Positions 1 through 64,000 are shown, numbered from the stretch's first letter. The stretch is 64,000 nucleotides of DNA from Gammaproteobacteria bacterium (GCA_040183005.1 JAMPIW010000007.1:1-64000); one strand, 5' to 3'. Made by a program: numbers and translations. Notes: generated by a model from the letters alone, not told the origin.

Positions 1-88
1 CTATCCTTTAATAGGCGCGTGGAGATTCATAGGGTCCGCCTGCATAATGAATAAGTGAGGAGGGAGATAAAAAGTGTGACGGCGGGAC

Positions 89-119
89 AAAAAAATGCCC
101 ACCCGTGACGGGGTGGGCA
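89..119 (-). terminator. Rho-independent terminator of the PEP-CTERM gene
   Basis: On the minus strand a 9-bp perfect stem (TGCCCACCC against GGGTGGGCA, 96-104 and 111-119) with a 6-base loop is followed by a run of seven T (89-95). It lies 45 bp past the stop codon of the lectin-like gene and would end that single-gene transcript. Confidence 0.85.
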
Positions 120-163
120 AGCATGCGCTTCAATTGGCGCTTATTGTTAGGGAAACGAAACGC

Positions 164-1000
164 TCAAGCTGCCTTGCGGCGACGCGCAAAACCCAGGCCG
201 ACCAACCCCAGCCCCATCAACGCGAGAGAGGCGGGTTCTGGAACCCCGTTAATCGGAGCAAAGGTGTCCACGAAGGTCCAGGACAGGACATCATGATTCG
301 CATATGCGGCGCCAGTGCCGGAAGAGAATCCGACGAAAGCGTTGGTCGTGCCAAGATCAGTGACCAAGTCGCGGGTCAATGAAAGAATCGCCGAAGACGG
401 CCGGGCGTTTGTCTGGGACAGACGTACTTCTAACAAATCCGTGGCGCCATTGTAGTCAATCCAGGAGTACCAGATCGCTCCATTGTTCATGTCCGGTGTA
501 ACCTCCGCGCGCACCAGCGAATTCACACTGCCGCCGACATCAATGCCAACGTGGTTGCTGCTGCCACCGTCTATACCGCCGTTGTTCCAGGTATCGAACT
601 CAATGCCGACACTGTTGGGTACCCCGTCATAACCAATGCCACCCCCCGCACCCCCGACATTGTTCGAATTTGTCTGGACGATAAATACGAGACCATCGGC
701 TCCGCAGCCCTGACCGTCACATGCACCCCCAGCATTGGTGAATCTGAACTGGAACGCCGTGCTGAACGATGCGTTAGACGCGAGCGAGATTGGGTTTGTG
801 GAGAATACACTTCCAGCCTGGCTAAAGTTAGCCGGCGTCACGCGCAGAACATTGCCCACCTGCGCCGCATTGCCATTCAATGTGAGTCCGCTTGTGCTGG
901 AGAAGTCCGTGTAAGTGATGGTGGTGGCCTGAGCCGTTCCAACCAGGCACGCCCCGGCCCCGAGTAACGCTGAGAGTAACATTTTGATTGAATAACGCAT
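164..1000 (-). CDS. PEP-CTERM protein with L-type lectin-like domain
   Basis: A 278-residue exported protein. Residues 1-25 form a signal peptide ending in TAQA. Residues about 28-245 look like a bacterial L-type (legume-like) lectin fold, with a GADGLVFIVQ strand and a VGIEFDTW segment followed by NHVGID, the usual metal and sugar-binding region. The last 26 residues are a classic PEP-CTERM sorting tag: VPEPASLAL, a hydrophobic stretch, then an RRRK cluster. In known systems exosortase (EpsH/XrtA) cuts this tag and the protein goes to the surface or the exopolysaccharide matrix. No exosortase gene is in the window. The gene stands alone, has a sigma-54-type promoter with two upstream 17-bp elements, and ends in a strong terminator. 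Sugar ligand unknown. Confidence 0.9.
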   Translation of the reverse strand: MRYSIKMLLSALLGAGACLVGTAQATTITYTDFSSTSGLTLNGNAAQVGNVLRVTPANFSQAGSVFSTNPISLASNASFSTAFQFRFTNAGGACDGQGCGADGLVFIVQTNSNNVGGAGGGIGYDGVPNSVGIEFDTWNNGGIDGGSSNHVGIDVGGSVNSLVRAEVTPDMNNGAIWYSWIDYNGATDLLEVRLSQTNARPSSAILSLTRDLVTDLGTTNAFVGFSSGTGAAYANHDVLSWTFVDTFAPINGVPEPASLALMGLGLVGLGFARRRKAA

Positions 1001-1048
1001 GATACATACACTCCGTTAGAGTTAGATTGATTATTTCATATAATTTTA

Positions 1049-1064
1049 AGCATAATACATGCCA
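1049..1064 (-). promoter_or_regulatory. Sigma-54-type -24/-12 promoter of the PEP-CTERM gene
   Basis: Reading the minus strand, TGGCATGTATTATGCT matches the sigma-54 consensus TGGCAC-N5-TTGCW with correct spacing between GG and GC. The predicted start is near 1038, giving a leader of about 38 nt before the ATG at 1000. The same promoter type precedes 34422 and 37199. PEP-CTERM genes are known to be controlled in some bacteria by sigma-54 and the PrsK/PrsR two-component system. Confidence 0.7.
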
Positions 1065-1159
1065 GAATAGAGTGTAAAAATAAATTAACATTTAATACAT
1101 GGGCTTAAATTTTTAGACGTACCTGACAATAGCTAACTTGGAAGATTTATGGATGGAAT

Positions 1160-1176
1160 TGTAAAAAAAACCGACA
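1160..1176 (-). promoter_or_regulatory. 17-bp upstream activator element, proximal copy
   Basis: Minus strand TGTCGGTTTTTTTTACA, 95 bp upstream of the -24/-12 promoter at 1049-1064. It fits the TGTCGR-N5-WTTACA form seen at seven other sites in the window. The distance suits a sigma-54 enhancer. Confidence 0.6.
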
Positions 1177-1278
1177 CAGAAATGGCCGCAGTCGAGCCAG
1201 CATATAAGGGTTTTTTATTGTCAAATTTATAATATATTGATTATATTGTTTTTTTATCTTTTTAGCTTTTTTATATGG

Positions 1279-1295
1279 TGTAAAGAAATCCGACA
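1279..1295 (-). promoter_or_regulatory. 17-bp upstream activator element, distal copy
   Basis: Minus strand TGTCGGATTTCTTTACA, 119 bp upstream of the proximal copy. The whole 1001-1314 gap holds no gene; apart from these two elements and the promoter it is AT-rich sequence with nothing else recognised. Confidence 0.6.
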
Positions 1296-1314
1296 CTCCA
1301 TTATTTCCGACTTT

Positions 1315-2262
1315 TTATCCTTCCAGCATGCGCGTAAAGCTCTCAGGCTTCAGGTGCACCCCCAGTCCTTCCAGTAACAACGCCATGCGATCGAAGGAGT
1401 TATGTTCCGCCGCCAGTGCCGCATAGGCCTCATTGGTAAGAAAAGGGCGCCATAGCGGTGCATAAAACGGTACGGGATAATCGGTGCCGAATAGCAGTCT
1501 CTCCCAGAGGTCGGGGCGGTCGCGCCACCAGAGCAGGGCGCCCATGCGATTGGGAAAACCCAGTCCGGCGGTATCGCCGTAAAAATATGGATAGGTGCGC
1601 AGCATCGCTATGTATTCGCGCTGGGTGCGATGATTCCAGACCAGCCCGCTGGAGCCGCCGTGCGCGGCGATGACAGTCACGCCCACATCCAGCGGCAGGC
1701 GCAGGCGAGAGATCGCTCCCAGTGATTGCCGGGTAATGGACAGCACCACCTCGATGCCGGTGTGGCACAACAGCGGGAGTCTCAACTCGACAAGCTTGCG
1801 GTAAAACGGGATGTGGCGTCTGTCGGAAGGATCTATATTCTGGCTGTTGGGGAGCCACTTGATCAGTACCGCGCCCAAGGCCTTGCAGCGTGCCAGTTCT
1901 TCCAGTGCATCCGGGCGATGGGGGTGGACTGAAGCGCCGAACAGGAAGATGTCCGGCTGCTGCTGGCAATATGCCACGACATCATCATTAGGCACGGAAA
2001 AGCCAGTGTGGCGGGGGTCCAGACGGCCATGGTCGTCATGGGCAGCGTCCAGAGCCAGCAATACCGCCCGGCCCACAAAGCGCGAGGCGCGCAGGCGTTT
2101 TTCCAGTATTGCCATATAGGCTGTTGCGGGATCGTCCTGTGCCGACGTTAACCCGCCCGCCTGCCGCAGTAGCCGGAATATTGCCCGTTCACGCAGGCCG
2201 TGCGCTGCATATCCCGCGCGTGGCACGGCGTGGACGTGGATGTCGGTGTAGGGGCTGTTCAT
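1315..2262 (-). CDS. Amidohydrolase-family metal-dependent hydrolase
   Basis: A 315-residue TIM-barrel protein of the amidohydrolase-2 type. The N-terminal DIHVHAVP (residues 7-14) gives the HxH metal ligands. Later come a lysine in VLIKWLP, a histidine in LLCHTGIE, a histidine in VIAAHGG, and the final aspartate in LLFGTDYPVPFY. This set of residues is typical of hydrolases or decarboxylases in the family, but the substrate cannot be read from sequence. It begins 18 bp after pncB on the same strand, so it is probably the last gene of the NAD-salvage cluster. A link to nicotinate metabolism is only inferred from position. Confidence 0.8.
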   Translation of the reverse strand: MNSPYTDIHVHAVPRAGYAAHGLRERAIFRLLRQAGGLTSAQDDPATAYMAILEKRLRASRFVGRAVLLALDAAHDDHGRLDPRHTGFSVPNDDVVAYCQQQPDIFLFGASVHPHRPDALEELARCKALGAVLIKWLPNSQNIDPSDRRHIPFYRKLVELRLPLLCHTGIEVVLSITRQSLGAISRLRLPLDVGVTVIAAHGGSSGLVWNHRTQREYIAMLRTYPYFYGDTAGLGFPNRMGALLWWRDRPDLWERLLFGTDYPVPFYAPLWRPFLTNEAYAALAAEHNSFDRMALLLEGLGVHLKPESFTRMLEG

Positions 2263-2280
2263 GGTGCGATGGGGCAGGTA

Positions 2281-3624
2281 TCAAACCTGCTGTCTATCTA
2301 CCTCGGTTGCAAGTTCATGCAGTGCCTGCGATACCGTCACCGTATAGCCAGGCACCGAGGTGAGGCTGTGTAGCGGTTCAGGTAGTTGGGCAAGTTGCGC
2401 ACTGGCGCGCTGGCGTATCTCACTCAGAGGCGGAGACGGGGCGAGGCGCTGGCCGTTACGCATAATGGGCTGGATCAGCGCTTCTCCAGCGTATAGATCG
2501 CCCCCCTCCAACGTCAGGGTGTCCCCGGCAAATCGTCCCTTGTCATCATAGCTGCGGTACACCTGCTTGCGGCCGGGCCATGTGGCCTTGCCTTCGGAAC
2601 GCTTGCGCCGGGCGCGTCCGGCGTATTCCTGGAGCTTGTAGGCGCAGTCGAGGTAGGGTGCGTCTGCGGAGGTATCCAGATGAGTGCCGATGCCGAAGCC
2701 GTCAATAGGCGCATGTGCTGCGCTGAACGCCTGCAGGGCATATTCATCAAGATTGCCACTGGCAAAGATGTGTACCTCATGCAGTCCGCCTTCATCGAGA
2801 ATATGCCGCACACGGCGCGCATGTTCGGCAAGATCGCCGCTGTCGAGACGCACCGCCTTGATGGCGATGCCTTGTTCTCGCAGGCGCGGTGCGAGAGCCA
2901 CCACCTTTTGCGCGGCTATCTCGGTGTCATAGGTGTCGATCAGCAGCACGACATTGTCCGGCTGTGCGCGGGCGAAGTGCTCGAAGGCGGTTTCTTCGTC
3001 CTCATGGGCTTGTACAAAAGAATGGGCCATGGTGCCGTATACCGGGATATCGAAGAGCGGCCCGGCCAAGGTTGTGGAAGTGCCATTGAGCCCGGCGATA
3101 TAGCCTGCCCGCGCCGCGAGCAGGCCGGCTTCGGCACCGTGGGCGCGGCGCAGCCCGAAATCGATCAGCAGCTTCCCCGGAGCTGCCAGTACCGAGCGCG
3201 CGGCCTTGGAAGCGATCAGCGTTTGAAAATGCAGGAGATTGATGAGGCGCGTTTCCACCAGTTGCGCCTGCGGCAATGGCGCGGTGATGCGCAGGATTGG
3301 CTCATCGGGGAAGAATATAGTGCCCTCCGGCATGGCATGGACATCGCCGGTAAAGCGTAGTCCCGCCAGGTAATCAACAAATGTGTTGCTGAAATGGCGG
3401 CTGGCCGCGAGCCAGTCTAATTCCTCCGGGGTGAAGTGCAGATTTTCCAGAAAGTCCAGGGTCTGTTCCAGACCTGCGGCCATCAGGAAATTGCGCTGCG
3501 GTGGCAACTTGCGCACAAAGAACTCAAATACCGCGGTATCGAACATCTCCTGCTCGAAATAGCCTTGCAGCATGGTGAGCTGATAGAGGTCGGTGAGCAG
3601 GACGCTGGACTGGGGGTTCATCAT
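2281..3624 (-). CDS. pncB: Nicotinate phosphoribosyltransferase
   Basis: Converts nicotinate and PRPP to nicotinate mononucleotide in NAD salvage. The 447-residue product carries LLTDLYQLTM near the N terminus, the DFGLRRAHG segment of the active site, HSFVQAHEDE and the AVRLDSGDL phosphate-binding region, all characteristic of the family. I place the start at the ATG at 3624, whose ATGA overlaps the stop of pncA, rather than at a longer in-frame start 51 bp upstream that lies inside pncA. This overlap suggests translational coupling, which makes sense because PncA supplies nicotinate, the substrate of this enzyme. Confidence 0.93.
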   Translation of the reverse strand: MMNPQSSVLLTDLYQLTMLQGYFEQEMFDTAVFEFFVRKLPPQRNFLMAAGLEQTLDFLENLHFTPEELDWLAASRHFSNTFVDYLAGLRFTGDVHAMPEGTIFFPDEPILRITAPLPQAQLVETRLINLLHFQTLIASKAARSVLAAPGKLLIDFGLRRAHGAEAGLLAARAGYIAGLNGTSTTLAGPLFDIPVYGTMAHSFVQAHEDEETAFEHFARAQPDNVVLLIDTYDTEIAAQKVVALAPRLREQGIAIKAVRLDSGDLAEHARRVRHILDEGGLHEVHIFASGNLDEYALQAFSAAHAPIDGFGIGTHLDTSADAPYLDCAYKLQEYAGRARRKRSEGKATWPGRKQVYRSYDDKGRFAGDTLTLEGGDLYAGEALIQPIMRNGQRLAPSPPLSEIRQRASAQLAQLPEPLHSLTSVPGYTVTVSQALHELATEVDRQQV

Positions 3625-4286
3625 GACAACATTTTCCACTCCACAGGTATCGCACCCTGATTCGTCATGGCCCATTCCGCCTTCACCCCGTCATTGCGAT
3701 TAACATTGACCGCGCGGATTGCGTCTTCCAGCAAAAATACCTGATAGCCATGCTGGAGCGCGTCCTTAACGGTGTTGAGCACGCAGTAATCCGTTGCAAG
3801 CCCGCCGATGAACAGGCGTTGGACTTTTGCGTTGCGTAGACTGTCATCCAGGTGCGTGCCCTCGAATCCCGAATAGGCATCCTTATCAGCGCTGATTGCC
3901 TTGGAGATCACAGTCGCCGATGGGGGAAGTTGTAAATAGGGGGCGAACTGCGCGCCTGCCGAGTCCGCAATGCAATGTGGTGGCCATGGACCACCCTGGG
4001 AGTGAAAAGAGCAGTGATCGAGGGGGTGCCAGTCGCGTGTGGCGTAGACCGGCAATGCCCTGTCCTGAAAGAGCGAGAGATATTGATTCAACACCGGTAC
4101 TACCTGATCACCGCAGGGTACTGTAAGGCTGCCGCCAGGCAGAAAGTCGTTTTGCACGTCGACGATCACCAGCGCATCGCCTGCTTGTAAATGGATCCGT
4201 TGGGAGGGTGAGAGATTGCCGAAAGTTGTTTGATTATGAATATTCACTTTTAGTCCCCGCTCCACAGTATCAATCTTCCACAACAC
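3621..4286 (-). CDS. pncA: Nicotinamidase
   Basis: Hydrolyses nicotinamide to nicotinate. The isochorismatase-like fold shows the catalytic triad: Asp43 in IVDVQNDF, Lys129 in VISKA and Cys168 in TDYCVLN. The metal site is visible as Asp85, His87 and His91 in RDWHPLDH. At 221 residues it is a little longer than usual; the first 30 or so residues are not conserved and a later start is possible. The stop codon overlaps the pncB start. The hydrolase gene 37 bp upstream may share the transcript. Confidence 0.92.
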   Translation of the reverse strand: MLWKIDTVERGLKVNIHNQTTFGNLSPSQRIHLQAGDALVIVDVQNDFLPGGSLTVPCGDQVVPVLNQYLSLFQDRALPVYATRDWHPLDHCSFHSQGGPWPPHCIADSAGAQFAPYLQLPPSATVISKAISADKDAYSGFEGTHLDDSLRNAKVQRLFIGGLATDYCVLNTVKDALQHGYQVFLLEDAIRAVNVNRNDGVKAEWAMTNQGAIPVEWKMLS

Positions 4287-4323
4287 CTGCAGTCCTAGCA
4301 GCCTGCCGTGCCTTCATTAAAGC

Positions 4324-5514
4324 CTATCCTCGCTCCTCCATCAACTCATAAATCACTCTGTACATCCGCCAGAAGTCAGGCAGATCCCGGCTCAGAAATT
4401 CCCAGGAAAAATAGCGCCAGCCCTTGGGTTCGACGTGCATCAGGCTACCTACCAGGGCAAGATTTGCCTGACCTTCAGAAACAGCCTGGGACAGAGCGAT
4501 GCTTTCAGTATAAGGAATGATGTTATCGTTGCGGTCGGCGATAAGCATCAGGCGCGTTTTAAGGTGCTTGAGGTTTTTGTTGGCCAGTGTCAGTCTCGTC
4601 ATGTCTGCCAGTATCTCTGAGGGAAGAGGCTGAATCAATGCGGGCGTGCGCGCTGGGTCGGTATTGGTCAGCAGGTCATACACGGCGCGCCCCTCCGGAT
4701 CCAGTTCGGGGGCCAAGTGTGAAATGTCCGCGCGGTTGTCGCGCAGCTTGATCCGCACCATGGCGTCCAGAATGGCCCTGTCCTGCGGATTGCGCAGATA
4801 ATCCTTGCTGCTGTCGACAAATACCCATTTGCCATAGGGGCTGGGTTGTATGTGGCGCCATTGGCCGTTTTCCTGGAAATAGCCGGTGGTGAAGAAAGTG
4901 ATGACGCGCGTCAAATCATAATAGCCGCCCACCCCAACGACAAAGCGCGCCTTGTTGCGCACGTCATTCTCCAGGGCGGCCAACACCGTCAGTCCCACCG
5001 CGTAACTAAAGGCGACCATCCCCGCCCGCCCTTTCGGGGCGAGATCACTTCGGCTCACGAGAAAGACAAAGGCATCGGCCACCGCGCGGGCGTCCGAGGG
5101 GCGCACACGCATCGCCCTGAACCCCGGCATGTCCGGTACCAATACCGCGAAGCGGGCGCGAGCCAGGGTGTGGGCCAGCGCGACCAGGCGCGGGTCATCC
5201 TTGCCCTCGGGCACGATACCGGGCACCAGCACGATTCCTGCTCCAGGGAGTCCTTCGCCAGGCAGGTAGAGATCGCCGCGATGAGAGCGCCCCATGACAG
5301 TGTAGTTTACCGACGTGCGCTTAGGTTGCGGGGTGACCGCCTTCAATCGGCTCGGTGCGGCGGCGGTGTTGATGTCGGCGAGCACCAGCAGCGATTCGTA
5401 AGCGCGGTTGAACTGCGGCCAGGAAACGAGGGTGAGCAGGGATAGAACGGCAAGTATTGCCCACAGCGCGAGCTGTTTTTTTAGAAAACGACGTGATAAG
5501 GCAGGTGTGCTCAA
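4324..5514 (-). CDS. Membrane-anchored alpha/beta-hydrolase-like protein
   Basis: A 396-residue protein with one N-terminal membrane segment (about residues 14-31) and then an alpha/beta-hydrolase fold. The strand IVLVPGIVPEG is the oxyanion region, and GMVAFSYAVGL resembles a nucleophile elbow with the usual glycine replaced by alanine before the serine. A late MLIADRNDNIIP holds a possible acid and SLMHVEP a possible catalytic histidine. It looks exported or membrane-bound, facing the periplasm. Substrate unknown. It is the first gene of a possible four-gene transcript with pncA, pncB and the amidohydrolase. Confidence 0.7.
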   Translation of the reverse strand: MSTPALSRRFLKKQLALWAILAVLSLLTLVSWPQFNRAYESLLVLADINTAAAPSRLKAVTPQPKRTSVNYTVMGRSHRGDLYLPGEGLPGAGIVLVPGIVPEGKDDPRLVALAHTLARARFAVLVPDMPGFRAMRVRPSDARAVADAFVFLVSRSDLAPKGRAGMVAFSYAVGLTVLAALENDVRNKARFVVGVGGYYDLTRVITFFTTGYFQENGQWRHIQPSPYGKWVFVDSSKDYLRNPQDRAILDAMVRIKLRDNRADISHLAPELDPEGRAVYDLLTNTDPARTPALIQPLPSEILADMTRLTLANKNLKHLKTRLMLIADRNDNIIPYTESIALSQAVSEGQANLALVGSLMHVEPKGWRYFSWEFLSRDLPDFWRMYRVIYELMEERG

Positions 5515-5620
5515 AGTTGCTCTCCCACATTGTCCCCTGCACGGTGATCATGTCCAGCAATAACTTCTTACATGTGGTTCACGGCTACCCTGACAGTTTA
5601 CCGTGTGTGTTGAGATATGT

Positions 5621-5634
5621 TTGATATAGATCAA
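5621..5634 (+). promoter_or_regulatory. FNR box, class II position
   Basis: TTGATATAGATCAA is a perfect match to the FNR consensus TTGAT-N4-ATCAA. A -10-like TATTCT lies at 5657-5662, so the predicted start is 5669 and the box centre is at -41.5, the standard position for class II activation by FNR. The next gene starts at 5743. An FNR-type protein with the matching recognition helix is encoded at 39437-40177. Confidence 0.75.
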
Positions 5635-5742
5635 AGAAATCATTCTTGAGTCACTGTATTCTTCTACGAGGCTGCTGTTTCAGCAGACCGTAGCGCTTTG
5701 GATGAAATTTTAAAATCTGCGGCTTAATGGAAGGAGAAAACC

Positions 5743-6270
5743 ATGGAAAAGAAAACCGAGAAAGAGGTCAGGCAGGAAGTCGATCAACGCTTGCGGGAAA
5801 TCGCTCTCCTGAAGGAGGAGATTCAGCATCAGGGGCTGGTCTTCTCTTGTCTGAATGAAAATCAGTTGCTAAGGAAGGTCAAAGGCGAATCTTCCAAGTC
5901 ACCTTATATATATGCGCAGGGCTGGACCAGTGGTACGACGCCGGGAAGCGCCGCCGTCTACACAGTTTATATCGCCAATCCGGATCCCGCGTCCTACTAT
6001 CCGATGTTCGTGTCTATCTTCTTTGGTGTCGCCAATTTTCTGGATGACATCGGCGCAGGACTGAGCGGCAGGGATACCCGATGGCCGTATCTGTCGATAG
6101 CGCCATTCAGCCTTGCGGCAGGAGCGACCACCAGCAAAACCTTTAACTACACCACCCCGGCAGGCATTGCTCTCTCAACCTACACGGGAAATTCGGTGGT
6201 ATGGAGAGGCGACTGGCACGATAAGGGGGTTTATTTGGACAGGGGACTCTTCTCCATTACCCTATCGTAA
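5743..6270 (+). CDS. Hypothetical protein, predicted FNR-activated
   Basis: A 175-residue protein that I do not recognise. The start is well supported by AAGGAG a few bases upstream. The first 30 residues are highly charged and likely helical or coiled coil. The rest is rich in aromatic residues, glycine, serine and threonine, with no signal peptide or membrane segment, and looks like a beta-sandwich: YTVYIANPDP and SKTFNYTTPAG resemble strands of an immunoglobulin-like or adhesion-type domain. The perfect FNR box upstream points to induction when oxygen is low. The gene is followed within a few bases by a small mobile element, so it probably forms a single-gene transcript. Confidence 0.8.
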   Translation: MEKKTEKEVRQEVDQRLREIALLKEEIQHQGLVFSCLNENQLLRKVKGESSKSPYIYAQGWTSGTTPGSAAVYTVYIANPDPASYYPMFVSIFFGVANFLDDIGAGLSGRDTRWPYLSIAPFSLAAGATTSKTFNYTTPAGIALSTYTGNSVVWRGDWHDKGVYLDRGLFSITLS

Positions 6271-6279
6271 AGGTATCAA

Positions 6280-6444
6280 CCTAAAAAAACTCAGTTATCC
6301 ACGAAATTCACGAAAAAACACGAAAATATTCAAGTGCATATCGCGTGTTACTTGCCACCCATCCGGTGAATTGCTGAAGCAATCCATGTTTTTGCTTTAT
6401 TTCGTGAATTTTGTGTTTTTCGTGGACAAAAAGAGGTTTTAAGG
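6280..6444. mobile_element. MITE-like element, family 1, copy 1
   Basis: A 165-bp palindromic element starting CCTAAAAAAACTC and ending GGTTTTAAGG, with long imperfect inverted repeats (a TCCACGAAATTCACG arm against a CGTGAATTTTGTG arm) around a central ATTGCTGAAGCAAT. It is flanked by a 5-bp direct repeat ATCAA (6275-6279 and 6445-6449), a target duplication. It has no transposase. A second copy, about nine-tenths identical by eye, is at 43296-43462. The right-hand duplication includes the recN stop codon. Confidence 0.85.
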
Positions 6445-6445
6445 A

Positions 6446-8182
6446 TCAAAGCTTCACACTGCCTATTCTCCGGCGGGTCTTCGTGCCTGCCGGGCCGGGT
6501 GTTTTTTCGCTTGTGCCCGCCCGTCCAATCATCTCCCGTGCATGCGCCCGCGTCTGCTCGGTGATTTCCACGCCGCCCAGCATGCGGGCGATTTCTTCGT
6601 TGCGTGTGCTGTCATCCAGCCGGCGGATGCCGGTGGTGGTGCTGTTGTGTTGAGTTTGTTTGCTGACATAGAGGTGATGGTGGCCGAGCGCCGCGACCTG
6701 GGGCAGGTGGGTGACGCACAGCACCTGGTGAGATTCGCCCAGTGCGCGCAGTTGCCGACCGACGGTCTCCGCTACGCCGCCGCCGATGCCGGTGTCCACT
6801 TCGTCGAAGATCAGGGTCGGGATGTGGCTGCTGTGGGCAGTGATCACCTGGATGGCAAGACTGGTGCGCGACAGCTCGCCGCCTGATGCTACCTTGTGCA
6901 ACGGTTTCACGGGCTGGCCAGGATTGGTGCTGACCAGAAACTCCACGCGCTCCATGCCCGTGGGTGAAAAGCGTTCATCATCCAGCGGGTGCAGTGCGAT
7001 CTCAAAGCGCGCATTCGGCAGACCCAGCGGCTGCATGGCGGTGGTCACCCGTTCGGCCAAGTCGCCCGCGGCGCGGCTGCGGCCTTCACCCAAGGCGCGC
7101 GCCTGTTCGCGATAGGCGAGGGCAATCTGGTCAAGTTCGTTTTGCAACTGTCCAAGGCGCGCGTCGCTGTGTTCTATCGCCGCCAGCTCGTCACTCAATC
7201 GTGCCAGCAGGGCGGGCAGCTCACCGGGCGGGACGCGGTGCTTGCGTGCCAGTTGATGTATCGTATCAAGGCGTTGTTCTATCCATTGCAGGCGTTCCGG
7301 GTCGAGCTCCAGGCTTTCGCGGTAATGGCGCAACTCGTTCGCGCATTCGCCGGTCTGGATGAGTGCGTTGTTGAGCAGGTCGCACGCGGCGGCGAGGCGG
7401 TTGTCGATGGTGCGCAACTGCTCGACTTCGCCCAGCACCTTGTCAAGGATGGTGAGCACTGCACCCTCGTCGCTTTCGTAGAGGCTGTGCAGCGCGGATT
7501 GGCAGGTTTCCAGCAGGCGCCCGGCATTGGCCAGCCGTGCATGTTCTTCCTCAAGCGCGCTGACTTCCTGTTCGCCCAGTTCCAGCGCCTCCAGCTCGCC
7601 TGCCTGATAGCGCAGCAGTTCCAGGCGCGATTTGCGGTCATGCGCGGCGCGGCGCAATGTTTCCAGCTCCGCGCCTGACGCCTTCCACTGCTTGTAGGTT
7701 TTTTCGAGGCTGGCGAGCAGTGCGGCGTGCCCCGCATAATCATCCAGCAACTGGCGCTGCACATCGCTTTTGAGCAGCGACTGATGTTCATTCTGGCCAT
7801 GAATATCCACCAGCTTTTCTCCCAGCTCCTGAAGCATCTGCAGGGGAACGGTGCGGCCATTGATGTAGCCCTTGGAGCGTCCTTCGGCGGAGATAGTGCG
7901 GCGCAGCAGGCAATCGCCGTCCGCATCCAGCTCGTGTTCCGCAAGCCACGCCTGGGCCGCGGCCATGCCACTCACATCAAACGCCGCATTGATCTCGGTG
8001 CGTTCGCAGCCATGACGGACTACGCCGCTGTCGGCGCGGTCGCCCAGCACCAGGCCGAGGGCATCCACCAGAATGGACTTACCCGCTCCGGTCTCTCCGG
8101 TGAGCACCGTCATGCCGTGGCTCAGTTCCAGGTCAAGGTGGTCGATGATGGTGAAGTCGCGAATCTCGATGTGTGTCAGCAT
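6446..8182 (-). CDS. recN: DNA repair protein RecN
   Basis: SMC-like ATPase acting at double-strand breaks. The 578-residue product has the Walker A GETGAGKSILVDAL near residue 30, long coiled-coil arms in the middle, a signature region around VASGGELSRTSLA, and Walker B TLIFDEVDTGIGG near the C-terminal third. It is slightly longer than the usual 550-560 residues, owing to a basic tail. The stop codon (6446-6448) lies inside the target duplication of the family 1 mobile element, so the insertion landed on the very end of the gene without changing the protein. Regulation by LexA is usual in the family, but I did not identify an SOS box. Confidence 0.95.
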   Translation of the reverse strand: MLTHIEIRDFTIIDHLDLELSHGMTVLTGETGAGKSILVDALGLVLGDRADSGVVRHGCERTEINAAFDVSGMAAAQAWLAEHELDADGDCLLRRTISAEGRSKGYINGRTVPLQMLQELGEKLVDIHGQNEHQSLLKSDVQRQLLDDYAGHAALLASLEKTYKQWKASGAELETLRRAAHDRKSRLELLRYQAGELEALELGEQEVSALEEEHARLANAGRLLETCQSALHSLYESDEGAVLTILDKVLGEVEQLRTIDNRLAAACDLLNNALIQTGECANELRHYRESLELDPERLQWIEQRLDTIHQLARKHRVPPGELPALLARLSDELAAIEHSDARLGQLQNELDQIALAYREQARALGEGRSRAAGDLAERVTTAMQPLGLPNARFEIALHPLDDERFSPTGMERVEFLVSTNPGQPVKPLHKVASGGELSRTSLAIQVITAHSSHIPTLIFDEVDTGIGGGVAETVGRQLRALGESHQVLCVTHLPQVAALGHHHLYVSKQTQHNSTTTGIRRLDDSTRNEEIARMLGGVEITEQTRAHAREMIGRAGTSEKTPGPAGTKTRRRIGSVKL

Positions 8183-8401
8183 GGTTGCGAGTATGGTTAC
8201 TTAAGGTGTGGTGGTGAGTAGTTTATTCAAACCCGCGTTGCGCCGCTATCTTTCAGTGCGAAGATTGCATCAAATAGTCCAGGAGCCTGCCGGACTTATT
8301 GCCGGCAAACCGATAGAATAACGGTACTCCCAAAGGGCGCTGAATAGGAAGCAAAATCTGGGCACGAATGAATTCTCGAATAGAAATGTGATCCAAATGG
8401 A

Positions 8402-9247
8402 ATGCGGAATATGAATGAATTCGTCATGGGCCATGAGGCGGCTATCCGGCTAGGCGTTTTTCTGGGGGTTTTCATCCTGGTGGCCGTGGGTGAGATGCTG
8501 GCGCCACGCCGCACCCTGAGCACCTTGAAGGGCGTGCGCTGGTTTGGCAATCTGGGTATTGTATTTCTCAACACTTTGGCGGTGCGCGCGCTGTTCCCTA
8601 TGGCGGCAGTGGGTATGGCATTGCTGGCCGAAGAACGCGGCTGGGGGTTGTTGAATAATATTGAGATGCCTTACTGGCTGGCGGTGGTGGTGGCCGTGGT
8701 GGTGCTGGATTTCGTCATTTATCTCCAGCACGTTATGTTTCATGCCGTTCCCCTGCTGTGGCGCCTGCACATGATGCACCATGCCGACCTGGATTATGAT
8801 GTGACCACCGGCGCGCGTTTTCACCCCATCGAGATCATTCTGTCGATGTTGATCAAGTTGGCTGCGGTGAGCGTTCTCGGGCCGCCCGCACTGGCCGTGC
8901 TGATTTTTGAGGTGCTGTTGAACGCCACGGCAATGTTTAATCACGGTAACCTGCGTATCCCTTTGCCTATGGATCGGGCGCTGCGGCTTTTCGTGGTGAC
9001 ACCGGACATGCACCGCGTGCATCACTCCGTGATAGCGCGCGAGACCAACAGCAACTTCGGTTTCAACCTGCCGTGGTGGGATAGGCTGTGCGGCACCTAT
9101 TGCGCCCAGCCGGAGCAAGGGCATGAGGGTATGACCATTGGGCTCAAGCAGTTCCGCGATCCGAAGCGGCTTACCTTGCCGTGGATGCTGGCTCTGCCGT
9201 TCATGGGCAAGACGGGCGACTATCCCATTAACCGGCGAGGATCTTGA
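8402..9247 (+). CDS. Sterol desaturase / fatty acid hydroxylase family protein
   Basis: An integral membrane di-iron enzyme, 281 residues, with several hydrophobic segments (about 15-30, 45-65, 80-105 and 150-185). The histidine clusters that bind the iron pair are clear: HVMFH near residue 110, RLHMMHH near 124 and HRVHH near 204, followed by NFGFNLPWWDRLCGTY, a conserved tail. Family members hydroxylate or desaturate lipids. The exact lipid substrate is unknown. The gene stands alone between recN (divergent) and gltX. The start has a second ATG three codons later that may be used instead. Confidence 0.85.
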   Translation: MRNMNEFVMGHEAAIRLGVFLGVFILVAVGEMLAPRRTLSTLKGVRWFGNLGIVFLNTLAVRALFPMAAVGMALLAEERGWGLLNNIEMPYWLAVVVAVVVLDFVIYLQHVMFHAVPLLWRLHMMHHADLDYDVTTGARFHPIEIILSMLIKLAAVSVLGPPALAVLIFEVLLNATAMFNHGNLRIPLPMDRALRLFVVTPDMHRVHHSVIARETNSNFGFNLPWWDRLCGTYCAQPEQGHEGMTIGLKQFRDPKRLTLPWMLALPFMGKTGDYPINRRGS

Positions 9248-9349
9248 CCATACGCCGCTCCTGTCGGTTCAGTGATTCTGCCTGAGAAGGGTAGGGCATC
9301 TGCATATAATTTTTGTCGTTGAGGCGCGTTTCCGTTACCATGTTGAGCT

Positions 9350-10777
9350 ATGACTACGACTCCTATTAAAACCCGCTTTGCCCCCAGTCCCAGTGGTTTT
9401 CTGCATCTTGGCAATGCCCGCACGGCGCTGTTCAGCGCGCTGCTTGCCCGACCTGAACCGGGTGTTTTTCTGTTGCGTATTGAGGATACCGATCAGGGTC
9501 GCAGCAAGACCGAATATATCCAGGCGGTTGAGGAAGATTTGCGCTGGCTAGGTCTGGATTGGCAGGAGGGGCCCTCCGTGGGTGGGGAGCATGGCCCCTA
9601 TCTGCAATCGGAGCGGGACACAATTTATCGGAATTATTTCGACGTTCTGGAGCAGGAGGGGCACGCCTACCTGTGTTTTTGCAGTGACCGTGAGCTTGAT
9701 CTGACGCGCAAGACGCAGCTCGCTGCGGGTCAGCCGCCGCGTTATCCGGGCACATGTGCGCGATTGAGCCCAGATGAGGTGGTGGCACGATTGCAGCGTG
9801 GGTTGCAGCCGACCTTGCGTTTTCGCGTCCCGCCCCGTCAGATGGTGGAGTTCGATGATCTGGTGCGCGGGCCGCAGAAGTTTAACAGCGGTGATATCGG
9901 TGATTTCATTATCCGCCGCGCCGATGGCTCGCCTGCGTTCTTTTTCAGTAATGCGATTGACGATGCCTTGATGGGGGTGACCCATGTGCTGCGCGGAGAA
10001 GATCATCTCACCAACACGCCGCGCCAGATCCTGCTGCTTGAGGCGCTGGGGCTGCGTGTGCCGAGCTATGGGCATATCTCGATGATACTTGGCGCTGACG
10101 GTGCGCCGCTCTCCAAGCGTCATGGCAGCCGCAGCATCCGTGAGTTGCGCGAGACGGGTTATTTGCCGGGGGCGGTCACCAATTATATGGCGCGCCTGGG
10201 CCACCATTATGAAAACAATGCTTATATGGATCTGGATGGACTCGCGGCGGAGTTCGGCGCCGGCCATCTGGGCCGTGCGCCCGCGCATTATGACACTACC
10301 CATTTGTTGCACTGGCAGCGCGAGGCGATTGTCCACGCTCATTCTGACGCGCTATGGCAGTGGATGGGAGAGGAGGTGCATGCCTTGGTGCCGGAGGAGG
10401 ATGTACCTGCCTTTGTCGCGGCGGTGCGGACCAATGTCATATTCCCGGAACATGCATTGAAGTGGGCGCGGATTCTCTGCGCCGATCCGCTGGAGCTGAA
10501 TGACGACGCCGCGCGGCAGGTGGTCAGCGAGGCTGGTAGCGCATTTTTTGAACATGCACTGGCTGGGTTGGAACGGCATCACACCGATTTCAAGGAGCTG
10601 GTCAATCACATAAAACAGGAAACCGGCGCTAAAGGCAAAGCGCTGTTTCATCCCCTGCGTGCCGCGCTGACGGGGGAGCTGGACGGGCCGGAAATGACGA
10701 ATGTTATGCCGCTGCTGCCGCTGGAACGGGCGCGGGCGCGCTTGCAGGTCTGCCTTGAAATGGCCGATCGTAAGTAG
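9350..10777 (+). CDS. gltX: Glutamate--tRNA ligase
   Basis: Charges tRNA with glutamate. The 475-residue class I synthetase has the HIGH-like motif HLGN at residues 19-22 in PSPSGFLHLGNA and the KMSKS-like motif LSKRHG near residue 255. FCSDREL and the later CARL may be remnants of a zinc site. The C-terminal anticodon-binding part is fairly divergent from the E. coli enzyme, so this could be the second type of GluRS found in many gammaproteobacteria, with a different tRNA preference. The stop codon lies inside a palindromic repeat. Confidence 0.92.
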   Translation: MTTTPIKTRFAPSPSGFLHLGNARTALFSALLARPEPGVFLLRIEDTDQGRSKTEYIQAVEEDLRWLGLDWQEGPSVGGEHGPYLQSERDTIYRNYFDVLEQEGHAYLCFCSDRELDLTRKTQLAAGQPPRYPGTCARLSPDEVVARLQRGLQPTLRFRVPPRQMVEFDDLVRGPQKFNSGDIGDFIIRRADGSPAFFFSNAIDDALMGVTHVLRGEDHLTNTPRQILLLEALGLRVPSYGHISMILGADGAPLSKRHGSRSIRELRETGYLPGAVTNYMARLGHHYENNAYMDLDGLAAEFGAGHLGRAPAHYDTTHLLHWQREAIVHAHSDALWQWMGEEVHALVPEEDVPAFVAAVRTNVIFPEHALKWARILCADPLELNDDAARQVVSEAGSAFFEHALAGLERHHTDFKELVNHIKQETGAKGKALFHPLRAALTGELDGPEMTNVMPLLPLERARARLQVCLEMADRK

Positions 10778-10824
10778 GGTGCGTTCCACGCACCATTATC
10801 ATTGGCGCGTGGAACGCACCCTAC
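10774..10824. repeat. Palindromic REP-like repeat (GTAGGGTGCG type)
   Basis: An 18-bp perfect inverted repeat, GTAGGGTGCGTTCCACGC and its reverse complement, separated by 15 bases. It overlaps the gltX stop codon. The same GTAGGGTGCG ends bound the palindrome at 26455-26510. Such hairpins may stabilise or end transcripts, but there is no T-run here. Confidence 0.8.
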
Positions 10825-10870
10825 ATTTGCCCCCTACTCAATCAATTGATTATTTTCCCAGGAGATAAAA

Positions 10871-11665
10871 ATGGCCGAAATGCATGAAATTGACTATCAA
10901 ATCTTCGGCTCGGAGATGCAGTACGTCGAGATCGAGCTCGATCCGCAGGAAGCGGCAGTGGCGGAGGCGGGCGGCATGATGTATATGGAGGACGGTATCG
11001 CCTTGGAAACCGTGTTTGGCGATGGTTCGCAACAGAAATCCGGGTTTCTCGGCGCGCTGATGGGGGCGGGCAAGCGCCTGCTGACTGGCGAGTCGTTGTT
11101 TATGACGATTTTCATGAACCAGGGCAGCGGTAAGAGAAAAGTCGCCTTCGCTGCGCCGTATCCCGGCAAGATTGTCCCATTGCACCTGGCGGATATGGGG
11201 GGGCAGATCATCTGCCAGAAGGATTCCTTTCTGTGCGCCGCCAAGGGTGTCTCGGTCGGCATCGCCTTTCAGAAAAAACTCGGTGTCGGTTTGTTCGGTG
11301 GCGAAGGATTTATCATGCAAAAGCTGGAAGGCGATGGGTATGCCTTTGTCCATGCGGGCGGGACGTTGATGGAGAGAACGCTTGCCCCCGGCGAATTGAT
11401 CCGGGTCGACACTGGTTGTTTGGTGGCGTTGCAACCCTCGGTGTCCTATGACATCGAATATGTAGGCAAGATTAAGTCGGCCCTGTTCGGTGGCGAAGGC
11501 CTGTTCTTCGCCACACTGCGCGGGCCGGGCAAGGTCTGGCTGCAATCACTTCCTCTGAGCCGCTTGGCAAACCGTATCTATGCCGCCATGCCTGCCACAG
11601 GGGGAAGCCGTGAAGAGGGATCTGTGTTAGGCGGATTGGGGAATATTCTGGGTGGAGACAGATAA
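10871..11665 (+). CDS. TIGR00266 / AIM24-family protein
   Basis: A 264-residue soluble protein of the AIM24-like family (TIGR00266), a beta-rich fold of unknown biochemical role in bacteria. Typical family stretches are [17 protein letters not shown] at the N terminus, the glycine-rich [10 protein letters not shown], and repeated [18 protein letters not shown]-like segments in the C-terminal third. It has a good ribosome site (AGGAG) before the ATG. The M48 protease gene starts 14 bases before its stop in another frame, so the two are probably co-translated. Confidence 0.88.
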
Positions 11666-12791
11666 CCCGGGTCATTCTTCCCGTTGGATGGTATCTTTCT
11701 CTGCAACGTGTTTTGGCCCAGGGCTGCGGCCCCATGGCGAGAAGATTCCTGTCCGGATCGGGGAGGAGGGCCTATGCCTTTGGCCGGAAGAGCCACTGGA
11801 ACAGATCATACCGTATCAGGATGTCCAAGTTTCCGCGGGCGGCTTTGACCATGAACAGATGATCCTGGCGTGGACTAAGGACGCACAGGCTTGGTCGCTG
11901 ACGCTGACGGATAAACACGCCAAGGATATCCTGCTCGCCCATGCCCCCCCTGCACTGGCTCCGCAATTGGTGCAGTGGCGCAAGAAGATCCATGGTGCCC
12001 AAAAAAAGATGCGGGCAGGATGGGTTGCACTAATACTGTTTTTGTTGGCCCCCTTTCTCTTGCTGGCAGTGCTGTTGTGGAATCCTGATCCGGTTATCGG
12101 CTGGACGGTCAATCGCATCTCGATAGAGAACGAGCAGAAGCTGGGTGATCTCATCTTTGAGCAGACCCGGCCCTCGCTCAAGCTCGTTACGCAGGGCGAA
12201 GCGCCGCGCGTTGTGGCGGAGATCGGCCAGAAATTAGTCGCAGGTTCCCCGTATACGTTCAAATGGCACGTCGCCGATGATCCGGCAATCAATGCCTTCG
12301 CCATCCCCGGCGGGCATGTTGTGGTATTTTCCGGCCTGATCAAGGCGGCCGATTCGTCTGAGGAAGTGGCCGGAGTTTTAGCCCATGAAATCGAACATGT
12401 CTTGCAGCGCCATACTCTGAAAGCAATGGTCCACAACCTGGGGTGGCGCGCGGTGATTGCCATGGTGACCGGCGACTGGACGGGCAGTTTGCTGGGCGAA
12501 TTCGCCACCCAGATGGGCGTTTTGAAGTATGGCAGAGACAAAGAGTCCGAGGCGGATCTGAAAGGCTTACAGCTCCTTAAGCGGGCGCAGATCGATCCCA
12601 ACGGCATGGAACGTTTTTTTGACAAGTTGTCCAACCGAGGTGGTGCGCAGATTGCGCTTTTGTCCACTCATCCCGCAAGCAGGGAGCGGATGGAGGCATT
12701 GCGCGCCGCTATAAAGGAGGCCGGCACATGGCGCAGTAAGCCCCTCCCGTATGATTGGGGGAGGGTCAAGGCATCGTTGCCATCTCAATAA
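11652..12791 (+). CDS. Membrane-anchored M48-family metalloprotease
   Basis: Zinc protease of 379 residues, probably acting in the periplasm on envelope proteins. A soluble N-terminal part (1-115) is followed by a membrane segment near residues 120-145 and the peptidase domain, with the zinc motif HEIEH at about 246-250 and the third ligand glutamate in [10 protein letters not shown] near 296. The start is a GTG overlapping the upstream AIM24-like gene by 14 bases; an ATG at 11688 is an alternative. Family relatives include BepA/YfgC-like and Oma1-like proteases. The unusual N-terminal domain before the membrane segment resembles Oma1-type peptidases more than BepA. Confidence 0.87.
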
Positions 12792-12801
12792 TTGGAATTA
12801 T

Positions 12802-13719
12802 ATGAATAGAAGGGTTTCCTCGGGATTGATATGTTTGATGTTTGCCGCATGGATACCCGTTGCCGGGGCGCAAGAGACGGCGGTGTTTCCAGCGGAACTG
12901 GTGGGTGAGACGTTTGAATACACAGTGCAACCCGGTGATTCCCTGACCCGTATCGGTGCCCGCTTTGGTGTCGAGCAGACCGTTCTTGCGCGGACAAATG
13001 ACATAAAATACAGTGCCATGCTCCATCCCGGTCAATTGTTGTGGGTTGATAACCGCCATATCGTCCCGGAACGGCTGGAGGAGGGCATACTGATCAACCT
13101 GCCGCAGCGCATGCTGTATTATTTTCAGGCAGGTAAGATGACGCTCCATTATCCAGTAGGGCTAGGGCGCCCAAGCTGGCCGACACCGGATGGGCGCTTC
13201 AAGGTTGTCGATCCTCAGGAAAACAAGACCTGGCATGTGCCCAAGTCCATCCAGGAGGAGATGCGCCGGGAAGGAAAAGTTGTGCTAACCCAAGTGCCGC
13301 CGGGCCCGGATAATCCTTTGGGGAAACACTGGATTGGCCTGAGTCTTCCGGGCATTGGCATTCATGGCACTATCGCCCCGGCGAGTATCTACCATTTTCA
13401 GAGCCATGGTTGTATTCGCTCGCACCCGGACGACATCGCCGCGCTTTTTCAGCGTGTGACCAAAGGCGAGTCCGGCAAGATCATATACACCCCTGTGTTG
13501 CTGGCGCGTCTTGAGGATGGCCGCATCTTTCTTGAGGTAAACCGGGATATTTACAAAAAGGGGATTGATCCGATAACCATTGTGGAGAGATCAGCCCAGG
13601 CCCAGGGGATCACCGATATGTTAGACTGGGACAAAGTGAAATACGTAATTCGACTCAAGGAAGGGCTGGCCCGTGAAATAGGCTTGCCGGCTCCTGTTTC
13701 AAATGGAGGCATTCAATGA
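12802..13719 (+). CDS. LysM L,D-transpeptidase (YkuD family)
   Basis: A secreted 305-residue enzyme that forms 3-3 cross-links in peptidoglycan or attaches proteins to it. It has a signal peptide (residues 1-22, ending VAGAQ), a LysM domain (about 36-83; YTVQPGDSLTRIGARFGV), and a YkuD catalytic domain (about 88-225) with the active-site SHGCIRSH, catalytic Cys near residue 204. The ATG at 12802 is chosen because the signal peptide starts there. The stop overlaps the ATG of the next gene (ATGA), suggesting joint translation. Confidence 0.93.
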   Translation: MNRRVSSGLICLMFAAWIPVAGAQETAVFPAELVGETFEYTVQPGDSLTRIGARFGVEQTVLARTNDIKYSAMLHPGQLLWVDNRHIVPERLEEGILINLPQRMLYYFQAGKMTLHYPVGLGRPSWPTPDGRFKVVDPQENKTWHVPKSIQEEMRREGKVVLTQVPPGPDNPLGKHWIGLSLPGIGIHGTIAPASIYHFQSHGCIRSHPDDIAALFQRVTKGESGKIIYTPVLLARLEDGRIFLEVNRDIYKKGIDPITIVERSAQAQGITDMLDWDKVKYVIRLKEGLAREIGLPAPVSNGGIQ

Positions 13720-14270
13720 AAGACACCAGCCGACGCCAATTTTTGAAGCTAGGGTTGCTTGTCGCGGCAGCAGGGCTGCTTCCCTTTCCAGCGCGCGCTG
13801 CACTGCGCGATGTTATGGCACCGGAACGGGCGTTGGCCTTGTATAACACCCACACCGGAGAAAGCATCAAGACTGTCTATTGGGCGGAAGGTGGTTATAT
13901 CCCTGAGGCATTGGCGAGCATTAACCATATCTTGCGCGATCACCGCAATGATGAAATAAAAGACATGTCTCCCGCATTGCTGGACTTGCTTTACAGCGTC
14001 AACAATGCCGTGGATGCCCGTCAGCCCTTCCATATTGTTTCCGGTTACCGCTCGCCCGCCACCAATGCCATGCTTGCCGCGCGCAGTGATGGCGTGGCCA
14101 GACACAGCATGCATTTGGATGGGAAAGCGACGGATATCCGTGTTCCAGGCCGTGACCTGATTCAGGTACGCCGCGCCGCGCTGATGCTGCAAGGCGGAGG
14201 CGTTGGCTATTATCCCGGCTCTGATTTTGTCCACGTGGATGTGGGCAGGGTACGGCAGTGGCAGGGTTGA
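13716..14270 (+). CDS. Tat-exported DUF882 / M15-type murein peptidase
   Basis: A 184-residue YcbK-like protein. The N terminus has a twin-arginine signal, SRRQFLKLGLL, with cleavage near PARA. The DUF882/peptidase M15_3 domain follows: VSGYRSPATN, RHSMHLDGKATDIR and FVHVDVG supply the zinc ligands (His, Asp, His). It likely trims peptidoglycan in the periplasm. Pairing with an L,D-transpeptidase is common for this family, and here the start codon overlaps the transpeptidase stop. Confidence 0.92.
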   Translation: MKDTSRRQFLKLGLLVAAAGLLPFPARAALRDVMAPERALALYNTHTGESIKTVYWAEGGYIPEALASINHILRDHRNDEIKDMSPALLDLLYSVNNAVDARQPFHIVSGYRSPATNAMLAARSDGVARHSMHLDGKATDIRVPGRDLIQVRRAALMLQGGGVGYYPGSDFVHVDVGRVRQWQG

Positions 14271-14360
14271 GTGTATTCAACCGCCATGCCGGCCCTGAGC
14301 AGAATCGACAGGCCGCCAGTATCTGAACCCATTAACTACGAAACATACGTCGCAGATGTG

Positions 14361-14398
14361 TAGGTTGGGTTAGGCGCGGCTTTTGCGACGTAACCCAA
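14361..14398. repeat. Palindromic intergenic repeat (TTGGGTTA type)
   Basis: TTGGGTTA at 14365-14372 and its complement TAACCCAA at 14391-14398 enclose an 18-base loop. A partial relative with TAGGCTGAATGAAGCGAAG followed by CCCAACCC lies near 36210. It is the only structure in the 190-bp gap between the M15 peptidase gene and the next gene. Confidence 0.6.
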
Positions 14399-14460
14399 TA
14401 AAACCCGATCATCCGCCCCCGATTTTTTTGAAGTGATTTTTTTTGACCCAGGAGCCGTTG

Positions 14461-15342
14461 ATGGAAGACAAGGAGGGTAAGAGCTGGAACATCATTGATT
14501 TGCTGAAGGCATCGGGTGGCTTGCTGACAGCGATAACAATAGCCCTGGTTGGTTATTACACCAATAATTCATTGGAGAGAATGAAAGCCAATGAAACGCG
14601 CTCCCAACTTTATGCTGAAATAATGAGTAAGCGTGAAGAGGCGGAAAGCGCGCTACGTAAGGACATGTTCGTATCGATTCTTCAGTCCTTTCTTGATAAG
14701 GGCGCTGATTCCCTCGAAAAAAAGGTGCTCAACCTCGAGCTGCTCGCCTATAACTTTCATGAGGCGCTCAATCTTAAGCCGCTTTTCCTGCATGTGGCCA
14801 AACAGGTCAATGCTAGCACGGATCCCAACAAGCAGGATTACCTGGAGAGGCTAGAGCGCGTGGGCCATGATGTGGCGATGAAACAGGTCATGGTGCTCAG
14901 CGGGGCGGGCAGCAGCTTTGACAGGGTTGTCGATTTGGAGAGCTTGCGCGCCGGCGATAAAGGTGTTGGTGTCGCTCTGGACGAAGGAACGCTTGAGGTG
15001 GACGGTATTAAGCGTACCTTCAGGATTCGTATCACCGAAGAAGACCCCGCAACGCGGGAGATGAAGACCATGTTGACGGTTGCCACGCCCACCAAGGATG
15101 GCAAGGAAAATACCAGTGTCAGCGAATTCTGGGTGGGTTCGTTCGATTTTCCAATGATAGATAACGTACGCCTGTTACCCGGGCAGCGCTGTGCGATAGT
15201 GATTAACAGGTATGATCAGAAAAGCGCCTACATTACCTTGATCTATTTCCCTGGAAGCTATGCCGGCCTCAAGGAGAAGCCTTACTTTGATGAGGTAATG
15301 AGGCAGCTTCTCGGGAGTTCCCAAAAAAGCGCTGGCGTTTAG
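14461..15342 (+). CDS. Hypothetical protein with one N-terminal membrane segment
   Basis: A 293-residue protein that I do not recognise. I choose the ATG at 14461, which has AGGAG six bases upstream, over a TTG 18 bases earlier. Residues 12-32 form a membrane segment (LLKASGGLLTAITIALVGYY), followed by a charged, coiled-coil-like region (about 35-75) and a predicted globular domain. The C-terminal half reads as beta-rich (FRIRITEEDPATREM, CAIVINRYDQKSAYITLIYF). It is not in an obvious operon. It faces the convergent ars cluster. Confidence 0.75.
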   Translation: MEDKEGKSWNIIDLLKASGGLLTAITIALVGYYTNNSLERMKANETRSQLYAEIMSKREEAESALRKDMFVSILQSFLDKGADSLEKKVLNLELLAYNFHEALNLKPLFLHVAKQVNASTDPNKQDYLERLERVGHDVAMKQVMVLSGAGSSFDRVVDLESLRAGDKGVGVALDEGTLEVDGIKRTFRIRITEEDPATREMKTMLTVATPTKDGKENTSVSEFWVGSFDFPMIDNVRLLPGQRCAIVINRYDQKSAYITLIYFPGSYAGLKEKPYFDEVMRQLLGSSQKSAGV

Positions 15343-15374
15343 AGCCTATTCCTGAATAAATTATCTATCACCCC

Positions 15375-16684
15375 CTAAAAGCGCAAGAATTGCAGCCATG
15401 CAGTTAGCCCAAGCAGGGTGAGGAATAACACCGGCACTATCAGCACGATGCCGACGCGAAAAAAATATCCCCAGCCGATGTGCATGCCACGCTGCGCCAA
15501 TACGTGCAGCCACAGCAGGGTCGCCAGGCTACCGATGGGGGTGATTTTGGGGCCGAGGTCGCAGCCGATGACGTTGGCGTAAATCATGGCTTCACGCACG
15601 GCTGGTGAGAGCGTTGCGTCGTCGATGGCGAGGCTGCCGATCAGCACGGTCGGCATGTTGTTCATCACCGCCGATAAGCCAGCAAACAGAAAGCCTGAGC
15701 CGAGCGTGGCAAGCCATACGCCTTGTCCGTCCAACCATTCAAGCGTGCGGCTCAGTTCGGCGGTCAATCCCTGTTTGCGCAAGCCAAACACCACCAGATA
15801 CATCCCCAGCGAAAATAGCACCACCTGCCAAGGCGCCTCGCGCAATAAGGTGGATATTGGAATGACGGCACTTGGTTGTTGTTTCAGAAAATGTTCACGC
15901 CCCGCTGCCATTATCAGGATCAAGGCGGCCGATCCGGCAACTGCGGAGACCGGCAAATGCAGTGAGTGCGAGGAAAAATATCCAACCAATAACAGTATCA
16001 AAACAAGCCAACCCGTTTTGAACACAAATGGATTGCGAATCGCCTGTGCAGGGTCATCAAGGGCGGAAGCATCGAAACGCGGTGGTATATCTTTTCGGAA
16101 AAACAGCCAGAGCACCAGCATCGTAGCTGCCAGTGAAACCAGATTCACCGGGAACATGACCAACGCATAACTGCTAAATGAGATATCGAAATAATTGGCG
16201 GTGACGATGTTGACCAGGTTGGAGATCATCAGCGGCAGGCTGGTGGTGTCCACCACAAACCCGGTCGCCATGATGAACGCCAGCGAGGCTCTGGGAGTGA
16301 AACGCAAGGCGCGCAGCATCTCATAGACGATCGGGGTAAGTATCAGCACCCCGCCATCATTGGCGAACAATGCAGCCACTGTGGCGCCGAGCAGGATGAT
16401 CAACAGAAATAGCCAATGTCCACGGCCATTGCCCCAACGCGCCACATGCAACGCCGCCCATTCAAAAAACCCAGCGGCGTCCAGTATCAGGGAAATGAGG
16501 ATCAGGGCGATGAAGGTAAAGGTGGCGTCCCACACGATGTTCCATACGATGGGCACATCTGCAAGTGAGATGACGCCGCTGAGCAACGCCACCAGCGCCC
16601 CACCCAACGCGCTCCAGCCGATGCCGAGTTTTTTCGGTTGCCAGATAACCAGCGTCAGGGTGACGATGAAAATCAGCGCCGCAA

Positions 16685-16691
<7 letters not shown>
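15375..16691 (-). CDS. arsB: Arsenite efflux transporter ArsB
   Basis: A 438-residue inner-membrane pump of the ArsB family that exports arsenite, with about 11-12 membrane segments across its length. Family hallmarks include [19 protein letters not shown] in the first half and [12 protein letters not shown] and [26 protein letters not shown] in the second. Its start overlaps the end of arsC by 7 bp, so the two are translated together. No arsA is present, so the pump is likely driven by the proton gradient. Confidence 0.95.
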
Positions 16692-17095
<404 letters not shown>

Positions 17096-17110
17096 TTTTA
17101 TCCTGAATAT

Positions 17111-17130
17111 ACATTCGTTATATCGAATAT
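17111..17130. promoter_or_regulatory. Second ArsR operator, upstream of arsC
   Basis: ACATTCGTTATATCGAATAT differs at only two of 20 positions from the operator core upstream of arsR (17484-17509). It lies in the short gap between arsR and arsC, suggesting an internal regulated promoter or a second repressor contact. Confidence 0.75.
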
Positions 17131-17483
17131 TATGTGCAACATTTCGATGGGCGGTTTTCCATCAATCCCAGGCGTTTTTCATCCTGGTGATAGATATTTC
17201 CATGCTCAATGCCTTGCGCCATCATTTCCAATATCTTGATGGCCCACAACGGCAATTGCGGATGCAGGCGGTAAAATACCCAGGTCCCTTCCTTGCGCGT
17301 CGCCAATATTAATGCTTCACGGATGACGGCGAGGTGGCGCGATATCTTGGGTTGCGGCAGGTCGAGCGCAAAAAACAATTCACATACACACAGCTCATCC
17401 TGTTTCATAATCAATAAAAGCAGGCGGCGGCGGGTTTCATCCGACAGGGCTTCAAAAAAAAGCTGTTCATTAAGCATTGTCAT
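17130..17483 (-). CDS. arsR: Arsenic-responsive repressor ArsR
   Basis: A winged-helix metalloregulator of the ArsR/SmtB family, about 117 residues. The arsenite-sensing motif ELCVCEL is intact in the recognition region, followed by the DNA-binding helix LPQPKISRHLAVIREA. A C-terminal CC pair (PSKCCT) may add ligands. The start is uncertain: ATG at 17483 or at 17477 lies immediately after the operator and lacks a clear ribosome site, so the message could be nearly leaderless. It is the first gene of arsR-arsC-arsB. Confidence 0.9.
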   Translation of the reverse strand: MTMLNEQLFFEALSDETRRRLLLLIMKQDELCVCELFFALDLPQPKISRHLAVIREALILATRKEGTWVFYRLHPQLPLWAIKILEMMAQGIEHGNIYHQDEKRLGLMENRPSKCCT

Positions 17484-17509
17484 AATATATTCGATATATC
17501 GAATATATT
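17484..17509. promoter_or_regulatory. ArsR operator upstream of arsR
   Basis: A perfect palindrome of 26 bp: two 12-bp arms around AT, with core ATTCGATATATCGAAT. It directly abuts the likely arsR start codon, so repressor binding would block both promoter access and the start region. Confidence 0.85.
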
Positions 17510-17520
17510 GCAAGTTCGCC

Positions 17521-19455
17521 TTATTGGCCCTGCTCTTTTCCTATTTGCGACCACCAGTGTAGTTTTCGTAACAGGGTTGTCTTCTTGTCTTGATGGGCCT
17601 GCATGCGGGTGAGAATGTCGTCAAGCGCACGTATTGCCTCCAGGATGTGGGATCCCTTGTTGAGCATGACGCATTCCGCTCGAACGCCTTGCGCCGCATC
17701 CGTTATCTCTGCGCGTGAAGGCAAGCCGGTTTTTGCCAGGTTTTCGAGCACCTGGGTTGCCCAGATCACGGGTATATGTGCCGCCTCACATAACCAAAGC
17801 ATCTCTTCTTGCACTTCCGCCAGCCGTTCATAGCCGTATTCGACAGCCAGATCGCCGCGTGCAATCATGATTCCAGCGCTGCTTGCACGCATCGCCGCGA
17901 GCAGAATTTCCGGCAGCTGCTGGAAGCCACGGGAGGTTTCAATTTTCAAGATGATCCCCATTCGGGGTACATCGAGTTTTTGTAGCCATTCTTGCAGGTC
18001 AACTACATCGGAGGCCTGCTGCGTGAACGATAATCCCACCAGATCCGCGTGTCTCACGACGAACCGCAAGTCTTCGACATCTGCGGCGGAGAGTGCCGGT
18101 AGCTTCAATTTGCTGTCAGGAAAATTAATGCCTTTTCCAGCACGCAATTTATCGCCGTTTTCCCGGGCGTGGGTGATGGTGACTTCTATCTGCTCTGCGG
18201 TGACTGATTTGATCACGCCCCCGATCTTTCCATCGTCAAACCAGATTCGTTCGCCCTGCCGTACATCAGAGAATATTTCTGGCAGCGTGCAGGGAATCAT
18301 GGCCGGTTTTATCAACCTATCTTTGTCGTCATGCTGGGCAGGGCGTCCAGGGGTTGAGGATTTTGTCAGGGTAAGCTGGTCATCTTTTATTAGGGTGATG
18401 TAGGCGTCTGTGTGGGGCAATTCCCCAACAATACACTTGGCGGATAGACGGGATTTATGACCTTTTTCCGCCAGGCGCCGGAGAGTAAGCGTGGTCCCGG
18501 CTAGAACGTAGGCAGTTTTTTCGCATTCTGCGCAGCAGGAGTCCGTTCCGTTCTTGATGATATTGAGCAGCCTCTTTTTGCCGCGCGCGTCAGTGAATTC
18601 TACGATATCCCCTTCCTGAAGGTGTTCCAGCCAATCCTGGGGGACGGGTAACATTGCATCAGCCCAAGTAAATTGGCTATGTGTTGCCTCCGAGTCCGAG
18701 GGGATCAGGCCGATGCGTACTGGGCTCGTTACGCGGCCCAGACTGTCGCGCGGGGGATGCCATTTTATGAATTGGGGACCAGCCTCGATCGCTCCGGTGC
18801 GTAGCTTAGGGCCGGCAAGGTCCATCAGGATATGGCATTGTTTTCCCGATTCACGTTCGGCTTTGCGTATTTTTGAGATCATCCGTTTCCATGTGATCGC
18901 ATCGTCATGTGCGCAATTGATGCGTGCGCAGTCCACGCCGTTTTTCAGCCATCCCAGTACCATCGAGTAGTCGTCTGCGGCGTCGCTTGGCAGGGTGACC
19001 ATGATGCGCACCTTCCTACTCTTCGGGGGTGCGCCAAGCAGTGTGTCGGTGTGTGTATTTAACAAAAGCTCACCAATAGCAGGGCCGCCGGGCTGACATT
19101 CGTCAAAATCCAGGGGTGAGGTGGGGTCCAGCAATCGGCGAAGCACCGTGAGGAGGGTGTCGATGGCGGCCATCGCGTGCGATTCGGCACGCCCCAGCGA
19201 CGATAGGCCGAAGCGCGCCAGCTTCTTTTGCAGGTCGCGGATATCATGGCGGCGCAGCGCAAGATAATGTACGAGATTTCGTGCGCTCGCGACGTGATCG
19301 GGGTGAATGTCACGTGGCTCCGCAAAGAAGGCAGATTCCAATCTGGTCATGTCTTCGCGCAGAGTACTTAACTCGTCGATCAGCGCTTTTAGCTTCCCGC
19401 GCGTTTTGTCAGGTCGATTGTGATGCGGAGGTTTTGCCTTGTCTGCACGGGTCAT
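17521..19455 (-). CDS. Atypical pyruvate kinase-like protein
   Basis: A 644-residue relative of pyruvate kinase. Residues 1 to about 130 are an added charged, helical domain not found in normal enzymes. The catalytic barrel follows: RIMVTLP near 150, RINCAHDD near 175 (normal enzymes have RxNxSH, so a serine is alanine here), MDLAGPKLRTG near 210, ILKIETSRGF and MIARGDLAVEYGYERL near 490-530, and WATQVLENLAKTGLPSRAEITDAA near 555. The usual LSGETAxGxYP loop is replaced by LNKGSHILEAI and the C-terminal regulatory domain is missing. The B-domain region is enlarged and contains CCAEC. The lysine and Mg-binding acidic residues remain, so it may be active, but its substrate is uncertain. Start set at ATG 19455; a TTG lies 33 bp upstream. 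Confidence 0.82.
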   Translation of the reverse strand: MTRADKAKPPHHNRPDKTRGKLKALIDELSTLREDMTRLESAFFAEPRDIHPDHVASARNLVHYLALRRHDIRDLQKKLARFGLSSLGRAESHAMAAIDTLLTVLRRLLDPTSPLDFDECQPGGPAIGELLLNTHTDTLLGAPPKSRKVRIMVTLPSDAADDYSMVLGWLKNGVDCARINCAHDDAITWKRMISKIRKAERESGKQCHILMDLAGPKLRTGAIEAGPQFIKWHPPRDSLGRVTSPVRIGLIPSDSEATHSQFTWADAMLPVPQDWLEHLQEGDIVEFTDARGKKRLLNIIKNGTDSCCAECEKTAYVLAGTTLTLRRLAEKGHKSRLSAKCIVGELPHTDAYITLIKDDQLTLTKSSTPGRPAQHDDKDRLIKPAMIPCTLPEIFSDVRQGERIWFDDGKIGGVIKSVTAEQIEVTITHARENGDKLRAGKGINFPDSKLKLPALSAADVEDLRFVVRHADLVGLSFTQQASDVVDLQEWLQKLDVPRMGIILKIETSRGFQQLPEILLAAMRASSAGIMIARGDLAVEYGYERLAEVQEEMLWLCEAAHIPVIWATQVLENLAKTGLPSRAEITDAAQGVRAECVMLNKGSHILEAIRALDDILTRMQAHQDKKTTLLRKLHWWSQIGKEQGQ

Positions 19456-19626
19456 TGCGATATTACCTGCGGTTATTATGCGTTCCAACCACTCTTATTA
19501 TCACGCGATTGTTACTTCGATGTGAATTTGTCTGATTATGAAATGCGATTGCTTCGATAGGTGGTAATTTATGTCTGTTTAGTGATATTAAATGGGTTCT
19601 CGGCTTGGTACGAGTTGCATTGATTA

Positions 19627-22305
19627 ATGAAAATTCACCACCTCACTGTTGACGAAGCACTCCATAGTCTGCGCAGTGGTCCGGAGGGGCTGGCTGAAAG
19701 CGAGGTGCGGCGTAGGCTGGCGGAGTTTGGTCCTAACCGCGTGGAGCAGCTACGGCGCGAATCGCTGGTGTTGCGCTTTCTGAAGGGATTTGTCCATTTT
19801 TTTGCCCTGATCCTGTGGGTGGCGGCGGGTCTGGCCTTTGTTGCGGAATTCAGCGAACCTGGGAAGGGCATGGGTATGCTGGGTTTCGCCATTCTGGGTG
19901 TGATCCTGCTCAATGGCCTGTTCTCCTTCTGGCAGGAATACCGGGCGGAGAAGGCCATAGCTGCGCTGGAAAGGCTGCTGCCCCATCAGGTGAAGGTGCT
20001 GCGGGAGGGCAAGGTACGGGTGATTCCTGCGCAAGACGTGGTGCCGGGTGATGTGATCCTGCTGGAGGAGGGGGACGATATCCCCGCCGACTGCCGCCTG
20101 ATCGAGGCATTTGGGGTGCGGGTGAACAATGCCACTGTTACCGGCGAGTCACTGCCCCAGGCCAGGGATGTGAATCCTAGCAGCGAAGAAGAGTTGATCC
20201 GCGGCAAGAATATTCTGCTTGCAGGTACATCGCTGGTTTCCGGCGAGGCCCGCGCCCTGGTCTTCGCCACCGCCATGCACACCGAATTTGGCAAGATCGC
20301 TCATCTGACCCAGACCACGGGCGAGATGTTGTCCCCTCTGCAAAAGGAAATCATCCAGCTCAGCCGGCTGGTGGCGCTGTTGGCGTCGGGGCTGGGGGTG
20401 GTGTTCTTCTTCATCGGCCAGGCGTTGGGACTGTCTTTCTGGGAAAATTTTATCTTCGCCATCGGCATCATAGTGGCGAATGTCCCCGAGGGACTGCTGC
20501 CCACCGTTACCCTGGCCCTGGCGATGGGCTCACAGCGCATGGCCAAACGTAATGTCCTTATCCGGCACCTGCCTGCGGTCGAGACGCTGGGTTCGGCGAC
20601 GGTGATCTGCACCGACAAGACAGGCACGCTCACCCAGAACCGCATGACGGTGAAGCGGCTCTTCTTGTCTGGCCAGTTTTATGACAATGCTGCGATGGAG
20701 CGGCTGTCTGACCTGAAAGAGACCCACCGCCCCTTTTTCGAGGGGGCGTTGCTGTGCCATAACCTGAAAGAGACCGGAAAGGCGGGAGGCGAAGAGTGGC
20801 TGGGTGACCCCATGGAGGTGGCCTTGGTGCAGATGGCAAAACAAGTTATGCCGGAAGGGCTGGTCGTCCCGCGCATTGATGAGATCCCCTTTGACGCGGG
20901 GCGCAAGCGCATGTCCACGCTTCATCGGGGTTCCGATGGCTTGATCCTCTATACCAAAGGGGCGCTGGAGATGGTGCTGCCGTTATGCCGGCAGGTACAG
21001 ATCGGGGAGACCGCCCAGCCGCTTACCGCCGAAGTGAGCGCGCAATTTTTGCAAGCCCAGGAGGCCATGGCGGAGCAGGGGCTGCGGGTGCTGGCCTTCG
21101 CTCACCGGCCTGTCTGCGAAGGGTATGACAAAGATCATCTGGAGCAGAATCTGATCCTGGCAGGGCTGGTGGGGCTGGAAGACCCGCCCCGGCCCGAGGT
21201 GCCCGCCGCCATACAGAAGTGCAAGGAGGCGGGCATCAAAGTAATTATGGTCACCGGCGATCACCCCCATACTGCCAGCGCTATTGCCCGGGAGATCGGC
21301 CTGGTCCAGTCGAACAGCCCTGTCGTCATTACCGGCGATCACCTGCGGCGGCTATCCAATACCCAGCTCCAGCTGGCGTTAGACGCCCCAGAGATCATCT
21401 TCGCTCGCGTTGCCGCCGACCAGAAGATGCGCATTGTCAGTGCCTTGAAGCGCAAAAACGAGATCGTGGCGGTGACGGGCGACGGGGTGAACGACGCCCC
21501 GGCGTTGAAAAAGGCCGACATCGGCATCGCCATGGGGATAGCCGGCACTGATGTCGCACGGGAAGCCGCCGACATGGTGCTGATGGATGATAACTTCGCC
21601 AGCATCGTCGCCGCTATCGAGGAGGGACGGGCTGTGTTTGATAACATCCGAAAATTTCTCACTTATATTCTGACCTCCAATATTCCGGAACTCATTCCCT
21701 ATCTGGCATTTGTCCTATTCAAGATCCCGCTGCCTCTGACCATCATCCAGATCCTTGCCGTGGACCTGGGCACGGACATGCTGCCCGCGCTGGGGCTGGG
21801 CACGGAAAAACCTGATCCCCGCATCATGCAGCGCCCGCCGCGCCCGCGCGGGGAACGCCTGTTAAGCGGCTCGCTGATGTTGCGTGCCTACCTGTTTTTG
21901 GGGGGCATGGAGGCGGTAGCGGCGATGGCCGCATTTTTCTATGTCCTGCACGGCGCGGGATGGCAGTACGGACAGATGTTGCCGCACGATGATCCTCTCT
22001 ATCTCCAGGCCACCACGGCATGTCTGAGTGCGATTATCGTCATGCAGGTGGTTAATGTCTTTCTGTGCAGGAGCGACAGGGACTCAGTGATTTCCCGTGG
22101 GTTTTTCAGCAACAAACTGATGTTGTTGGGCATTGCTGCGGAGATCACATTGATTCTCTTTATTGACTATAGCCCGTGGGGCAACTTGCTGTTCGGCACT
22201 GCACCCATTTCCGCTGAGGTGTGGCTGTTTGTCCTCCCGTTTGCGCTGGGTATGCTGATACTGGAGGAGCTGCGCAAGTGGGCGGTGAGGAAGTTTTTGA
22301 AATAA
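19627..22305 (+). CDS. P2-type cation-transporting ATPase
   Basis: An 892-residue ion pump with about ten membrane segments. Actuator motif VTGES is near residue 174, the phosphorylation site CTDKTGTLTQNRM near 329 and the hinge TGDGVNDAP near 616. The M4 ion-binding stretch NVPEGLLPTVTLALA, followed by AVETLGSATVICTDKTG, resembles Na,K-ATPase and related P2 pumps more than the PEAL/PEGM calcium pumps. Likely ions are Na+, K+, Ca2+ or Mn2+. The membrane end (IPELIPYLAFVLFKIPLPLTI) keeps the residues expected in M5-M6. It stands alone with a weak ribosome site. Confidence 0.9.
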   Translation: MKIHHLTVDEALHSLRSGPEGLAESEVRRRLAEFGPNRVEQLRRESLVLRFLKGFVHFFALILWVAAGLAFVAEFSEPGKGMGMLGFAILGVILLNGLFSFWQEYRAEKAIAALERLLPHQVKVLREGKVRVIPAQDVVPGDVILLEEGDDIPADCRLIEAFGVRVNNATVTGESLPQARDVNPSSEEELIRGKNILLAGTSLVSGEARALVFATAMHTEFGKIAHLTQTTGEMLSPLQKEIIQLSRLVALLASGLGVVFFFIGQALGLSFWENFIFAIGIIVANVPEGLLPTVTLALAMGSQRMAKRNVLIRHLPAVETLGSATVICTDKTGTLTQNRMTVKRLFLSGQFYDNAAMERLSDLKETHRPFFEGALLCHNLKETGKAGGEEWLGDPMEVALVQMAKQVMPEGLVVPRIDEIPFDAGRKRMSTLHRGSDGLILYTKGALEMVLPLCRQVQIGETAQPLTAEVSAQFLQAQEAMAEQGLRVLAFAHRPVCEGYDKDHLEQNLILAGLVGLEDPPRPEVPAAIQKCKEAGIKVIMVTGDHPHTASAIAREIGLVQSNSPVVITGDHLRRLSNTQLQLALDAPEIIFARVAADQKMRIVSALKRKNEIVAVTGDGVNDAPALKKADIGIAMGIAGTDVAREAADMVLMDDNFASIVAAIEEGRAVFDNIRKFLTYILTSNIPELIPYLAFVLFKIPLPLTIIQILAVDLGTDMLPALGLGTEKPDPRIMQRPPRPRGERLLSGSLMLRAYLFLGGMEAVAAMAAFFYVLHGAGWQYGQMLPHDDPLYLQATTACLSAIIVMQVVNVFLCRSDRDSVISRGFFSNKLMLLGIAAEITLILFIDYSPWGNLLFGTAPISAEVWLFVLPFALGMLILEELRKWAVRKFLK

Positions 22306-22343
22306 ACCATGGAAAAAACCCTTCGTCATCCGATATATAAGAT

Positions 22344-23546
22344 ATGGCTAATGCACCAGTAAAGTCCTCATCTCCTACCACGCCGAAAGTGGCTCTGATC
22401 ATGTCCGGCGGCGGTGCGCGCGCGGCTTATCAGGTGGGGGTGCTCAAGGCGATTGCCGAGTTATTGCCCGATGATGCCAAAAATCCCTTTCCTATCATTT
22501 GCGGCACCTCGGCGGGCGCAATTAATGGCGCGGCGCTGGCCATTTATGCGACGCACTTTCAGGAAGGTGTTCGGCGGCTGACGATGATCTGGCATAACTT
22601 TCAAGTGCATCATGTATACCGTGCCGATGCCCTGGGTATCATGGCGAGTGGCGGTCATTGGTTGGCGGCCTTGTTGTCCGGTGGGTTGGGCAAGCGTAAT
22701 CCACGTTCTCTGCTTGATCGCGCACCCTTGACGCATCTACTGAACCGCTATCTGCCCTGTGAAAAAATTCAGGAATCTATAGATGCCGGTGCGCTTCATG
22801 CCTTCAGCGTGGCTGCGTCTGGATATACATCTGGGCAATCCGTAAATTTTTTCCAGGGTGCTGCGTCATTGATTCCTTGGCAACGGGCGCGGCGCGTGGG
22901 ATGTGCGGCTGAGATTACTGTTGAGCATTTGATGGCATCCTCGGCGATACCCTTCATTTTTTCAGCAGTGAAGATCAATAGGGAGTATTTCGGTGATGGC
23001 TCAATGCGCCAAGTCGCCCCCCTCAGTCCGGCATTGCACCTTGGGGCGGATCGTGTGCTGGTGATCGGTGTGCGTCAGGAGTCCGAAGAGCAGCCGCCGC
23101 GTGTTAAGTCGCGTGATTATCCTTCACTGGCACAGATAGCAGGCCATGTCTTGAACAGCATCTTTCTTGACAGTCTGGAGGTTGATATGGAGCGCCTGCA
23201 GCGTGTCAATCAAACGCTCAAGGTTATTCCGGCAGAGTATTTGAGCGAGGGTGGTGTCTCATTGCGTCCCGTTGAGGTTATGGCCGTCTCGCCCAGTGAG
23301 GATCTGGCGAAGATTGCCGAACGCCACGCGCACCGCCTGCCGCGCCCGGTACGCTACCTGTTGCGCGGTATTGGCGCCTTTAATCGTAATGGTTCCAATC
23401 TTGTTAGCTATTTGTTGTTCGATAAAAGTTATTGCCGTGAATTAATTGCGCTTGGTTATGACGACGCCATGAAAAACAAGGAACACCTACTGGATTTTTT
23501 GAATGTAGAACCGCACTCGTGCCCTTTAGGGCAAAAGCAGGCCTAA
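22344..23546 (+). CDS. Patatin-like phospholipase
   Basis: A 400-residue protein of the patatin family, which cleaves acyl chains from lipids. The oxyanion stretch SGGGARAAYQVGVL is near residue 22, the nucleophile elbow GTSAG near 53-57, and the catalytic aspartate in YFGDGSMRQ near 215, giving the Ser-Asp dyad. There is no signal peptide, so it acts in the cytoplasm or at the inner membrane face. It follows the P-type ATPase by 38 bp and may share its transcript. Its end touches the convergent pseudopilin gene. Confidence 0.9.
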   Translation: MANAPVKSSSPTTPKVALIMSGGGARAAYQVGVLKAIAELLPDDAKNPFPIICGTSAGAINGAALAIYATHFQEGVRRLTMIWHNFQVHHVYRADALGIMASGGHWLAALLSGGLGKRNPRSLLDRAPLTHLLNRYLPCEKIQESIDAGALHAFSVAASGYTSGQSVNFFQGAASLIPWQRARRVGCAAEITVEHLMASSAIPFIFSAVKINREYFGDGSMRQVAPLSPALHLGADRVLVIGVRQESEEQPPRVKSRDYPSLAQIAGHVLNSIFLDSLEVDMERLQRVNQTLKVIPAEYLSEGGVSLRPVEVMAVSPSEDLAKIAERHAHRLPRPVRYLLRGIGAFNRNGSNLVSYLLFDKSYCRELIALGYDDAMKNKEHLLDFLNVEPHSCPLGQKQA

Positions 23547-24127
23547 ATGCAGGTTAAGGGCTTGCCATCACTTTTATTGTGCGCAATGCGCGGACGACCT
23601 GAGTTGGATAACACAATCGCGCGGGCTTTCAATGGACCGCGCGCATCGCAAAAAGTAAACGTGTCGTTCGTGCCGCCCGAACTGCCCTGCGGCTGAAAAA
23701 CAACAGGCTGGTGGCTCCCCGATTTTATCGTGAAACTATCATTCACGGCGCTTTGCAGGCGCAATACCATCTCCTTGTTCCCGTGTTTCCTGTCTGAGTT
23801 GTCATCGACGAAGACGATCCATCCTTCATGCCAGGCGGAGTGCTTGGCGCAATTCTGTTGATCGGCGCTGGGACAGAGCACCACCCGCGCTCCTCGGTGA
23901 ATCGCCTCGCTACGCGCCAGGTTGAGATGCGCCATTAAATCATTCACCCGCGCCACCATACGATTGTCCATGAGCAGGTTTTGCAGCGAAGGCGCGGCGG
24001 AGATGGCGATAATCCCGGTAATGGCGAGAGTGGTCAGCAACTCAATCAATGTGAAGGCGGATTGCCCTGATTTACGGGTTGTTGCTGCGTAATGGGGGGA
24101 TAAAATCAGGTGTTTATTGTTGTGCAT
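23543..24127 (-). CDS. Type IV pilin-like pseudopilin (GspH/FimT family)
   Basis: A 194-residue minor pilin. A short positively charged leader ends in QSA, followed by the conserved methylated segment FTLIELLTTLAITGIIA (about residues 25-41). The residue before the cleavage site is alanine instead of the usual glycine, which prepilin peptidases tolerate less well. The rest matches the GspH/FimT domain, with NLLMDNRMVARVNDLMAHLNLARSEAI and WIVFVDDN. It stands alone, unlike most fimT genes, which sit in minor-pilin clusters. It may contribute to type IV pilus assembly or DNA uptake. Confidence 0.88.
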   Translation of the reverse strand: MHNNKHLILSPHYAATTRKSGQSAFTLIELLTTLAITGIIAISAAPSLQNLLMDNRMVARVNDLMAHLNLARSEAIHRGARVVLCPSADQQNCAKHSAWHEGWIVFVDDNSDRKHGNKEMVLRLQSAVNDSFTIKSGSHQPVVFQPQGSSGGTNDTFTFCDARGPLKARAIVLSNSGRPRIAHNKSDGKPLTCI

Positions 24128-24233
24128 ACGAGGCTCAGCCAGAAAGTGGTTTATTTGTTGCCCCTTCCCTGGCGGAATTTTCAGGATAATTATGACAAAG
24201 CAGCCCCACGAAAGGCAAGTATCAGCGCCTTGT

Positions 24234-24247
24234 TTGATTTATATCAA
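24234..24247 (+). promoter_or_regulatory. FNR box, class I position
   Basis: TTGATTTATATCAA is a perfect FNR consensus. A -10-like TATAGT lies at 24290-24295, so the predicted start is 24302 and the box centre is at -61.5, the standard class I position. The next gene starts at 24339. The -35 hexamer is weak, as expected for an activated promoter. Confidence 0.72.
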
Positions 24248-24338
24248 ACAAACTGTTTAATCAGCTTTCTTCTGAATCAATTTTGTGATTATAGTGAACC
24301 TGCGCGGAAAACAAGGGAATTGTTCAAGGGGGAAATCA

Positions 24339-24680
24339 ATGCCGAATGAGATCGATCCGATAGTAGGAAACTGGTACCGGCATTTGGATAAAGGTCAAGA
24401 ATTCCAAGTGATTGTTGTGGGCGAGATTGACCGTGTTGTCGATATTCAGCATTTCGATGGAGACGTAGAGGCGCTGGATTTGGACACGTGGTATGACATG
24501 GATGTGGAATTGATCGAGGCCCCAGAAGATTGGACCGGACCCGTGGATGATGTTGAGCGGGATGATTTGGGGTATGAGGAAACAGATATGGAAACCAAAG
24601 AATGGTCAGAGTCCCTGGAGGAGGTGCGAAGTACCGGGGAAGAACGGCAAGGCCAAGGATCGATAGAAGAGGAGGGTTAA
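24339..24680 (+). CDS. DUF6763-family small protein, predicted FNR-activated
   Basis: A 113-residue acidic protein. The start is ATG at 24339, after GGGGGAAATCA; a longer frame from 24285 would run through the promoter. The core PIVGNWYRHLDKGQEFQVIVV and the following DIQHFDGDVEALDLDTWY, then EDWTGPVDDVE, look like DUF6763, a small family of unknown role in gammaproteobacteria (family name from memory, not searched). The C-terminal 35 residues are a low-complexity acidic tail. The perfect FNR box upstream suggests expression at low oxygen. Confidence 0.8.
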   Translation: MPNEIDPIVGNWYRHLDKGQEFQVIVVGEIDRVVDIQHFDGDVEALDLDTWYDMDVELIEAPEDWTGPVDDVERDDLGYEETDMETKEWSESLEEVRSTGEERQGQGSIEEEG

Positions 24681-24681
24681 C

Positions 24682-24771
24682 ATGAATTCTTTATCACAAC
24701 AACAGCTTGCGGACTTCCGGGCGCGTTGTCGCTATTGGAGCTGCTGCGGGCGGCGCTATGGGGAGATCTAG
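24682..24771 (+). CDS. Possible small protein, 29 residues
   Basis: A short frame begins 1 base after the DUF6763 stop, with a very strong ribosome site (GAGGAGGG) ending five bases before the ATG. The product starts MNSLSQQQLADFRARC and is basic with several cysteines (RCRYWSCCGRRYG). The strong start signal and tight spacing argue for translation; the short length and lack of known relatives argue against a conserved function. It could instead be the broken start of a longer gene. The gap 24772-25007 that follows holds no gene; it has a small CACCTTCACGGTG hairpin and nothing else recognised. Confidence 0.35.
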   Translation: MNSLSQQQLADFRARCRYWSCCGRRYGEI

Positions 24772-25007
24772 CCGCTGGGATCGAAAACGAATATCTGTGA
24801 TCTCTCCCACTTTTTGCCCCAAGGGCAGGCATTGCCACCTCATTGTCACCTTCACGGTGATTACGGTGGCCTCGTGCTCGCTACGATCCCTAAGTCCGAC
24901 AGGCTGCTAGGTTTAATTAGGGTGTTATTGAAATTCGCTTTTCTCGCAACACTCCGAAAAGGTTGGATAATTTCCAGCGCGTAGTTGGGGTGGGAACGGA
25001 ACCCGGG

Positions 25008-26420
25008 TTACATCGCTTTTCGCTCAGACTTGCTGGTTTCAAACCACGCTAATTTATCCCGCAACATCACAACCTCTCCCACGATCAGCAAGGTGGGCGC
25101 ATGCACCTCAGTCGTGGCGACTATGCCTGGCAGAGTTTCCAGTGTGCCGATGATGACACGCTGGCGAGGAGTGGTGCCTTGTTGTATCAGGGCGATGGGT
25201 CTGTCTGCGGGCATGCCGTGATTGATTAATTCCCTGCATAAAATATCCAGGCCTGCCAGCCCCATGTAGATCACGACGGTCTGTTGGGGTTGCACCAGAT
25301 TCGCCCAGTTGAGGTCCATCGAACCATTCTTGAGGTGTCCAGTGACGAACACCACGGATTGCGCGTAATCGCGGTGGGTGAGGGGAATGCCGGCGTAGCT
25401 GGCGCAGCCGGAGGCGGCGGTGATGCCGGGGACGATCTGGAATTGGATGCCTTCTTCGGCGAGGGTTTCAATCTCTTCGCCACCGCGCCCGAAGATGAAG
25501 GGGTCGCCGCCTTTCAAACGCAGCACGCGCTTGCCTTCTTTGGCGAGACGGACTAATTCCTGATTGATTTCTTCTTGTCGCAGGGTGTGATAGGCGCGTT
25601 TTTTTCCGACGTAGATACGTTCGGCTTCGCGCCGAACCAGGTCTAATATTTCCGGTGTCACCAGACGGTCGTAGAGTACGACATCGGCCTGCTGCATCAG
25701 GCGCAGGGCGCGGAAGGTAAGCAGGTCGGGATCGCCGGGGCCGGCACCGACCAGATAGACTTCACCGCATTCCAGGGAGTCTGTGTTTGATGCGTCTTCC
25801 AATGCCGTCTGGATGGCGGCGGCGGCCTCATCGTCACGGCCGTTGTATACCATTTCGGCAACCGGGCCTTGGAAAATCTTTTCCCAAAAACGGCGGCGTT
25901 GTGTGGTGTTTTCAAAGCGCTGTTTTACTGGGTCGCGGAAACGTGCCGCCAGTTCGGCCAGTCGCCCGTACGATGCCGGTATCAGCGTCTCCAGCCGTGC
26001 GCGCAACAGCCGCGCCAGCACGGGGGACGCGCCGCCGGTGGAGATTGCGGCGATGACCGGCGAGCGGTCGATGATGGAGGGGAGGATGAAGCTGCATAGC
26101 TCCGGTTGATCGACCACATTGACGGGAATGCCGCGCTGTTTGGCTGATTCGGAAATCAGTTGATTGACAGCGATGTCATCCGTTGCTGCGATAGCCAGTG
26201 CCGTACCGGCCAAATCAGATTCTTGAAAATGGGCGGCGCGGTGCTGGATTTTCCCCGCAACGCGCAACTCGGTCAGCGCATCATTCAACAGCGGCGATAC
26301 CACGGTTACCCGCGCTCCGGCGCGCAGCAGCAGGCCAACCTTGCGCATGGCTATTTCGCCACCGCCAGCTACCAGGCATGGCTGATTTTTTATATTGAGA
26401 AATACCGGCAGAAAATCCAC
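25008..26420 (-). CDS. cysG: Siroheme synthase, fused three-function enzyme
   Basis: Makes siroheme for sulfite and nitrite reductases. The 470-residue product joins an N-terminal precorrin-2 dehydrogenase/ferrochelatase (VDFLPVFLN, then [19 protein letters not shown]-binding near residue 20) to a C-terminal uroporphyrinogen-III methyltransferase ([39 protein letters not shown]-like [13 protein letters not shown]). I start it at GTG 26420, where it matches the E. coli CysG N terminus; the longer frame to 26498 runs through a palindromic repeat. It follows serS on the same strand, as in many gammaproteobacteria. Confidence 0.93.
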
Positions 26421-26454
26421 GCTAAAGAACCTTAATGATTGCCAATGCACAAGG

Positions 26455-26510
26455 GTAGGGTGCGTCTCACGCACCGTATGAAAATGAAAGGTGCGCATGG
26501 CGCACCCTAC
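26455..26510. repeat. Palindromic REP-like repeat (GTAGGGTGCG type)
   Basis: GTAGGGTGCG at the left and CGCACCCTAC at the right, with inner arms GCACC and GGTGC, lie between serS and cysG. The ends are the same as in the repeat at 10774-10824, so both belong to one dispersed family. It could attenuate cysG expression relative to serS. Confidence 0.8.
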
Positions 26511-26522
26511 AGGGTTTTCGAG

Positions 26523-28185
<1,663 letters not shown>

Positions 28186-28189
<4 letters not shown>

Positions 28190-28560
28190 ACCTGCCTCCC
28201 GATAATGATGCCCAGCCATGTGACGGTGATGCACACGCCGACACTTAGCAGAATATTCAGCAGCGCTTTTACTGTTTCACCTGCCTCAAGCAAATTAACT
28301 GTTTCAATGGAAAAGCTGGAGAAGGTGGTGAAGCCACCGAGCAATCCCACCAGCAATGCTGCACGCCATTCCCCGCTCATATTGAATCTGTCAATCAACA
28401 GGACGTAAAGCAGCCCCATGATGAAGGACCCCACCACATTGACTGCCAGCGTTCCATACGGAAAGGCGCGCCCAAGGATGCCATGCACGCCGGTGGACAT
28501 CAAAAAGCGCAGCACGGAACCCACGGCACCGCCTGCGGCGATCAGGAAAATCTGGTTCAA
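28186..28560 (-). CDS. crcB: Fluoride efflux channel CrcB (Fluc)
   Basis: A 124-residue membrane protein with four membrane segments that dimerises into a fluoride channel. Conserved stretches GGAVGSVLRF, GTLAVNVVGSF (pore asparagine) and GLLGGFTTFSSFSIE (phenylalanine box and central Na+ region) are intact. It is co-transcribed with a DUF190 gene and serS. I looked for a fluoride riboswitch in the 45 bp upstream and saw none. Confidence 0.94.
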
Positions 28561-28604
28561 ATTTTCTGTTTTTTTATACGGTGTAACTGATTGAGTACAA
28601 TTTG

Positions 28605-29111
28605 CTATTTTTTGTCCTCAAGCTGTATCGCCTGAGCACGAAAGTTGATGGTGTAATAACTGCTAATGGATGTTGTCTGTTGATTCGGGCGTAGCCGTAG
28701 TGCTTGCAGTTGGGCTTCTGTGACGGGCGCGCCGGTGAAGACTGTGCCGCCCCAGCCCGATGAGGAGATTAGGGTATCTCCCGCCAACACTTCGCGTGTG
28801 ATGTCAATGACACCATCGGCGCCGGCGCTGGCAGCCTGTTTTTTTAATTCTTCCAGGGCCGCGGCTTCGGCCTGTGCAATACCGTAATTGCCGGACACGG
28901 GAACGCTTGAGCTGATCAATGCAATCCTCTTGTAGGATTGCGTGGGTGGTGTAATGAATATCTGGACTGTTTCGACGGGTGCCGGGGTGGCGGGCTTGGC
29001 TCCCGCTAACATGACGACGCCACCACTGGTTCTGAAGGCGGAGGCGCAGCCGCCTAACGCGAGTGTCAATATCATGCCCAGGGCAATATGTTTGAGTTGT
29101 AGCTGTTTCAT
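28605..29111 (-). CDS. Hypothetical lipoprotein
   Basis: A 168-residue lipoprotein with signal peptide and lipobox LALGGC (cysteine 22). A segment near the middle, AAALEELKKQAASAGADGVIDITRE, resembles YbjQ/DUF4156-like domains in which a surface-exposed alanine-rich helix precedes a GADG turn, but I cannot assign a function. Low-complexity proline and threonine residues follow the lipid anchor. It sits between rarA and crcB, where lolA is found in many relatives, though it is not LolA. Confidence 0.8.
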   Translation of the reverse strand: MKQLQLKHIALGMILTLALGGCASAFRTSGGVVMLAGAKPATPAPVETVQIFITPPTQSYKRIALISSSVPVSGNYGIAQAEAAALEELKKQAASAGADGVIDITREVLAGDTLISSSGWGGTVFTGAPVTEAQLQALRLRPNQQTTSISSYYTINFRAQAIQLEDKK

Positions 29112-29148
29112 TTCATTGATCCTCTGAAGGGTGCCTGGATTCGAAATC

Positions 29149-30483
29149 CTACTTTCCGCTGTCTTTATCCAGCTTCCTCAAGTGAGACAGTTTTTCCGCG
29201 ATTTTGATCTCCAGGCCGCGTGCCACGGGATGATAATATCTTTTTTCGCCCATTTCCTCAGGAAAGTATTTCTCGCCCGCCGCGTAACCTTGCCCCTCGT
29301 CATGCGCGTAGCGGTAGCCGCCACCATAGCCCATACCTTTCATAAGCCGGGTCGGGGCGTTTCGCAGGTGTAACGGTACCTCTAGTGTGCCAAGTTTACG
29401 TGCATCATCCATTGCGGCGTTGAATGCCTTATACACGGCGTTGCTTTTGGGCGCACAGGCCAGATAAACCACCGCCTGACCCAGCGCCAGCTCGCCTTCG
29501 GGGCTGCCGAGCCGTTCCTGTACGTCCCAGGCATTCAGTGCCAGTTGCAGGGCGCGCGGGTCGGCATTGCCGATGTCCTCGCTGGCGATGCGCGCGATGC
29601 GCCGCGCCAGATACAGCGGATCGCAGCCGCCATCGAGCATCCGCGCCAGCCAGTACAGCGCCGCATCAGGTGCGGAGCCGCGCACTGATTTGTGCAGGGC
29701 CGATATCTGATCATAAAAATATTCGCCGCCTTTATCAAACCGGCGCACGCCGCCCGATAACACTTCGTCGAGCAGCTCTTCCGTCACCACCTCGCGCCCA
29801 TTTTGTGGCTGGGCGAGGTCTGTCACCATTTCCAGAAAATTCAGGGCGCGGCGCGCATCACCATCGGCCGTCTCCGCCATCCGGTTGCGCAGATCACCGG
29901 GGATGTCGAGTGGACGGGCGCCCAAGCCACGCTCCATGTCTGCCAAGGCACGGTCAATGATATGGCGGATATCCACGGGTTGCAGGCTTTTGAGCACATA
30001 GACACGCGCACGCGACAGCAATGCGTTATTGAGTTCGAACGAGGGATTTTCGGTGGTGGCACCGATGAAGATGAACGTGCCGTCCTCAACGTAGGGGAGA
30101 AACGCGTCCTGCTGCGCCTTGTTGAAGCGATGCACTTCGTCCACGAACAACACCGTGCCTTGATCGTGCTCGGCGCGCGCCTGCTGCGCCTTGTCCACGG
30201 CGGCACGGATCTCCTTCACTCCCGCCAGTACGGCGGAGACACTGATAAATTGGGCCTGGGCGTGCTGTGCGATGAGCCGCGCCAGTGTGGTCTTACCGGT
30301 GCCCGGCGGACCCCAAAACACCATGGAATGGAGCCGGTCAGTTTCAATCGCCAGCCGTAGCGGCTTGCCCGGCCCGAGCAGGTGCGTCTGGCCGGAAAAG
30401 TCCTCCAGCCGCGTGGGCCGCATGCGGTCGGCAAGGGGCTGGCCGGAAAAGAGGGATGGAGGATTGCGAATTTCGGTTTTCAC
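29149..30483 (-). CDS. rarA: Replication-associated recombination protein RarA
   Basis: An AAA+ ATPase of 444 residues acting at stalled replication forks, related to clamp loaders. Walker A is [13 protein letters not shown] near residue 59, Walker B is [19 protein letters not shown] near 112, and the sensor region is [12 protein letters not shown] near 140. The C-terminal domain has the family stretches [15 protein letters not shown] and [13 protein letters not shown]. It heads the rarA, lipoprotein, crcB, DUF190, serS row. Confidence 0.95.
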
Positions 30484-30747
30484 GGTTGGGTTGCTGGCAG
30501 GTTCCTATGGTGCAACTGAAAAACGCAGGGTTTGCCGGTGGCTTTATAAGAGTCTGCCTAAGAGTCTACGGGCGCGGTCATCTGGAATATGTGGAGAAGG
30601 TTAAACCAGAATCCGTTCCCATGCAACGGCCTGTCTGTCTTAACGGGTGTCTAAAGCCCGGCCTTTCCGGGACGCTAAACAAACTATCTGGCTTGCCCGT
30701 TGGCCCACCAGAATTTAAGCGTAAAACCAGTTTCAAGGAGAAAAACA

Positions 30748-31059
30748 ATGAAATACACCTCTTGGAGCGCATTGGCGCTCGTTATGGTATTTAACAGTCC
30801 GCTTAGTCTTGCTGATGAGCAGATATCAATGCTCACGTCGTTCCCGGCACACATTGCTGCGAACCCGCTTTCTAAAACGTCTCCAGATGTAAAAACCGCC
30901 TTGATAAAAGAGGAGGATGTTCTGGAGATAAATCCGATAGCCAATCTTCTATCTATTCCTGGCGCATTCTATGCTCAGCCCGGAAAAAAAACGGACGTGG
31001 TGTTTTACTGCAATGGACACAACTGTTTGTATACCACCGCTGAATTAATTCGCCGTTAA
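30748..31059 (+). CDS. Small secreted protein with a rhodanese-like tail
   Basis: A 103-residue protein with a signal peptide (1-22, ending SLA) and ribosome site AAGGAG before the ATG at 30748. The C terminus reads DVVFYCNGHNCLYTTAELIRR, which resembles the end of a rhodanese domain, where a cysteine follows VFYC-N-G. Only part of the domain is present: the protein stops just after the loop, so it may be truncated or a separate small family. The two cysteines could be redox-active in the periplasm. A mobile element begins one base after the stop codon. Confidence 0.7.
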   Translation: MKYTSWSALALVMVFNSPLSLADEQISMLTSFPAHIAANPLSKTSPDVKTALIKEEDVLEINPIANLLSIPGAFYAQPGKKTDVVFYCNGHNCLYTTAELIRR

Positions 31060-31060
31060 A

Positions 31061-31335
31061 CCTAAAAACGGCAGTTGACCGCTTCCCTGTACGGCTAGCA
31101 ATATGTTTTTGAGGCTTTGTCATACCCTGCGGGTTCACCTGTTTGGTGAGGTCCGCTACGGGGTAGATTGCACGATTTTCAGTGCGCATGGCAGCGTTGC
31201 AACTCCTTGGAATGGCATTGCCACCTTCACGGTGGAACAACCATTCCGCGTCGTTGCGCCTCATTGTGCCCTTCACGGGTATGCCCTGCACCCCGAAAAC
31301 CGCACACTCCTCCCCGTCCAACTGCCGTTTCTAGG
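31061..31335. mobile_element. MITE-like element, family 2
   Basis: A 275-bp element with inverted ends CCTAAAAACGGCAGTTG and CCTAGAAACGGCAGTTG (one mismatch), flanked by the 5-bp direct repeat TTAAA (31056-31060 and 31336-31340). It encodes no transposase. Inner inverted repeats include CACCTTCACGGTG. The left target duplication includes the stop codon of the preceding gene. Its first 42 bp match a 46-bp relative at 52224-52269. Confidence 0.85.
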
Positions 31336-31464
31336 TTAAAGGAGAGTTTCCATGGGCATGCTATAGAATGGGCTATTTCTCTTCGCGGACATGACGACGG
31401 TAAGGGTGAGTTTCACGTACAATAACGCCTTACCAGAATATATGTAGAGAGTATAGGGGACGTA

Positions 31465-33438
31465 ATGAACAGTCTGTGGAATGACCAGGAAGCCAGCGAG
31501 TATGTTGGAGATCTCGGCCTGCGCGTATATACCTCGCGTCTGTTGGGGCGCGATACCACGCTGGTGCTGCACGGCGGCGGCAATACTTCGGTGAAGATCA
31601 CTGAAAAAAATATCCTCGGTGAAGATGAAACCCTGCTTTATGTGAAGGGCAGCGGCTGGGATCTGGAGACTATCGAGGCTGCCGGTTTTTCACCGGTGCG
31701 TTTGGATCATATGCTGGCATTGGCCAAACTCGATACGCTCTCTGATCCGCAGATGGTGAACGAGTTGGTGACGCACATGACGCGCGCTTCCGCGCCCACG
31801 CCGTCGGTCGAGACTATCCTGCACGCCACCTTGCCGTATAAGTACGTCGACCATACCCATGCCGACGCCATTGTGACCTTGACTAACACGGTGGCTGGTC
31901 TGAATCGCGTCAAAAGGATCTATGGCAATTCAGTTGTGATCGTTCCCTATATCATGCCCGGCTTCGATCTTGCCCGCTTGTGCGCGCAGGCATTCGCCGA
32001 GCAGGCTCATAAAGATACCTTGGGCATGATTCTCATGAATCACGGGATATTTACCTTCGGGTCGACTGCGAAGATTGCCTATGAACGCATGATTAGCCTT
32101 GTGACGCGTGCCGAGCAGTATCTGGTGCGGCGTCGCGCCTGGAATCTGCCAGCGCCTATCGTTGGAATCTCCAACAAACCGCAACGTCTGGAGATTGCGA
32201 ACTTGCGCCGCGATATTTCTGCCGTGGCAGGATTTCCTGTGATACTTGCCACCGATTCGGATCCACGCAGCCTGGCCTTTGCGCGCCGCGACGATGTTGC
32301 GGTGATCTCACAGCAAGGTCCGGCCACGCCGGATCACGTGATCCGCACCAAGCGCCTGCCCTGTTTGGGGCGGGATGTCGATGCCTACGCCGCCGCCTAT
32401 AAGGCTTATTTTGACGAATACGCGCCGACCGCGAAAGAACCCAAGACCATGCTTGATCCCGCGCCCAGGGTCATACTCGATCCCGAGCTGGGACTGTGCG
32501 CAGTGGGGCGCACCGCCAAGGATGCCGCCATCGTCAAGGACATCTACCAGCACACCATTGAGGTCATTCTGCGCGCAACGGCATTGGGTGGTTGGCAAGC
32601 GCTGCCCGCCAAGGACATCTTCGACATGGAATACTGGGATCTTGAGCAGGCCAAGCTGCGCAAGAGCGGCAAGCCACCGCTGTTTACCGGCGAGATTGCG
32701 CTGGTCACCGGCGCGGCGTCCGGTATTGGCAAGGCCTGTGTGGATGCCCTGCTGGCACGCGGCGCGGCGGTGATTGGGATGGATGTCAATCCGGCCATCA
32801 CGCAGCTATATAAGTGTCCCGACTTTCTCGGCATGGTCTGCGATGTCACCGATGAGGCAGAGATTGCCAGCGCCCTGGAAACCGGTGTTCGTGCCTTTGG
32901 CGGCCTGGATATGCTGATTCTCAACGCCGGCATCTTCCCGCCGGGACGCAGAATTGATGCTTTACCTACGGAGGAATGGCGCAAAGTAATGAGCATCAAC
33001 CTGGATGCCAACCTGGTACTGATGCGCGAAACCCATCCACTGCTCAAGCATGCGCCCAAAGGGGGGAGGGTGGTGATTATCGGTTCGAAAAACGTCCCCG
33101 CGCCTGGCCCCGGCGCCGCTGCCTATTCCGCCTCGAAGGCGGCCTTGAATCAGCTTGCGCGGGTTGCTGCCCTGGAATGGGGTAAAGACGGTATTCGCAT
33201 CAACTCCCTGCATCCCAATGCCGTATTCGACACTGGTATCTGGACCGTCGAAGTGTTGCAAGCCCGCGCCAGGCACTACGGCTTGAGTGTTGAAGAATAT
33301 AAACGCAACAACGTGCTGGGCGTAGAAGTCACCAGCCGCGACGTCGCCGAACTCGCCGCCGAAATGTGCGGGCCGTTGTTCGCCAAGACCACGGCCGCGC
33401 AGGTGCCGGTGGATGGGGGGAGTGAACGGGTGATTTGA
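31465..33438 (+). CDS. Bifunctional class II aldolase / short-chain dehydrogenase
   Basis: A 657-residue fusion. The N-terminal part (about 1-390) is a class II aldolase domain related to rhamnulose-1-phosphate aldolase, with GRDTTLVLHGGGNTS and the metal histidines in YVDHTHADAIV and MNHGIFTFG. The C-terminal part (about 408-657) is a short-chain dehydrogenase, with NAD site TGAASGIGKA near 415, LNAGIF, and catalytic YSASK near 553. Fusions like this are often called RhaD-like and can make or split a hydroxy-keto sugar and oxidise the aldehyde. The actual sugar substrate is unknown. It stands alone with its own promoter region. Confidence 0.9.
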   Translation: MNSLWNDQEASEYVGDLGLRVYTSRLLGRDTTLVLHGGGNTSVKITEKNILGEDETLLYVKGSGWDLETIEAAGFSPVRLDHMLALAKLDTLSDPQMVNELVTHMTRASAPTPSVETILHATLPYKYVDHTHADAIVTLTNTVAGLNRVKRIYGNSVVIVPYIMPGFDLARLCAQAFAEQAHKDTLGMILMNHGIFTFGSTAKIAYERMISLVTRAEQYLVRRRAWNLPAPIVGISNKPQRLEIANLRRDISAVAGFPVILATDSDPRSLAFARRDDVAVISQQGPATPDHVIRTKRLPCLGRDVDAYAAAYKAYFDEYAPTAKEPKTMLDPAPRVILDPELGLCAVGRTAKDAAIVKDIYQHTIEVILRATALGGWQALPAKDIFDMEYWDLEQAKLRKSGKPPLFTGEIALVTGAASGIGKACVDALLARGAAVIGMDVNPAITQLYKCPDFLGMVCDVTDEAEIASALETGVRAFGGLDMLILNAGIFPPGRRIDALPTEEWRKVMSINLDANLVLMRETHPLLKHAPKGGRVVIIGSKNVPAPGPGAAAYSASKAALNQLARVAALEWGKDGIRINSLHPNAVFDTGIWTVEVLQARARHYGLSVEEYKRNNVLGVEVTSRDVAELAAEMCGPLFAKTTAAQVPVDGGSERVI

Positions 33439-33656
33439 TGCGGTTGTAACAACGTTCTGCATTGCCCCCTGCTGATATTTGACTTTGATACAGCATGGCG
33501 ATGGGTAAGTAGATGAGAAATAGCGATATAGAATATAAAAGACGCCCTTGACTCTCTTGCTACGTCGCCTGGGGGTCCGCAATGAATAGTTCCCATGCCC
33601 AATCATCACAGCATATGCTTGAAGTGGATGTCATCCGGTAACTATGGCAAATTTCC

Positions 33657-33673
33657 TGTCGGATAATTTTACA
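33657..33673 (+). promoter_or_regulatory. 17-bp activator element A1
   Basis: TGTCGGATAATTTTACA, the farthest of three such elements upstream of the sigma-54-type promoter at 34125. Confidence 0.6.
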
Positions 33674-33846
33674 CCGCCCAAACCTGCGCCTGCCGCTGTC
33701 GGCCCAGCTTCCTCGCGCATATTGAAAGATTCAATAAGTCAATAACATAGTAGTGGTATCAACCACTCTATTTACTGTCAACGCTGTGGCAATCACCCTC
33801 GAAACTAATCAAAAATGATATCGTCCGGCAACCATAGAATATTTTC

Positions 33847-33863
33847 TGTCGGATAATTTTACA
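33847..33863 (+). promoter_or_regulatory. 17-bp activator element A2
   Basis: TGTCGGATAATTTTACA, identical to A1 and 190 bp downstream of it. Confidence 0.6.
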
Positions 33864-34028
33864 TCACCTACATCTGCGCCCTGCCGCTGTCTGACCCGCC
33901 TTCTTGCGCATACAGGATAACTCTATAAATCAACAGCATAAAAGTTTAATCAACTACTCTTGTCACTATCGACGCCACGGTGACCACCCTCGAAATTAAT
34001 TAATAATTGATCAAAATCCATCATATTT

Positions 34029-34045
34029 TGTCGAAAAAAATTACA
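34029..34045 (+). promoter_or_regulatory. 17-bp activator element A3
   Basis: TGTCGAAAAAAATTACA, 182 bp after A2 and ending 79 bp before the -24/-12 promoter. The same spacing separates element B3 from its promoter. Confidence 0.6.
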
Positions 34046-34124
34046 CTCGTCATCTCCTGTTAACGCGCCATGATATTACATAACATTTTGTTTTATAACA
34101 AATTATATCTTATTCGGCGAGGAT

Positions 34125-34140
34125 TGGCGCGAGTGATGCA
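34125..34140 (+). promoter_or_regulatory. Sigma-54-type promoter, copy A
   Basis: TGGCGCGAGTGATGCA fits TGGCRC-N5-WTGCA of sigma-54 promoters with the exact GG to GC spacing. It is identical in copy B while neighbouring bases have diverged, which suggests selection. Predicted start near 34151, leaving a leader of about 270 nt. Confidence 0.7.
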
Positions 34141-34230
34141 TCATTAAAAACGAGAGCCGTTATTGTGTATTTTACGGATAGCCTTAGGGAAGGTGACTGG
34201 CTTTTATAGTGAGGAATAGAGGGAAGAAAG

Positions 34231-34425
34231 ATGGCTTTGTCACAGCATCAACCATTCATCCTGCAGTATTGTCGTGTGTCTTGGGCACGTCTAGCAGTCA
34301 CGCTGATTAACCCCTCCTGTTGTGGCTTTACTCTCATCGGCTGTCTCGACTTGCCCCACTTTCTTGATGTTAAGGGGAGCGTCCCCTTTTTTTCCTTATC
34401 AGTTAACAAGGAGGAGTCAAAATGA
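34231..34425 (+). CDS. Possible leader ORF, 64 residues, overlapping the next gene
   Basis: A frame starting MALSQHQPFILQ with ribosome site GAGGGAAG runs to a TGA that overlaps the ATG of the 34422 gene (ATGA). Copy B of the region has a frame with the same start (MALSQHQQFIFQ, 36903-37151), but a one-base shift changes the rest, so coding is doubtful. It may be a translated leader that couples to the next gene, or a chance frame in the long 5' leader. Confidence 0.3.
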   Translation: MALSQHQPFILQYCRVSWARLAVTLINPSCCGFTLIGCLDLPHFLDVKGSVPFFSLSVNKEESK

Positions 34426-36113
34426 ATCGAATATTTCGTATAGCTGCAATGGCGGCGAGTGTGATCTTCATTACGCTCTCAATTGACACCGCCTATGCGG
34501 GGGCGATTTACACCACCGACAAGACGGGTACCATCGTCAACGCGAACACCAACTATGGTCTTGCCACGGACGTCTACCTTAGCGGCGGCTCTCAGAACCA
34601 AAGTGCCTCGGGTCTGAGCGACGGCACGTATTATTTCCAGGTCACCGATCCCAGCGGGAAAACATTGCTTTCCACGGATGCGGCTGTGTGCCGCCAGCTG
34701 ACAGTGGCGGGCGGACGGGTCGTCGGGGCGGCGGGACCCTGCCCTCATCCTAATGGGACATTCAATCCCGCGAATGGGGCGACGCCGGTCCAGCTTGCGC
34801 CATTCGCGCAAACGCCAAATCATGGAACCGTGAACAAGGCATGGTTGGTCCCCACCAGCAGTGCTACGATATCGAGCTCCGACCCCAAGGTACTCGTCTT
34901 CAAGCAGTCGGACTCCAAGACGGATAATTTCAAGGTCCCTTCGGGCGTGGTTCAACAGGGTTCCTGTCAACCGTCTAGCTCGCTGTCCGCAATGGTCAGC
35001 GGGACAAACGTCGTCTCGTACGTTCCCAAGGGGGCTTGGTCAGGAGGATCCTCTGGGATTTCCGTGGTCAATATAGAGGGCAGCAGCGTCACGCCTACTC
35101 TCATCCCGACGTCTAACGTCGTGAACTCCTGTGCCTCGAACCCGGTGACGGGCACGACGGCGTGCACCGCGAACAACACAGATGTGTATCTGCTGTCCGG
35201 TACGACGCTGGGTAGCACGCTTACGAGCAGCGGGACCGGTACTATCGGTTTCTCAGGCGGTAGTTGCACCAATTGCGGGATCGCGATGGACGCCACGCAT
35301 AACAAGGCGGTGATTGGGCTCAGCCTCGGTGGCATAGGCGGGTTCCAGTTTCTAAACCTCGCCACATCCACGTTCGAGCCGGCATTCGCATCCATGGCGC
35401 CCGGGACAACTAGGATTTCGGAAGATCCGCTCATCGATCCGGTCCGGAATCTCTTATTGTCCGCCGCTGAGAGCAACAATTACGAGATCGTCAACGTGGC
35501 GACGAGTACGACCCCCACGTTCTTCGAAAACCCCATCGCAGGCACGGGTGGTGGAGTGCTTGATTCCTCAGGCGAAGACTGCAGCACAGGTATCGCTCTG
35601 GCGCCTGCCGAATTTTCCGGACCATCCAATGTGTACATTGCCGATTTGACTCAGGCCACGTTCACGCCTGGGTCACCCGGCACGTGGACTGCACCTTCGC
35701 AGGTACAGACCCTGTCGGAGTCGACCCTGTCGGCGGGGGCAAGCGGCCTCGCTGTGGCGCAGGGTACGCATACTGGTATCGTGTCGGGGGAATTCGGCGG
35801 TGATGCCATCACGGCGATTGCGCTTCCCACGACATCCGGTAGTGGAACGCCCGCGATCACAGACTGGGTGACGTGCAGCATTGGGAGCGGCTTCTCGTTA
35901 GGCCTTGATCCACACACCGTGACTGCATATCAGAGTCCGAACGGTGGTGATGCGATCGCATTGCTGGCGAATTCGCCGCCAGCATCTACGCTCGCCGTAG
36001 TGGATCTCACCAAGATGTTGAATGCCACGATCGTGCCGCGCACCGTAGGTGGGCACGCCTGCTTATCGGGCACGCTCCCGGCGACGGTGGTTAGCTTCAT
36101 TCCCGTACCATAA
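34422..36113 (+). CDS. Exported beta-rich protein, predicted sigma-54 controlled
   Basis: A 563-residue exported protein. The signal peptide spans residues 1-26 (ending AYAG). Residues about 35-175 form a domain with ATDVYLSGGSQN and LSDGTYYFQVTDPSGKTLLS, a pattern I associate with prealbumin-like repeats in secreted surface proteins. From about 180 on the sequence is glycine, serine and threonine rich with propeller-like stretches (GISVVNIEGS, GGFQFLNLATSTFEP, VLDSSGEDCSTGIALAP). Paired cysteines suggest disulfides. There is no PEP-CTERM tag or lipobox, so it is probably secreted freely or held in the outer layers. It has the sigma-54-type promoter and three activator elements. Function unknown. 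Confidence 0.8.
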   Translation: MNRIFRIAAMAASVIFITLSIDTAYAGAIYTTDKTGTIVNANTNYGLATDVYLSGGSQNQSASGLSDGTYYFQVTDPSGKTLLSTDAAVCRQLTVAGGRVVGAAGPCPHPNGTFNPANGATPVQLAPFAQTPNHGTVNKAWLVPTSSATISSSDPKVLVFKQSDSKTDNFKVPSGVVQQGSCQPSSSLSAMVSGTNVVSYVPKGAWSGGSSGISVVNIEGSSVTPTLIPTSNVVNSCASNPVTGTTACTANNTDVYLLSGTTLGSTLTSSGTGTIGFSGGSCTNCGIAMDATHNKAVIGLSLGGIGGFQFLNLATSTFEPAFASMAPGTTRISEDPLIDPVRNLLLSAAESNNYEIVNVATSTTPTFFENPIAGTGGGVLDSSGEDCSTGIALAPAEFSGPSNVYIADLTQATFTPGSPGTWTAPSQVQTLSESTLSAGASGLAVAQGTHTGIVSGEFGGDAITAIALPTTSGSGTPAITDWVTCSIGSGFSLGLDPHTVTAYQSPNGGDAIALLANSPPASTLAVVDLTKMLNATIVPRTVGGHACLSGTLPATVVSFIPVP

Positions 36114-36131
36114 CGATATAGGAGTTATGCA

Positions 36132-36169
36132 CGTAGGGGTGGACGAGGATGGCCTCATTCACCCCTACG
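36132..36169. terminator. Hairpin after the 34422 gene
   Basis: A perfect 10-bp stem, CGTAGGGGTG against CACCCCTACG, with an 18-base loop lies 19 bp after the stop codon. No T-run follows, so it may stabilise the message or assist Rho-dependent ending more than act alone. Confidence 0.45.
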
Positions 36170-36353
36170 CCATTGCTATGGACCATAACCCATAGTTCCA
36201 AGCCTGTAGGCTGAATGAAGCGAAGCCCAACCCAACAATTCAGGAACCCGAGTTCAGGCCGCTTGCAATTCCCCTGTATATTCCGGTAGGTTTGCGAGAG
36301 CCGAGCAGGGTATGCTCGAAGTGGATGTTTTTCGGCGACCATGGAAAATTTTC

Positions 36354-36370
36354 TGTCGAATAATTTTACA
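36354..36370 (+). promoter_or_regulatory. 17-bp activator element B1
   Basis: TGTCGAATAATTTTACA, the farthest of three elements in copy B, 169 bp before B2. Confidence 0.6.
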
Positions 36371-36522
36371 CTACTAAAATCTGTGCCAAGTTGCCGTCGG
36401 CCCCGCTTTCTCGTGAATGTTAAAATATTCTACAAATCAGAAACATATCAGTTAAATAAAGCATTCTAGCCACCCTCGAAATTAATCAAAAATGATGTAA
36501 TCCGGTAATCATGGTAAATTTC

Positions 36523-36539
36523 TGTCGAATAATTTTACA
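36523..36539 (+). promoter_or_regulatory. 17-bp activator element B2
   Basis: TGTCGAATAATTTTACA, identical to B1, and 182 bp before B3. Confidence 0.6.
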
Positions 36540-36704
36540 GTGCCCAAACCTGTGCCCTGCCGCTCTTGGCACCGCCTCCTTGCGCACATTGAATGATCCC
36601 GTAAATCAATAGCATAGTAGTTTAATCAACTACTCTTGTCACTATCGACGCCGCAGTAACCACCCTCGAAACTAATTAAAAATTGATCAAAACTCTCCAG
36701 AGTT

Positions 36705-36721
36705 TGTCGAGAAACTTTACA
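36705..36721 (+). promoter_or_regulatory. 17-bp activator element B3
   Basis: TGTCGAGAAACTTTACA, ending 79 bp before the -24/-12 promoter, as A3 does in copy A. Confidence 0.6.
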
Positions 36722-36800
36722 CTCGTTATCTCACGGTGGTGCGTTATAGAATTACATATATATTTGTATTTAATAAACTTTTATATTATTTTCTGAGGAT

Positions 36801-36816
36801 TGGCGCGAGTGATGCA
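36801..36816 (+). promoter_or_regulatory. Sigma-54-type promoter, copy B
   Basis: TGGCGCGAGTGATGCA, identical to the promoter of copy A. The predicted start is near 36827, giving a leader of about 370 nt before the ATG at 37199. Confidence 0.7.
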
Positions 36817-36902
36817 TGCTTGAAAACGAGAGCCGTTTTTGCGTTTTTTACGGATAGCCTAAGGGAATCTGACTGACTTTAGACGGGACGGAGGGAAGAA
36901 AA

Positions 36903-37151
36903 ATGGCTCTATCACAGCATCAACAATTCATCTTTCAGCGTTGTTGCATATCTTGGCCGTGTCCAGCAGGCGTGCTGCTTAATCCTCCTATTGTGGCTTT
37001 ACTCTCTTCGGCAGTATCGACTTTCCCTGCTTTCTTGATGTTGTCCCATATTTGGAATAGGCGTTTGAGGCGGGTTAGCCATAATACAAGACTAGCCCCT
37101 TTTTGTTCAAAGTCATACCTATCACTTGAGGGTAAGGGAGTAGTTGGATAA
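36903..37151 (+). CDS. Possible leader ORF, 82 residues
   Basis: Starts MALSQHQQFIFQ with GAGGGAAG upstream, like the frame at 34231, but diverges after about 30 codons because of a one-base difference. It ends 47 bp before the dehydrogenase gene. The conserved start and ribosome site hint at translation of the leader; the lack of conserved protein downstream makes a functional product unlikely. Confidence 0.2.
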   Translation: MALSQHQQFIFQRCCISWPCPAGVLLNPPIVALLSSAVSTFPAFLMLSHIWNRRLRRVSHNTRLAPFCSKSYLSLEGKGVVG

Positions 37152-37198
37152 GCGTCATTTTGTCTCCTATGCTTTTACTAACCCATGGAGGGCGAATC

Positions 37199-39079
37199 AT
37201 GAACAACATATTTTTTCGGTTGAAAACTCTTGTTTTCCTGACTGTAATGGCGCTGAATATTTCCCTGCCGACCTCAGCCAACGGCGCTAACGAACTGACC
37301 AACCCGATTCCTGCATCCATCCCGGCCGGTGCCATGGTCAAGCTGGAAATGGTCGCCAGTGGTATGGTTGCACCTAACTGGGGTACGGCCGCGCCGGGCG
37401 ACGATGATCGACTCTTTGTGGTCGATCAAACGGGCATCCTATGGGCGGTTGATCTCGAATCGGGCGACAAGACTGTGTTCGCCAATCTCAGCGCCTTACT
37501 GGTGCCTCTGGGTGTCGGTGGTCCTGGCACCTTTGACGAGCGTGGCTTTTTGGGCCTGGCATTCCATCCCAACTATCAAAATAACGGCCTCCTCTATACC
37601 TACACCTCGGAACTCGCCAGCGGCGGCGAGCCGGATTTTCCCGTACCCTTCGGCGCGGGCGCCAATAACCACATTGTGGTTAGCGAGTGGCGCGTGCCTA
37701 ACCCACATGATCGCGCGTCCGTGGTCGATCCGGGCAGCCGACGCGTGCTAATGCGTATCGGAGACCCCCAGTTCAATCACAATGCGGGGGCGCTTAACTT
37801 CGGCAAGGATATGAAGCTATATATCGCCGTGGGTGATGGCGGTGCGGCCGACGACCAAGGCGCGGGTCACAGCCCTAGGGGGAATGGGCAGGATCTCAGC
37901 AACCTCCTCGGAAAGATATTGCGCATCGATCCCTTGGGAAACAATGCGCCCAACCATCAATATGGCATTCCTGCCGACAACCCGTTCTTAGCCGCTGGTG
38001 CTCCGCCGACTGGCGGTGCGGCTGGCTGCGCGGATGGTGCCTGTGACGAAATATACGCCTTTGGTTTCCGTAATCCGTTCCGCTTTACCTTCGATGCCGC
38101 AACGGGTGATATGTACGCCGCCGACGTGGGACAGAACGATATCGAAGAACTGGATGTCGTCGTGGCGGGCGGCAACTACGGCTGGCCTGTCAAGGAAGGT
38201 TCCTTCTGCTTCGATGCCAATGGTACCAATCCCGGCTTCGTCACCGATGCAAAGCCTTGCGCCAATGAGCCGCCCATGTTGATCGATCCCGTCGCCGAGT
38301 ACGACCACGATGAAGGCATTTCCATCATTGGCGGTTTTGTCTATCGCGGCAACAAAGTCCCGGAACTGATGAATCGTTATGTTTTCGGTGATTACGCCCG
38401 CAGGTTTGGCGGCAACAACGGCAGGCTGTTCTATCTCGATAAACGCAATATCGTTCGCGGAGAGAACATGAAGAAAAGTTCGATCTCTGAACTGCGCATC
38501 TACGGTCAGGACGGGCTGGGAATGTCGCTGCTCGGCTTCGGAACAGACGCTAAGGGCGAGATTTACGTGATGGCCAACATGACGGGGGTACCCTCCGGCG
38601 AGACGGGGGTCGTCATGCGGATAGATTCGCTGGCGCGCAACAAGCAAACACGTAATTTCAGGACCCGTCTCATCGGCGCTGAACAGGTGCCGGTAGCGAT
38701 CGACACCCAAGCCAAAGGGCACGCACACTTTCAGCTCAGCCAAGATGGTACTGAGCTCAAGGTCCAAGTGGTTGTCAGCAATATCAAGGACGTGATCGGC
38801 GCCCACATCCATAGGGCGCCGGCAGGTGCCAACGGACCGATCGTCGCGAGCTTTATTCCGGACACCGCAGGTTTTCTGAGTGGTGGACCGTTTGTTGCCA
38901 ACCCGATTAACACCCAGGGGGTACTCGTACGCGGCACCATCACCGCGACTGACTTGGTTGGCCCCCTAGCCGGTATGCGGATGAAGGCGTTGGTCGATGC
39001 CATGCGCAGCGGCAATACCTATTTCAATGTCCACACCACCGAGCATCGCGGGGGGGAAATTCGCGGGCAGATCGACTAG
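37199..39079 (+). CDS. Exported PQQ-type sugar dehydrogenase with CHRD domain
   Basis: A 626-residue exported protein. The ATG at 37199 has GGAGGG seven bases upstream. After a signal peptide (about 1-30) comes a six-bladed propeller of the glucose/sorbosone dehydrogenase family (about 40-480): DDRLFVVDQTGILWAVD, ERGFLGLAFHPNYQNNGLLYTYT, FNHNAGALNFGKDMKLYIAVGDGGA, AFGFRNPFRFTFD and GDMYAADVGQNDIEELD, with residues expected for PQQ and calcium binding. The C-terminal part (about 495-626) is a CHRD domain (GAEQVP, GAHIHRAPAGANGPIVASF, TYFNVHTTEHRGGEIRGQI). It would oxidise sugars outside the cytoplasm. It has no PEP-CTERM tag but shares the sigma-54-type control region. Confidence 0.9.
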   Translation: MNNIFFRLKTLVFLTVMALNISLPTSANGANELTNPIPASIPAGAMVKLEMVASGMVAPNWGTAAPGDDDRLFVVDQTGILWAVDLESGDKTVFANLSALLVPLGVGGPGTFDERGFLGLAFHPNYQNNGLLYTYTSELASGGEPDFPVPFGAGANNHIVVSEWRVPNPHDRASVVDPGSRRVLMRIGDPQFNHNAGALNFGKDMKLYIAVGDGGAADDQGAGHSPRGNGQDLSNLLGKILRIDPLGNNAPNHQYGIPADNPFLAAGAPPTGGAAGCADGACDEIYAFGFRNPFRFTFDAATGDMYAADVGQNDIEELDVVVAGGNYGWPVKEGSFCFDANGTNPGFVTDAKPCANEPPMLIDPVAEYDHDEGISIIGGFVYRGNKVPELMNRYVFGDYARRFGGNNGRLFYLDKRNIVRGENMKKSSISELRIYGQDGLGMSLLGFGTDAKGEIYVMANMTGVPSGETGVVMRIDSLARNKQTRNFRTRLIGAEQVPVAIDTQAKGHAHFQLSQDGTELKVQVVVSNIKDVIGAHIHRAPAGANGPIVASFIPDTAGFLSGGPFVANPINTQGVLVRGTITATDLVGPLAGMRMKALVDAMRSGNTYFNVHTTEHRGGEIRGQID

Positions 39080-39278
39080 GGTGTGTTGACATATGAAAGT
39101 GATGTACTGATACAGCGCTGTTCAAGGATGAGTGGTAAAGCATCTGCCGAAGGCGTTACCTCTGCCATAGAGAAGAGAGCGCAGTAAGCAAAAAGGGCAC
39201 CTATAACTTGCTTGAGCAGAGATCGAGGTCTCGGGAGTTATGGGTGTCCTTATTATTCCCACTCAAAGGAGGATTCCA

Positions 39279-39425
39279 ATGACAAGTTTCATGCTCGTAC
39301 GACACAAGGTTCGGGACTTCTCGGAATGGAAGCCCGGGTACGACGCTCATCTTCCCAAACGCGCCGAGGCGGGCCTTACCGAGAAGCATGTTCTTCGGGG
39401 CGCTAATGATAAACACCAGCAGGCT
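39279..39425 (+). pseudogene. 3'-truncated gene for a small conserved protein
   Basis: With ribosome site AAAGGAGG and ATG at 39279, the frame encodes MTSFMLVRHKVRDFSEW, then KPGYDAHLPKRAEAGLTE and KHVLRGANDK, which I recognise as the first half of a small dimeric alpha-beta barrel-type protein (about 95 residues when complete). After about residue 46 the similarity stops and the frame runs on into the 3' end of fnr in the other strand. The missing half suggests a deletion or rearrangement that fused the gene to the end of fnr. It is likely inactive. Confidence 0.6.
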
Positions 39426-39436
39426 ACTGGCGATTT

Positions 39437-40177
39437 TTATGCCGGATTGGCAACCAGAGCTTTCAGCCCCGCCAAGTCCCTGATCTCGATGTCCCGGCTA
39501 TGCACACTGATGAGTCCTTCCTCCTGAAACTTGCTCAAAAGGCGGCTGATGGTTTCAATCGATAGCCCCAGATAACTTCCGATCTCCTCGCGGCTCATGC
39601 GTAAATAAAAATGCGTAGGGGAGTAGCCGCGCGCACCGAAGCGCTGGGATAAATTGCACAGAAAAGCCGCCAGGCGCTGTATTGCCTTCATGGTGCCGAG
39701 CATCAGGATATGCTTCTGTTCCGCAATGATTTCGCGGCTCATCAGCCTGTGGAGCTGATGTGACAACGCCGGGATGGTGATGCTCAGCTTTTCCAGGTCG
39801 TGGAACGGGATCTCGCACACGGCACAGTCTTCCAGCGCCATGGCGTTGTAGTTAAAGCGATTGGCGCTGATCGCCTCGATGCCGAGGAGTTCGCCTGCCA
39901 TATAAAAACCGGTGGTTTTTTCCTGGCCTTCTGCGTCCAGGTCGAAAACCTTGAAAAACCCGCTTTTAATTACAAATAATGAATGAAACGGGTCGCCCGC
40001 GCGGTAGAGATGCTCGCCGCGCCGGTATTTGCGGCGGCTGTTGACGATTTGATCCAGGAAGTCGACATCGTCCGGTTTCAGGCCCAAGGGAAGGCACAGT
40101 TCATACAGGCTGCATGTGCTGCAGGATGCCTTGAGATGGGGCAGGCTGACCTTGATGGGGATAGATTGCAGTGGCAT
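39437..40177 (-). CDS. fnr: FNR-type oxygen-sensing transcription regulator
   Basis: A 246-residue Crp/Fnr-family activator. Cys19, Cys22 and Cys28 in ASCSTCSLYELC and Cys121 in AVCEIPF match the four ligands of the E. coli FNR 4Fe-4S cluster in spacing and context, so it senses oxygen. The recognition helix IETISRLLSKFQ keeps the Glu, Ser and Arg that read TTGAT, matching the boxes at 5621 and 24234. The cyclic-nucleotide-like beta roll (about 40-140), dimer helix and HTH are complete. Start placed at ATG 40177 with GGGAGAAAG upstream. The gene lies after tatD on the same strand. Confidence 0.95.
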   Translation of the reverse strand: MPLQSIPIKVSLPHLKASCSTCSLYELCLPLGLKPDDVDFLDQIVNSRRKYRRGEHLYRAGDPFHSLFVIKSGFFKVFDLDAEGQEKTTGFYMAGELLGIEAISANRFNYNAMALEDCAVCEIPFHDLEKLSITIPALSHQLHRLMSREIIAEQKHILMLGTMKAIQRLAAFLCNLSQRFGARGYSPTHFYLRMSREEIGSYLGLSIETISRLLSKFQEEGLISVHSRDIEIRDLAGLKALVANPA

Positions 40178-40338
40178 AAGACTTTCTCCCTTCCTTTTTT
40201 CCCTGCTTTCCATCGATGAATGGTACACGGTTTTTGATCTGGCCTAAAGAGCGTGTCTTTAGCGTGAAAAAGTCTGTGGTGGTTGTGGTGCGCAGGATAC
40301 ACGCTATGGTGTTTAAAATAGAATTCGAATTACTGGCT

Positions 40339-41124
40339 TTATCTTGCCTGCCTGAACAAATTAAAGAAGTTGGCCGTGGTGATCTCCGTAATTTCCTCTA
40401 GCGACACGCCGCGCAGCGCGGCGATTTGTTCGGCTACGAAGCGCGTGTAGGCGGGCTGGTTGGTCTTGCCGCGGTAGGGGATGGGGGCGAGGTAGGGGGA
40501 GTCGGTTTCCACCAGTATCCGGTCAGCAGGCATGCGCGCGGCGACTTCTTTGAGTTCCCGGGCGCTGTTGAATGTCACGATGCCTGAAAATGAGATGTAA
40601 AAATTCAGGTCCATCGCCTGCCGGGCGGTCTCCCAATCCTCCGTGAAGCAATGCATCACGCCGCCCACCTGATCGGCGCCTTCCTCGCGCAGCAGGCGCA
40701 GGGTGTCCTGCTTGGCTTCGCGGGTATGCACTATCAATGGCTTGCCGGTTATTTTCGCGGCGGCGATGTGGCGGCGGAAGCGCTCATGCTGCCATTCGAG
40801 GTCGCCTTCATTGCGGAAATAGTCCAAGCCGGTTTCACCGATGGCGACGATTTTAGAATCCTGCGCCAGCGTAATCAGCTCCTCCATACTGGGTTCACGG
40901 CCCTCCCGCTCATTGGGGTGGACGCCCACTGAGGCGAATACGTGATCGTACTGTTTCACCAGCGACAGCATGGCCGGATAGCTTTCCATGTCGATGGAGA
41001 CGCACAACATATGCCCGATGCCGTGCTCGCGCGCGGTTTGCATCACCGCGTCCATGTCGCCGCCAATGGCGGCGAGGTCGAGGCGGTCGAGGTGGCAGTG
41101 GGAGTCAACGAGTAAGGCGGGCAT
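40339..41124 (-). CDS. tatD: TatD-family metal-dependent deoxyribonuclease
   Basis: A 261-residue TIM-barrel hydrolase. N-terminal DSHCHLDRLD gives the first metal pair; GETGLDYFR, VHTREAKQ, MHCFTED and ETDSPYLAPIPYRGK supply the rest of the active site. TatD/YcfH relatives are 3'-5' exonucleases. It closes the tmk, holB, pilZ, tatD order found in many gammaproteobacteria, as ycfH does. Confidence 0.93.
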   Translation of the reverse strand: MPALLVDSHCHLDRLDLAAIGGDMDAVMQTAREHGIGHMLCVSIDMESYPAMLSLVKQYDHVFASVGVHPNEREGREPSMEELITLAQDSKIVAIGETGLDYFRNEGDLEWQHERFRRHIAAAKITGKPLIVHTREAKQDTLRLLREEGADQVGGVMHCFTEDWETARQAMDLNFYISFSGIVTFNSARELKEVAARMPADRILVETDSPYLAPIPYRGKTNQPAYTRFVAEQIAALRGVSLEEITEITTANFFNLFRQAR

Positions 41125-41147
41125 GGTTTACAACCCTTTGCTGATTT

Positions 41148-41180
41148 ATCCCCCCTTAGCAAAAGGGGGGTAGGGGGGAT
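41148..41180. repeat. C/G-run hairpin between pilZ and tatD
   Basis: CCCCCCTT and AAGGGGGG form a hairpin with a short AGCAA loop, followed by another TAGGGGGGAT. It is the common repeat type with ATCCCCCC ends. It may act as a transcription barrier, although tatD would still be expressed from within. Confidence 0.6.
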
Positions 41181-41190
41181 TTTTGGGGCG

Positions 41191-41568
41191 TCACATGGTA
41201 TGCGTAGGGCGTCCCGATGTCAGCGTCCCCGCCAGGTAGGTTTCGATCTTCTTGCGCGCCAGATCGCTCTCTGGATCGCTGCCGAATTGCACGCCTATCC
41301 CTGCAATCCGGTTGCCTTGTGCGCCTTTGGGGGTGATCCAGGCGACGCGCCCTGCTACCGGAATTTTTTCTGTCTCTTCCATGAGCGTGAGCAGCAGGAA
41401 GACTTCGTCGCCGATCTTGTAGGGTTTGTTGGTGGGAATAAACAGCCCGCCGTTTTTGACATACTGCATGTAAGAGGCATATAAGGCGTTTTTGTCCTTT
41501 ATTGCAAGCGACAGTATGCCTTGCCGCTGGGCTGCCGGGGTGGTGCTTGAGCTTTCTTCTTCAGCCAT
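41191..41568 (-). CDS. pilZ: PilZ-domain protein
   Basis: A 125-residue type IV pilus assembly PilZ protein. The start at ATG 41568 (MAEEESSST) is preferred to a longer frame that runs into holB. The core VKNGGLFIPTNKPYKIGDEVFLLLTLMEE and RVAWITPKGAQGNRIAGIGVQF is typical of the PilZ/YcgR-like fold without the c-di-GMP binding RxxxR, as in the pilus PilZ subgroup. The gap to holB is only 2 bp, so co-translation is likely. Confidence 0.9.
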   Translation of the reverse strand: MAEEESSSTTPAAQRQGILSLAIKDKNALYASYMQYVKNGGLFIPTNKPYKIGDEVFLLLTLMEETEKIPVAGRVAWITPKGAQGNRIAGIGVQFGSDPESDLARKKIETYLAGTLTSGRPTHTM

Positions 41569-41570
41569 GT

Positions 41571-42575
41571 TTAACCATCTTTTTTCCGTGCCTGCCTGGA
41601 AAGGCATGCCGTCCAGGCAATCAATATGTCTTCCAGCAACATCTGTCCGTTGATCTGCCCGCTTGCCAGCCGCGCCGCTTCGCTGATACGGTCAAGCTGG
41701 CGATGGAGAGTCTTTAAGTCTAGCATCGACGCCAGGACTTGCAAACGCTGTTGTATGTCCCGATTGGCCAGGGCAGGGGGGTGGATAGCCGATTTGATGC
41801 GGATCATGTCGGTTATCCAGCCGCGTATCCAATATAGCGTCTCTTTCAGCTCAAACTTCAGCCATGCCCCGGCAATTGCAACCGGCGAGGCTTGTCCCCG
41901 GGAGAGTATCTCAAAATCCGCGAACATCGCCATGCGCTGGCCTATCTTATCACCACTGGCGAGTTCCAAGGCGGCAAGTGGCGCGCCGTCGGCGAGTGCC
42001 AGCAACACCGAGGCATCATGAGGCGGTTCAATCCGGGTGGTGAGCCAGTCGCGGGCGAGATCCTGCGGCGGTTTAGTGAAGTCGATCCGCTGGCAGCGGC
42101 TGCGGATGGTTGCGGGCAAAAGCGCGGCGCTGTCAGTGACCAATATCAGTAGCGCACGGGCCGGGGGTTCTTCCAGGGTTTTGAGCAGGCTGTTGGCGGC
42201 TTGCGTGTTCATGGCGGAAGCGGGGGAAATGATGACCACCTTGTAACCCGCATAATGTGATTTCAAGGAAAAATACTCGCCGATCTCGCGCACCTGATCA
42301 ACGCCAATGATCTTCTTGTCTTCCAGCGGGCTTACCCGTTTGTAATCAGGATGCGAGCCCGCCTGATTGAGCAGGCAACCGCGGCATGTCCCACAAGGAA
42401 GGCCGTCCGCTGGCGTGTTTTCGCACAGTGCTGACTGGGCAAAGAGGCCGGCAAAGTGATTTTTGCCAACGCCGGGGGGGCCGTTCAGTAGCAGGGCGTG
42501 TGGCAGGACATTGTCGCGCAGGCGCCGGGTCAGCGTTTGCCATTGGGCTTTATGCCAGGGAAGTAATTCATTCAT
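41571..42575 (-). CDS. holB: DNA polymerase III subunit delta'
   Basis: A 334-residue clamp-loader subunit. The P-loop-like stretch [18 protein letters not shown] is near residue 32, the zinc module [19 protein letters not shown] follows, and the sensor [11 protein letters not shown] marks the arginine-finger region. Its start overlaps the tmk stop by 4 bp (ATGA). It works with tau and delta to load the sliding clamp. Confidence 0.93.
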
Positions 42576-43198
42576 GATGCGGCGAGAAAATCCGATAGGG
42601 CGTGCTTTATGGTGTGTTGAACCACATCCAGCGGTTGGGAGGCGTCTATCACCCTGTAGCGCTCAGAATGCTGCGTCGCCAACGCCAGATAGGCCTGCCG
42701 CACCCGCTCAAAAAAGGCTGTCTGTTCCGACTCGAAACGATCCGGCGCGCTACGCCGCCCTGCCCGTGTCAGGCCTAGCGCCACGGGCAGGTCTAATAAT
42801 AGCGTCAGGTCGGGCTGCAAATCACCTTGCACCCACTGCTCCAGTACCGAAATGCGTCCTTTGAGGATGCCGCGCCCGCCGCCCTGGTAGGCATAGGTGG
42901 CATCGGTGAAGCGGTCGCTTAATACCCACTGACCGGCTTCAAGCGCCGGGCGAATCACGCGTGCCAGATGCTCGGCACGTGCCGCGAACATCAGCAGCAG
43001 TTCGGTATCGCTGGTCATGCCGTCGTCACGATGGCCCAACACCAGGCTGCGAATTTCTTCCCCAAGCGGCGTGCCGCCGGGTTCGCGGGTCACCACAACC
43101 GGCTTACCCACCGCCTCAAGCGTGTGGCGGATGAATTCCAGGTTAGTGGTCTTGCCGACGCCTTCGATGCCTTCGATGGTGATGAAGCGGCCTTTCAT
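42572..43198 (-). CDS. tmk: Thymidylate kinase
   Basis: A 208-residue enzyme phosphorylating dTMP. The P-loop is [10 protein letters not shown] near residue 9, the DRF motif [19 protein letters not shown] is near 92, and the LID region has [22 protein letters not shown]. Located first in the tmk, holB, pilZ, tatD row. A mobile element lies about 100 bp upstream, so the usual pabC and mltG neighbours are not here. Confidence 0.95.
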
Positions 43199-43295
43199 TA
43201 TTCAATACTCCGGACAAATCACGCTGACTGTTGGGCAGGGTAATATGTCTGGCGGAAAATAAAAAGCTTCTTTGTATTTGAGGCAAAGGTTTGAT

Positions 43296-43462
43296 CCTAA
43301 AAAACTCAGTTATCCACGAAAGTCACGAAAAAAAACACGAAAATACTCAAATACATATAGCGATTTTACTTGCCACCCATCCGGTGAATTGCTGAAGCAA
43401 TCCATGTTTTTGTTTTATTTCGTGAATTTCGTATTTTTCGTGGACAAAAAGCGGTTTTAAGG
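43296..43462. mobile_element. MITE-like element, family 1, copy 2
   Basis: A 167-bp copy of the element at 6280-6444. Ends are CCTAAAAAACTC and GGTTTTAAGG; the central palindrome ATTGCTGAAGCAAT and the CCGGTGAATTGC stretch are conserved. It is flanked by TTGAT direct repeats (43291-43295 and 43463-43467), the reverse complement of the ATCAA at copy 1. It lies between tmk and the reductase gene. Confidence 0.85.
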
Positions 43463-43473
43463 TTGATTGTTGC

Positions 43474-44466
43474 TCAGGCAGCAGGCTTGACGCGATCAGC
43501 CGCGATCATAAAAGGATCGGCGTAAATATCCTTCATCGATGCACCGGTAAGAAAGGCTTTTTTCTTGGTGGCGGCCACCATGGTGGGATGACCGCAGAGA
43601 AAGACGCGCCAGCCGGTTAACTTGGGCAGGTGCGAAAAGGCCACTTGTTCAGCGCGCCCGGCGGTAAATCCTTTCGGTATGTTCGGGCCGGATAGACAGG
43701 GGGTGTAATTCAGGTTGGGATATTGCTCTACCAGCTCCCGAAGTTCGTCGATCAGATACAAGCCGGACGCATCGCGGCTGCCGTGATACAGGTGGATCGG
43801 GCCGGTGTGGCCCTGTGCCAGGGCGTCGCGCGCAATGCCCCACAAGGGAGCAAGCCCCGATCCCGTGCCGATCAATAGCAGCCCTTGATCTGGCTGGCCC
43901 GGCAAGTAAAACCCTTGTCCCGTTGGTCCGGATATTTCCAGCGTATCCCCTGTTTTTAGGATGTCATGCACCCAGCCGCTCATGCGTCCGTCCGGCAGGT
44001 GGCGGATATGCAGTTCCAGGGGTTCCTCAAGTTGAGGCAGGCTCGCAATGGAATAGCTGCGTACCAGGCCGTCATCGCGATGCAACTGCACAAACTGTCC
44101 GGGATGGTAATCGAGGGGGAGGGTGCATCCCAGTCTCAAGCGAGTGATATTGCCGCCCAGCACTTCTTTTGCCAAAACCGTTACCTTGGTTCTGGCGCCG
44201 ATTTCTGTATCAGGCAGGGCGACCTTGAGATCATTCGTGGGTTTGCATGCACAGGCCAGAAAGTAATTCTGTACCCGCAGGGTTTCTTTCAGCCCCTGCT
44301 GCGCGGCCAGCGGTACCTCACCTTCAACGGCACGCATCAGGCAGGTTTGGCAGATACCGCTACGGCAGGAGGATGGAATAGGCACGCCATGGCCTGTCAG
44401 GCAATCCAGAACGGATTCATTGTCCTGACATGTGTAGCTTTGTTTTTCAAAGAAGATTCGTGGCAT
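43474..44466 (-). CDS. Ferredoxin-type FAD/NAD(P)H oxidoreductase
   Basis: A 330-residue electron-transfer protein. The N-terminal 2Fe-2S ferredoxin domain binds its cluster through Cys34, Cys39 and Cys42 (SCRSGICQTC) and a cysteine in LACACKP. It is followed by an FAD domain (RSYSIAS near 137) and a ferredoxin-reductase NAD domain (LIGTGSGLAPLWG, GRAEQ, VFLCGHPTMV). ATG 44466 is preferred because GAGGTG lies at the right distance. It follows the globin gene by 153 bp on the same strand, so it is a likely reductase for that globin (electron source in NO dioxygenation). That pairing is an inference. Confidence 0.88.
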   Translation of the reverse strand: MPRIFFEKQSYTCQDNESVLDCLTGHGVPIPSSCRSGICQTCLMRAVEGEVPLAAQQGLKETLRVQNYFLACACKPTNDLKVALPDTEIGARTKVTVLAKEVLGGNITRLRLGCTLPLDYHPGQFVQLHRDDGLVRSYSIASLPQLEEPLELHIRHLPDGRMSGWVHDILKTGDTLEISGPTGQGFYLPGQPDQGLLLIGTGSGLAPLWGIARDALAQGHTGPIHLYHGSRDASGLYLIDELRELVEQYPNLNYTPCLSGPNIPKGFTAGRAEQVAFSHLPKLTGWRVFLCGHPTMVAATKKKAFLTGASMKDIYADPFMIAADRVKPAA

Positions 44467-44500
44467 GGCACACCTCATTAGTTAAGGGCAATGGCCTAAA

Positions 44501-44575
44501 CTCATCCCCTTCCCGTTTGATGGAGAAAGGTGGGGTGGAAGGGGAGCCTTCCTCCGCCAAGGAAGAGGGGATGAG
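44501..44575. repeat. Inverted repeat between globin and reductase genes
   Basis: CTCATCCCCTTCC at the left and GGAAGAGGGGATGAG at the right form an imperfect 13-bp stem. It may lower expression of the downstream reductase relative to the globin. No T-run follows on the minus strand. Confidence 0.5.
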
Positions 44576-44619
44576 ATCTGACATAGAGGATGCCCCGGGA
44601 GTACCCGCGTGTGCCTATA

Positions 44620-44988
44620 TCAGCGGCACAACACATCGTTGCGGGTGCTGCCCGCAATCGCCATAACCTCGGCAATCAATTCAGCAGGCACGTTAAGCTC
44701 TTTAAGTGTGGCTTGAAGATGTTCAGCTACCGCATCGAAATGGCTGTCATTAAGGCCTCGTTCCACCAGGGGGGCGTGAGCTGCGCGCATGTCTTTGCCG
44801 GTATAGTTATGTGGGCCGCCGAAGGCCATGGTCAGGAAGGCTTTTTGCTTGGCGGCCTGCTTGTCCATGTCGACCCCTTCAAAGAAAGAACTGATACGGT
44901 CATCATTCAAGACTTTGCGATAGAAAATATCTACCGCTGCATCTACCGCTGCATCACCGCCCAGTTTCTCAAACAGACTTGTATTCAT
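44620..44988 (-). CDS. glbN: Truncated hemoglobin, group I
   Basis: A 122-residue heme protein of the trHbN type. SLFEKLGG at the N terminus, the B10 tyrosine in DIFYRKVL, the E-helix with AFLTMAFGGPHNYTGKDM, and the proximal histidine in RAAHAPLV are all in place. Group I globins often turn nitric oxide to nitrate with bound oxygen. Two NsrR-like operators and a predicted small protein gene lie upstream, and a flavin/iron-sulfur reductase lies downstream, which together suggest NO detoxification. Confidence 0.93.
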   Translation of the reverse strand: MNTSLFEKLGGDAAVDAAVDIFYRKVLNDDRISSFFEGVDMDKQAAKQKAFLTMAFGGPHNYTGKDMRAAHAPLVERGLNDSHFDAVAEHLQATLKELNVPAELIAEVMAIAGSTRNDVLCR

Positions 44989-45010
44989 GAGTTCTCTCCT
45001 CGATTGTGAA

Positions 45011-45026
45011 ATGTATAAAAATCCAT
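45011..45026. promoter_or_regulatory. NsrR-like operator, proximal imperfect copy
   Basis: ATGTATAAAAATCCAT resembles the perfect palindrome at 45174-45190 with one base fewer in the centre and one mismatch. It lies 22 bp before the globin start. Confidence 0.4.
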
Positions 45027-45039
45027 GTTCAATAACAGG

Positions 45040-45156
45040 TTAATAATCCTTACGCCCCACTACAAAATGCTTGCTGACGTGCGTTTTCGGATTTACGAGA
45101 GCGCATGTGACCGCTTGGTAACGCGTCTCTGTATCGTCACGCAACGGAGTATTCAT
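45040..45156 (-). CDS. Predicted small protein, 38 residues, upstream of glbN
   Basis: A frame on the minus strand encodes MNTPLRDDTETRYQAV, then TCALVNPKTHVSKHFVVGRKDY. It sits between two NsrR-like sites and the globin gene, 51 bp before the globin start, on the same strand. AGGCGG six to seven bases upstream is a fair ribosome site. The protein is basic and contains one cysteine and two histidines but has no recognised motif. I cannot tell whether it is translated; a leader peptide or a small NO-linked protein are both possible. Confidence 0.4.
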   Translation of the reverse strand: MNTPLRDDTETRYQAVTCALVNPKTHVSKHFVVGRKDY

Positions 45157-45173
45157 GATGGCCGCCTATAATA

Positions 45174-45190
45174 ATGTATAAAAAATACAT
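45174..45190. promoter_or_regulatory. NsrR-like operator upstream of the globin operon
   Basis: ATGTATAAAAAATACAT is a 17-bp inverted repeat (6-bp perfect arms, 5-base spacer) similar to the ATGYATTT-N-AAATRCAT consensus of NsrR sites. On the minus strand it is directly upstream of a -10-like TATTAT at about 45167-45172. An Rrf2-type regulator such as NsrR would repress here and release the operon in response to NO. Confidence 0.5.
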
Positions 45191-45327
45191 GTTAGTGGAT
45201 AAAAAATAAGGCCTTTTCTGGGCCAGCAAATTAGTTCAATAACGAGATGCGATCATTAAAATATACTTTCAATACACTTTAAATGGAAATTAACTTACTG
45301 TCAACAGGGTAATTGTTGAGTGGATTA

Positions 45328-45368
45328 CTCTGGCAATCCTCATCCTTGAGGTTCACCAGAGATTTTTT
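45328..45368 (+). terminator. Orphan plus-strand terminator-like hairpin
   Basis: CTCTGG pairs with CCAGAG (45328-45333 and 45356-45361), with an inner CCTCA/TGAGG stem, and six T follow at 45363-45368. The T-run is on the plus strand, yet genes on both sides (glbN operon and glgP) run minus, so it may end an unannotated plus-strand RNA from 45190-45330, or be a chance structure. Confidence 0.35.
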
Positions 45369-47925
45369 ACAGCCAGATCATACAACCCGTTTCAAATGGG
45401 TGGCTGAGCAGTTTGTGGTAAGGGTAAATGCGCAGCTTGTAATGCTGGAGCCCCGAAAGGGTTGGCGAGAAGTCGAGTTTGAAGAGGGTCTCGCCGGTAG
45501 TATTGGACCCTGTTGCCGCTAACTGCTGGCGGGAGTTAATAACAAACTCGCCGCCCTCGGAGGTGGTGCCTACGAGGCATTCCACAACCACGTCCTCTGG
45601 CAGCAGATTATTCAAGTTGGCGGTGACACGGATGGGCAAGGTGTTGCCGGCTTTTATCTCCTGGGGCGCGTCGTCGATGCGGCGTATTTGAACGTTGTGC
45701 CAGCCGTGAGCGATTTTTTTCTTCCACTGGGCAAGCTCGCGCGCCGGGGCGCCATCCTGTTCGGAGAGAACCTTGCACTGGCGGTTGGCGGTCGCATAGT
45801 AGCGGGTGACGTAGTCCATGACCATGCGTTGCGAGTTGAAGTGCGGCATGAGTGACTTCATGGATGCCTTGGACTTTTTCACCCATCCTTCCGAATAGCC
45901 GTGGCCGTTGCGGTCGTAGTAGAGGGGGATGACCTCGTGCTCCAGAAGATCAAGCAATTCCTGGCCTTCTTCCCCGTCGCGCTGGAGGGCATCGTATTGG
46001 GGCCCATGCGGACTGATGGCCCACCCGTTTTCACCGTTGTAGCCTTCCCCCCACCAGCCATCCAGCACGCTGAGGTTGACGACGCCGTTGATGCCCGCTT
46101 TTTGACCGGAGGTGCCGCTGGCTTCCAGGGGATACTCGGGTGTATTGAGCCAGACATCCACACCGGTCACCAGTTTGCGTGCCAGCGCCAGGTCATAACC
46201 TTCCAGCATCAGGATGCGGCCCTCGAATTCCGGGCGGCGTGAGAAGTTGTGAATGGTCTGGATCAGTTGCTGGCCGGGCAGATCGCGCGGGTGGGCCTTG
46301 CCGGCAAAGATCAGGATAACGGGACGCTTGGGGTCGCTCAACAGGCGTGCCAAGCGCTCGGGATCGTTAAACAGCAGTGCGGCGCGTTTGTAGGTGGCGA
46401 AGCGGCGTGCGAAGCCGAGCACCAGGGTGTCGATGTTGTCAGGCGCGAGATAGCGCGTGAGGCGTTCGATTTGCGTGACGCTGCAACCGTTGCGGCGGTG
46501 TTGCAGCGTGGCGCGGCGCAGTGCGTTTTCCAGGAGCTTGGATTTAAGAGACTGGCGCAGGCTCCAATAGCTGTGGTTGGGTATCTCGTCAACGCACCGC
46601 CAATAATTCTCGTTGCGCAGCTCCCGGCGCCATTCGCCGCCGAGACGCATGTCGAACAGGTTTACCCATTCACGCGCCAAAAAGGTGGGGACATGCACGC
46701 CGTTGGTAACGTAGCTGATGGGGTTCTCCTCGTGCGGCACCTGTGGCCAGATGTAACCCTCCATGTGCGACGCCTCGCCGCCGTGAATGCGGCTGACGCC
46801 ATTGTGCAGGCGTGAGCCGCGCAGGGCCAAGGCGGTCATATTGAAGCCACCCTGGCTGCCGGGGCTGGAGCCGAGTTGCAGGAAGTCGTCGAGGTTGAGC
46901 CCCAGTTGCTTGATGTAATCAGCAAAATAACCGCTGATCAGGCTATGATCAAAGATGTCATGGCCTGCCGGGACGGGGGTGTGGGTGGTGAACACGGTGC
47001 CTGCGGCGATGCACTCCAGGGCGCTATCGAAATCCCATCCCCGCTGGGCGCGTTCGCGGCAGCGTTCCAGGATCTGGAAGGCGGAGTGTCCTTCGTTGAT
47101 GTGCCACACCGTGGGGCGGCGTCCTAGGGCGCGCAATGCGCGCACCCCGCCGATGCCAAGCACGATTTCCTGCTGAATGCGCGTTTCGATATTGCCGCCA
47201 TAGAGCTGGTAGGTGATGGTGCGGTCCTGTTCGGAGTTATCCGGCAAGTCGCAATCCAGCAGATACAGCGTGATGTGCCCGGCCTTTGCCTGCCATACCT
47301 TGAGCATGACGCGCCGTCCCGGCAAGTCCACATGCACATGGATTTCCGCGCCGTTTTTATCGCAGGCAGGGATGATCGGCAGGTCGGCGAAGTTGGTGGG
47401 CGTGTAATGGGCGATCTGGTTACCGTACCCGTCGATGGTCTGAGTGAAATATCCCTGCCGGTACAACAGGCCCACTGCGATGAAAGGGATATTCAGGTCG
47501 CTGGCTGCCTTGCAATGATCCCCTGCCAGGATGCCAAGGCCGCCGGAGTAAATGGGCAGGCTTTCGTGAAAACCGAACTCGGCGCAAAAATAGGCCACCA
47601 AGTCAGTTTTGTGGTCGAGCAACTGCTCGGTGTCTGAGCTGGTATGTTCCCGGTGGTAGCTGTTGTAGGCGGACATCGCCCGGTGGTAGCTCTCCATGAA
47701 GATGCGGTCCTGCGCCGCCTCGTCAAGCTGTTGCTGCGAGACGCGGCGCAGAAACACCTTGGGGCTGTGACCGCTGCTTTCCCATAGGTCATAGTCCAGA
47801 TGGGCAAAAAGTGATCGTACCTGGCGGTCCCAGCTGTAAAGCAGGTCGTTGGCAAGCTCCGTCAGCCCATTCAGGCGTGCGGGAATGCGGGGTTGGACTT
47901 CTAGTGTATAGCGTGTGCCGGGCAT
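45367..47925 (-). CDS. glgP: Alpha-glucan phosphorylase
   Basis: An 852-residue phosphorylase of the TIGR02094 type, releasing glucose-1-phosphate from glycogen or maltodextrins. It has the PLP-binding lysine in GTSGQKAGINGVVNLSVLDGWWGEGY, the phosphate site VFTTHTPVPAGHDIF, and the family stretch FCAEFGFHESLPIYSGGLGILAGDH near the N terminus, plus WHINEGHSAF. The C-terminal portion (about 700-852) carries an added beta-rich segment usual in this bacterial/archaeal group. It stands alone on the minus strand. Confidence 0.93.
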   Translation of the reverse strand: MPGTRYTLEVQPRIPARLNGLTELANDLLYSWDRQVRSLFAHLDYDLWESSGHSPKVFLRRVSQQQLDEAAQDRIFMESYHRAMSAYNSYHREHTSSDTEQLLDHKTDLVAYFCAEFGFHESLPIYSGGLGILAGDHCKAASDLNIPFIAVGLLYRQGYFTQTIDGYGNQIAHYTPTNFADLPIIPACDKNGAEIHVHVDLPGRRVMLKVWQAKAGHITLYLLDCDLPDNSEQDRTITYQLYGGNIETRIQQEIVLGIGGVRALRALGRRPTVWHINEGHSAFQILERCRERAQRGWDFDSALECIAAGTVFTTHTPVPAGHDIFDHSLISGYFADYIKQLGLNLDDFLQLGSSPGSQGGFNMTALALRGSRLHNGVSRIHGGEASHMEGYIWPQVPHEENPISYVTNGVHVPTFLAREWVNLFDMRLGGEWRRELRNENYWRCVDEIPNHSYWSLRQSLKSKLLENALRRATLQHRRNGCSVTQIERLTRYLAPDNIDTLVLGFARRFATYKRAALLFNDPERLARLLSDPKRPVILIFAGKAHPRDLPGQQLIQTIHNFSRRPEFEGRILMLEGYDLALARKLVTGVDVWLNTPEYPLEASGTSGQKAGINGVVNLSVLDGWWGEGYNGENGWAISPHGPQYDALQRDGEEGQELLDLLEHEVIPLYYDRNGHGYSEGWVKKSKASMKSLMPHFNSQRMVMDYVTRYYATANRQCKVLSEQDGAPARELAQWKKKIAHGWHNVQIRRIDDAPQEIKAGNTLPIRVTANLNNLLPEDVVVECLVGTTSEGGEFVINSRQQLAATGSNTTGETLFKLDFSPTLSGLQHYKLRIYPYHKLLSHPFETGCMIWL

Positions 47926-48086
47926 AAGTGCTCCAAAATGTATTTTAATTTTTTAGTAGCGCATCTTAGCAATAGATAGAGGATATGGTAACCAAAGGGG
48001 AAAGCGCCGCGAAGGGCGCCCCTTAGATAGGTACGCAAAAAAAGTGCCAAGGGGCTTTCTTTAATTGGTTTTTCGTATAAGGTGCG

Positions 48087-48173
48087 TGGTGCCGGGAGAG
48101 AGAATCGAACTCTCACAACCTTACGATTACCAGATTTTGAGTCTGGCGCGTCTACCAGTTCCGCCATCCCGGC
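48087..48173 (-). tRNA. tRNA-Leu (anticodon CAA)
   Basis: The minus strand folds to an 87-nt tRNA including an encoded CCA end. The 7-bp acceptor stem is GCCGGGA with TCCCGGC, the D arm has GGTAGACGCG, the anticodon arm is CCAGA with loop CTCAAAA, and the long variable arm is as expected for leucine. The T arm holds GTTCGATTC. The anticodon CAA reads UUG. The gene is preceded by glgP downstream on the same strand. Confidence 0.96.
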
Positions 48174-48303
48174 TTAGGATTGCACGAAGTCGGCTAGTAT
48201 AAAGTATTTCTTCAGATCGGCAAGATGCTGGTTGGAGTTTTTTTGCCGGGATGCTTCATGCCCCCTCGAACGGGTGTGGCAAAGCTGCTACTATTCGCGC
48301 GCC

Positions 48304-49335
48304 ATGCAACGCCGCGACTTTCATTACGATCTTCCTGAAGAACTCATCGCCCAGCATCCGCCGGAGGTGCGCGGCGCCAGCCGTTTGCTGTGTCTGAACG
48401 AGGCGAGGGCGCCCGAAGACTGCCGCTTCGAGGAATTGCCGGATCTGCTGAGGCCGGGCGATCTGTTGGTGTTTAACGATACACGGGTGATTCCCGCGCG
48501 GCTGTTCGGGATCAAGCCCACTGGCGGCAAGGTGGAGGTGCTGGTGGAGCGGGTGCTGGACGAGCATCGTATCCTGGCGCAGGTGCGGGCCAGCAAGCCG
48601 CCACGTGTCGGTGGGTTGCTGATGCTGGAGGGGCAGGTTGAGGTGGAGATGCTGGGCAGACAGGGCGATCTTTTTGAGCTCCGTTTTAATGATCCGCGCC
48701 CAGTGTTTGCCATTCTTGAAAAGATTGGCCGCATGCCGTTGCCGCCCTATATAACGCGGGCCGCCGAGGGAGGTGACAGTGAGCGTTATCAGACCGTCTA
48801 TGCCAGTCGCCCCGGTGCTGTGGCGGCACCCACCGCCGGATTGCACTTCACAGACCCCTTGTTGGCGCAGATCAGCGCCATGGGAGTGCAAGCAGCTTTT
48901 GTTACGCTTCATGTCGGTGCGGGCACTTTCCAGCCGATGCGCAGCGAGCGGGTCGAAGATCATCACATGCACTCCGAATATGTGGAAGTGAGCGCTACGG
49001 TGTGCGAGCAGGTGCGTGCCACGCGTGCGCGGGGAGGGCGTGTGATTGCTGTAGGTACCACGGCGGTGCGTAGCCTGGAGAGCGCCTCGCGTAGCGGCAG
49101 CATCCAGCCTTTTCAGAGCGATACGGACATATTTATTTATCCCGGTTACCGTTTTGTCAGTGTGGACGCACTCATCACCAATTTCCACCTGCCGGAATCC
49201 ACGCTATTGATGCTGGTGTGCGCCTTTGGCGGCTATCAGCGTGTCATGGAGGCCTATCGCCATGCGATAGAGCAGCGCTACCGCTTTTTTAGCTATGGTG
49301 ATGCTATGTTTGTCACGCCGATGGCCGTAAGCTAA
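48304..49335 (+). CDS. queA: S-adenosylmethionine:tRNA ribosyltransferase-isomerase
   Basis: Carries out the penultimate step of queuosine biosynthesis on tRNA. The 343-residue protein starts at ATG 48304 ([19 protein letters not shown]), a typical family start; the frame extends 72 bp upstream but lacks support there. Family stretches include [35 protein letters not shown] and [20 protein letters not shown]. No tgt gene follows, unlike the common queA-tgt pair. Confidence 0.95.
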
Positions 49336-49339
49336 TGGC

Positions 49340-49933
49340 ATGTTGAGCATGAAAGTGGATGTGGCTAGCGGCTGCCTGGAAGGCGCGCGCCAGGTGGCGT
49401 CGCCTAACCATGACGAGCGCCCGCCAGACACAGTGATCGACCTGCTGGTGATTCATGGCATCAGCCTGCCGCCCGGCGACTTTGGCGGCCCGTGGATTGA
49501 TGCGCTATTTACCAACACCCTCGATCCGCACGCGCACCCCTATTTCCAGGAAATCGCCGGGCTGCGCGTGTCGACGCATGTGCTGATCCGCCGCGATGGT
49601 GAGATAATCCAGTATGTGTCATTACAGCAGCGTGCCTGGCACGCAGGGCAGTCGTGTTTCGATGGCCGCAATCGCTGCAATGATTTTTCCATCGGCATCG
49701 AGCTGGAGGGGTGTGATGACCAGCCTTACGAGGATGCACAGTATCTCGCCCTTGCGGAAGTTGTGCGCGAGATGATGGCGGCCTATCCCGCCATCACGCC
49801 TGATCGCATTGTGGGCCACAGCGATATCGCGCCGGGACGCAAGACGGACCCCGGCCCTGCCTTCGAGTGGGATAGATTGCGCATGCTATTGGGACAGGCA
49901 ATAGGGACGGAGCCGGATCATGATACTGCTTGA
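49340..49933 (+). CDS. ampD: 1,6-anhydro-N-acetylmuramyl-L-alanine amidase AmpD
   Basis: A 197-residue cytoplasmic enzyme of the amidase_2 family that recycles murein fragments and so controls AmpR-type beta-lactamase induction. Zinc ligands are visible in LLVIHGISLP and IVGHSDIAPGRKTDPG, with conserved GRNRCNDFSIGIELEG. It starts 5 bp after queA and overlaps ampE by 14 bp. Confidence 0.93.
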   Translation: MLSMKVDVASGCLEGARQVASPNHDERPPDTVIDLLVIHGISLPPGDFGGPWIDALFTNTLDPHAHPYFQEIAGLRVSTHVLIRRDGEIIQYVSLQQRAWHAGQSCFDGRNRCNDFSIGIELEGCDDQPYEDAQYLALAEVVREMMAAYPAITPDRIVGHSDIAPGRKTDPGPAFEWDRLRMLLGQAIGTEPDHDTA

Positions 49934-50822
49934 GATTTTTGTCGGCCTGGCGTTGGATCGTGTTTGGGGGAAAATCGCGGTATGGCGGAGCTTCGGCTGG
50001 TTTAGGCGTTTTGCCGGATGGGTAGAGACGCGGCTGGGTGGAGGCGCTGGCTGGAAAGGCGCGGCAGGCGTGCTGCTCACAATTCTCCCTGTGGCGTTTG
50101 GCGTGGCTGCGGTGCATTACATGCTTGGCGAGATGTTGGGCGTGCTGGCATTCGTCTTTTCAGTTGCAGTCCTGCTTCTTTGTTTAGGTCCAGGGGATCT
50201 GGATAGCGAGACCCGCGAATTTATTCATGCGTACAGAGCGGGCGACAAGGAAGCTGCGCGTCGCTACGCGGTTGCACTGATAGGCACCGCCGGTGCGCCG
50301 GTCGATTCGAAACAACTGGTTTATGCCGTTATCGAAGCCATTCTGGTTCAGGCCTGCGAACGTATTTTTGGGGTGCTGTTCTGGTTTATCGTGCTTGGCC
50401 CGATGGGCGCGGTCCTTTACAGGCTGTCATCCCTTCTGAAAAATCTGGCGGCGAGCCAGCAACCGCAGGAAACCAGCGGCTATGCTGACGCAAGCTCAGC
50501 GTTGTGTGGCATACTTGGCTGGCTTCCTGCGCGGTTAACGGCGTTGAGTTATGCCATGGCCGGCAGCTTTGCCGATGCTATGTATAAATGGCGGGAGGAA
50601 GGGCGTGGCAAGCGCGCCGACTGGATGAATGGATGCGAGGGCGTACTGGTGGCGAGTGGTCTTGGCGCCCTGCGCATGGATGGCGATGATCTGCGCGTAC
50701 GCACGGATGAACACCTCGCCGATACCCTGCAAGTAAAAGCGGCCATGGCGCTGGTGTGGCGCACGGTGGCGTTGTGGCTGGTAGTGATTGCTTTCATTAC
50801 CGTGACTGGGTGGGTAATCTGA
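49920..50822 (+). CDS. ampE: AmpE-like inner-membrane protein
   Basis: A 300-residue integral membrane protein of the AmpE/CobD-like fold, with membrane segments near 45-65, 70-95, 155-180 and 270-295. Gene order ampD-ampE and the overlap of start and stop support the call, as do LCLGPGDLDSETREFIHAYR and AVIEAILVQACERIFGVLFWF. AmpE is linked to sensing cell-wall recycling, but its exact role is not settled. Confidence 0.88.
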   Translation: MILLEIFVGLALDRVWGKIAVWRSFGWFRRFAGWVETRLGGGAGWKGAAGVLLTILPVAFGVAAVHYMLGEMLGVLAFVFSVAVLLLCLGPGDLDSETREFIHAYRAGDKEAARRYAVALIGTAGAPVDSKQLVYAVIEAILVQACERIFGVLFWFIVLGPMGAVLYRLSSLLKNLAASQQPQETSGYADASSALCGILGWLPARLTALSYAMAGSFADAMYKWREEGRGKRADWMNGCEGVLVASGLGALRMDGDDLRVRTDEHLADTLQVKAAMALVWRTVALWLVVIAFITVTGWVI

Positions 50823-50877
50823 GTTTAACGGGGGCTGGGGCGTTCCCTGGCCTCTGATCCTTGTTTAGGTTAATAAG

Positions 50878-51474
50878 TTGACGATAATAGATTTAATTCG
50901 CCATGGCGAGCCGGTGGGGGGTAGTAAATACCGCGGCCAGATTGATGACCCCCTGAGCGAAAAGGGCTGGGCGCAAATGCGCGCGGCCGTGGCCGACCAT
51001 CGCCCGTGGGACGTGATCGTCAGTTCCACGCTGTCGCGCTGCGCCGATTTTGCCCGCGAACTGGCGGCGCGCCACGCATTGCCCCTGGAGTTTGATCAAC
51101 GCCTAATTGAAATCGGCTTCGGCGAATGGGAAGGGCTTACCGCCGCTGAAGTCACCGCGCAAAATCCTCTATTGCTGAAGCAGTTCTGGGCCGATCCGCT
51201 TAATACCAGTCCTCCAGGTGCGGAGCCCCTCACCGCATTTCGTGACCGCGTGATTCCCGCTTGGGAGGATCTGTTGACGCGCCATGCCGGAAAGCATGTT
51301 CTGATCGTCGGCCATGCCGGCGTCATCCGCATGATCGTGCACCGCGTGCTGGACATGCCGCTGGAGCGCATGTTCCGCCTGCAGGTGCCGAACGCCGGCA
51401 TCACGCGCATCCGCATGGATGAGAGTGAGGGGCAAATTTTGCCGTCTTTGCTATTTCACGCGGGGGCACTGTAA
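50878..51474 (+). CDS. cobC: Histidine phosphatase, likely alpha-ribazole phosphatase
   Basis: A 198-residue phosphatase of the histidine-phosphatase superfamily. The catalytic histidine is in LIRHGEP (residues 5-11), the second in VGHAGVIRM, and the acid in FGEWEGL. Its stop overlaps the cobS start, so it is most likely CobC of the cobalamin lower-ligand branch, which removes phosphate from alpha-ribazole-5'-phosphate. The start is TTG at 50878 with a weak ribosome site. Confidence 0.85.
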   Translation: MTIIDLIRHGEPVGGSKYRGQIDDPLSEKGWAQMRAAVADHRPWDVIVSSTLSRCADFARELAARHALPLEFDQRLIEIGFGEWEGLTAAEVTAQNPLLLKQFWADPLNTSPPGAEPLTAFRDRVIPAWEDLLTRHAGKHVLIVGHAGVIRMIVHRVLDMPLERMFRLQVPNAGITRIRMDESEGQILPSLLFHAGAL

Positions 51475-52214
51475 TGCTGAGTTCGTTCTGGCTGGCGTTG
51501 CAGTTACTGACCCGTATCCCGGTACCCGCGCAGCCCTATCCCACACCGCAGGACTGGGGGCGCTCGGTATTGGCCTATCCATTGGTGGGCTTGTTGATTG
51601 GTGTGCTGCTGGTGCTGATGCACTGGCTGCTTTCCGACACCGATCCAGGTGTGCAGGCGGCCCTGCTGCTGCTGGTGTGGACGTTGATTACCGGTGGTGT
51701 GCATATCATGGGGCTGGCGAACAGCGCCGACGCCTGGGCAGGCGGCCATGGCGACCGGCAGCGCACTCTGGAAATCTTCAAGGACCCGCGCAGCGGCCCG
51801 GCGGCAATGATGGTGGTGATGCTGACGCTGATCATGAAATTTGCCGCGTTGTCGGTGCTGGTGGCCGAATCGGCGCTGGAAATTATTTTATTGGCCCCTG
51901 TGCTGGGCCGCTCTGCAATTGCCGCGCTGCTGCTGAATACCCCCTACGCCAAGACGGATGAAGTCGGCGCGGAACGCGCAGCCAATGTGCCGAAGCAGGC
52001 GGTGGGCTGGACGCTGCTCGCGGTGGCTGCAGGCACGTTATTCCTGGTGGGATGGGGCGGGCTGATACTGCTGTTCTTGCTGCTGGTGGCCGGTTACGTA
52101 TTGCGGCGCATGATGATTCACCGCATCGGCGGGCTGACCAGCGATATCGCCGGAGCGATATGCGAGTTGACGGAGGCCGGTGTGCTGATGATCGTGGTGC
52201 TGGTGTGGGGGTAA
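51474..52214 (+). CDS. cobS: Adenosylcobinamide-GDP ribazoletransferase
   Basis: A 246-residue membrane enzyme that joins alpha-ribazole to adenosylcobinamide-GDP in the last part of cobalamin assembly. FWLALQLLTRIPVP starts the protein as usual, and SADAWAGGHGDRQRTLEI with KDPRSGP matches the family. Odd point: the normally conserved HLDGLAD is HIMGLAN here, losing two aspartates believed to bind Mg2+. The start overlaps the cobC stop. It is probably CobS but may be impaired or use a shifted metal site. Confidence 0.85.
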   Translation: MLSSFWLALQLLTRIPVPAQPYPTPQDWGRSVLAYPLVGLLIGVLLVLMHWLLSDTDPGVQAALLLLVWTLITGGVHIMGLANSADAWAGGHGDRQRTLEIFKDPRSGPAAMMVVMLTLIMKFAALSVLVAESALEIILLAPVLGRSAIAALLLNTPYAKTDEVGAERAANVPKQAVGWTLLAVAAGTLFLVGWGGLILLFLLLVAGYVLRRMMIHRIGGLTSDIAGAICELTEAGVLMIVVLVWG

Positions 52215-52223
52215 AAGCATAAT

Positions 52224-52269
52224 CCTAAAAACGGCAGTTGACCGCTTCTCTGGACGGCTAGCGATCAGG
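52224..52269. mobile_element. 46-bp relative of MITE family 2
   Basis: Begins with CCTAAAAACGGCAGTTG, matching the left end of the element at 31061 for about 42 bp (three differences), and ends CAGG. The flanks are 5-bp direct repeats ATAAT (52219-52223 and 52270-52274). It could be a minimal or internally deleted copy. The direct repeat at this size can also arise by chance. Confidence 0.55.
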
Positions 52270-52353
52270 ATAATTCAGTGCGGAACTGCATCAAGATATA
52301 AAGGTCGAAGGTGTATGCCATTTAACCCCTGCATCAAGAGGAGAATAGCAACC

Positions 52354-52914
52354 ATGTTGAAGAAACTACTTCTTGTCACGCTGTTTGGCTTTTTCATTGG
52401 CAATGCCCACGCTGCCGATACCTGTTCACCCGCGTTAAACTTCGAAAAAATCCCGCTCGGCGGAAAAGTGCCCGTCAATCTTTGCCGGGAATATCAGGGC
52501 AAGGTTTTGCTCATGGTCAATACCGCCAGCTTCTGTGGTTTTACCAAGCAGTACAAGAGCCTGGAGTCACTGTACCAGCGCTACAGGGATCAAGGATTTT
52601 ACGTGCTGGGCTTCCCCTCCAACGACTTCGGCCAGCAGGAGCCAGGTGATGACAAGGCCATCAAGGACTTCTGCGACGCGACGTATAAAGTCAAATTCCC
52701 CATGTTCAAAAAGACCAAAGTCGCGCAGCACCACGCCGACCCGCTCTACCAGGAGCTCGCGCGCCAGCGCAACGGCAGCTATCCCCAATGGAATTTTCAC
52801 AAATACCTGATTGACCGGGAGGGCAAGGTGATCGCCGATTTCGAGAGCTCTATGACACCTGATGATCCCCGCCTGCTGGGCGCGCTGGAGAAAGCGATTT
52901 CGCAAAAGCTGTGA
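52354..52914 (+). CDS. Exported glutathione peroxidase-family protein
   Basis: A 186-residue thiol peroxidase of the glutathione peroxidase family with a signal peptide (1-20, ending NAHA), so it acts in the periplasm. The catalytic cysteine lies in NTASFCGFTKQY, the glutamine in FPSNDFGQQEPG, and the tryptophan in YPQWNFHKYLID. It uses cysteine, not selenocysteine. AGAGGAG before ATG 52354 supports that start over a longer frame from 52315. It follows the cobalamin genes but has no obvious functional link to them. Confidence 0.93.
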   Translation: MLKKLLLVTLFGFFIGNAHAADTCSPALNFEKIPLGGKVPVNLCREYQGKVLLMVNTASFCGFTKQYKSLESLYQRYRDQGFYVLGFPSNDFGQQEPGDDKAIKDFCDATYKVKFPMFKKTKVAQHHADPLYQELARQRNGSYPQWNFHKYLIDREGKVIADFESSMTPDDPRLLGALEKAISQKL

Positions 52915-53096
52915 GCACAAAAAATTACTGGGCGTACTGTCCGATCAACCTCAGACGTAAGCCACAGAGAACGCAGAGGTGACACGGGTTCTGCGTGATC
53001 ACACAGTTGCTCTCCCGCAAGGCGGGGAAAGCGTAGCGAGGGGGGCGAAGCCGTTGGGGAGAGGACAGTCGGAGATAGAAATAAAATTGGAATAAG

Positions 53097-53216
53097 CCCA
53101 GATTGTCCCACGCTCCAAAACCGTTCGCCCTGAGCCTGTCGAAGGGCCGTTCATGGTTCGACAAGCTCACCACGAACGGCGGTGTACTCCCTTATTTCGC
53201 CGTGGGACAATCTGGG
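53097..53216. mobile_element. MITE-like element, family 3, complete copy
   Basis: A 120-bp element with 16-bp perfect inverted ends CCCAGATTGTCCCACG and the complement, flanked by the 5-bp direct repeat ATAAG (53092-53096 and 53217-53221). Its centre holds the widespread palindrome with CCTGTCGAAGGGCCGTTC and ACCACGAACGG. The gap 52915-53321 contains it plus unremarkable sequence with some G-run and CTCTCCC repeats, and no gene. Confidence 0.85.
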
Positions 53217-53321
53217 ATAAGGGGAAATCCAGGGTAACCCTTGGTTTCTTTCTCTGTGAACTCTGAGTTCTCTGTGGCTAACCGCTTTTTCTTTAACGTC
53301 ATTTCAAAACCTGAGACCCTG

Positions 53322-54251
53322 ATGATTTTTCTGTTTCGCCATCTCCGTTTTAGTATCGTTTGTCTCCTTTGCATATTCTCGTCGGTTTCCGCGGCCGCCA
53401 TTACCGTAAAGGACGACACTGGCAGCACCGTGTCTCTGGCCAGCCCGGCGCGGCGCATCGTAAGCCTCGCCCCGCACGCTACCGAAAATCTGTTCGCGGC
53501 AGGAGCCGGGGCATACGTGGTGGGCGCGGTCAGCTATAGCGACTACCCGCCCGAAGCTGGCCGGATACGCCGCGTCGGCGACAGCAATAATCTTGATCTG
53601 GAGGCGATTGTCGCGCTGCGTCCCGACCTGATTGTCGCCTGGGATAGCGGCAATGCCAAATCACAGATCGAAAAGTTGCGCCAGCTTGGGTTGAAGATCT
53701 ATGTCAGCGAGCCGCGTCGTTTTGAGGATGCGGCGGCGAATATTGAATCCTTGGGACGCCTGGCGGGAACGGAAGCGCTAGCGCGGCAGGCGGCAGCGGC
53801 ATTTCGCGCGGAATATGCGCGTTTGCGTAATCAGTACGCCGAGCGTCGCCCGGTGAGTGTCTTTTTTCAGATATGGAATCGCCCGCTGATGACAGTCAAC
53901 GGCACGCAGCTGATAGGCAATGCAATACGGTTGTGTGGCGGCGCTAACATCTTTGCCGATCTTCCCGTCCTGGCGCCGGAAGTGAATATCGAGGCCGTGC
54001 TTGCGGCCGACCCGCAAGCCATCATCGTCAGCAGCGCCGGCGAAAAGCGCGCCCCCTGGCTCGACGAGTGGCGGCGCTGGCCGCAATTGCAGGCCGTCAA
54101 AAAGCGCGGTCGTTTGCTTGCCATCCGTCCTGACCTGATCACCCGTCCCACGCCTCGCATCCTGGAAGGCGTGCGCCTGATGTGCGGGCATCTTGATCAG
54201 GTGCGCAGCAGTATTCCGAACCAGCCTGCGTTTAATCCAGACAACCGATGA
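53322..54251 (+). CDS. btuF: Periplasmic cobalamin-binding protein (BtuF-like)
   Basis: A 309-residue ABC-type substrate-binding protein of the TroA/BtuF fold. The start is placed at ATG 53322, where a signal peptide begins (to about SAAA, residue 26). RIVSLAPHATENLFAAGAG, VGAVSYSDYP, DLIVAWDSGN and the later VVFFQ-like SVFFQIWNRPLMTVNG are typical of the family. Context next to cobC-cobS supports cobalamin binding, but iron-siderophore proteins share the fold. No transport permease or ATPase is nearby. The stop overlaps the next gene's ATG. Confidence 0.85.
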   Translation: MIFLFRHLRFSIVCLLCIFSSVSAAAITVKDDTGSTVSLASPARRIVSLAPHATENLFAAGAGAYVVGAVSYSDYPPEAGRIRRVGDSNNLDLEAIVALRPDLIVAWDSGNAKSQIEKLRQLGLKIYVSEPRRFEDAAANIESLGRLAGTEALARQAAAAFRAEYARLRNQYAERRPVSVFFQIWNRPLMTVNGTQLIGNAIRLCGGANIFADLPVLAPEVNIEAVLAADPQAIIVSSAGEKRAPWLDEWRRWPQLQAVKKRGRLLAIRPDLITRPTPRILEGVRLMCGHLDQVRSSIPNQPAFNPDNR

Positions 54252-55156
54252 CAAACGCCCTACGCATTGGCGTCGACCTCGGAGGCACCAAGATCGAGGC
54301 CATCGCGCTATATGATAACGGTGCCATCCTTGCCCGCCGCCGTTTGCTCACCCCCAGCGGCGACTATAACGGCACACTATGCACCGTCATTGATCTGGTG
54401 ACGGGCATCGAGTCCGAACTTGGCACGCATGGCAGCGTTGGCATCGGCACGCCGGGGGCGGTATCGCGCGCCAGCGGCCTGATCAAAAACTCCAACTCCA
54501 CCTGCCTGAACGGTAAGCCCTTGCATCAGGATCTGGAGCAAGCGCTGGCCCGCCCTGTGCGTATCGCGAACGACGCCGATTGTTTTGCCCTGTCGGAAGC
54601 TATCGACGGCGCGGCGGCGGGTGCAGATGTGGTGTTTGGCGTCATCCTCGGCACCGGCGTGGGTGGCGGCATCGTCGCGCATGGCCGGTTGCTGGCGGGG
54701 CCGAACGCCATCGCCGGAGAGTGGGGCCACAATCCCTTGCCATGGCCGCAGCAACACGAGTGGCCCGGCCCGCCGTGCTATTGCGGCAGGACGGGCTGTA
54801 TCGAAACCCTGCTCTCCGGCCCAGGCATGACACGCGATCATTTTGCGCTCACCGGCGATAGTCTCACGCCGGACGCAATAAGCGTGTTCGCTGCTACGGG
54901 CGATGAAGTATGCGAGGCAACACTCGCCCGCTACGAAGACCGCCTGGCGCGCGCCCTGGCGAGTGTGATCAATATCCTTGACCCGGATGTGATCGTGTTA
55001 GGCGGTGGAGTGTCGAACCTGTCGCGTTTGTATAGCAATGTTCCCCGCCTGTGGGGTAGTTATGTGTTCTCGGATCGCGTAGATACCCGCCTGGTCCCCG
55101 CCCTGCACGGCGATTCCAGCGGCGTGCGCGGTGCGGCATGGTTGTGGGGGAGATAA
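54248..55156 (+). CDS. ROK-family sugar kinase, fructokinase-like
   Basis: A 302-residue kinase of the ROK family. N-terminal GVDLGGTKIEAIAL binds ATP phosphates, IGTPGAVS, NDADCFALSEA and GTGVGGGIV surround the active site, GEWGHN follows, and the zinc site is CYCGRTGCIE. The E. coli relative Mak is a fructokinase; sugar specificity here is not certain. It starts at the btuF stop (ATGA), although the two have no clear functional link. Confidence 0.9.
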   Translation: MTNALRIGVDLGGTKIEAIALYDNGAILARRRLLTPSGDYNGTLCTVIDLVTGIESELGTHGSVGIGTPGAVSRASGLIKNSNSTCLNGKPLHQDLEQALARPVRIANDADCFALSEAIDGAAAGADVVFGVILGTGVGGGIVAHGRLLAGPNAIAGEWGHNPLPWPQQHEWPGPPCYCGRTGCIETLLSGPGMTRDHFALTGDSLTPDAISVFAATGDEVCEATLARYEDRLARALASVINILDPDVIVLGGGVSNLSRLYSNVPRLWGSYVFSDRVDTRLVPALHGDSSGVRGAAWLWGR

Positions 55157-55239
55157 AGCAAGAGTGTATTGACAGGCACGGTGCCATGGATGGACACTTG
55201 CTCGATACAAAAACAATATTTCCTATTGAGGGAGGGTCC

Positions 55240-57072
55240 ATGCGGACGAGTTCAGGTCATGTGTTGCTCGTTGCGGTGCTGTTCAGCCTGATTCTTTCCG
55301 CCTGTGGGGGTGGGAGTAATGAAACGCCGCCGCTTCCTGATACTGTATCCCCCAGAGTTAAAGTGTCTACCCCCCTTGATAGCGCAAAAAATGTGGGATT
55401 AAGGCCCGTCATCACGGCAAGGCCCGTCATCACCGCAACATTCTCAGAGGCCATGAACCCCGCCACGCTGAGCGGCGTCACATTTATCGTGAGCGCGGGC
55501 GGTAGTCTCATTCCGGGTGCGGTTGGAAGCTCCGTTCCAGGCACGATCAGTTACAGTGGCAACACCGTGACCTTTGCCCCTGCCGCGGATCTTGATGGCA
55601 ATGCCCTCTATACGGCCACGATTACCACAGGAGCAAAAGACCTTGCTGGCAATCCCCTGGCGGCGCCGTATGTTTGGCGCTTCACATTGGGCAATAGAGG
55701 GGATGCGGTCGCCCCTCGGATTGTCATGGATGGCAACGGCAACGCAATTGCCGTGTGGCAACAGTGGGATGACGAGGTTCGCTATTGGAGGATTCTGACC
55801 AGGCATTATGATGCAATAGCCGGTTGGGATACCGTTGCGAAACCCATAGACGATGGCAAGGGAGATGCGCGCAGTCCTCAGATTGCGATGGACGGCAGCG
55901 GCAACGCCTGGGTAGTCTGGGAGCAGCACGATAACAGCAGCGCTGCTCCCATCTCCAGCATCTGGGCAAGTCATTACGCCGCTGGGGTGGGGTGGGGCGC
56001 GCCTGCCCTCATCGAGACAGAAATCGCCGATGCACACGAACCCCAGATTGCGGTAAACCCGAGCGGCCAGGCCACTGTCGTTTGGCGCCATGCCGATGGT
56101 CCATTTTTGGAGCAAGGGACCCAGAATAAACGTTATAACGTATGGAGTGTCCGGGCTGTTCGGTATGATGACTTGACATGGAGCGCCGTGGCGTCACTTG
56201 AGACGGATGACGCGAAAGGGCATGACGCATATAACCCTCGGGTTGTAATGGATAGCTTAGGCGATGCGGTTGTTGTATGGCAACAGTCCAGTCTTCCCGA
56301 TGCCACGCCTATCAGCAGTATCTATTCTAATAATAGTAGTTTCTCAGCTGCTCTCAAGAAGCCTATTTGGGGCTCGGCAACACTCGTTGAAAGCAACGAT
56401 GCGGGCGCGGCGATCAATCCGCAGATAGGTTTGGATGGCGGCGGTAAGGTGATTGCCGTGTGGAGTCAATCCGATGGTGCGCGGTATAACATTTTAGCGA
56501 AACGTTATATATCCGGCTCTTGGAGAGGAGAGGTGCCGATAGGAGCCGACAACGCAGGGGATGCATTGGTGCCCAAGATCGCCTTCGATGCCGACGGCAA
56601 TGCGATTGCCGTATGGACGCAATCCGAAGTTGTTATAGCAGACACAAAGGCCCCCGATTGCAAGCCTGTTTCGGTCTTTATCAGGAGCATCTGGGCGATT
56701 CGCTACGATGCAAGTAGTCAACAGTGGGCTGGGCTTCAGCGCGTGGAGACGGACAACAGTGCCTTCGTCAAAAAGGTGGACTCTGAGTGCAAAGTCACAG
56801 CACATGATGCTTACAATCCCAGCATTGCCGCAGATGGTAAAGGTAGTTTCGTGGTGGTGTGGGACCAGTCTGACGACACCCACCATAACATATGGGTCAA
56901 CCGCTATGTTGGCGCTTCGGGATGGGAAAGCGCGGCACTTGTCGAAACCGATGATGAGGGTGATGCGGTTGCCCCTCAAGTTGCCGTGGGTGGCAGCGGC
57001 AATCCGATTGTTGTATGGCAACAGCGCAGGGGTGCGTGGTGGGATGTCTGGTACAACCGTTTAATAAAATAA
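55240..57072 (+). CDS. Lipoprotein with Ig-like domain and eight-repeat propeller
   Basis: A 610-residue lipoprotein starting at ATG 55240 after GAGGGAG. The lipobox is LILSAC near residue 20. A bacterial Ig-like domain (about 40-150; VKVSTPLDSAKNVGLRP, ATFSEAMNPATLSG) is followed by eight repeats of about 55-65 residues, each with a PxIxxDGxGNAxAVWxQ-type motif (for example PRIVMDGNGNAIAVWQQ). Eight repeats suggest an eight-bladed beta propeller on the cell surface or in the periplasm. The next gene is a paralog. Function unknown. Confidence 0.87.
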   Translation: MRTSSGHVLLVAVLFSLILSACGGGSNETPPLPDTVSPRVKVSTPLDSAKNVGLRPVITARPVITATFSEAMNPATLSGVTFIVSAGGSLIPGAVGSSVPGTISYSGNTVTFAPAADLDGNALYTATITTGAKDLAGNPLAAPYVWRFTLGNRGDAVAPRIVMDGNGNAIAVWQQWDDEVRYWRILTRHYDAIAGWDTVAKPIDDGKGDARSPQIAMDGSGNAWVVWEQHDNSSAAPISSIWASHYAAGVGWGAPALIETEIADAHEPQIAVNPSGQATVVWRHADGPFLEQGTQNKRYNVWSVRAVRYDDLTWSAVASLETDDAKGHDAYNPRVVMDSLGDAVVVWQQSSLPDATPISSIYSNNSSFSAALKKPIWGSATLVESNDAGAAINPQIGLDGGGKVIAVWSQSDGARYNILAKRYISGSWRGEVPIGADNAGDALVPKIAFDADGNAIAVWTQSEVVIADTKAPDCKPVSVFIRSIWAIRYDASSQQWAGLQRVETDNSAFVKKVDSECKVTAHDAYNPSIAADGKGSFVVVWDQSDDTHHNIWVNRYVGASGWESAALVETDDEGDAVAPQVAVGGSGNPIVVWQQRRGAWWDVWYNRLIK

Positions 57073-57096
57073 AAGTTCAAAACTAAGGAAACTGTC

Positions 57097-58818
57097 ATGC
57101 CGCTGGCCTCCAGGATTGCATTGCTGGTGATTGTTCTTGTTCTTGCCGCATGCGGCGGGGGCGATAAGGAGCAGCCGCAAATCGGCCCGATACCCGGCCA
57201 CACGGGTGTTGTATCTAACGCGTCGTTTGACCCTCAAATCGCGGTCGACGGCAACGGCAATGCGTTTGCGGTATGGGCCAAGTTCGATGGCACGCGCAAG
57301 AATATCTGGGCCAATCGATATGTGGCAGGTTCCGGCTGGGGCAGGCCGCAGATGATCGAGAATGACAACGCTGGGGATGCCGATCTCCCCCAGATCGCCT
57401 TCGATGCGGCTGGCAATGCGGTTGCCATTTGGCGCCACACCGAAATTGTTACGGCAGGGGTTCCTAATCCTTCGGGGAAGGTTACCAATTGCAAACCTAG
57501 CCGGGTTGCCATCGGAGGTATCTGGGTCAATCGCTATGACGCCATTAAGCAGTTGTGGGCCGGGGCGCAGAAGGTTGAGACAAAAGACAGCGCCGTCATC
57601 GAAATAATCATCAACCCAGATGATTCCGAGTTGTGCAAACTCATAGCGCATGATGCCCAAAACCCACACATTGCCGCAGATGGCAAAGGCAATTTCGTGG
57701 CGGTATGGGAACAGTCCGATGGGGTGCGCAAAAATATCAGAGCCAATCGTTATGATGCCGTTGCGGGGAAATGGGGGGCGACCCCTGATACGATCGAGGC
57801 CAATACGGCTGACGCCAATTCCCCTCAGATAGCCGCAGATGGCAAAGGCAATTTCGTGGCGGTATGGCGGCAAATTGCGGCGAGTAGCGTGATACCCAAT
57901 CAGTACGATAGTGTACAGAATAAACGCTATAACCTTTGGGGTAATCGTTATGATGTGGCAAGCCAGCGGTGGGGCGGGGCAACCCTGGTCAGTGATAATA
58001 CGCTACTGGTGGCGGGCGACCCCAGCAATCCGAATGTTAACGGAAATGCCGATACCCCTCATGTTGCCATGGATGCCAACGGCAATGCCTTGGCGGTATG
58101 GGCGCAATCAAATCATATCTTTGCCAACCGTTATGATGCAGCTACCCAGCTGTGGGGTGTAGCGCCGCAGTTTCCGCAGTCGGTCGAAAATAACCCCGGC
58201 TGGGCAGCTGCTGCTCCACGGATTGCCATGACGGGCGGCGGCGATGCGCTGGTAGTGTGGGAGCAGTATTTTGACAATGATCCCCATGATCATATCCCTG
58301 CGTGGAAAAACATCAGGGCTAATCGCTATATCGCAGGCGTCGGCTGGCAAGCGGCTCAGCTCATTGAAAATGATGATAAGGGCCATGCACTAACACCCCA
58401 GGCCGTCATCGATGCAAATGGCAATGCGATTGCCATTTGGCGTTACGCTGAAACCGTTGTCGCAAAGGTGGAGGATGACCCCAACACCCCTTTCGCTTGC
58501 GACCCTCGGGTCACGATCGGGAGTATCCGCGTGAATCACTACGATGCAATTAGGCAGCAGTGGGTCGGTGCTCAGCAGGTCAGCGTTCAGCGTGTGGGAA
58601 CAGAGAATGATATCGTCATCGAAGAAGTGGGTTCAGTGTGCAAATTCAAAACAGGCCCCAGATACCCCGATGCTTCCAATCCTCACATTGCTTTGGATGC
58701 GACCGGCAACGCCTTGGCGGTATGGAGCCAAAGTAACGGCGTGCGCACGCTGATTGATGCCAATCGCTACGCAGTGGGCGTCGGCTGGGGAAGTGCGGAG
58801 TTGATCGAAGGCCAATAG
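57097..58818 (+). CDS. Lipoprotein with eight-repeat propeller, paralog
   Basis: A 573-residue lipoprotein with lipobox VLAAC near residue 18 and no Ig-like domain. It has eight repeats of the same motif as its neighbour (for example PQIAVDGNGNAFAVWAK, PHIAADGKGNFVAVWEQ), so both proteins share the repeat number. It begins 24 bp after the upstream gene, making a likely two-gene operon that arose by tandem duplication. Ligand unknown. Confidence 0.87.
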   Translation: MPLASRIALLVIVLVLAACGGGDKEQPQIGPIPGHTGVVSNASFDPQIAVDGNGNAFAVWAKFDGTRKNIWANRYVAGSGWGRPQMIENDNAGDADLPQIAFDAAGNAVAIWRHTEIVTAGVPNPSGKVTNCKPSRVAIGGIWVNRYDAIKQLWAGAQKVETKDSAVIEIIINPDDSELCKLIAHDAQNPHIAADGKGNFVAVWEQSDGVRKNIRANRYDAVAGKWGATPDTIEANTADANSPQIAADGKGNFVAVWRQIAASSVIPNQYDSVQNKRYNLWGNRYDVASQRWGGATLVSDNTLLVAGDPSNPNVNGNADTPHVAMDANGNALAVWAQSNHIFANRYDAATQLWGVAPQFPQSVENNPGWAAAAPRIAMTGGGDALVVWEQYFDNDPHDHIPAWKNIRANRYIAGVGWQAAQLIENDDKGHALTPQAVIDANGNAIAIWRYAETVVAKVEDDPNTPFACDPRVTIGSIRVNHYDAIRQQWVGAQQVSVQRVGTENDIVIEEVGSVCKFKTGPRYPDASNPHIALDATGNALAVWSQSNGVRTLIDANRYAVGVGWGSAELIEGQ

Positions 58819-58864
58819 TGCCGGAGACTGGATAGTAAGGGAAATCGCATCGCGCTGGATTCAG

Positions 58865-58947
58865 CCCAGATTGTCCCACGGCGAAATAGAGCGCGTGACG
58901 CCGTTCGTGGTGAGCCTGTCGAACCACGAACGGTCCTTCGACAGGCT
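58865..58947. mobile_element. Truncated copy of MITE family 3
   Basis: Starts with the same CCCAGATTGTCCCACG end and GGCGAAATA, and aligns for about 83 bp with the reverse complement of the 53097-53216 element (shared ACCACGAACGG and CTTCGACAGGCT). The other end is missing, so it is a remnant. A third trace, CCCAGATTGTCC, lies at 63470-63481. Confidence 0.75.
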
Positions 58948-58983
58948 GCTCGATAATTGTCATTTGACCCCAGAATAAATAAT

Positions 58984-59002
58984 GATTATGATTCTCATTC
59001 GT
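58984..59002 (+). promoter_or_regulatory. Predicted Fur box upstream of exbB
   Basis: GATTATGATTCTCATTCGT matches 13 of 19 positions of the Fur consensus. It lies 28 bp before the exbB start, where Fur with iron would block transcription. Confidence 0.6.
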
Positions 59003-59030
59003 TATCTTTGTGGTGTATGGCAAACATTCC

Positions 59031-59459
59031 ATGTCTCTTCTGTCTAATGTTGTCGATTATGGTGTAATTGGCCTGTTGCTGCTGCTCAGTGTCTGGGCGG
59101 TGGCGGTGGCGGTGGAGCGGTGGTCGTTGTACCGCCGCGTGGATGTGCTGGCGTTTGCCAGTGCCCAGTCGCTGGAGACCGAGTTGACGCGCCGCCTCAC
59201 GGTGATCGGCACCATTGCGGCGAATGCGCCCTACATCGGGCTGCTGGGTACAGTGTTCGGCATCATGGTCACGTTTCACACCATGGGCACGCAGGGCACC
59301 ATGGACGTGCGTTCCATCATGGTCGGCCTGAGCATGGCGCTCAAGGCCACGGCGATGGGGTTGGTGGTCGCCATCCCGTGCGTAGCGATGAATAACGTGT
59401 TGCGGCGGCGGGTGAAGGAACTGCTCAGCCGCTACGAGGACGCGCGCCGTGGATCGTGA
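59031..59459 (+). CDS. exbB: TonB-system energiser ExbB
   Basis: A 142-residue MotA/TolQ/ExbB-type proton channel subunit. Start at ATG 59031 (MSLLSNVV). Three membrane segments are visible: about 8-27, 62-85 and 100-125; APYIGLLGTVFGIMVTF and MALKATAMGLVVAIP are typical. It is shorter than E. coli ExbB, as in the small type of this family. It starts an operon with exbD and tonB. Confidence 0.92.
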   Translation: MSLLSNVVDYGVIGLLLLLSVWAVAVAVERWSLYRRVDVLAFASAQSLETELTRRLTVIGTIAANAPYIGLLGTVFGIMVTFHTMGTQGTMDVRSIMVGLSMALKATAMGLVVAIPCVAMNNVLRRRVKELLSRYEDARRGS

Positions 59460-59823
59460 TCTGGACCAGATCAACGTCATTCCCCTGGTAGATGTGATGC
59501 TGGTGCTGCTGGTGATTGTGCTCACCACCGCCACTTTCATCTCCACCGGCCAGATTCCCATTGACCTGGCCAAGGCCAAGCACGCTACGGCCGCAATCGA
59601 GCAACCTGTGGTGCTTACCCTCAAAAACGACGGGGCGCTGTTTTTGAATCAGCAGGCCATCAGCGTGGACGGCCTGGGCGCCGCACTTGGCGCCTATGCC
59701 AAGGAGACCGCCGTGGTGGTGCGCGCCGACCGCACCACGCCGCTGGAGCGGTTCGTTACACTGGTGGATACGGTGAAGGGACTCGGTTATACCAAGGTCA
59801 GTTTGCAGGTGGAGCGTTCGTGA
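59449..59823 (+). CDS. exbD: TonB-system energiser ExbD
   Basis: A 124-residue protein with one membrane segment and the conserved aspartate in INVIPLVDVMLVLLVI (Asp15), followed by a periplasmic domain. Start is a GTG overlapping exbB by 11 bp. It couples proton flow to TonB. Confidence 0.92.
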   Translation: MDRDLDQINVIPLVDVMLVLLVIVLTTATFISTGQIPIDLAKAKHATAAIEQPVVLTLKNDGALFLNQQAISVDGLGAALGAYAKETAVVVRADRTTPLERFVTLVDTVKGLGYTKVSLQVERS

Positions 59824-60581
59824 GCGCGGTATACCCTGAAGATGGGATCATTCCCCGCCGCGGCCATATCAACGGCTGGGGGGTGTCGCTGGGCTTCCAT
59901 GGTGTGGTGGGTGGTCTGGTGATAGCCGCTGTGTTCGTCCTTGCCAAACCCATCGAGCCGCCGCCGTTTGAGTGGGACGTATCCCTCGCCGCAGCCGAGC
60001 AGATCACCTCTGCCTCCCCCGTTCCCGCCCAGCCGCCCGTCCCCCGCAGCGCTCCGCCGCCGGAGGTTACGCAAAAGGCTTTGCCCCGGCAGACGGTGCC
60101 GGTCGTGTCCTCGGCGCCGCCGGCGGCAAGCCGGGCCGATGTACCCGTTCCCGTGCAAGCGCCCACACCTGTCCCGGCTCAGGCCGTAGCCCAGACCGCG
60201 CCCGCGCCAGTTGTCACTGCCGATCCCGTTCCGGCGCGTGCCGAGCCTGCGCCCGCTGCGCTGGCAGTCCCGTCGCCTGCGGTCAATAGCAGCCCTGATA
60301 CCGGCTTGCTGAAGGATTTGTTGTGGCGTCGCATGGATACGCTGAAAAAATATCCTGTTCTCGCCAAGCGCAATGGCTGGGAAGGGCAGGTGTTGCTCAA
60401 GGTCATCCTGGGTGGGGATGGCCGCCTGATCCGGGCGGAAGTGCAGGAGAGTTCCGGGCACGAGGCGCTGGATCAAAGTGCGCTGGAGACCTTGCGTGCC
60501 GCCATGCCGCTCAAGCTGGAAAACCAGTCCTGGTCACAAGTCGCCCTTCTTCTTCCGGTTGTATACCGCTTCGCGCAGTGA
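59820..60581 (+). CDS. tonB: TonB energy-transducing protein
   Basis: A 253-residue protein with an N-terminal anchor (about 25-43), a long proline, alanine and valine-rich linker (about 65-165), and a C-terminal TonB domain (about 170-253) with GWEGQVLLKVILGGDGRLIRAEVQESSGHEALDQSALE. The GTG start overlaps the exbD stop (GTGA). It opens TonB-dependent receptors such as the one next door. Confidence 0.92.
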   Translation: MSAVYPEDGIIPRRGHINGWGVSLGFHGVVGGLVIAAVFVLAKPIEPPPFEWDVSLAAAEQITSASPVPAQPPVPRSAPPPEVTQKALPRQTVPVVSSAPPAASRADVPVPVQAPTPVPAQAVAQTAPAPVVTADPVPARAEPAPAALAVPSPAVNSSPDTGLLKDLLWRRMDTLKKYPVLAKRNGWEGQVLLKVILGGDGRLIRAEVQESSGHEALDQSALETLRAAMPLKLENQSWSQVALLLPVVYRFAQ

Positions 60582-60627
60582 ATTTCCGTGGTTCTTTGCG
60601 CTCCGTGATTGCTTAATAAACGCTATT

Positions 60628-60646
60628 GCAAATCATTCTCATTTGC
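60628..60646 (+). promoter_or_regulatory. Predicted Fur box upstream of the receptor gene
   Basis: GCAAATCATTCTCATTTGC is an inverted repeat (GCAAAT and ATTTGC) with core AATGAGAATGATT on the other strand, typical of Fur sites (12 of 19 consensus positions). It lies 72 bp before the predicted receptor start. Confidence 0.65.
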
Positions 60647-60717
60647 GTTAGCATCCTCATCAGATACTTGTGAGTGGCTGGATTCGACAGCCGTGGTCTG
60701 ACATAAGCAACGAGAGG

Positions 60718-62859
60718 ATGGGTGACGTGTTTTTGCGGAAAAAAATAAATATTGCGGTATTAATGGCGCTGGCGTGTCCGGCGGGTGTGGCGCTGGCGCA
60801 GGATGAAAAGCCTATCAAAGCTCCTACGGTGGAGGTGATCGGCACGCGCGAAGCGCTGGCGAGCATTCCGGGTTCCGCCGAGGTGGTCGACAAGAAGACG
60901 CTGGAAAACAGCCGCGTCTTCACCGCTAGCGAGGCGCTGCGCAAAGTGCCGGGCGTCAACGTGCGCGACGAGGAAGGCTTGGGCCTGCGTCCCAATATCG
61001 GTATTCGCGGTTTGAATCCGACCCGTTCCAGCAAGGTGCTGCTGCTGGAGGATGGCATTCCACTGGCCCACTCACCCTACGGTGACAACGCGACCTATTA
61101 TCATCCGCCCATTGATCGTTTCGAGCGCATCGAGGTGCTCAAGGGTTCGGGGCAGATTCTTTACGGGCCTCAGACCATCGGTGGCGTGATCAACTATATC
61201 ACCCCCTTGCCACCCGCCAAGCCAGGTGGTTCCGTTGCCCTCACCGGCGGCAACCGCGACTATTTCAATGGCCGTTTCAATTATGGCGGCACCTGGGGCG
61301 GCAACGGCCTGTTGTTTGACTACACGCGCAAGCAGGGCGACGGGGCGCGCGATAACACCCATTCCGAGTTAAACGACGCCAACGTCAAGGCGGTGCTGGG
61401 TCTGGGCGCCAATCAGGCGCTGACGCTGCGCGGCAACTACTACAGCGAAGATTCCAACGTCACCTATTCCGGGCTGACCGAGGCGGAATACGCAGCCAAT
61501 CCGCGCCAAAACCCGTTCAAGAACGATTTCATGAATGCCAAGCGCTACGGCGCCTCGGCGACCCATGAATTTGTTTTCAACGACAATGTCATCCTGACTA
61601 CCAATCTCTATGGCTCGATTTTTCAGCGCGACTGGTGGCGGCAATCGAGCAACTCCGGCCAGCGGCCCAATGACAGCGCGGATGCGGCCTGCGGCGGCAT
61701 GACGAATCTCAACACCACCTGCGGCAACGAAGGCCGTTTGCGCAACTACTATACCTGGGGCGTCGAGCCCAGGCTGCGCGTTAATCACGGCCTGTTTGGC
61801 GTGAGAAGCGAGGCAGATATGGGCGTGCGTGCGCACTACGAAACCCAGGATCGCCGCCAGGAAAACGGCAATACGCCCAACTCGCGTACCGGCAACATCG
61901 TTGAGGACAACGAGCGCAAGAACCAGGCCTATTCCGCTTTCGTGCAGAACCGCTTCCTGATCGACGCCTGGACGGTGACCCCCGGTGTGCGCGTGGAGTC
62001 GATCAACTACGAGCGCACCAACCGCCTCGCCAACGGCGGTGCGGGGGCGAGCGGCAAGACCGACCTCACCCAGGTGATCCCAGGTATTGGCGCCACCTAC
62101 AACCCGGTCAAAAACACCACGCTGTTCGCCGGCGCGCATCGCGGCTTTGCACCGCCTCGTACTGAAGATGTCGTCAGCAATACCGGTGGTACGGTCGATC
62201 TGGGTGCTGAAAAGAGCTGGAACTATGAGTTGGGTGTGCGTAGCCAGCCGCGTCCCGGCGTGAGCGCAGAAGCGACACTTTTCCGCATGGACTTCCAGAA
62301 TCAGATCATTCCTGCCAGTGTGGCCGGTGGCGCCGGGGCCGCTCTCACCAACGCCGGTGAGACCCTGCACCAGGGTGCAGAGTTGGGGCTGCGTCTGAGC
62401 AGCGGCGAGGTGATGGATTCGCCGCACAACGTCTATCTGCAAGCGGCCTATACTTATTTGCCCACCGCCAAGTTCACTGGCACGCGCACCAGCAACATCA
62501 CGTCAGGTGTAAATGTCAGCGGCAACCGTCTGCCCTACGCGCCGGAAAACCTGCTGACCACGACGCTCGGCTATGCCCATGCGTCGGGATTCGATGCGCG
62601 TGTCGAGGCGGTGCATGTTGGCGAGCAGTTCAGCGATGATTTGAATACTGTCGCGCCCATCGCCAACGGACAGCGTGGACAGATCTCCGGGTACACCATC
62701 TGGAACGCGGCGGTGAATTATCTGGTCAAGCCGATCAACACCACGGTGTTTCTGACAGTTAAGAATCTCACCGACAAGACCTACATCGTCGACCGCACGC
62801 GCGGTATTCTGCCCGGTAGCCCCCAGTTGGTACAGGCAGGGTTTAAATACACTTTTTAG
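60718..62859 (+). CDS. TonB-dependent outer-membrane receptor, likely for a ferric siderophore
   Basis: A 713-residue receptor. The signal peptide ends near VALAQ; a GTG at 60727 fits the ribosome site (AGAGG) slightly better than ATG 60718. A TonB box-like PTVEVIG follows, then the plug (about 40-160; GLGLRPNIGIRGLNPTRSSKVLLLEDGIPL, ERIEVLKGSGQILYGPQTIGGVINYI) and the 22-strand barrel ending in the C-terminal QLVQAGFKYTF, with a final aromatic residue needed for barrel assembly. The Fur box and the exbB-exbD-tonB genes upstream point to iron uptake. The ligand is not predictable. Confidence 0.9.
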   Translation: MGDVFLRKKINIAVLMALACPAGVALAQDEKPIKAPTVEVIGTREALASIPGSAEVVDKKTLENSRVFTASEALRKVPGVNVRDEEGLGLRPNIGIRGLNPTRSSKVLLLEDGIPLAHSPYGDNATYYHPPIDRFERIEVLKGSGQILYGPQTIGGVINYITPLPPAKPGGSVALTGGNRDYFNGRFNYGGTWGGNGLLFDYTRKQGDGARDNTHSELNDANVKAVLGLGANQALTLRGNYYSEDSNVTYSGLTEAEYAANPRQNPFKNDFMNAKRYGASATHEFVFNDNVILTTNLYGSIFQRDWWRQSSNSGQRPNDSADAACGGMTNLNTTCGNEGRLRNYYTWGVEPRLRVNHGLFGVRSEADMGVRAHYETQDRRQENGNTPNSRTGNIVEDNERKNQAYSAFVQNRFLIDAWTVTPGVRVESINYERTNRLANGGAGASGKTDLTQVIPGIGATYNPVKNTTLFAGAHRGFAPPRTEDVVSNTGGTVDLGAEKSWNYELGVRSQPRPGVSAEATLFRMDFQNQIIPASVAGGAGAALTNAGETLHQGAELGLRLSSGEVMDSPHNVYLQAAYTYLPTAKFTGTRTSNITSGVNVSGNRLPYAPENLLTTTLGYAHASGFDARVEAVHVGEQFSDDLNTVAPIANGQRGQISGYTIWNAAVNYLVKPINTTVFLTVKNLTDKTYIVDRTRGILPGSPQLVQAGFKYTF

Positions 62860-62906
62860 TTTTGCGCAGATGGAGCTGTACTGCCACGGAAGGCAGTGAC
62901 TGACAA

Positions 62907-62939
62907 GGGGCGCCTCCCTCTCCCGGCGCCCCTTTTTTT
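62907..62939 (+). terminator. Rho-independent terminator after the receptor gene
   Basis: GGGGCGCC at 62907-62914 pairs with GGCGCCCC at 62925-62932, with a 10-base loop and seven T after the stem. It ends the receptor transcript. Confidence 0.88.
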
Positions 62940-62967
62940 GTTTATTGTGATATGCACAGGAGGAGTT

Positions 62968-63450
62968 ATGAAGGTCAGATGCATCTGCGCAACCCTTATA
63001 GTCAGTCTGTTCGCGGGCATGGCGCCTGCTGGTGCCTCCCAGGATTGGCGCAAGACGGGATCGGCTGACAAAAAAATCGCAAACCTCGTGGAGGTCATGC
63101 CTGCCACAGGCAATGTCATGATCGAGATGGGTGAGCGCTACAAGAATCTCTATTGGGCGGCCAAGCAAGGACAATGGGAATTCGCCGCATACCAGGCGGA
63201 GGAGATGGAGGAGTTGCTCGATAAACTGAAAATCGTGCGCCCGGAGTTGGGCAAGACGGCGAATGAATTTCTTGGCAGCATGTATCCGCGAATGCCAAAT
63301 GCTATAAAAACCCGCAACTGGGAAAAATTCGCCGCAGCGTTTGAAGATCTGCGCACCGAGTGCATGGCATGCCACGGTAAAAATGAGCATGGCTTCATCA
63401 CTTTGCCCGTCCCGAAAAAAGCGTCCAGTCCGGTGTTGGATATGGAGTGA
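62968..63450 (+). CDS. Small c-type cytochrome
   Basis: A 160-residue periplasmic heme protein. A very strong AGGAGGAG precedes ATG 62968. Signal peptide 1-24 (to AGAS). One heme site CMACHG lies near residue 133, close to the C terminus, an unusual place for a class I cytochrome but common in small class II-like proteins with a helical N-terminal part, as the long alpha-helical stretch (about 55-120) suggests. The helix bundle WEFAAYQAEEMEELLDKLKIVRP supports that. Partner unknown; no other cytochrome genes are adjacent. Confidence 0.85.
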   Translation: MKVRCICATLIVSLFAGMAPAGASQDWRKTGSADKKIANLVEVMPATGNVMIEMGERYKNLYWAAKQGQWEFAAYQAEEMEELLDKLKIVRPELGKTANEFLGSMYPRMPNAIKTRNWEKFAAAFEDLRTECMACHGKNEHGFITLPVPKKASSPVLDME

Positions 63451-63514
63451 TGGGCTGATAGGCTTTTACCCCAGATTGTCCATTAGCCCAAATCCGCGCG
63501 CTTACAAGGTCGAG

Positions 63515-63721
63515 TCAAGGAGCGCAAGCTCCGGACCCAACAAAAATCATTACCTCAGGCTGGTCGATATGGATGAGATTGTAAGGGATGTCGTGCTTTT
63601 CCAGTATATGTTTGATTTTGGATGGTGATTGACACGCTGCGATAGCTATACCGGCCTGACCGAATCGAGCCTCGCGCAAAGAAGCGACGACCCAAGAACC
63701 TTCCGCTGTTAACCGTGACAC
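63515..63721 (-). CDS. Possible small hypothetical protein
   Basis: A 68-residue frame starting with GTG at 63721 (MSRLTAEGSWVVASLREARF) and with plausible codon use. The middle AIAACQSPSKIKHILEK and DIPYNLIHIDQPEVMIFVGSGACAP resemble an alpha-beta fold. The last codons coincide with a GGAGC/GCTCC hairpin. I do not recognise it. A nearby MITE family 3 trace at 63470 suggests a rearranged area, so it could be a gene remnant. Confidence 0.4.
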   Translation of the reverse strand: MSRLTAEGSWVVASLREARFGQAGIAIAACQSPSKIKHILEKHDIPYNLIHIDQPEVMIFVGSGACAP

Positions 63722-63791
63722 GTCAAGTCGCGCGTGACCTCATTTATGCTCAGCGATTGCTTAACCGAACGCCATGAGGGTCGGAGCCCTT

Positions 63792-64000
63792 TCACCTCAA
63801 GGGCTTGATGCCATCCGGGGCGCCGCCAGCCCTCAGCACCAGCTCGACCCGCCGGCGCAGGCGTTGCGCCTCGGCAGCGTCGCCGCCGAGCTCGGCGTGA
63901 CGCGCCTGCACCTGCAGCCAGGCCAGCAGCGGCCGGTTCCAGCCCTGGCTCGATGCCGTCTCCACGGCCAGCGCCATCACAGCCGGATGCGCCTGCCCAG
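63792..64000 (-). CDS. Partial CDS, C-terminal end of a helical protein
   Basis: An open frame runs from the window edge to a stop at 63792. The readable end contains ALAVETASSQGWNRPLLAWLQ and VQARHAELGGDAAEAQRLRRR, which looks like TPR-type or other helical repeats. Codons are strongly GC-rich compared with the preceding ORF. The start lies beyond 64000. No function assigned. Confidence 0.65.
   Translation of the reverse strand, partial: GQAHPAVMALAVETASSQGWNRPLLAWLQVQARHAELGGDAAEAQRLRRRVELVLRAGGAPDGIKPLR

Follow-up and report, generated by a model that had tools for sequence, protein, structure and literature searches.

Block duplication of a long PEP-CTERM box ahead of two unrelated genes for exported proteins in a gammaproteobacterium

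Two copies of one control region

In one gammaproteobacterial genome, two neighboring genes encode exported proteins that share no sequence homology, yet each is preceded by much the same stretch of intergenic DNA. What kind of element is this stretch, and how did it come to stand before two unrelated genes? The window analyzed here is a 64,000-nucleotide stretch of DNA (GCA_040183005.1 JAMPIW010000007.1:1-64000, Gammaproteobacteria bacterium), and coordinates are window positions throughout. Its genome of origin (G000; 3.33 Mb, 9 contigs) was compared with seven relatives, among them sister species of the same genus (G001 and G003) and G002, for a set of 8 genomes. Every genome except G000 is split into at least 40 contigs, one relative is 78% complete, and the region is present in three sister genomes only.

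A first-pass annotation had described a regulatory region of about 0.75 kb that was duplicated, alignable through most of its length, and followed by unrelated genes. This description held in each respect. BLAST aligned the two copies end to end at 76% identity (E 1.5e-147, 519 bits), 565 of 731 ungapped alignment columns (77%) were identical, and similarity extended beyond short motifs. The best BLASTP match between the two downstream products had an E value of 0.038 over 39 aa. The copies follow one another in the same orientation at a distance of 2.7 kb, each with a gene behind it, and are noncoding, the region being intergenic in all copies. BLAST of the complete set of G000 contigs returned no third close copy, and plasmid records contained no DNA match to the region. 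A pattern scan for the promoter and start region across 84,980 species genomes recovered known same-genus records only, apart from a single chance match ahead of a flagellar (flgF-like) gene. The features of the locus are as follows.

33614..34371, + strand: copy A (activator sites, promoter, leader); 76% identical to copy B, 79% to G003:C33, 78% to G001:C32
33657..33673, + strand: PrsR-type 17-nt motif a of copy A, TGTCGGATAATTTTACA; motif 1 of Haft et al. 2006
33847..33863, + strand: PrsR-type 17-nt motif b of copy A, TGTCGGATAATTTTACA
34029..34045, + strand: PrsR-type 17-nt motif c of copy A, TGTCGAAAAAAATTACA; 79 nt before the -24 element
34124..34139, + strand: sigma-54 promoter A, TTGGCGCGAGTGATGC, GG-N10-GC; 15 of 16 columns invariant in four copies
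34140..34421, + strand: leader A, 282 nt; homologous in all four full copies up to 34371
34372..34393, + strand: terminator-like hairpin with T-run in leader A, directly ahead of the ribosome-binding site of gene A
34422..36113, + strand: gene A, 563-aa exported protein with neither a known domain nor a PEP-CTERM signal
36311..37042, + strand: copy B of the duplicated region, by alignment to copy A
36354..36370, + strand: PrsR-type motif a of copy B, TGTCGAATAATTTTACA
36523..36539, + strand: PrsR-type motif b of copy B, TGTCGAATAATTTTACA
36705..36721, + strand: PrsR-type motif c of copy B, TGTCGAGAAACTTTACA
36800..36815, + strand: sigma-54 promoter B, same sequence as promoter A
36816..37198, + strand: leader B, 383 nt; weak hairpin with T-run at 37072-37104
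37199..39079, + strand: gene B, exported GSDH-CHRD protein (PQQ-type sugar dehydrogenase fold plus CHRD domain) lacking a PEP-CTERM signal
39186..39257, + strand: long hairpin 3' of gene B, fold z -5.1

Identity of the region as a PEP-CTERM box

Haft et al. (2006, PMC1569441) described a two-motif element before PEP-CTERM genes of Proteobacteria. Motif 1 is 17 nt long, ends in TTTACA, and is sometimes repeated, while motif 2 is a sigma-54 motif (-24 GG, -12 GC) located 32 to 92 nt past the last motif 1. Distances from promoter to start codon averaged 71 nt with a maximum of 221 nt, and boxes before non-PEP-CTERM genes were allowed for as a minority.

Both copies in the window resemble this element in their repeated motif, their spacing, and their GG/GC promoter. 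Of the six motifs in A and B, five carry the terminal TTTACA and the third motif of A has ATTACA instead, motif c, nearest the promoter, is a variant of motifs a and b in each copy, and the last motif is followed after 79 nt by the GG-N10-GC promoter in A and in B alike. The 16-bp promoter, TTGGCGCGAGTGATGC, is identical at 34124-34139 and 36800-36815, as the first-pass annotation had noted. The 17-bp elements that it mentioned are present, three per copy, and can now be placed within an internal repeat of about 190 bp; the distance between the starts of motif b and motif c is 182 nt in A, B, and G003 and 181 nt in G001. When substitutions were compared by part among four copies, the three motifs and the promoter had 60 of 67 columns invariant versus 392 of 662 elsewhere (p 2.4e-7).

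The likeness extends to the regulatory proteins. G000 encodes PrsR (734.8 bits, NCBIfam cutoff 502.6), PrsK (829.7 bits, cutoff 300), and two PrsT proteins, both over the NCBIfam cutoffs, and the four genes lie side by side at about 146-156 kb of contig C2. The two-motif pattern occurred at six sites in G000 and at none in a reversed control; besides A and B, three sites precede PEP-CTERM genes and one precedes a gene for a 125-aa protein. Seven further genomes of the genus or family also carry boxes, and five of the seven downstream genes read encode PEP-CTERM proteins. Because PrsK, PrsR, and PrsT are present and the other boxes stand mostly before PEP-CTERM genes, the identification is more than a resemblance: judged by sequence, A and B are long-form PEP-CTERM boxes, a known element type. 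The first-pass call of a sigma-54 control region was right as far as it went and missed this identity.

Several features set A and B apart from published boxes (PMC1569441). The domain that gives the boxes their name (TIGR02595, C-terminal) had seven matches in G000, none of them at gene A or gene B; each copy carries three motifs in the internal repeat; the leaders, at 282 and 383 nt, are longer than any published (at most 221 nt), while the other boxes read here had promoter-to-start distances of 41 to 143 nt; and the whole region is duplicated as a block, with cargo that varies between species. The closest experimental parallel is pepA of Aquincola tertiaricarbonis (PMC9850573), an organism with PrsK/PrsR, in which an RpoN-dependent promoter with a predicted upstream enhancer serves one PEP-CTERM gene from a single box in an intergenic region of nearly 85 nt, with no duplication reported.

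Two of the other boxes in G000 deserve mention. The site at G000:C9:47689-47784 is well formed and lies 41 nt ahead of the 125-aa protein, which has no evident export signal. Within the window, a PEP-CTERM protein gene (164-1000, - strand) has its own two-motif box (1295-1050, - strand) with a wider, 95-nt spacer to the sigma-54 promoter. Across the PEP-box sites of the 8 genomes, distances from last motif to promoter clustered at 53-54, 64-65, 72-79, and 95 nt. Successive clusters are spaced by roughly one turn of the helix (period 10.5 bp, R 0.66, p about 0.0014, 15 groups), as if PrsR were confined to a single face of the DNA.

By the motifs, the published system, and the established logic of enhancer-dependent sigma-54 promoters, phosphorylated PrsR would bind the 17-nt motifs and, via DNA looping, activate RNA polymerase-sigma-54 at the GG-N10-GC promoter, and transcription would then pass the long leader into the exported-protein gene. 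Both promoters would be activated by PrsR in parallel, in line with the RpoN dependence shown for pepA in Aquincola (PMC9850573), and we infer that gene A and gene B share control.

Cargo genes and their arrangement in sister species

The 563-aa product of gene A had no Pfam or NCBIfam match, and a search of the seven relatives found no homologue, leaving G000 as the only carrier among the 8 genomes. A hypothetical protein from a Streptomyces plasmid (L092 3509-5170) is a homologue, 63% identical. This absence and the plasmid homologue together suggest lateral acquisition of gene A, and its codon usage is mildly atypical only. The cargo proteins all give the impression of beta-propellers, for the 563-aa protein a candidate fold only; its single-sequence structure model, at a pLDDT of 33, was of no use. 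For gene B, annotation as a PQQ-type dehydrogenase with a CHRD domain stood, with the start refined to what is most likely the ATG at 37199. Its orthologue in G001 is 96% identical and lies behind the same region.

Copies before other genes were found when the relatives were searched, as the first-pass annotation had advised. In G003, the region follows the same aldolase/SDR gene but precedes a gene for a kelch-repeat exported protein, the two together taking up about 2.6 kb between the neighboring genes. In G001, the neighboring genes at the aldolase/SDR site are only about 170 bp apart. The G001 region is found at a different place (contig C32), ahead of the gene B orthologue and with a continuous homologous leader, among flanking genes that have no counterpart in G000, G002, or G003. 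A truncated copy on contig C38 of G001 has no recognizable exported cargo. A more diverged region in G000 (L087, C7, about 1791.7 kb), also with motifs 182 nt apart, precedes an exported protein of 917 aa that bears Ig-like and P domains; its counterpart in G001 (L089, C54) has a similar protein downstream, and its counterpart in G002 (L088, C70) has other genes downstream, a TraT-like gene among them. In all, across three species, copies of the region precede three genes for exported proteins that are unrelated to one another, and a diverged relative precedes a fourth.

Two further observations concern noncoding DNA at these sites. The G001 aldolase/SDR spacer (L078 5764-5601) is 75% identical over 177 bp to window positions 43291-43467, another intergenic stretch. 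The long hairpin at 39186-39257 has one counterpart each in G001 and G003 (L014 10795-10859; L016 2279-2209), is always 3' of a region copy, and has no counterpart in the five other relatives. It may mark where the locus once ended on the right, or may be a terminator; a dispersed repeat was rejected, as the hairpin is single copy in 3 of the 8 genomes.

Age of the duplication and competing explanations

Pairwise identities among region copies were 77 to 79%, whether compared within one genome or between species, and fourfold-degenerate sites of two neighboring genes were 77 to 82% identical between these species. Since divergence between A and B equals that at fourfold sites between species, the duplication is, by this molecular yardstick, about as old as the species split of the genus. 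Site patterns agree: 9 sites group A with B, 24 group A with G003 and B with G001, and 20 group A with G001 and B with G003, so neither A nor B has the other as its closest copy, and a recent duplication is rejected. The same fourfold comparison means that most of the similarity needs no selection, and purifying selection on the whole region is an unnecessary assumption. Sites of the 24- and 20-site patterns tend to cluster along the alignment (runs test p 0.02), which is what recombination between module copies would produce; the numbers are small and the signal weak, making recombination suggestive only.

The best explanation, and in our judgment a probable one, is that PrsR/sigma-54 modules duplicate, recombine, and travel. 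The module of activator sites, promoter, and leader would have been duplicated at about the time the genus radiated, after which copies probably recombined and moved, either by themselves or together with a gene. In this way different exported genes, one or more of them probably lateral, would have ended up behind shared PrsR/sigma-54 control without a PEP-CTERM sorting signal. Points against this account are the long promoter-to-start distances, the terminator-like hairpin ahead of gene A, and the small number of genomes that carry the region. PrsR binding, cargo expression, and the order of exchange are parts of this account that we infer. The first-pass annotation had proposed promoter capture, in which the region spread by duplication and brought a second gene under the same control. 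A duplicated sigma-54 region before unrelated genes is what was found, and local capture is only one possible course of events: the B-type copy and the GSDH-CHRD gene occur together elsewhere in G001, meaning that region and gene can travel as a unit, so copy B need not have captured its gene locally. It is possible, and we raise it tentatively, that the site is an exchange locus, where the module and leader stay fixed and lateral exported genes are swapped by recombination between module copies. If so, new secreted functions would join the exopolysaccharide/PEP-CTERM program at once.

The long leader invites a different reading, in which what was duplicated is a small gene complete in itself, about 250 to 300 nt long and ending in a terminator, whose sigma-54-driven product is an RNA or a short peptide, with the large genes as neighbors or reached by regulated readthrough (attenuation). 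Homology between A and B stops where the terminator-like hairpin of A starts (34372-34393), and the alignment places weaker hairpins with T-runs at the matching position in B and G001, with one pair changed on both sides; the T-run is missing in G003, however, and terminator-like sites were about as numerous in shuffled sequence, and the scan cannot by itself count as proof. The leader, homologous across the four full copies, holds an open frame (MALSQ...) with a ribosome-binding site in all of them, but its dN/dS of 0.45 to 0.75 and a one-base shift in copy A argue against a conserved small protein, and the frame was not called a gene. Divergence in the leader is similar to that at fourfold sites, covariation is too weak for a conserved structure, and Rfam returned nothing but a chance miRNA match outside the leader. 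A small gene is accordingly unlikely. Given the hairpin in A and its weaker counterparts in B and G001, attenuation within the leader is possible.

A reading of the region as one end of a mobile element, moved for instance by a REP-associated transposase with the motifs as incidental passengers, is quite improbable. Region-bearing units do occupy differing sites in sister species. A fragment beside the truncated G001 copy is similar to the beginning of a REP-associated transposase, and the G001 C32 unit is flanked by short REP-like repeats; the fragment had no Pfam match. Against this, the units showed neither terminal inverted repeats nor target duplications and contain no gene for a recombinase or transposase, and conservation is highest in the motifs rather than at the ends. 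The 3' hairpin is single copy per genome and missing from the G001 C32 unit, and its single occurrence in G000, which has two units, also argues against a transposon or gene-cassette system. The head-to-tail arrangement, with a gene after each copy, could also be drawn as a local tandem duplication of region plus gene, after which one gene was lost or replaced and the other copy's box became functionless. This is highly improbable: the site patterns do not pair A with B, gene A contains no GSDH relic and has a close homologue elsewhere, and motifs are conserved in both copies.

Duplicating, traveling modules have a general precedent in promoter capture and enhancer duplication, where a single control region likewise comes to stand before unrelated genes. 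Unlike the general case, the module here is a sigma-54 region that depends on an enhancer and spans about 750 bp, with species-specific cargo at one locus. What is new is that a long PEP-CTERM box was duplicated whole and stands ahead of unrelated exported genes that are not PEP-CTERM genes, with cargo differing in sister species; no report of such a block-duplicated box was found in the open-licence literature. The locus clearly illustrates the copying of a complete enhancer-dependent control region and its reuse for unrelated exported proteins, with sister species as alternative states. It also suggests that the PrsK/PrsR program, known from PEP-CTERM genes and floc formation, controls secreted proteins lacking the PEP-CTERM signal, and the series of regions offers natural material on how laterally acquired genes gain regulation.

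Elsewhere in the window, two adjacent genes (55138-58818) encode similar lipoprotein-like proteins with many 'D..GNA.AVW.Q' repeats and are apparently tandem paralogues.
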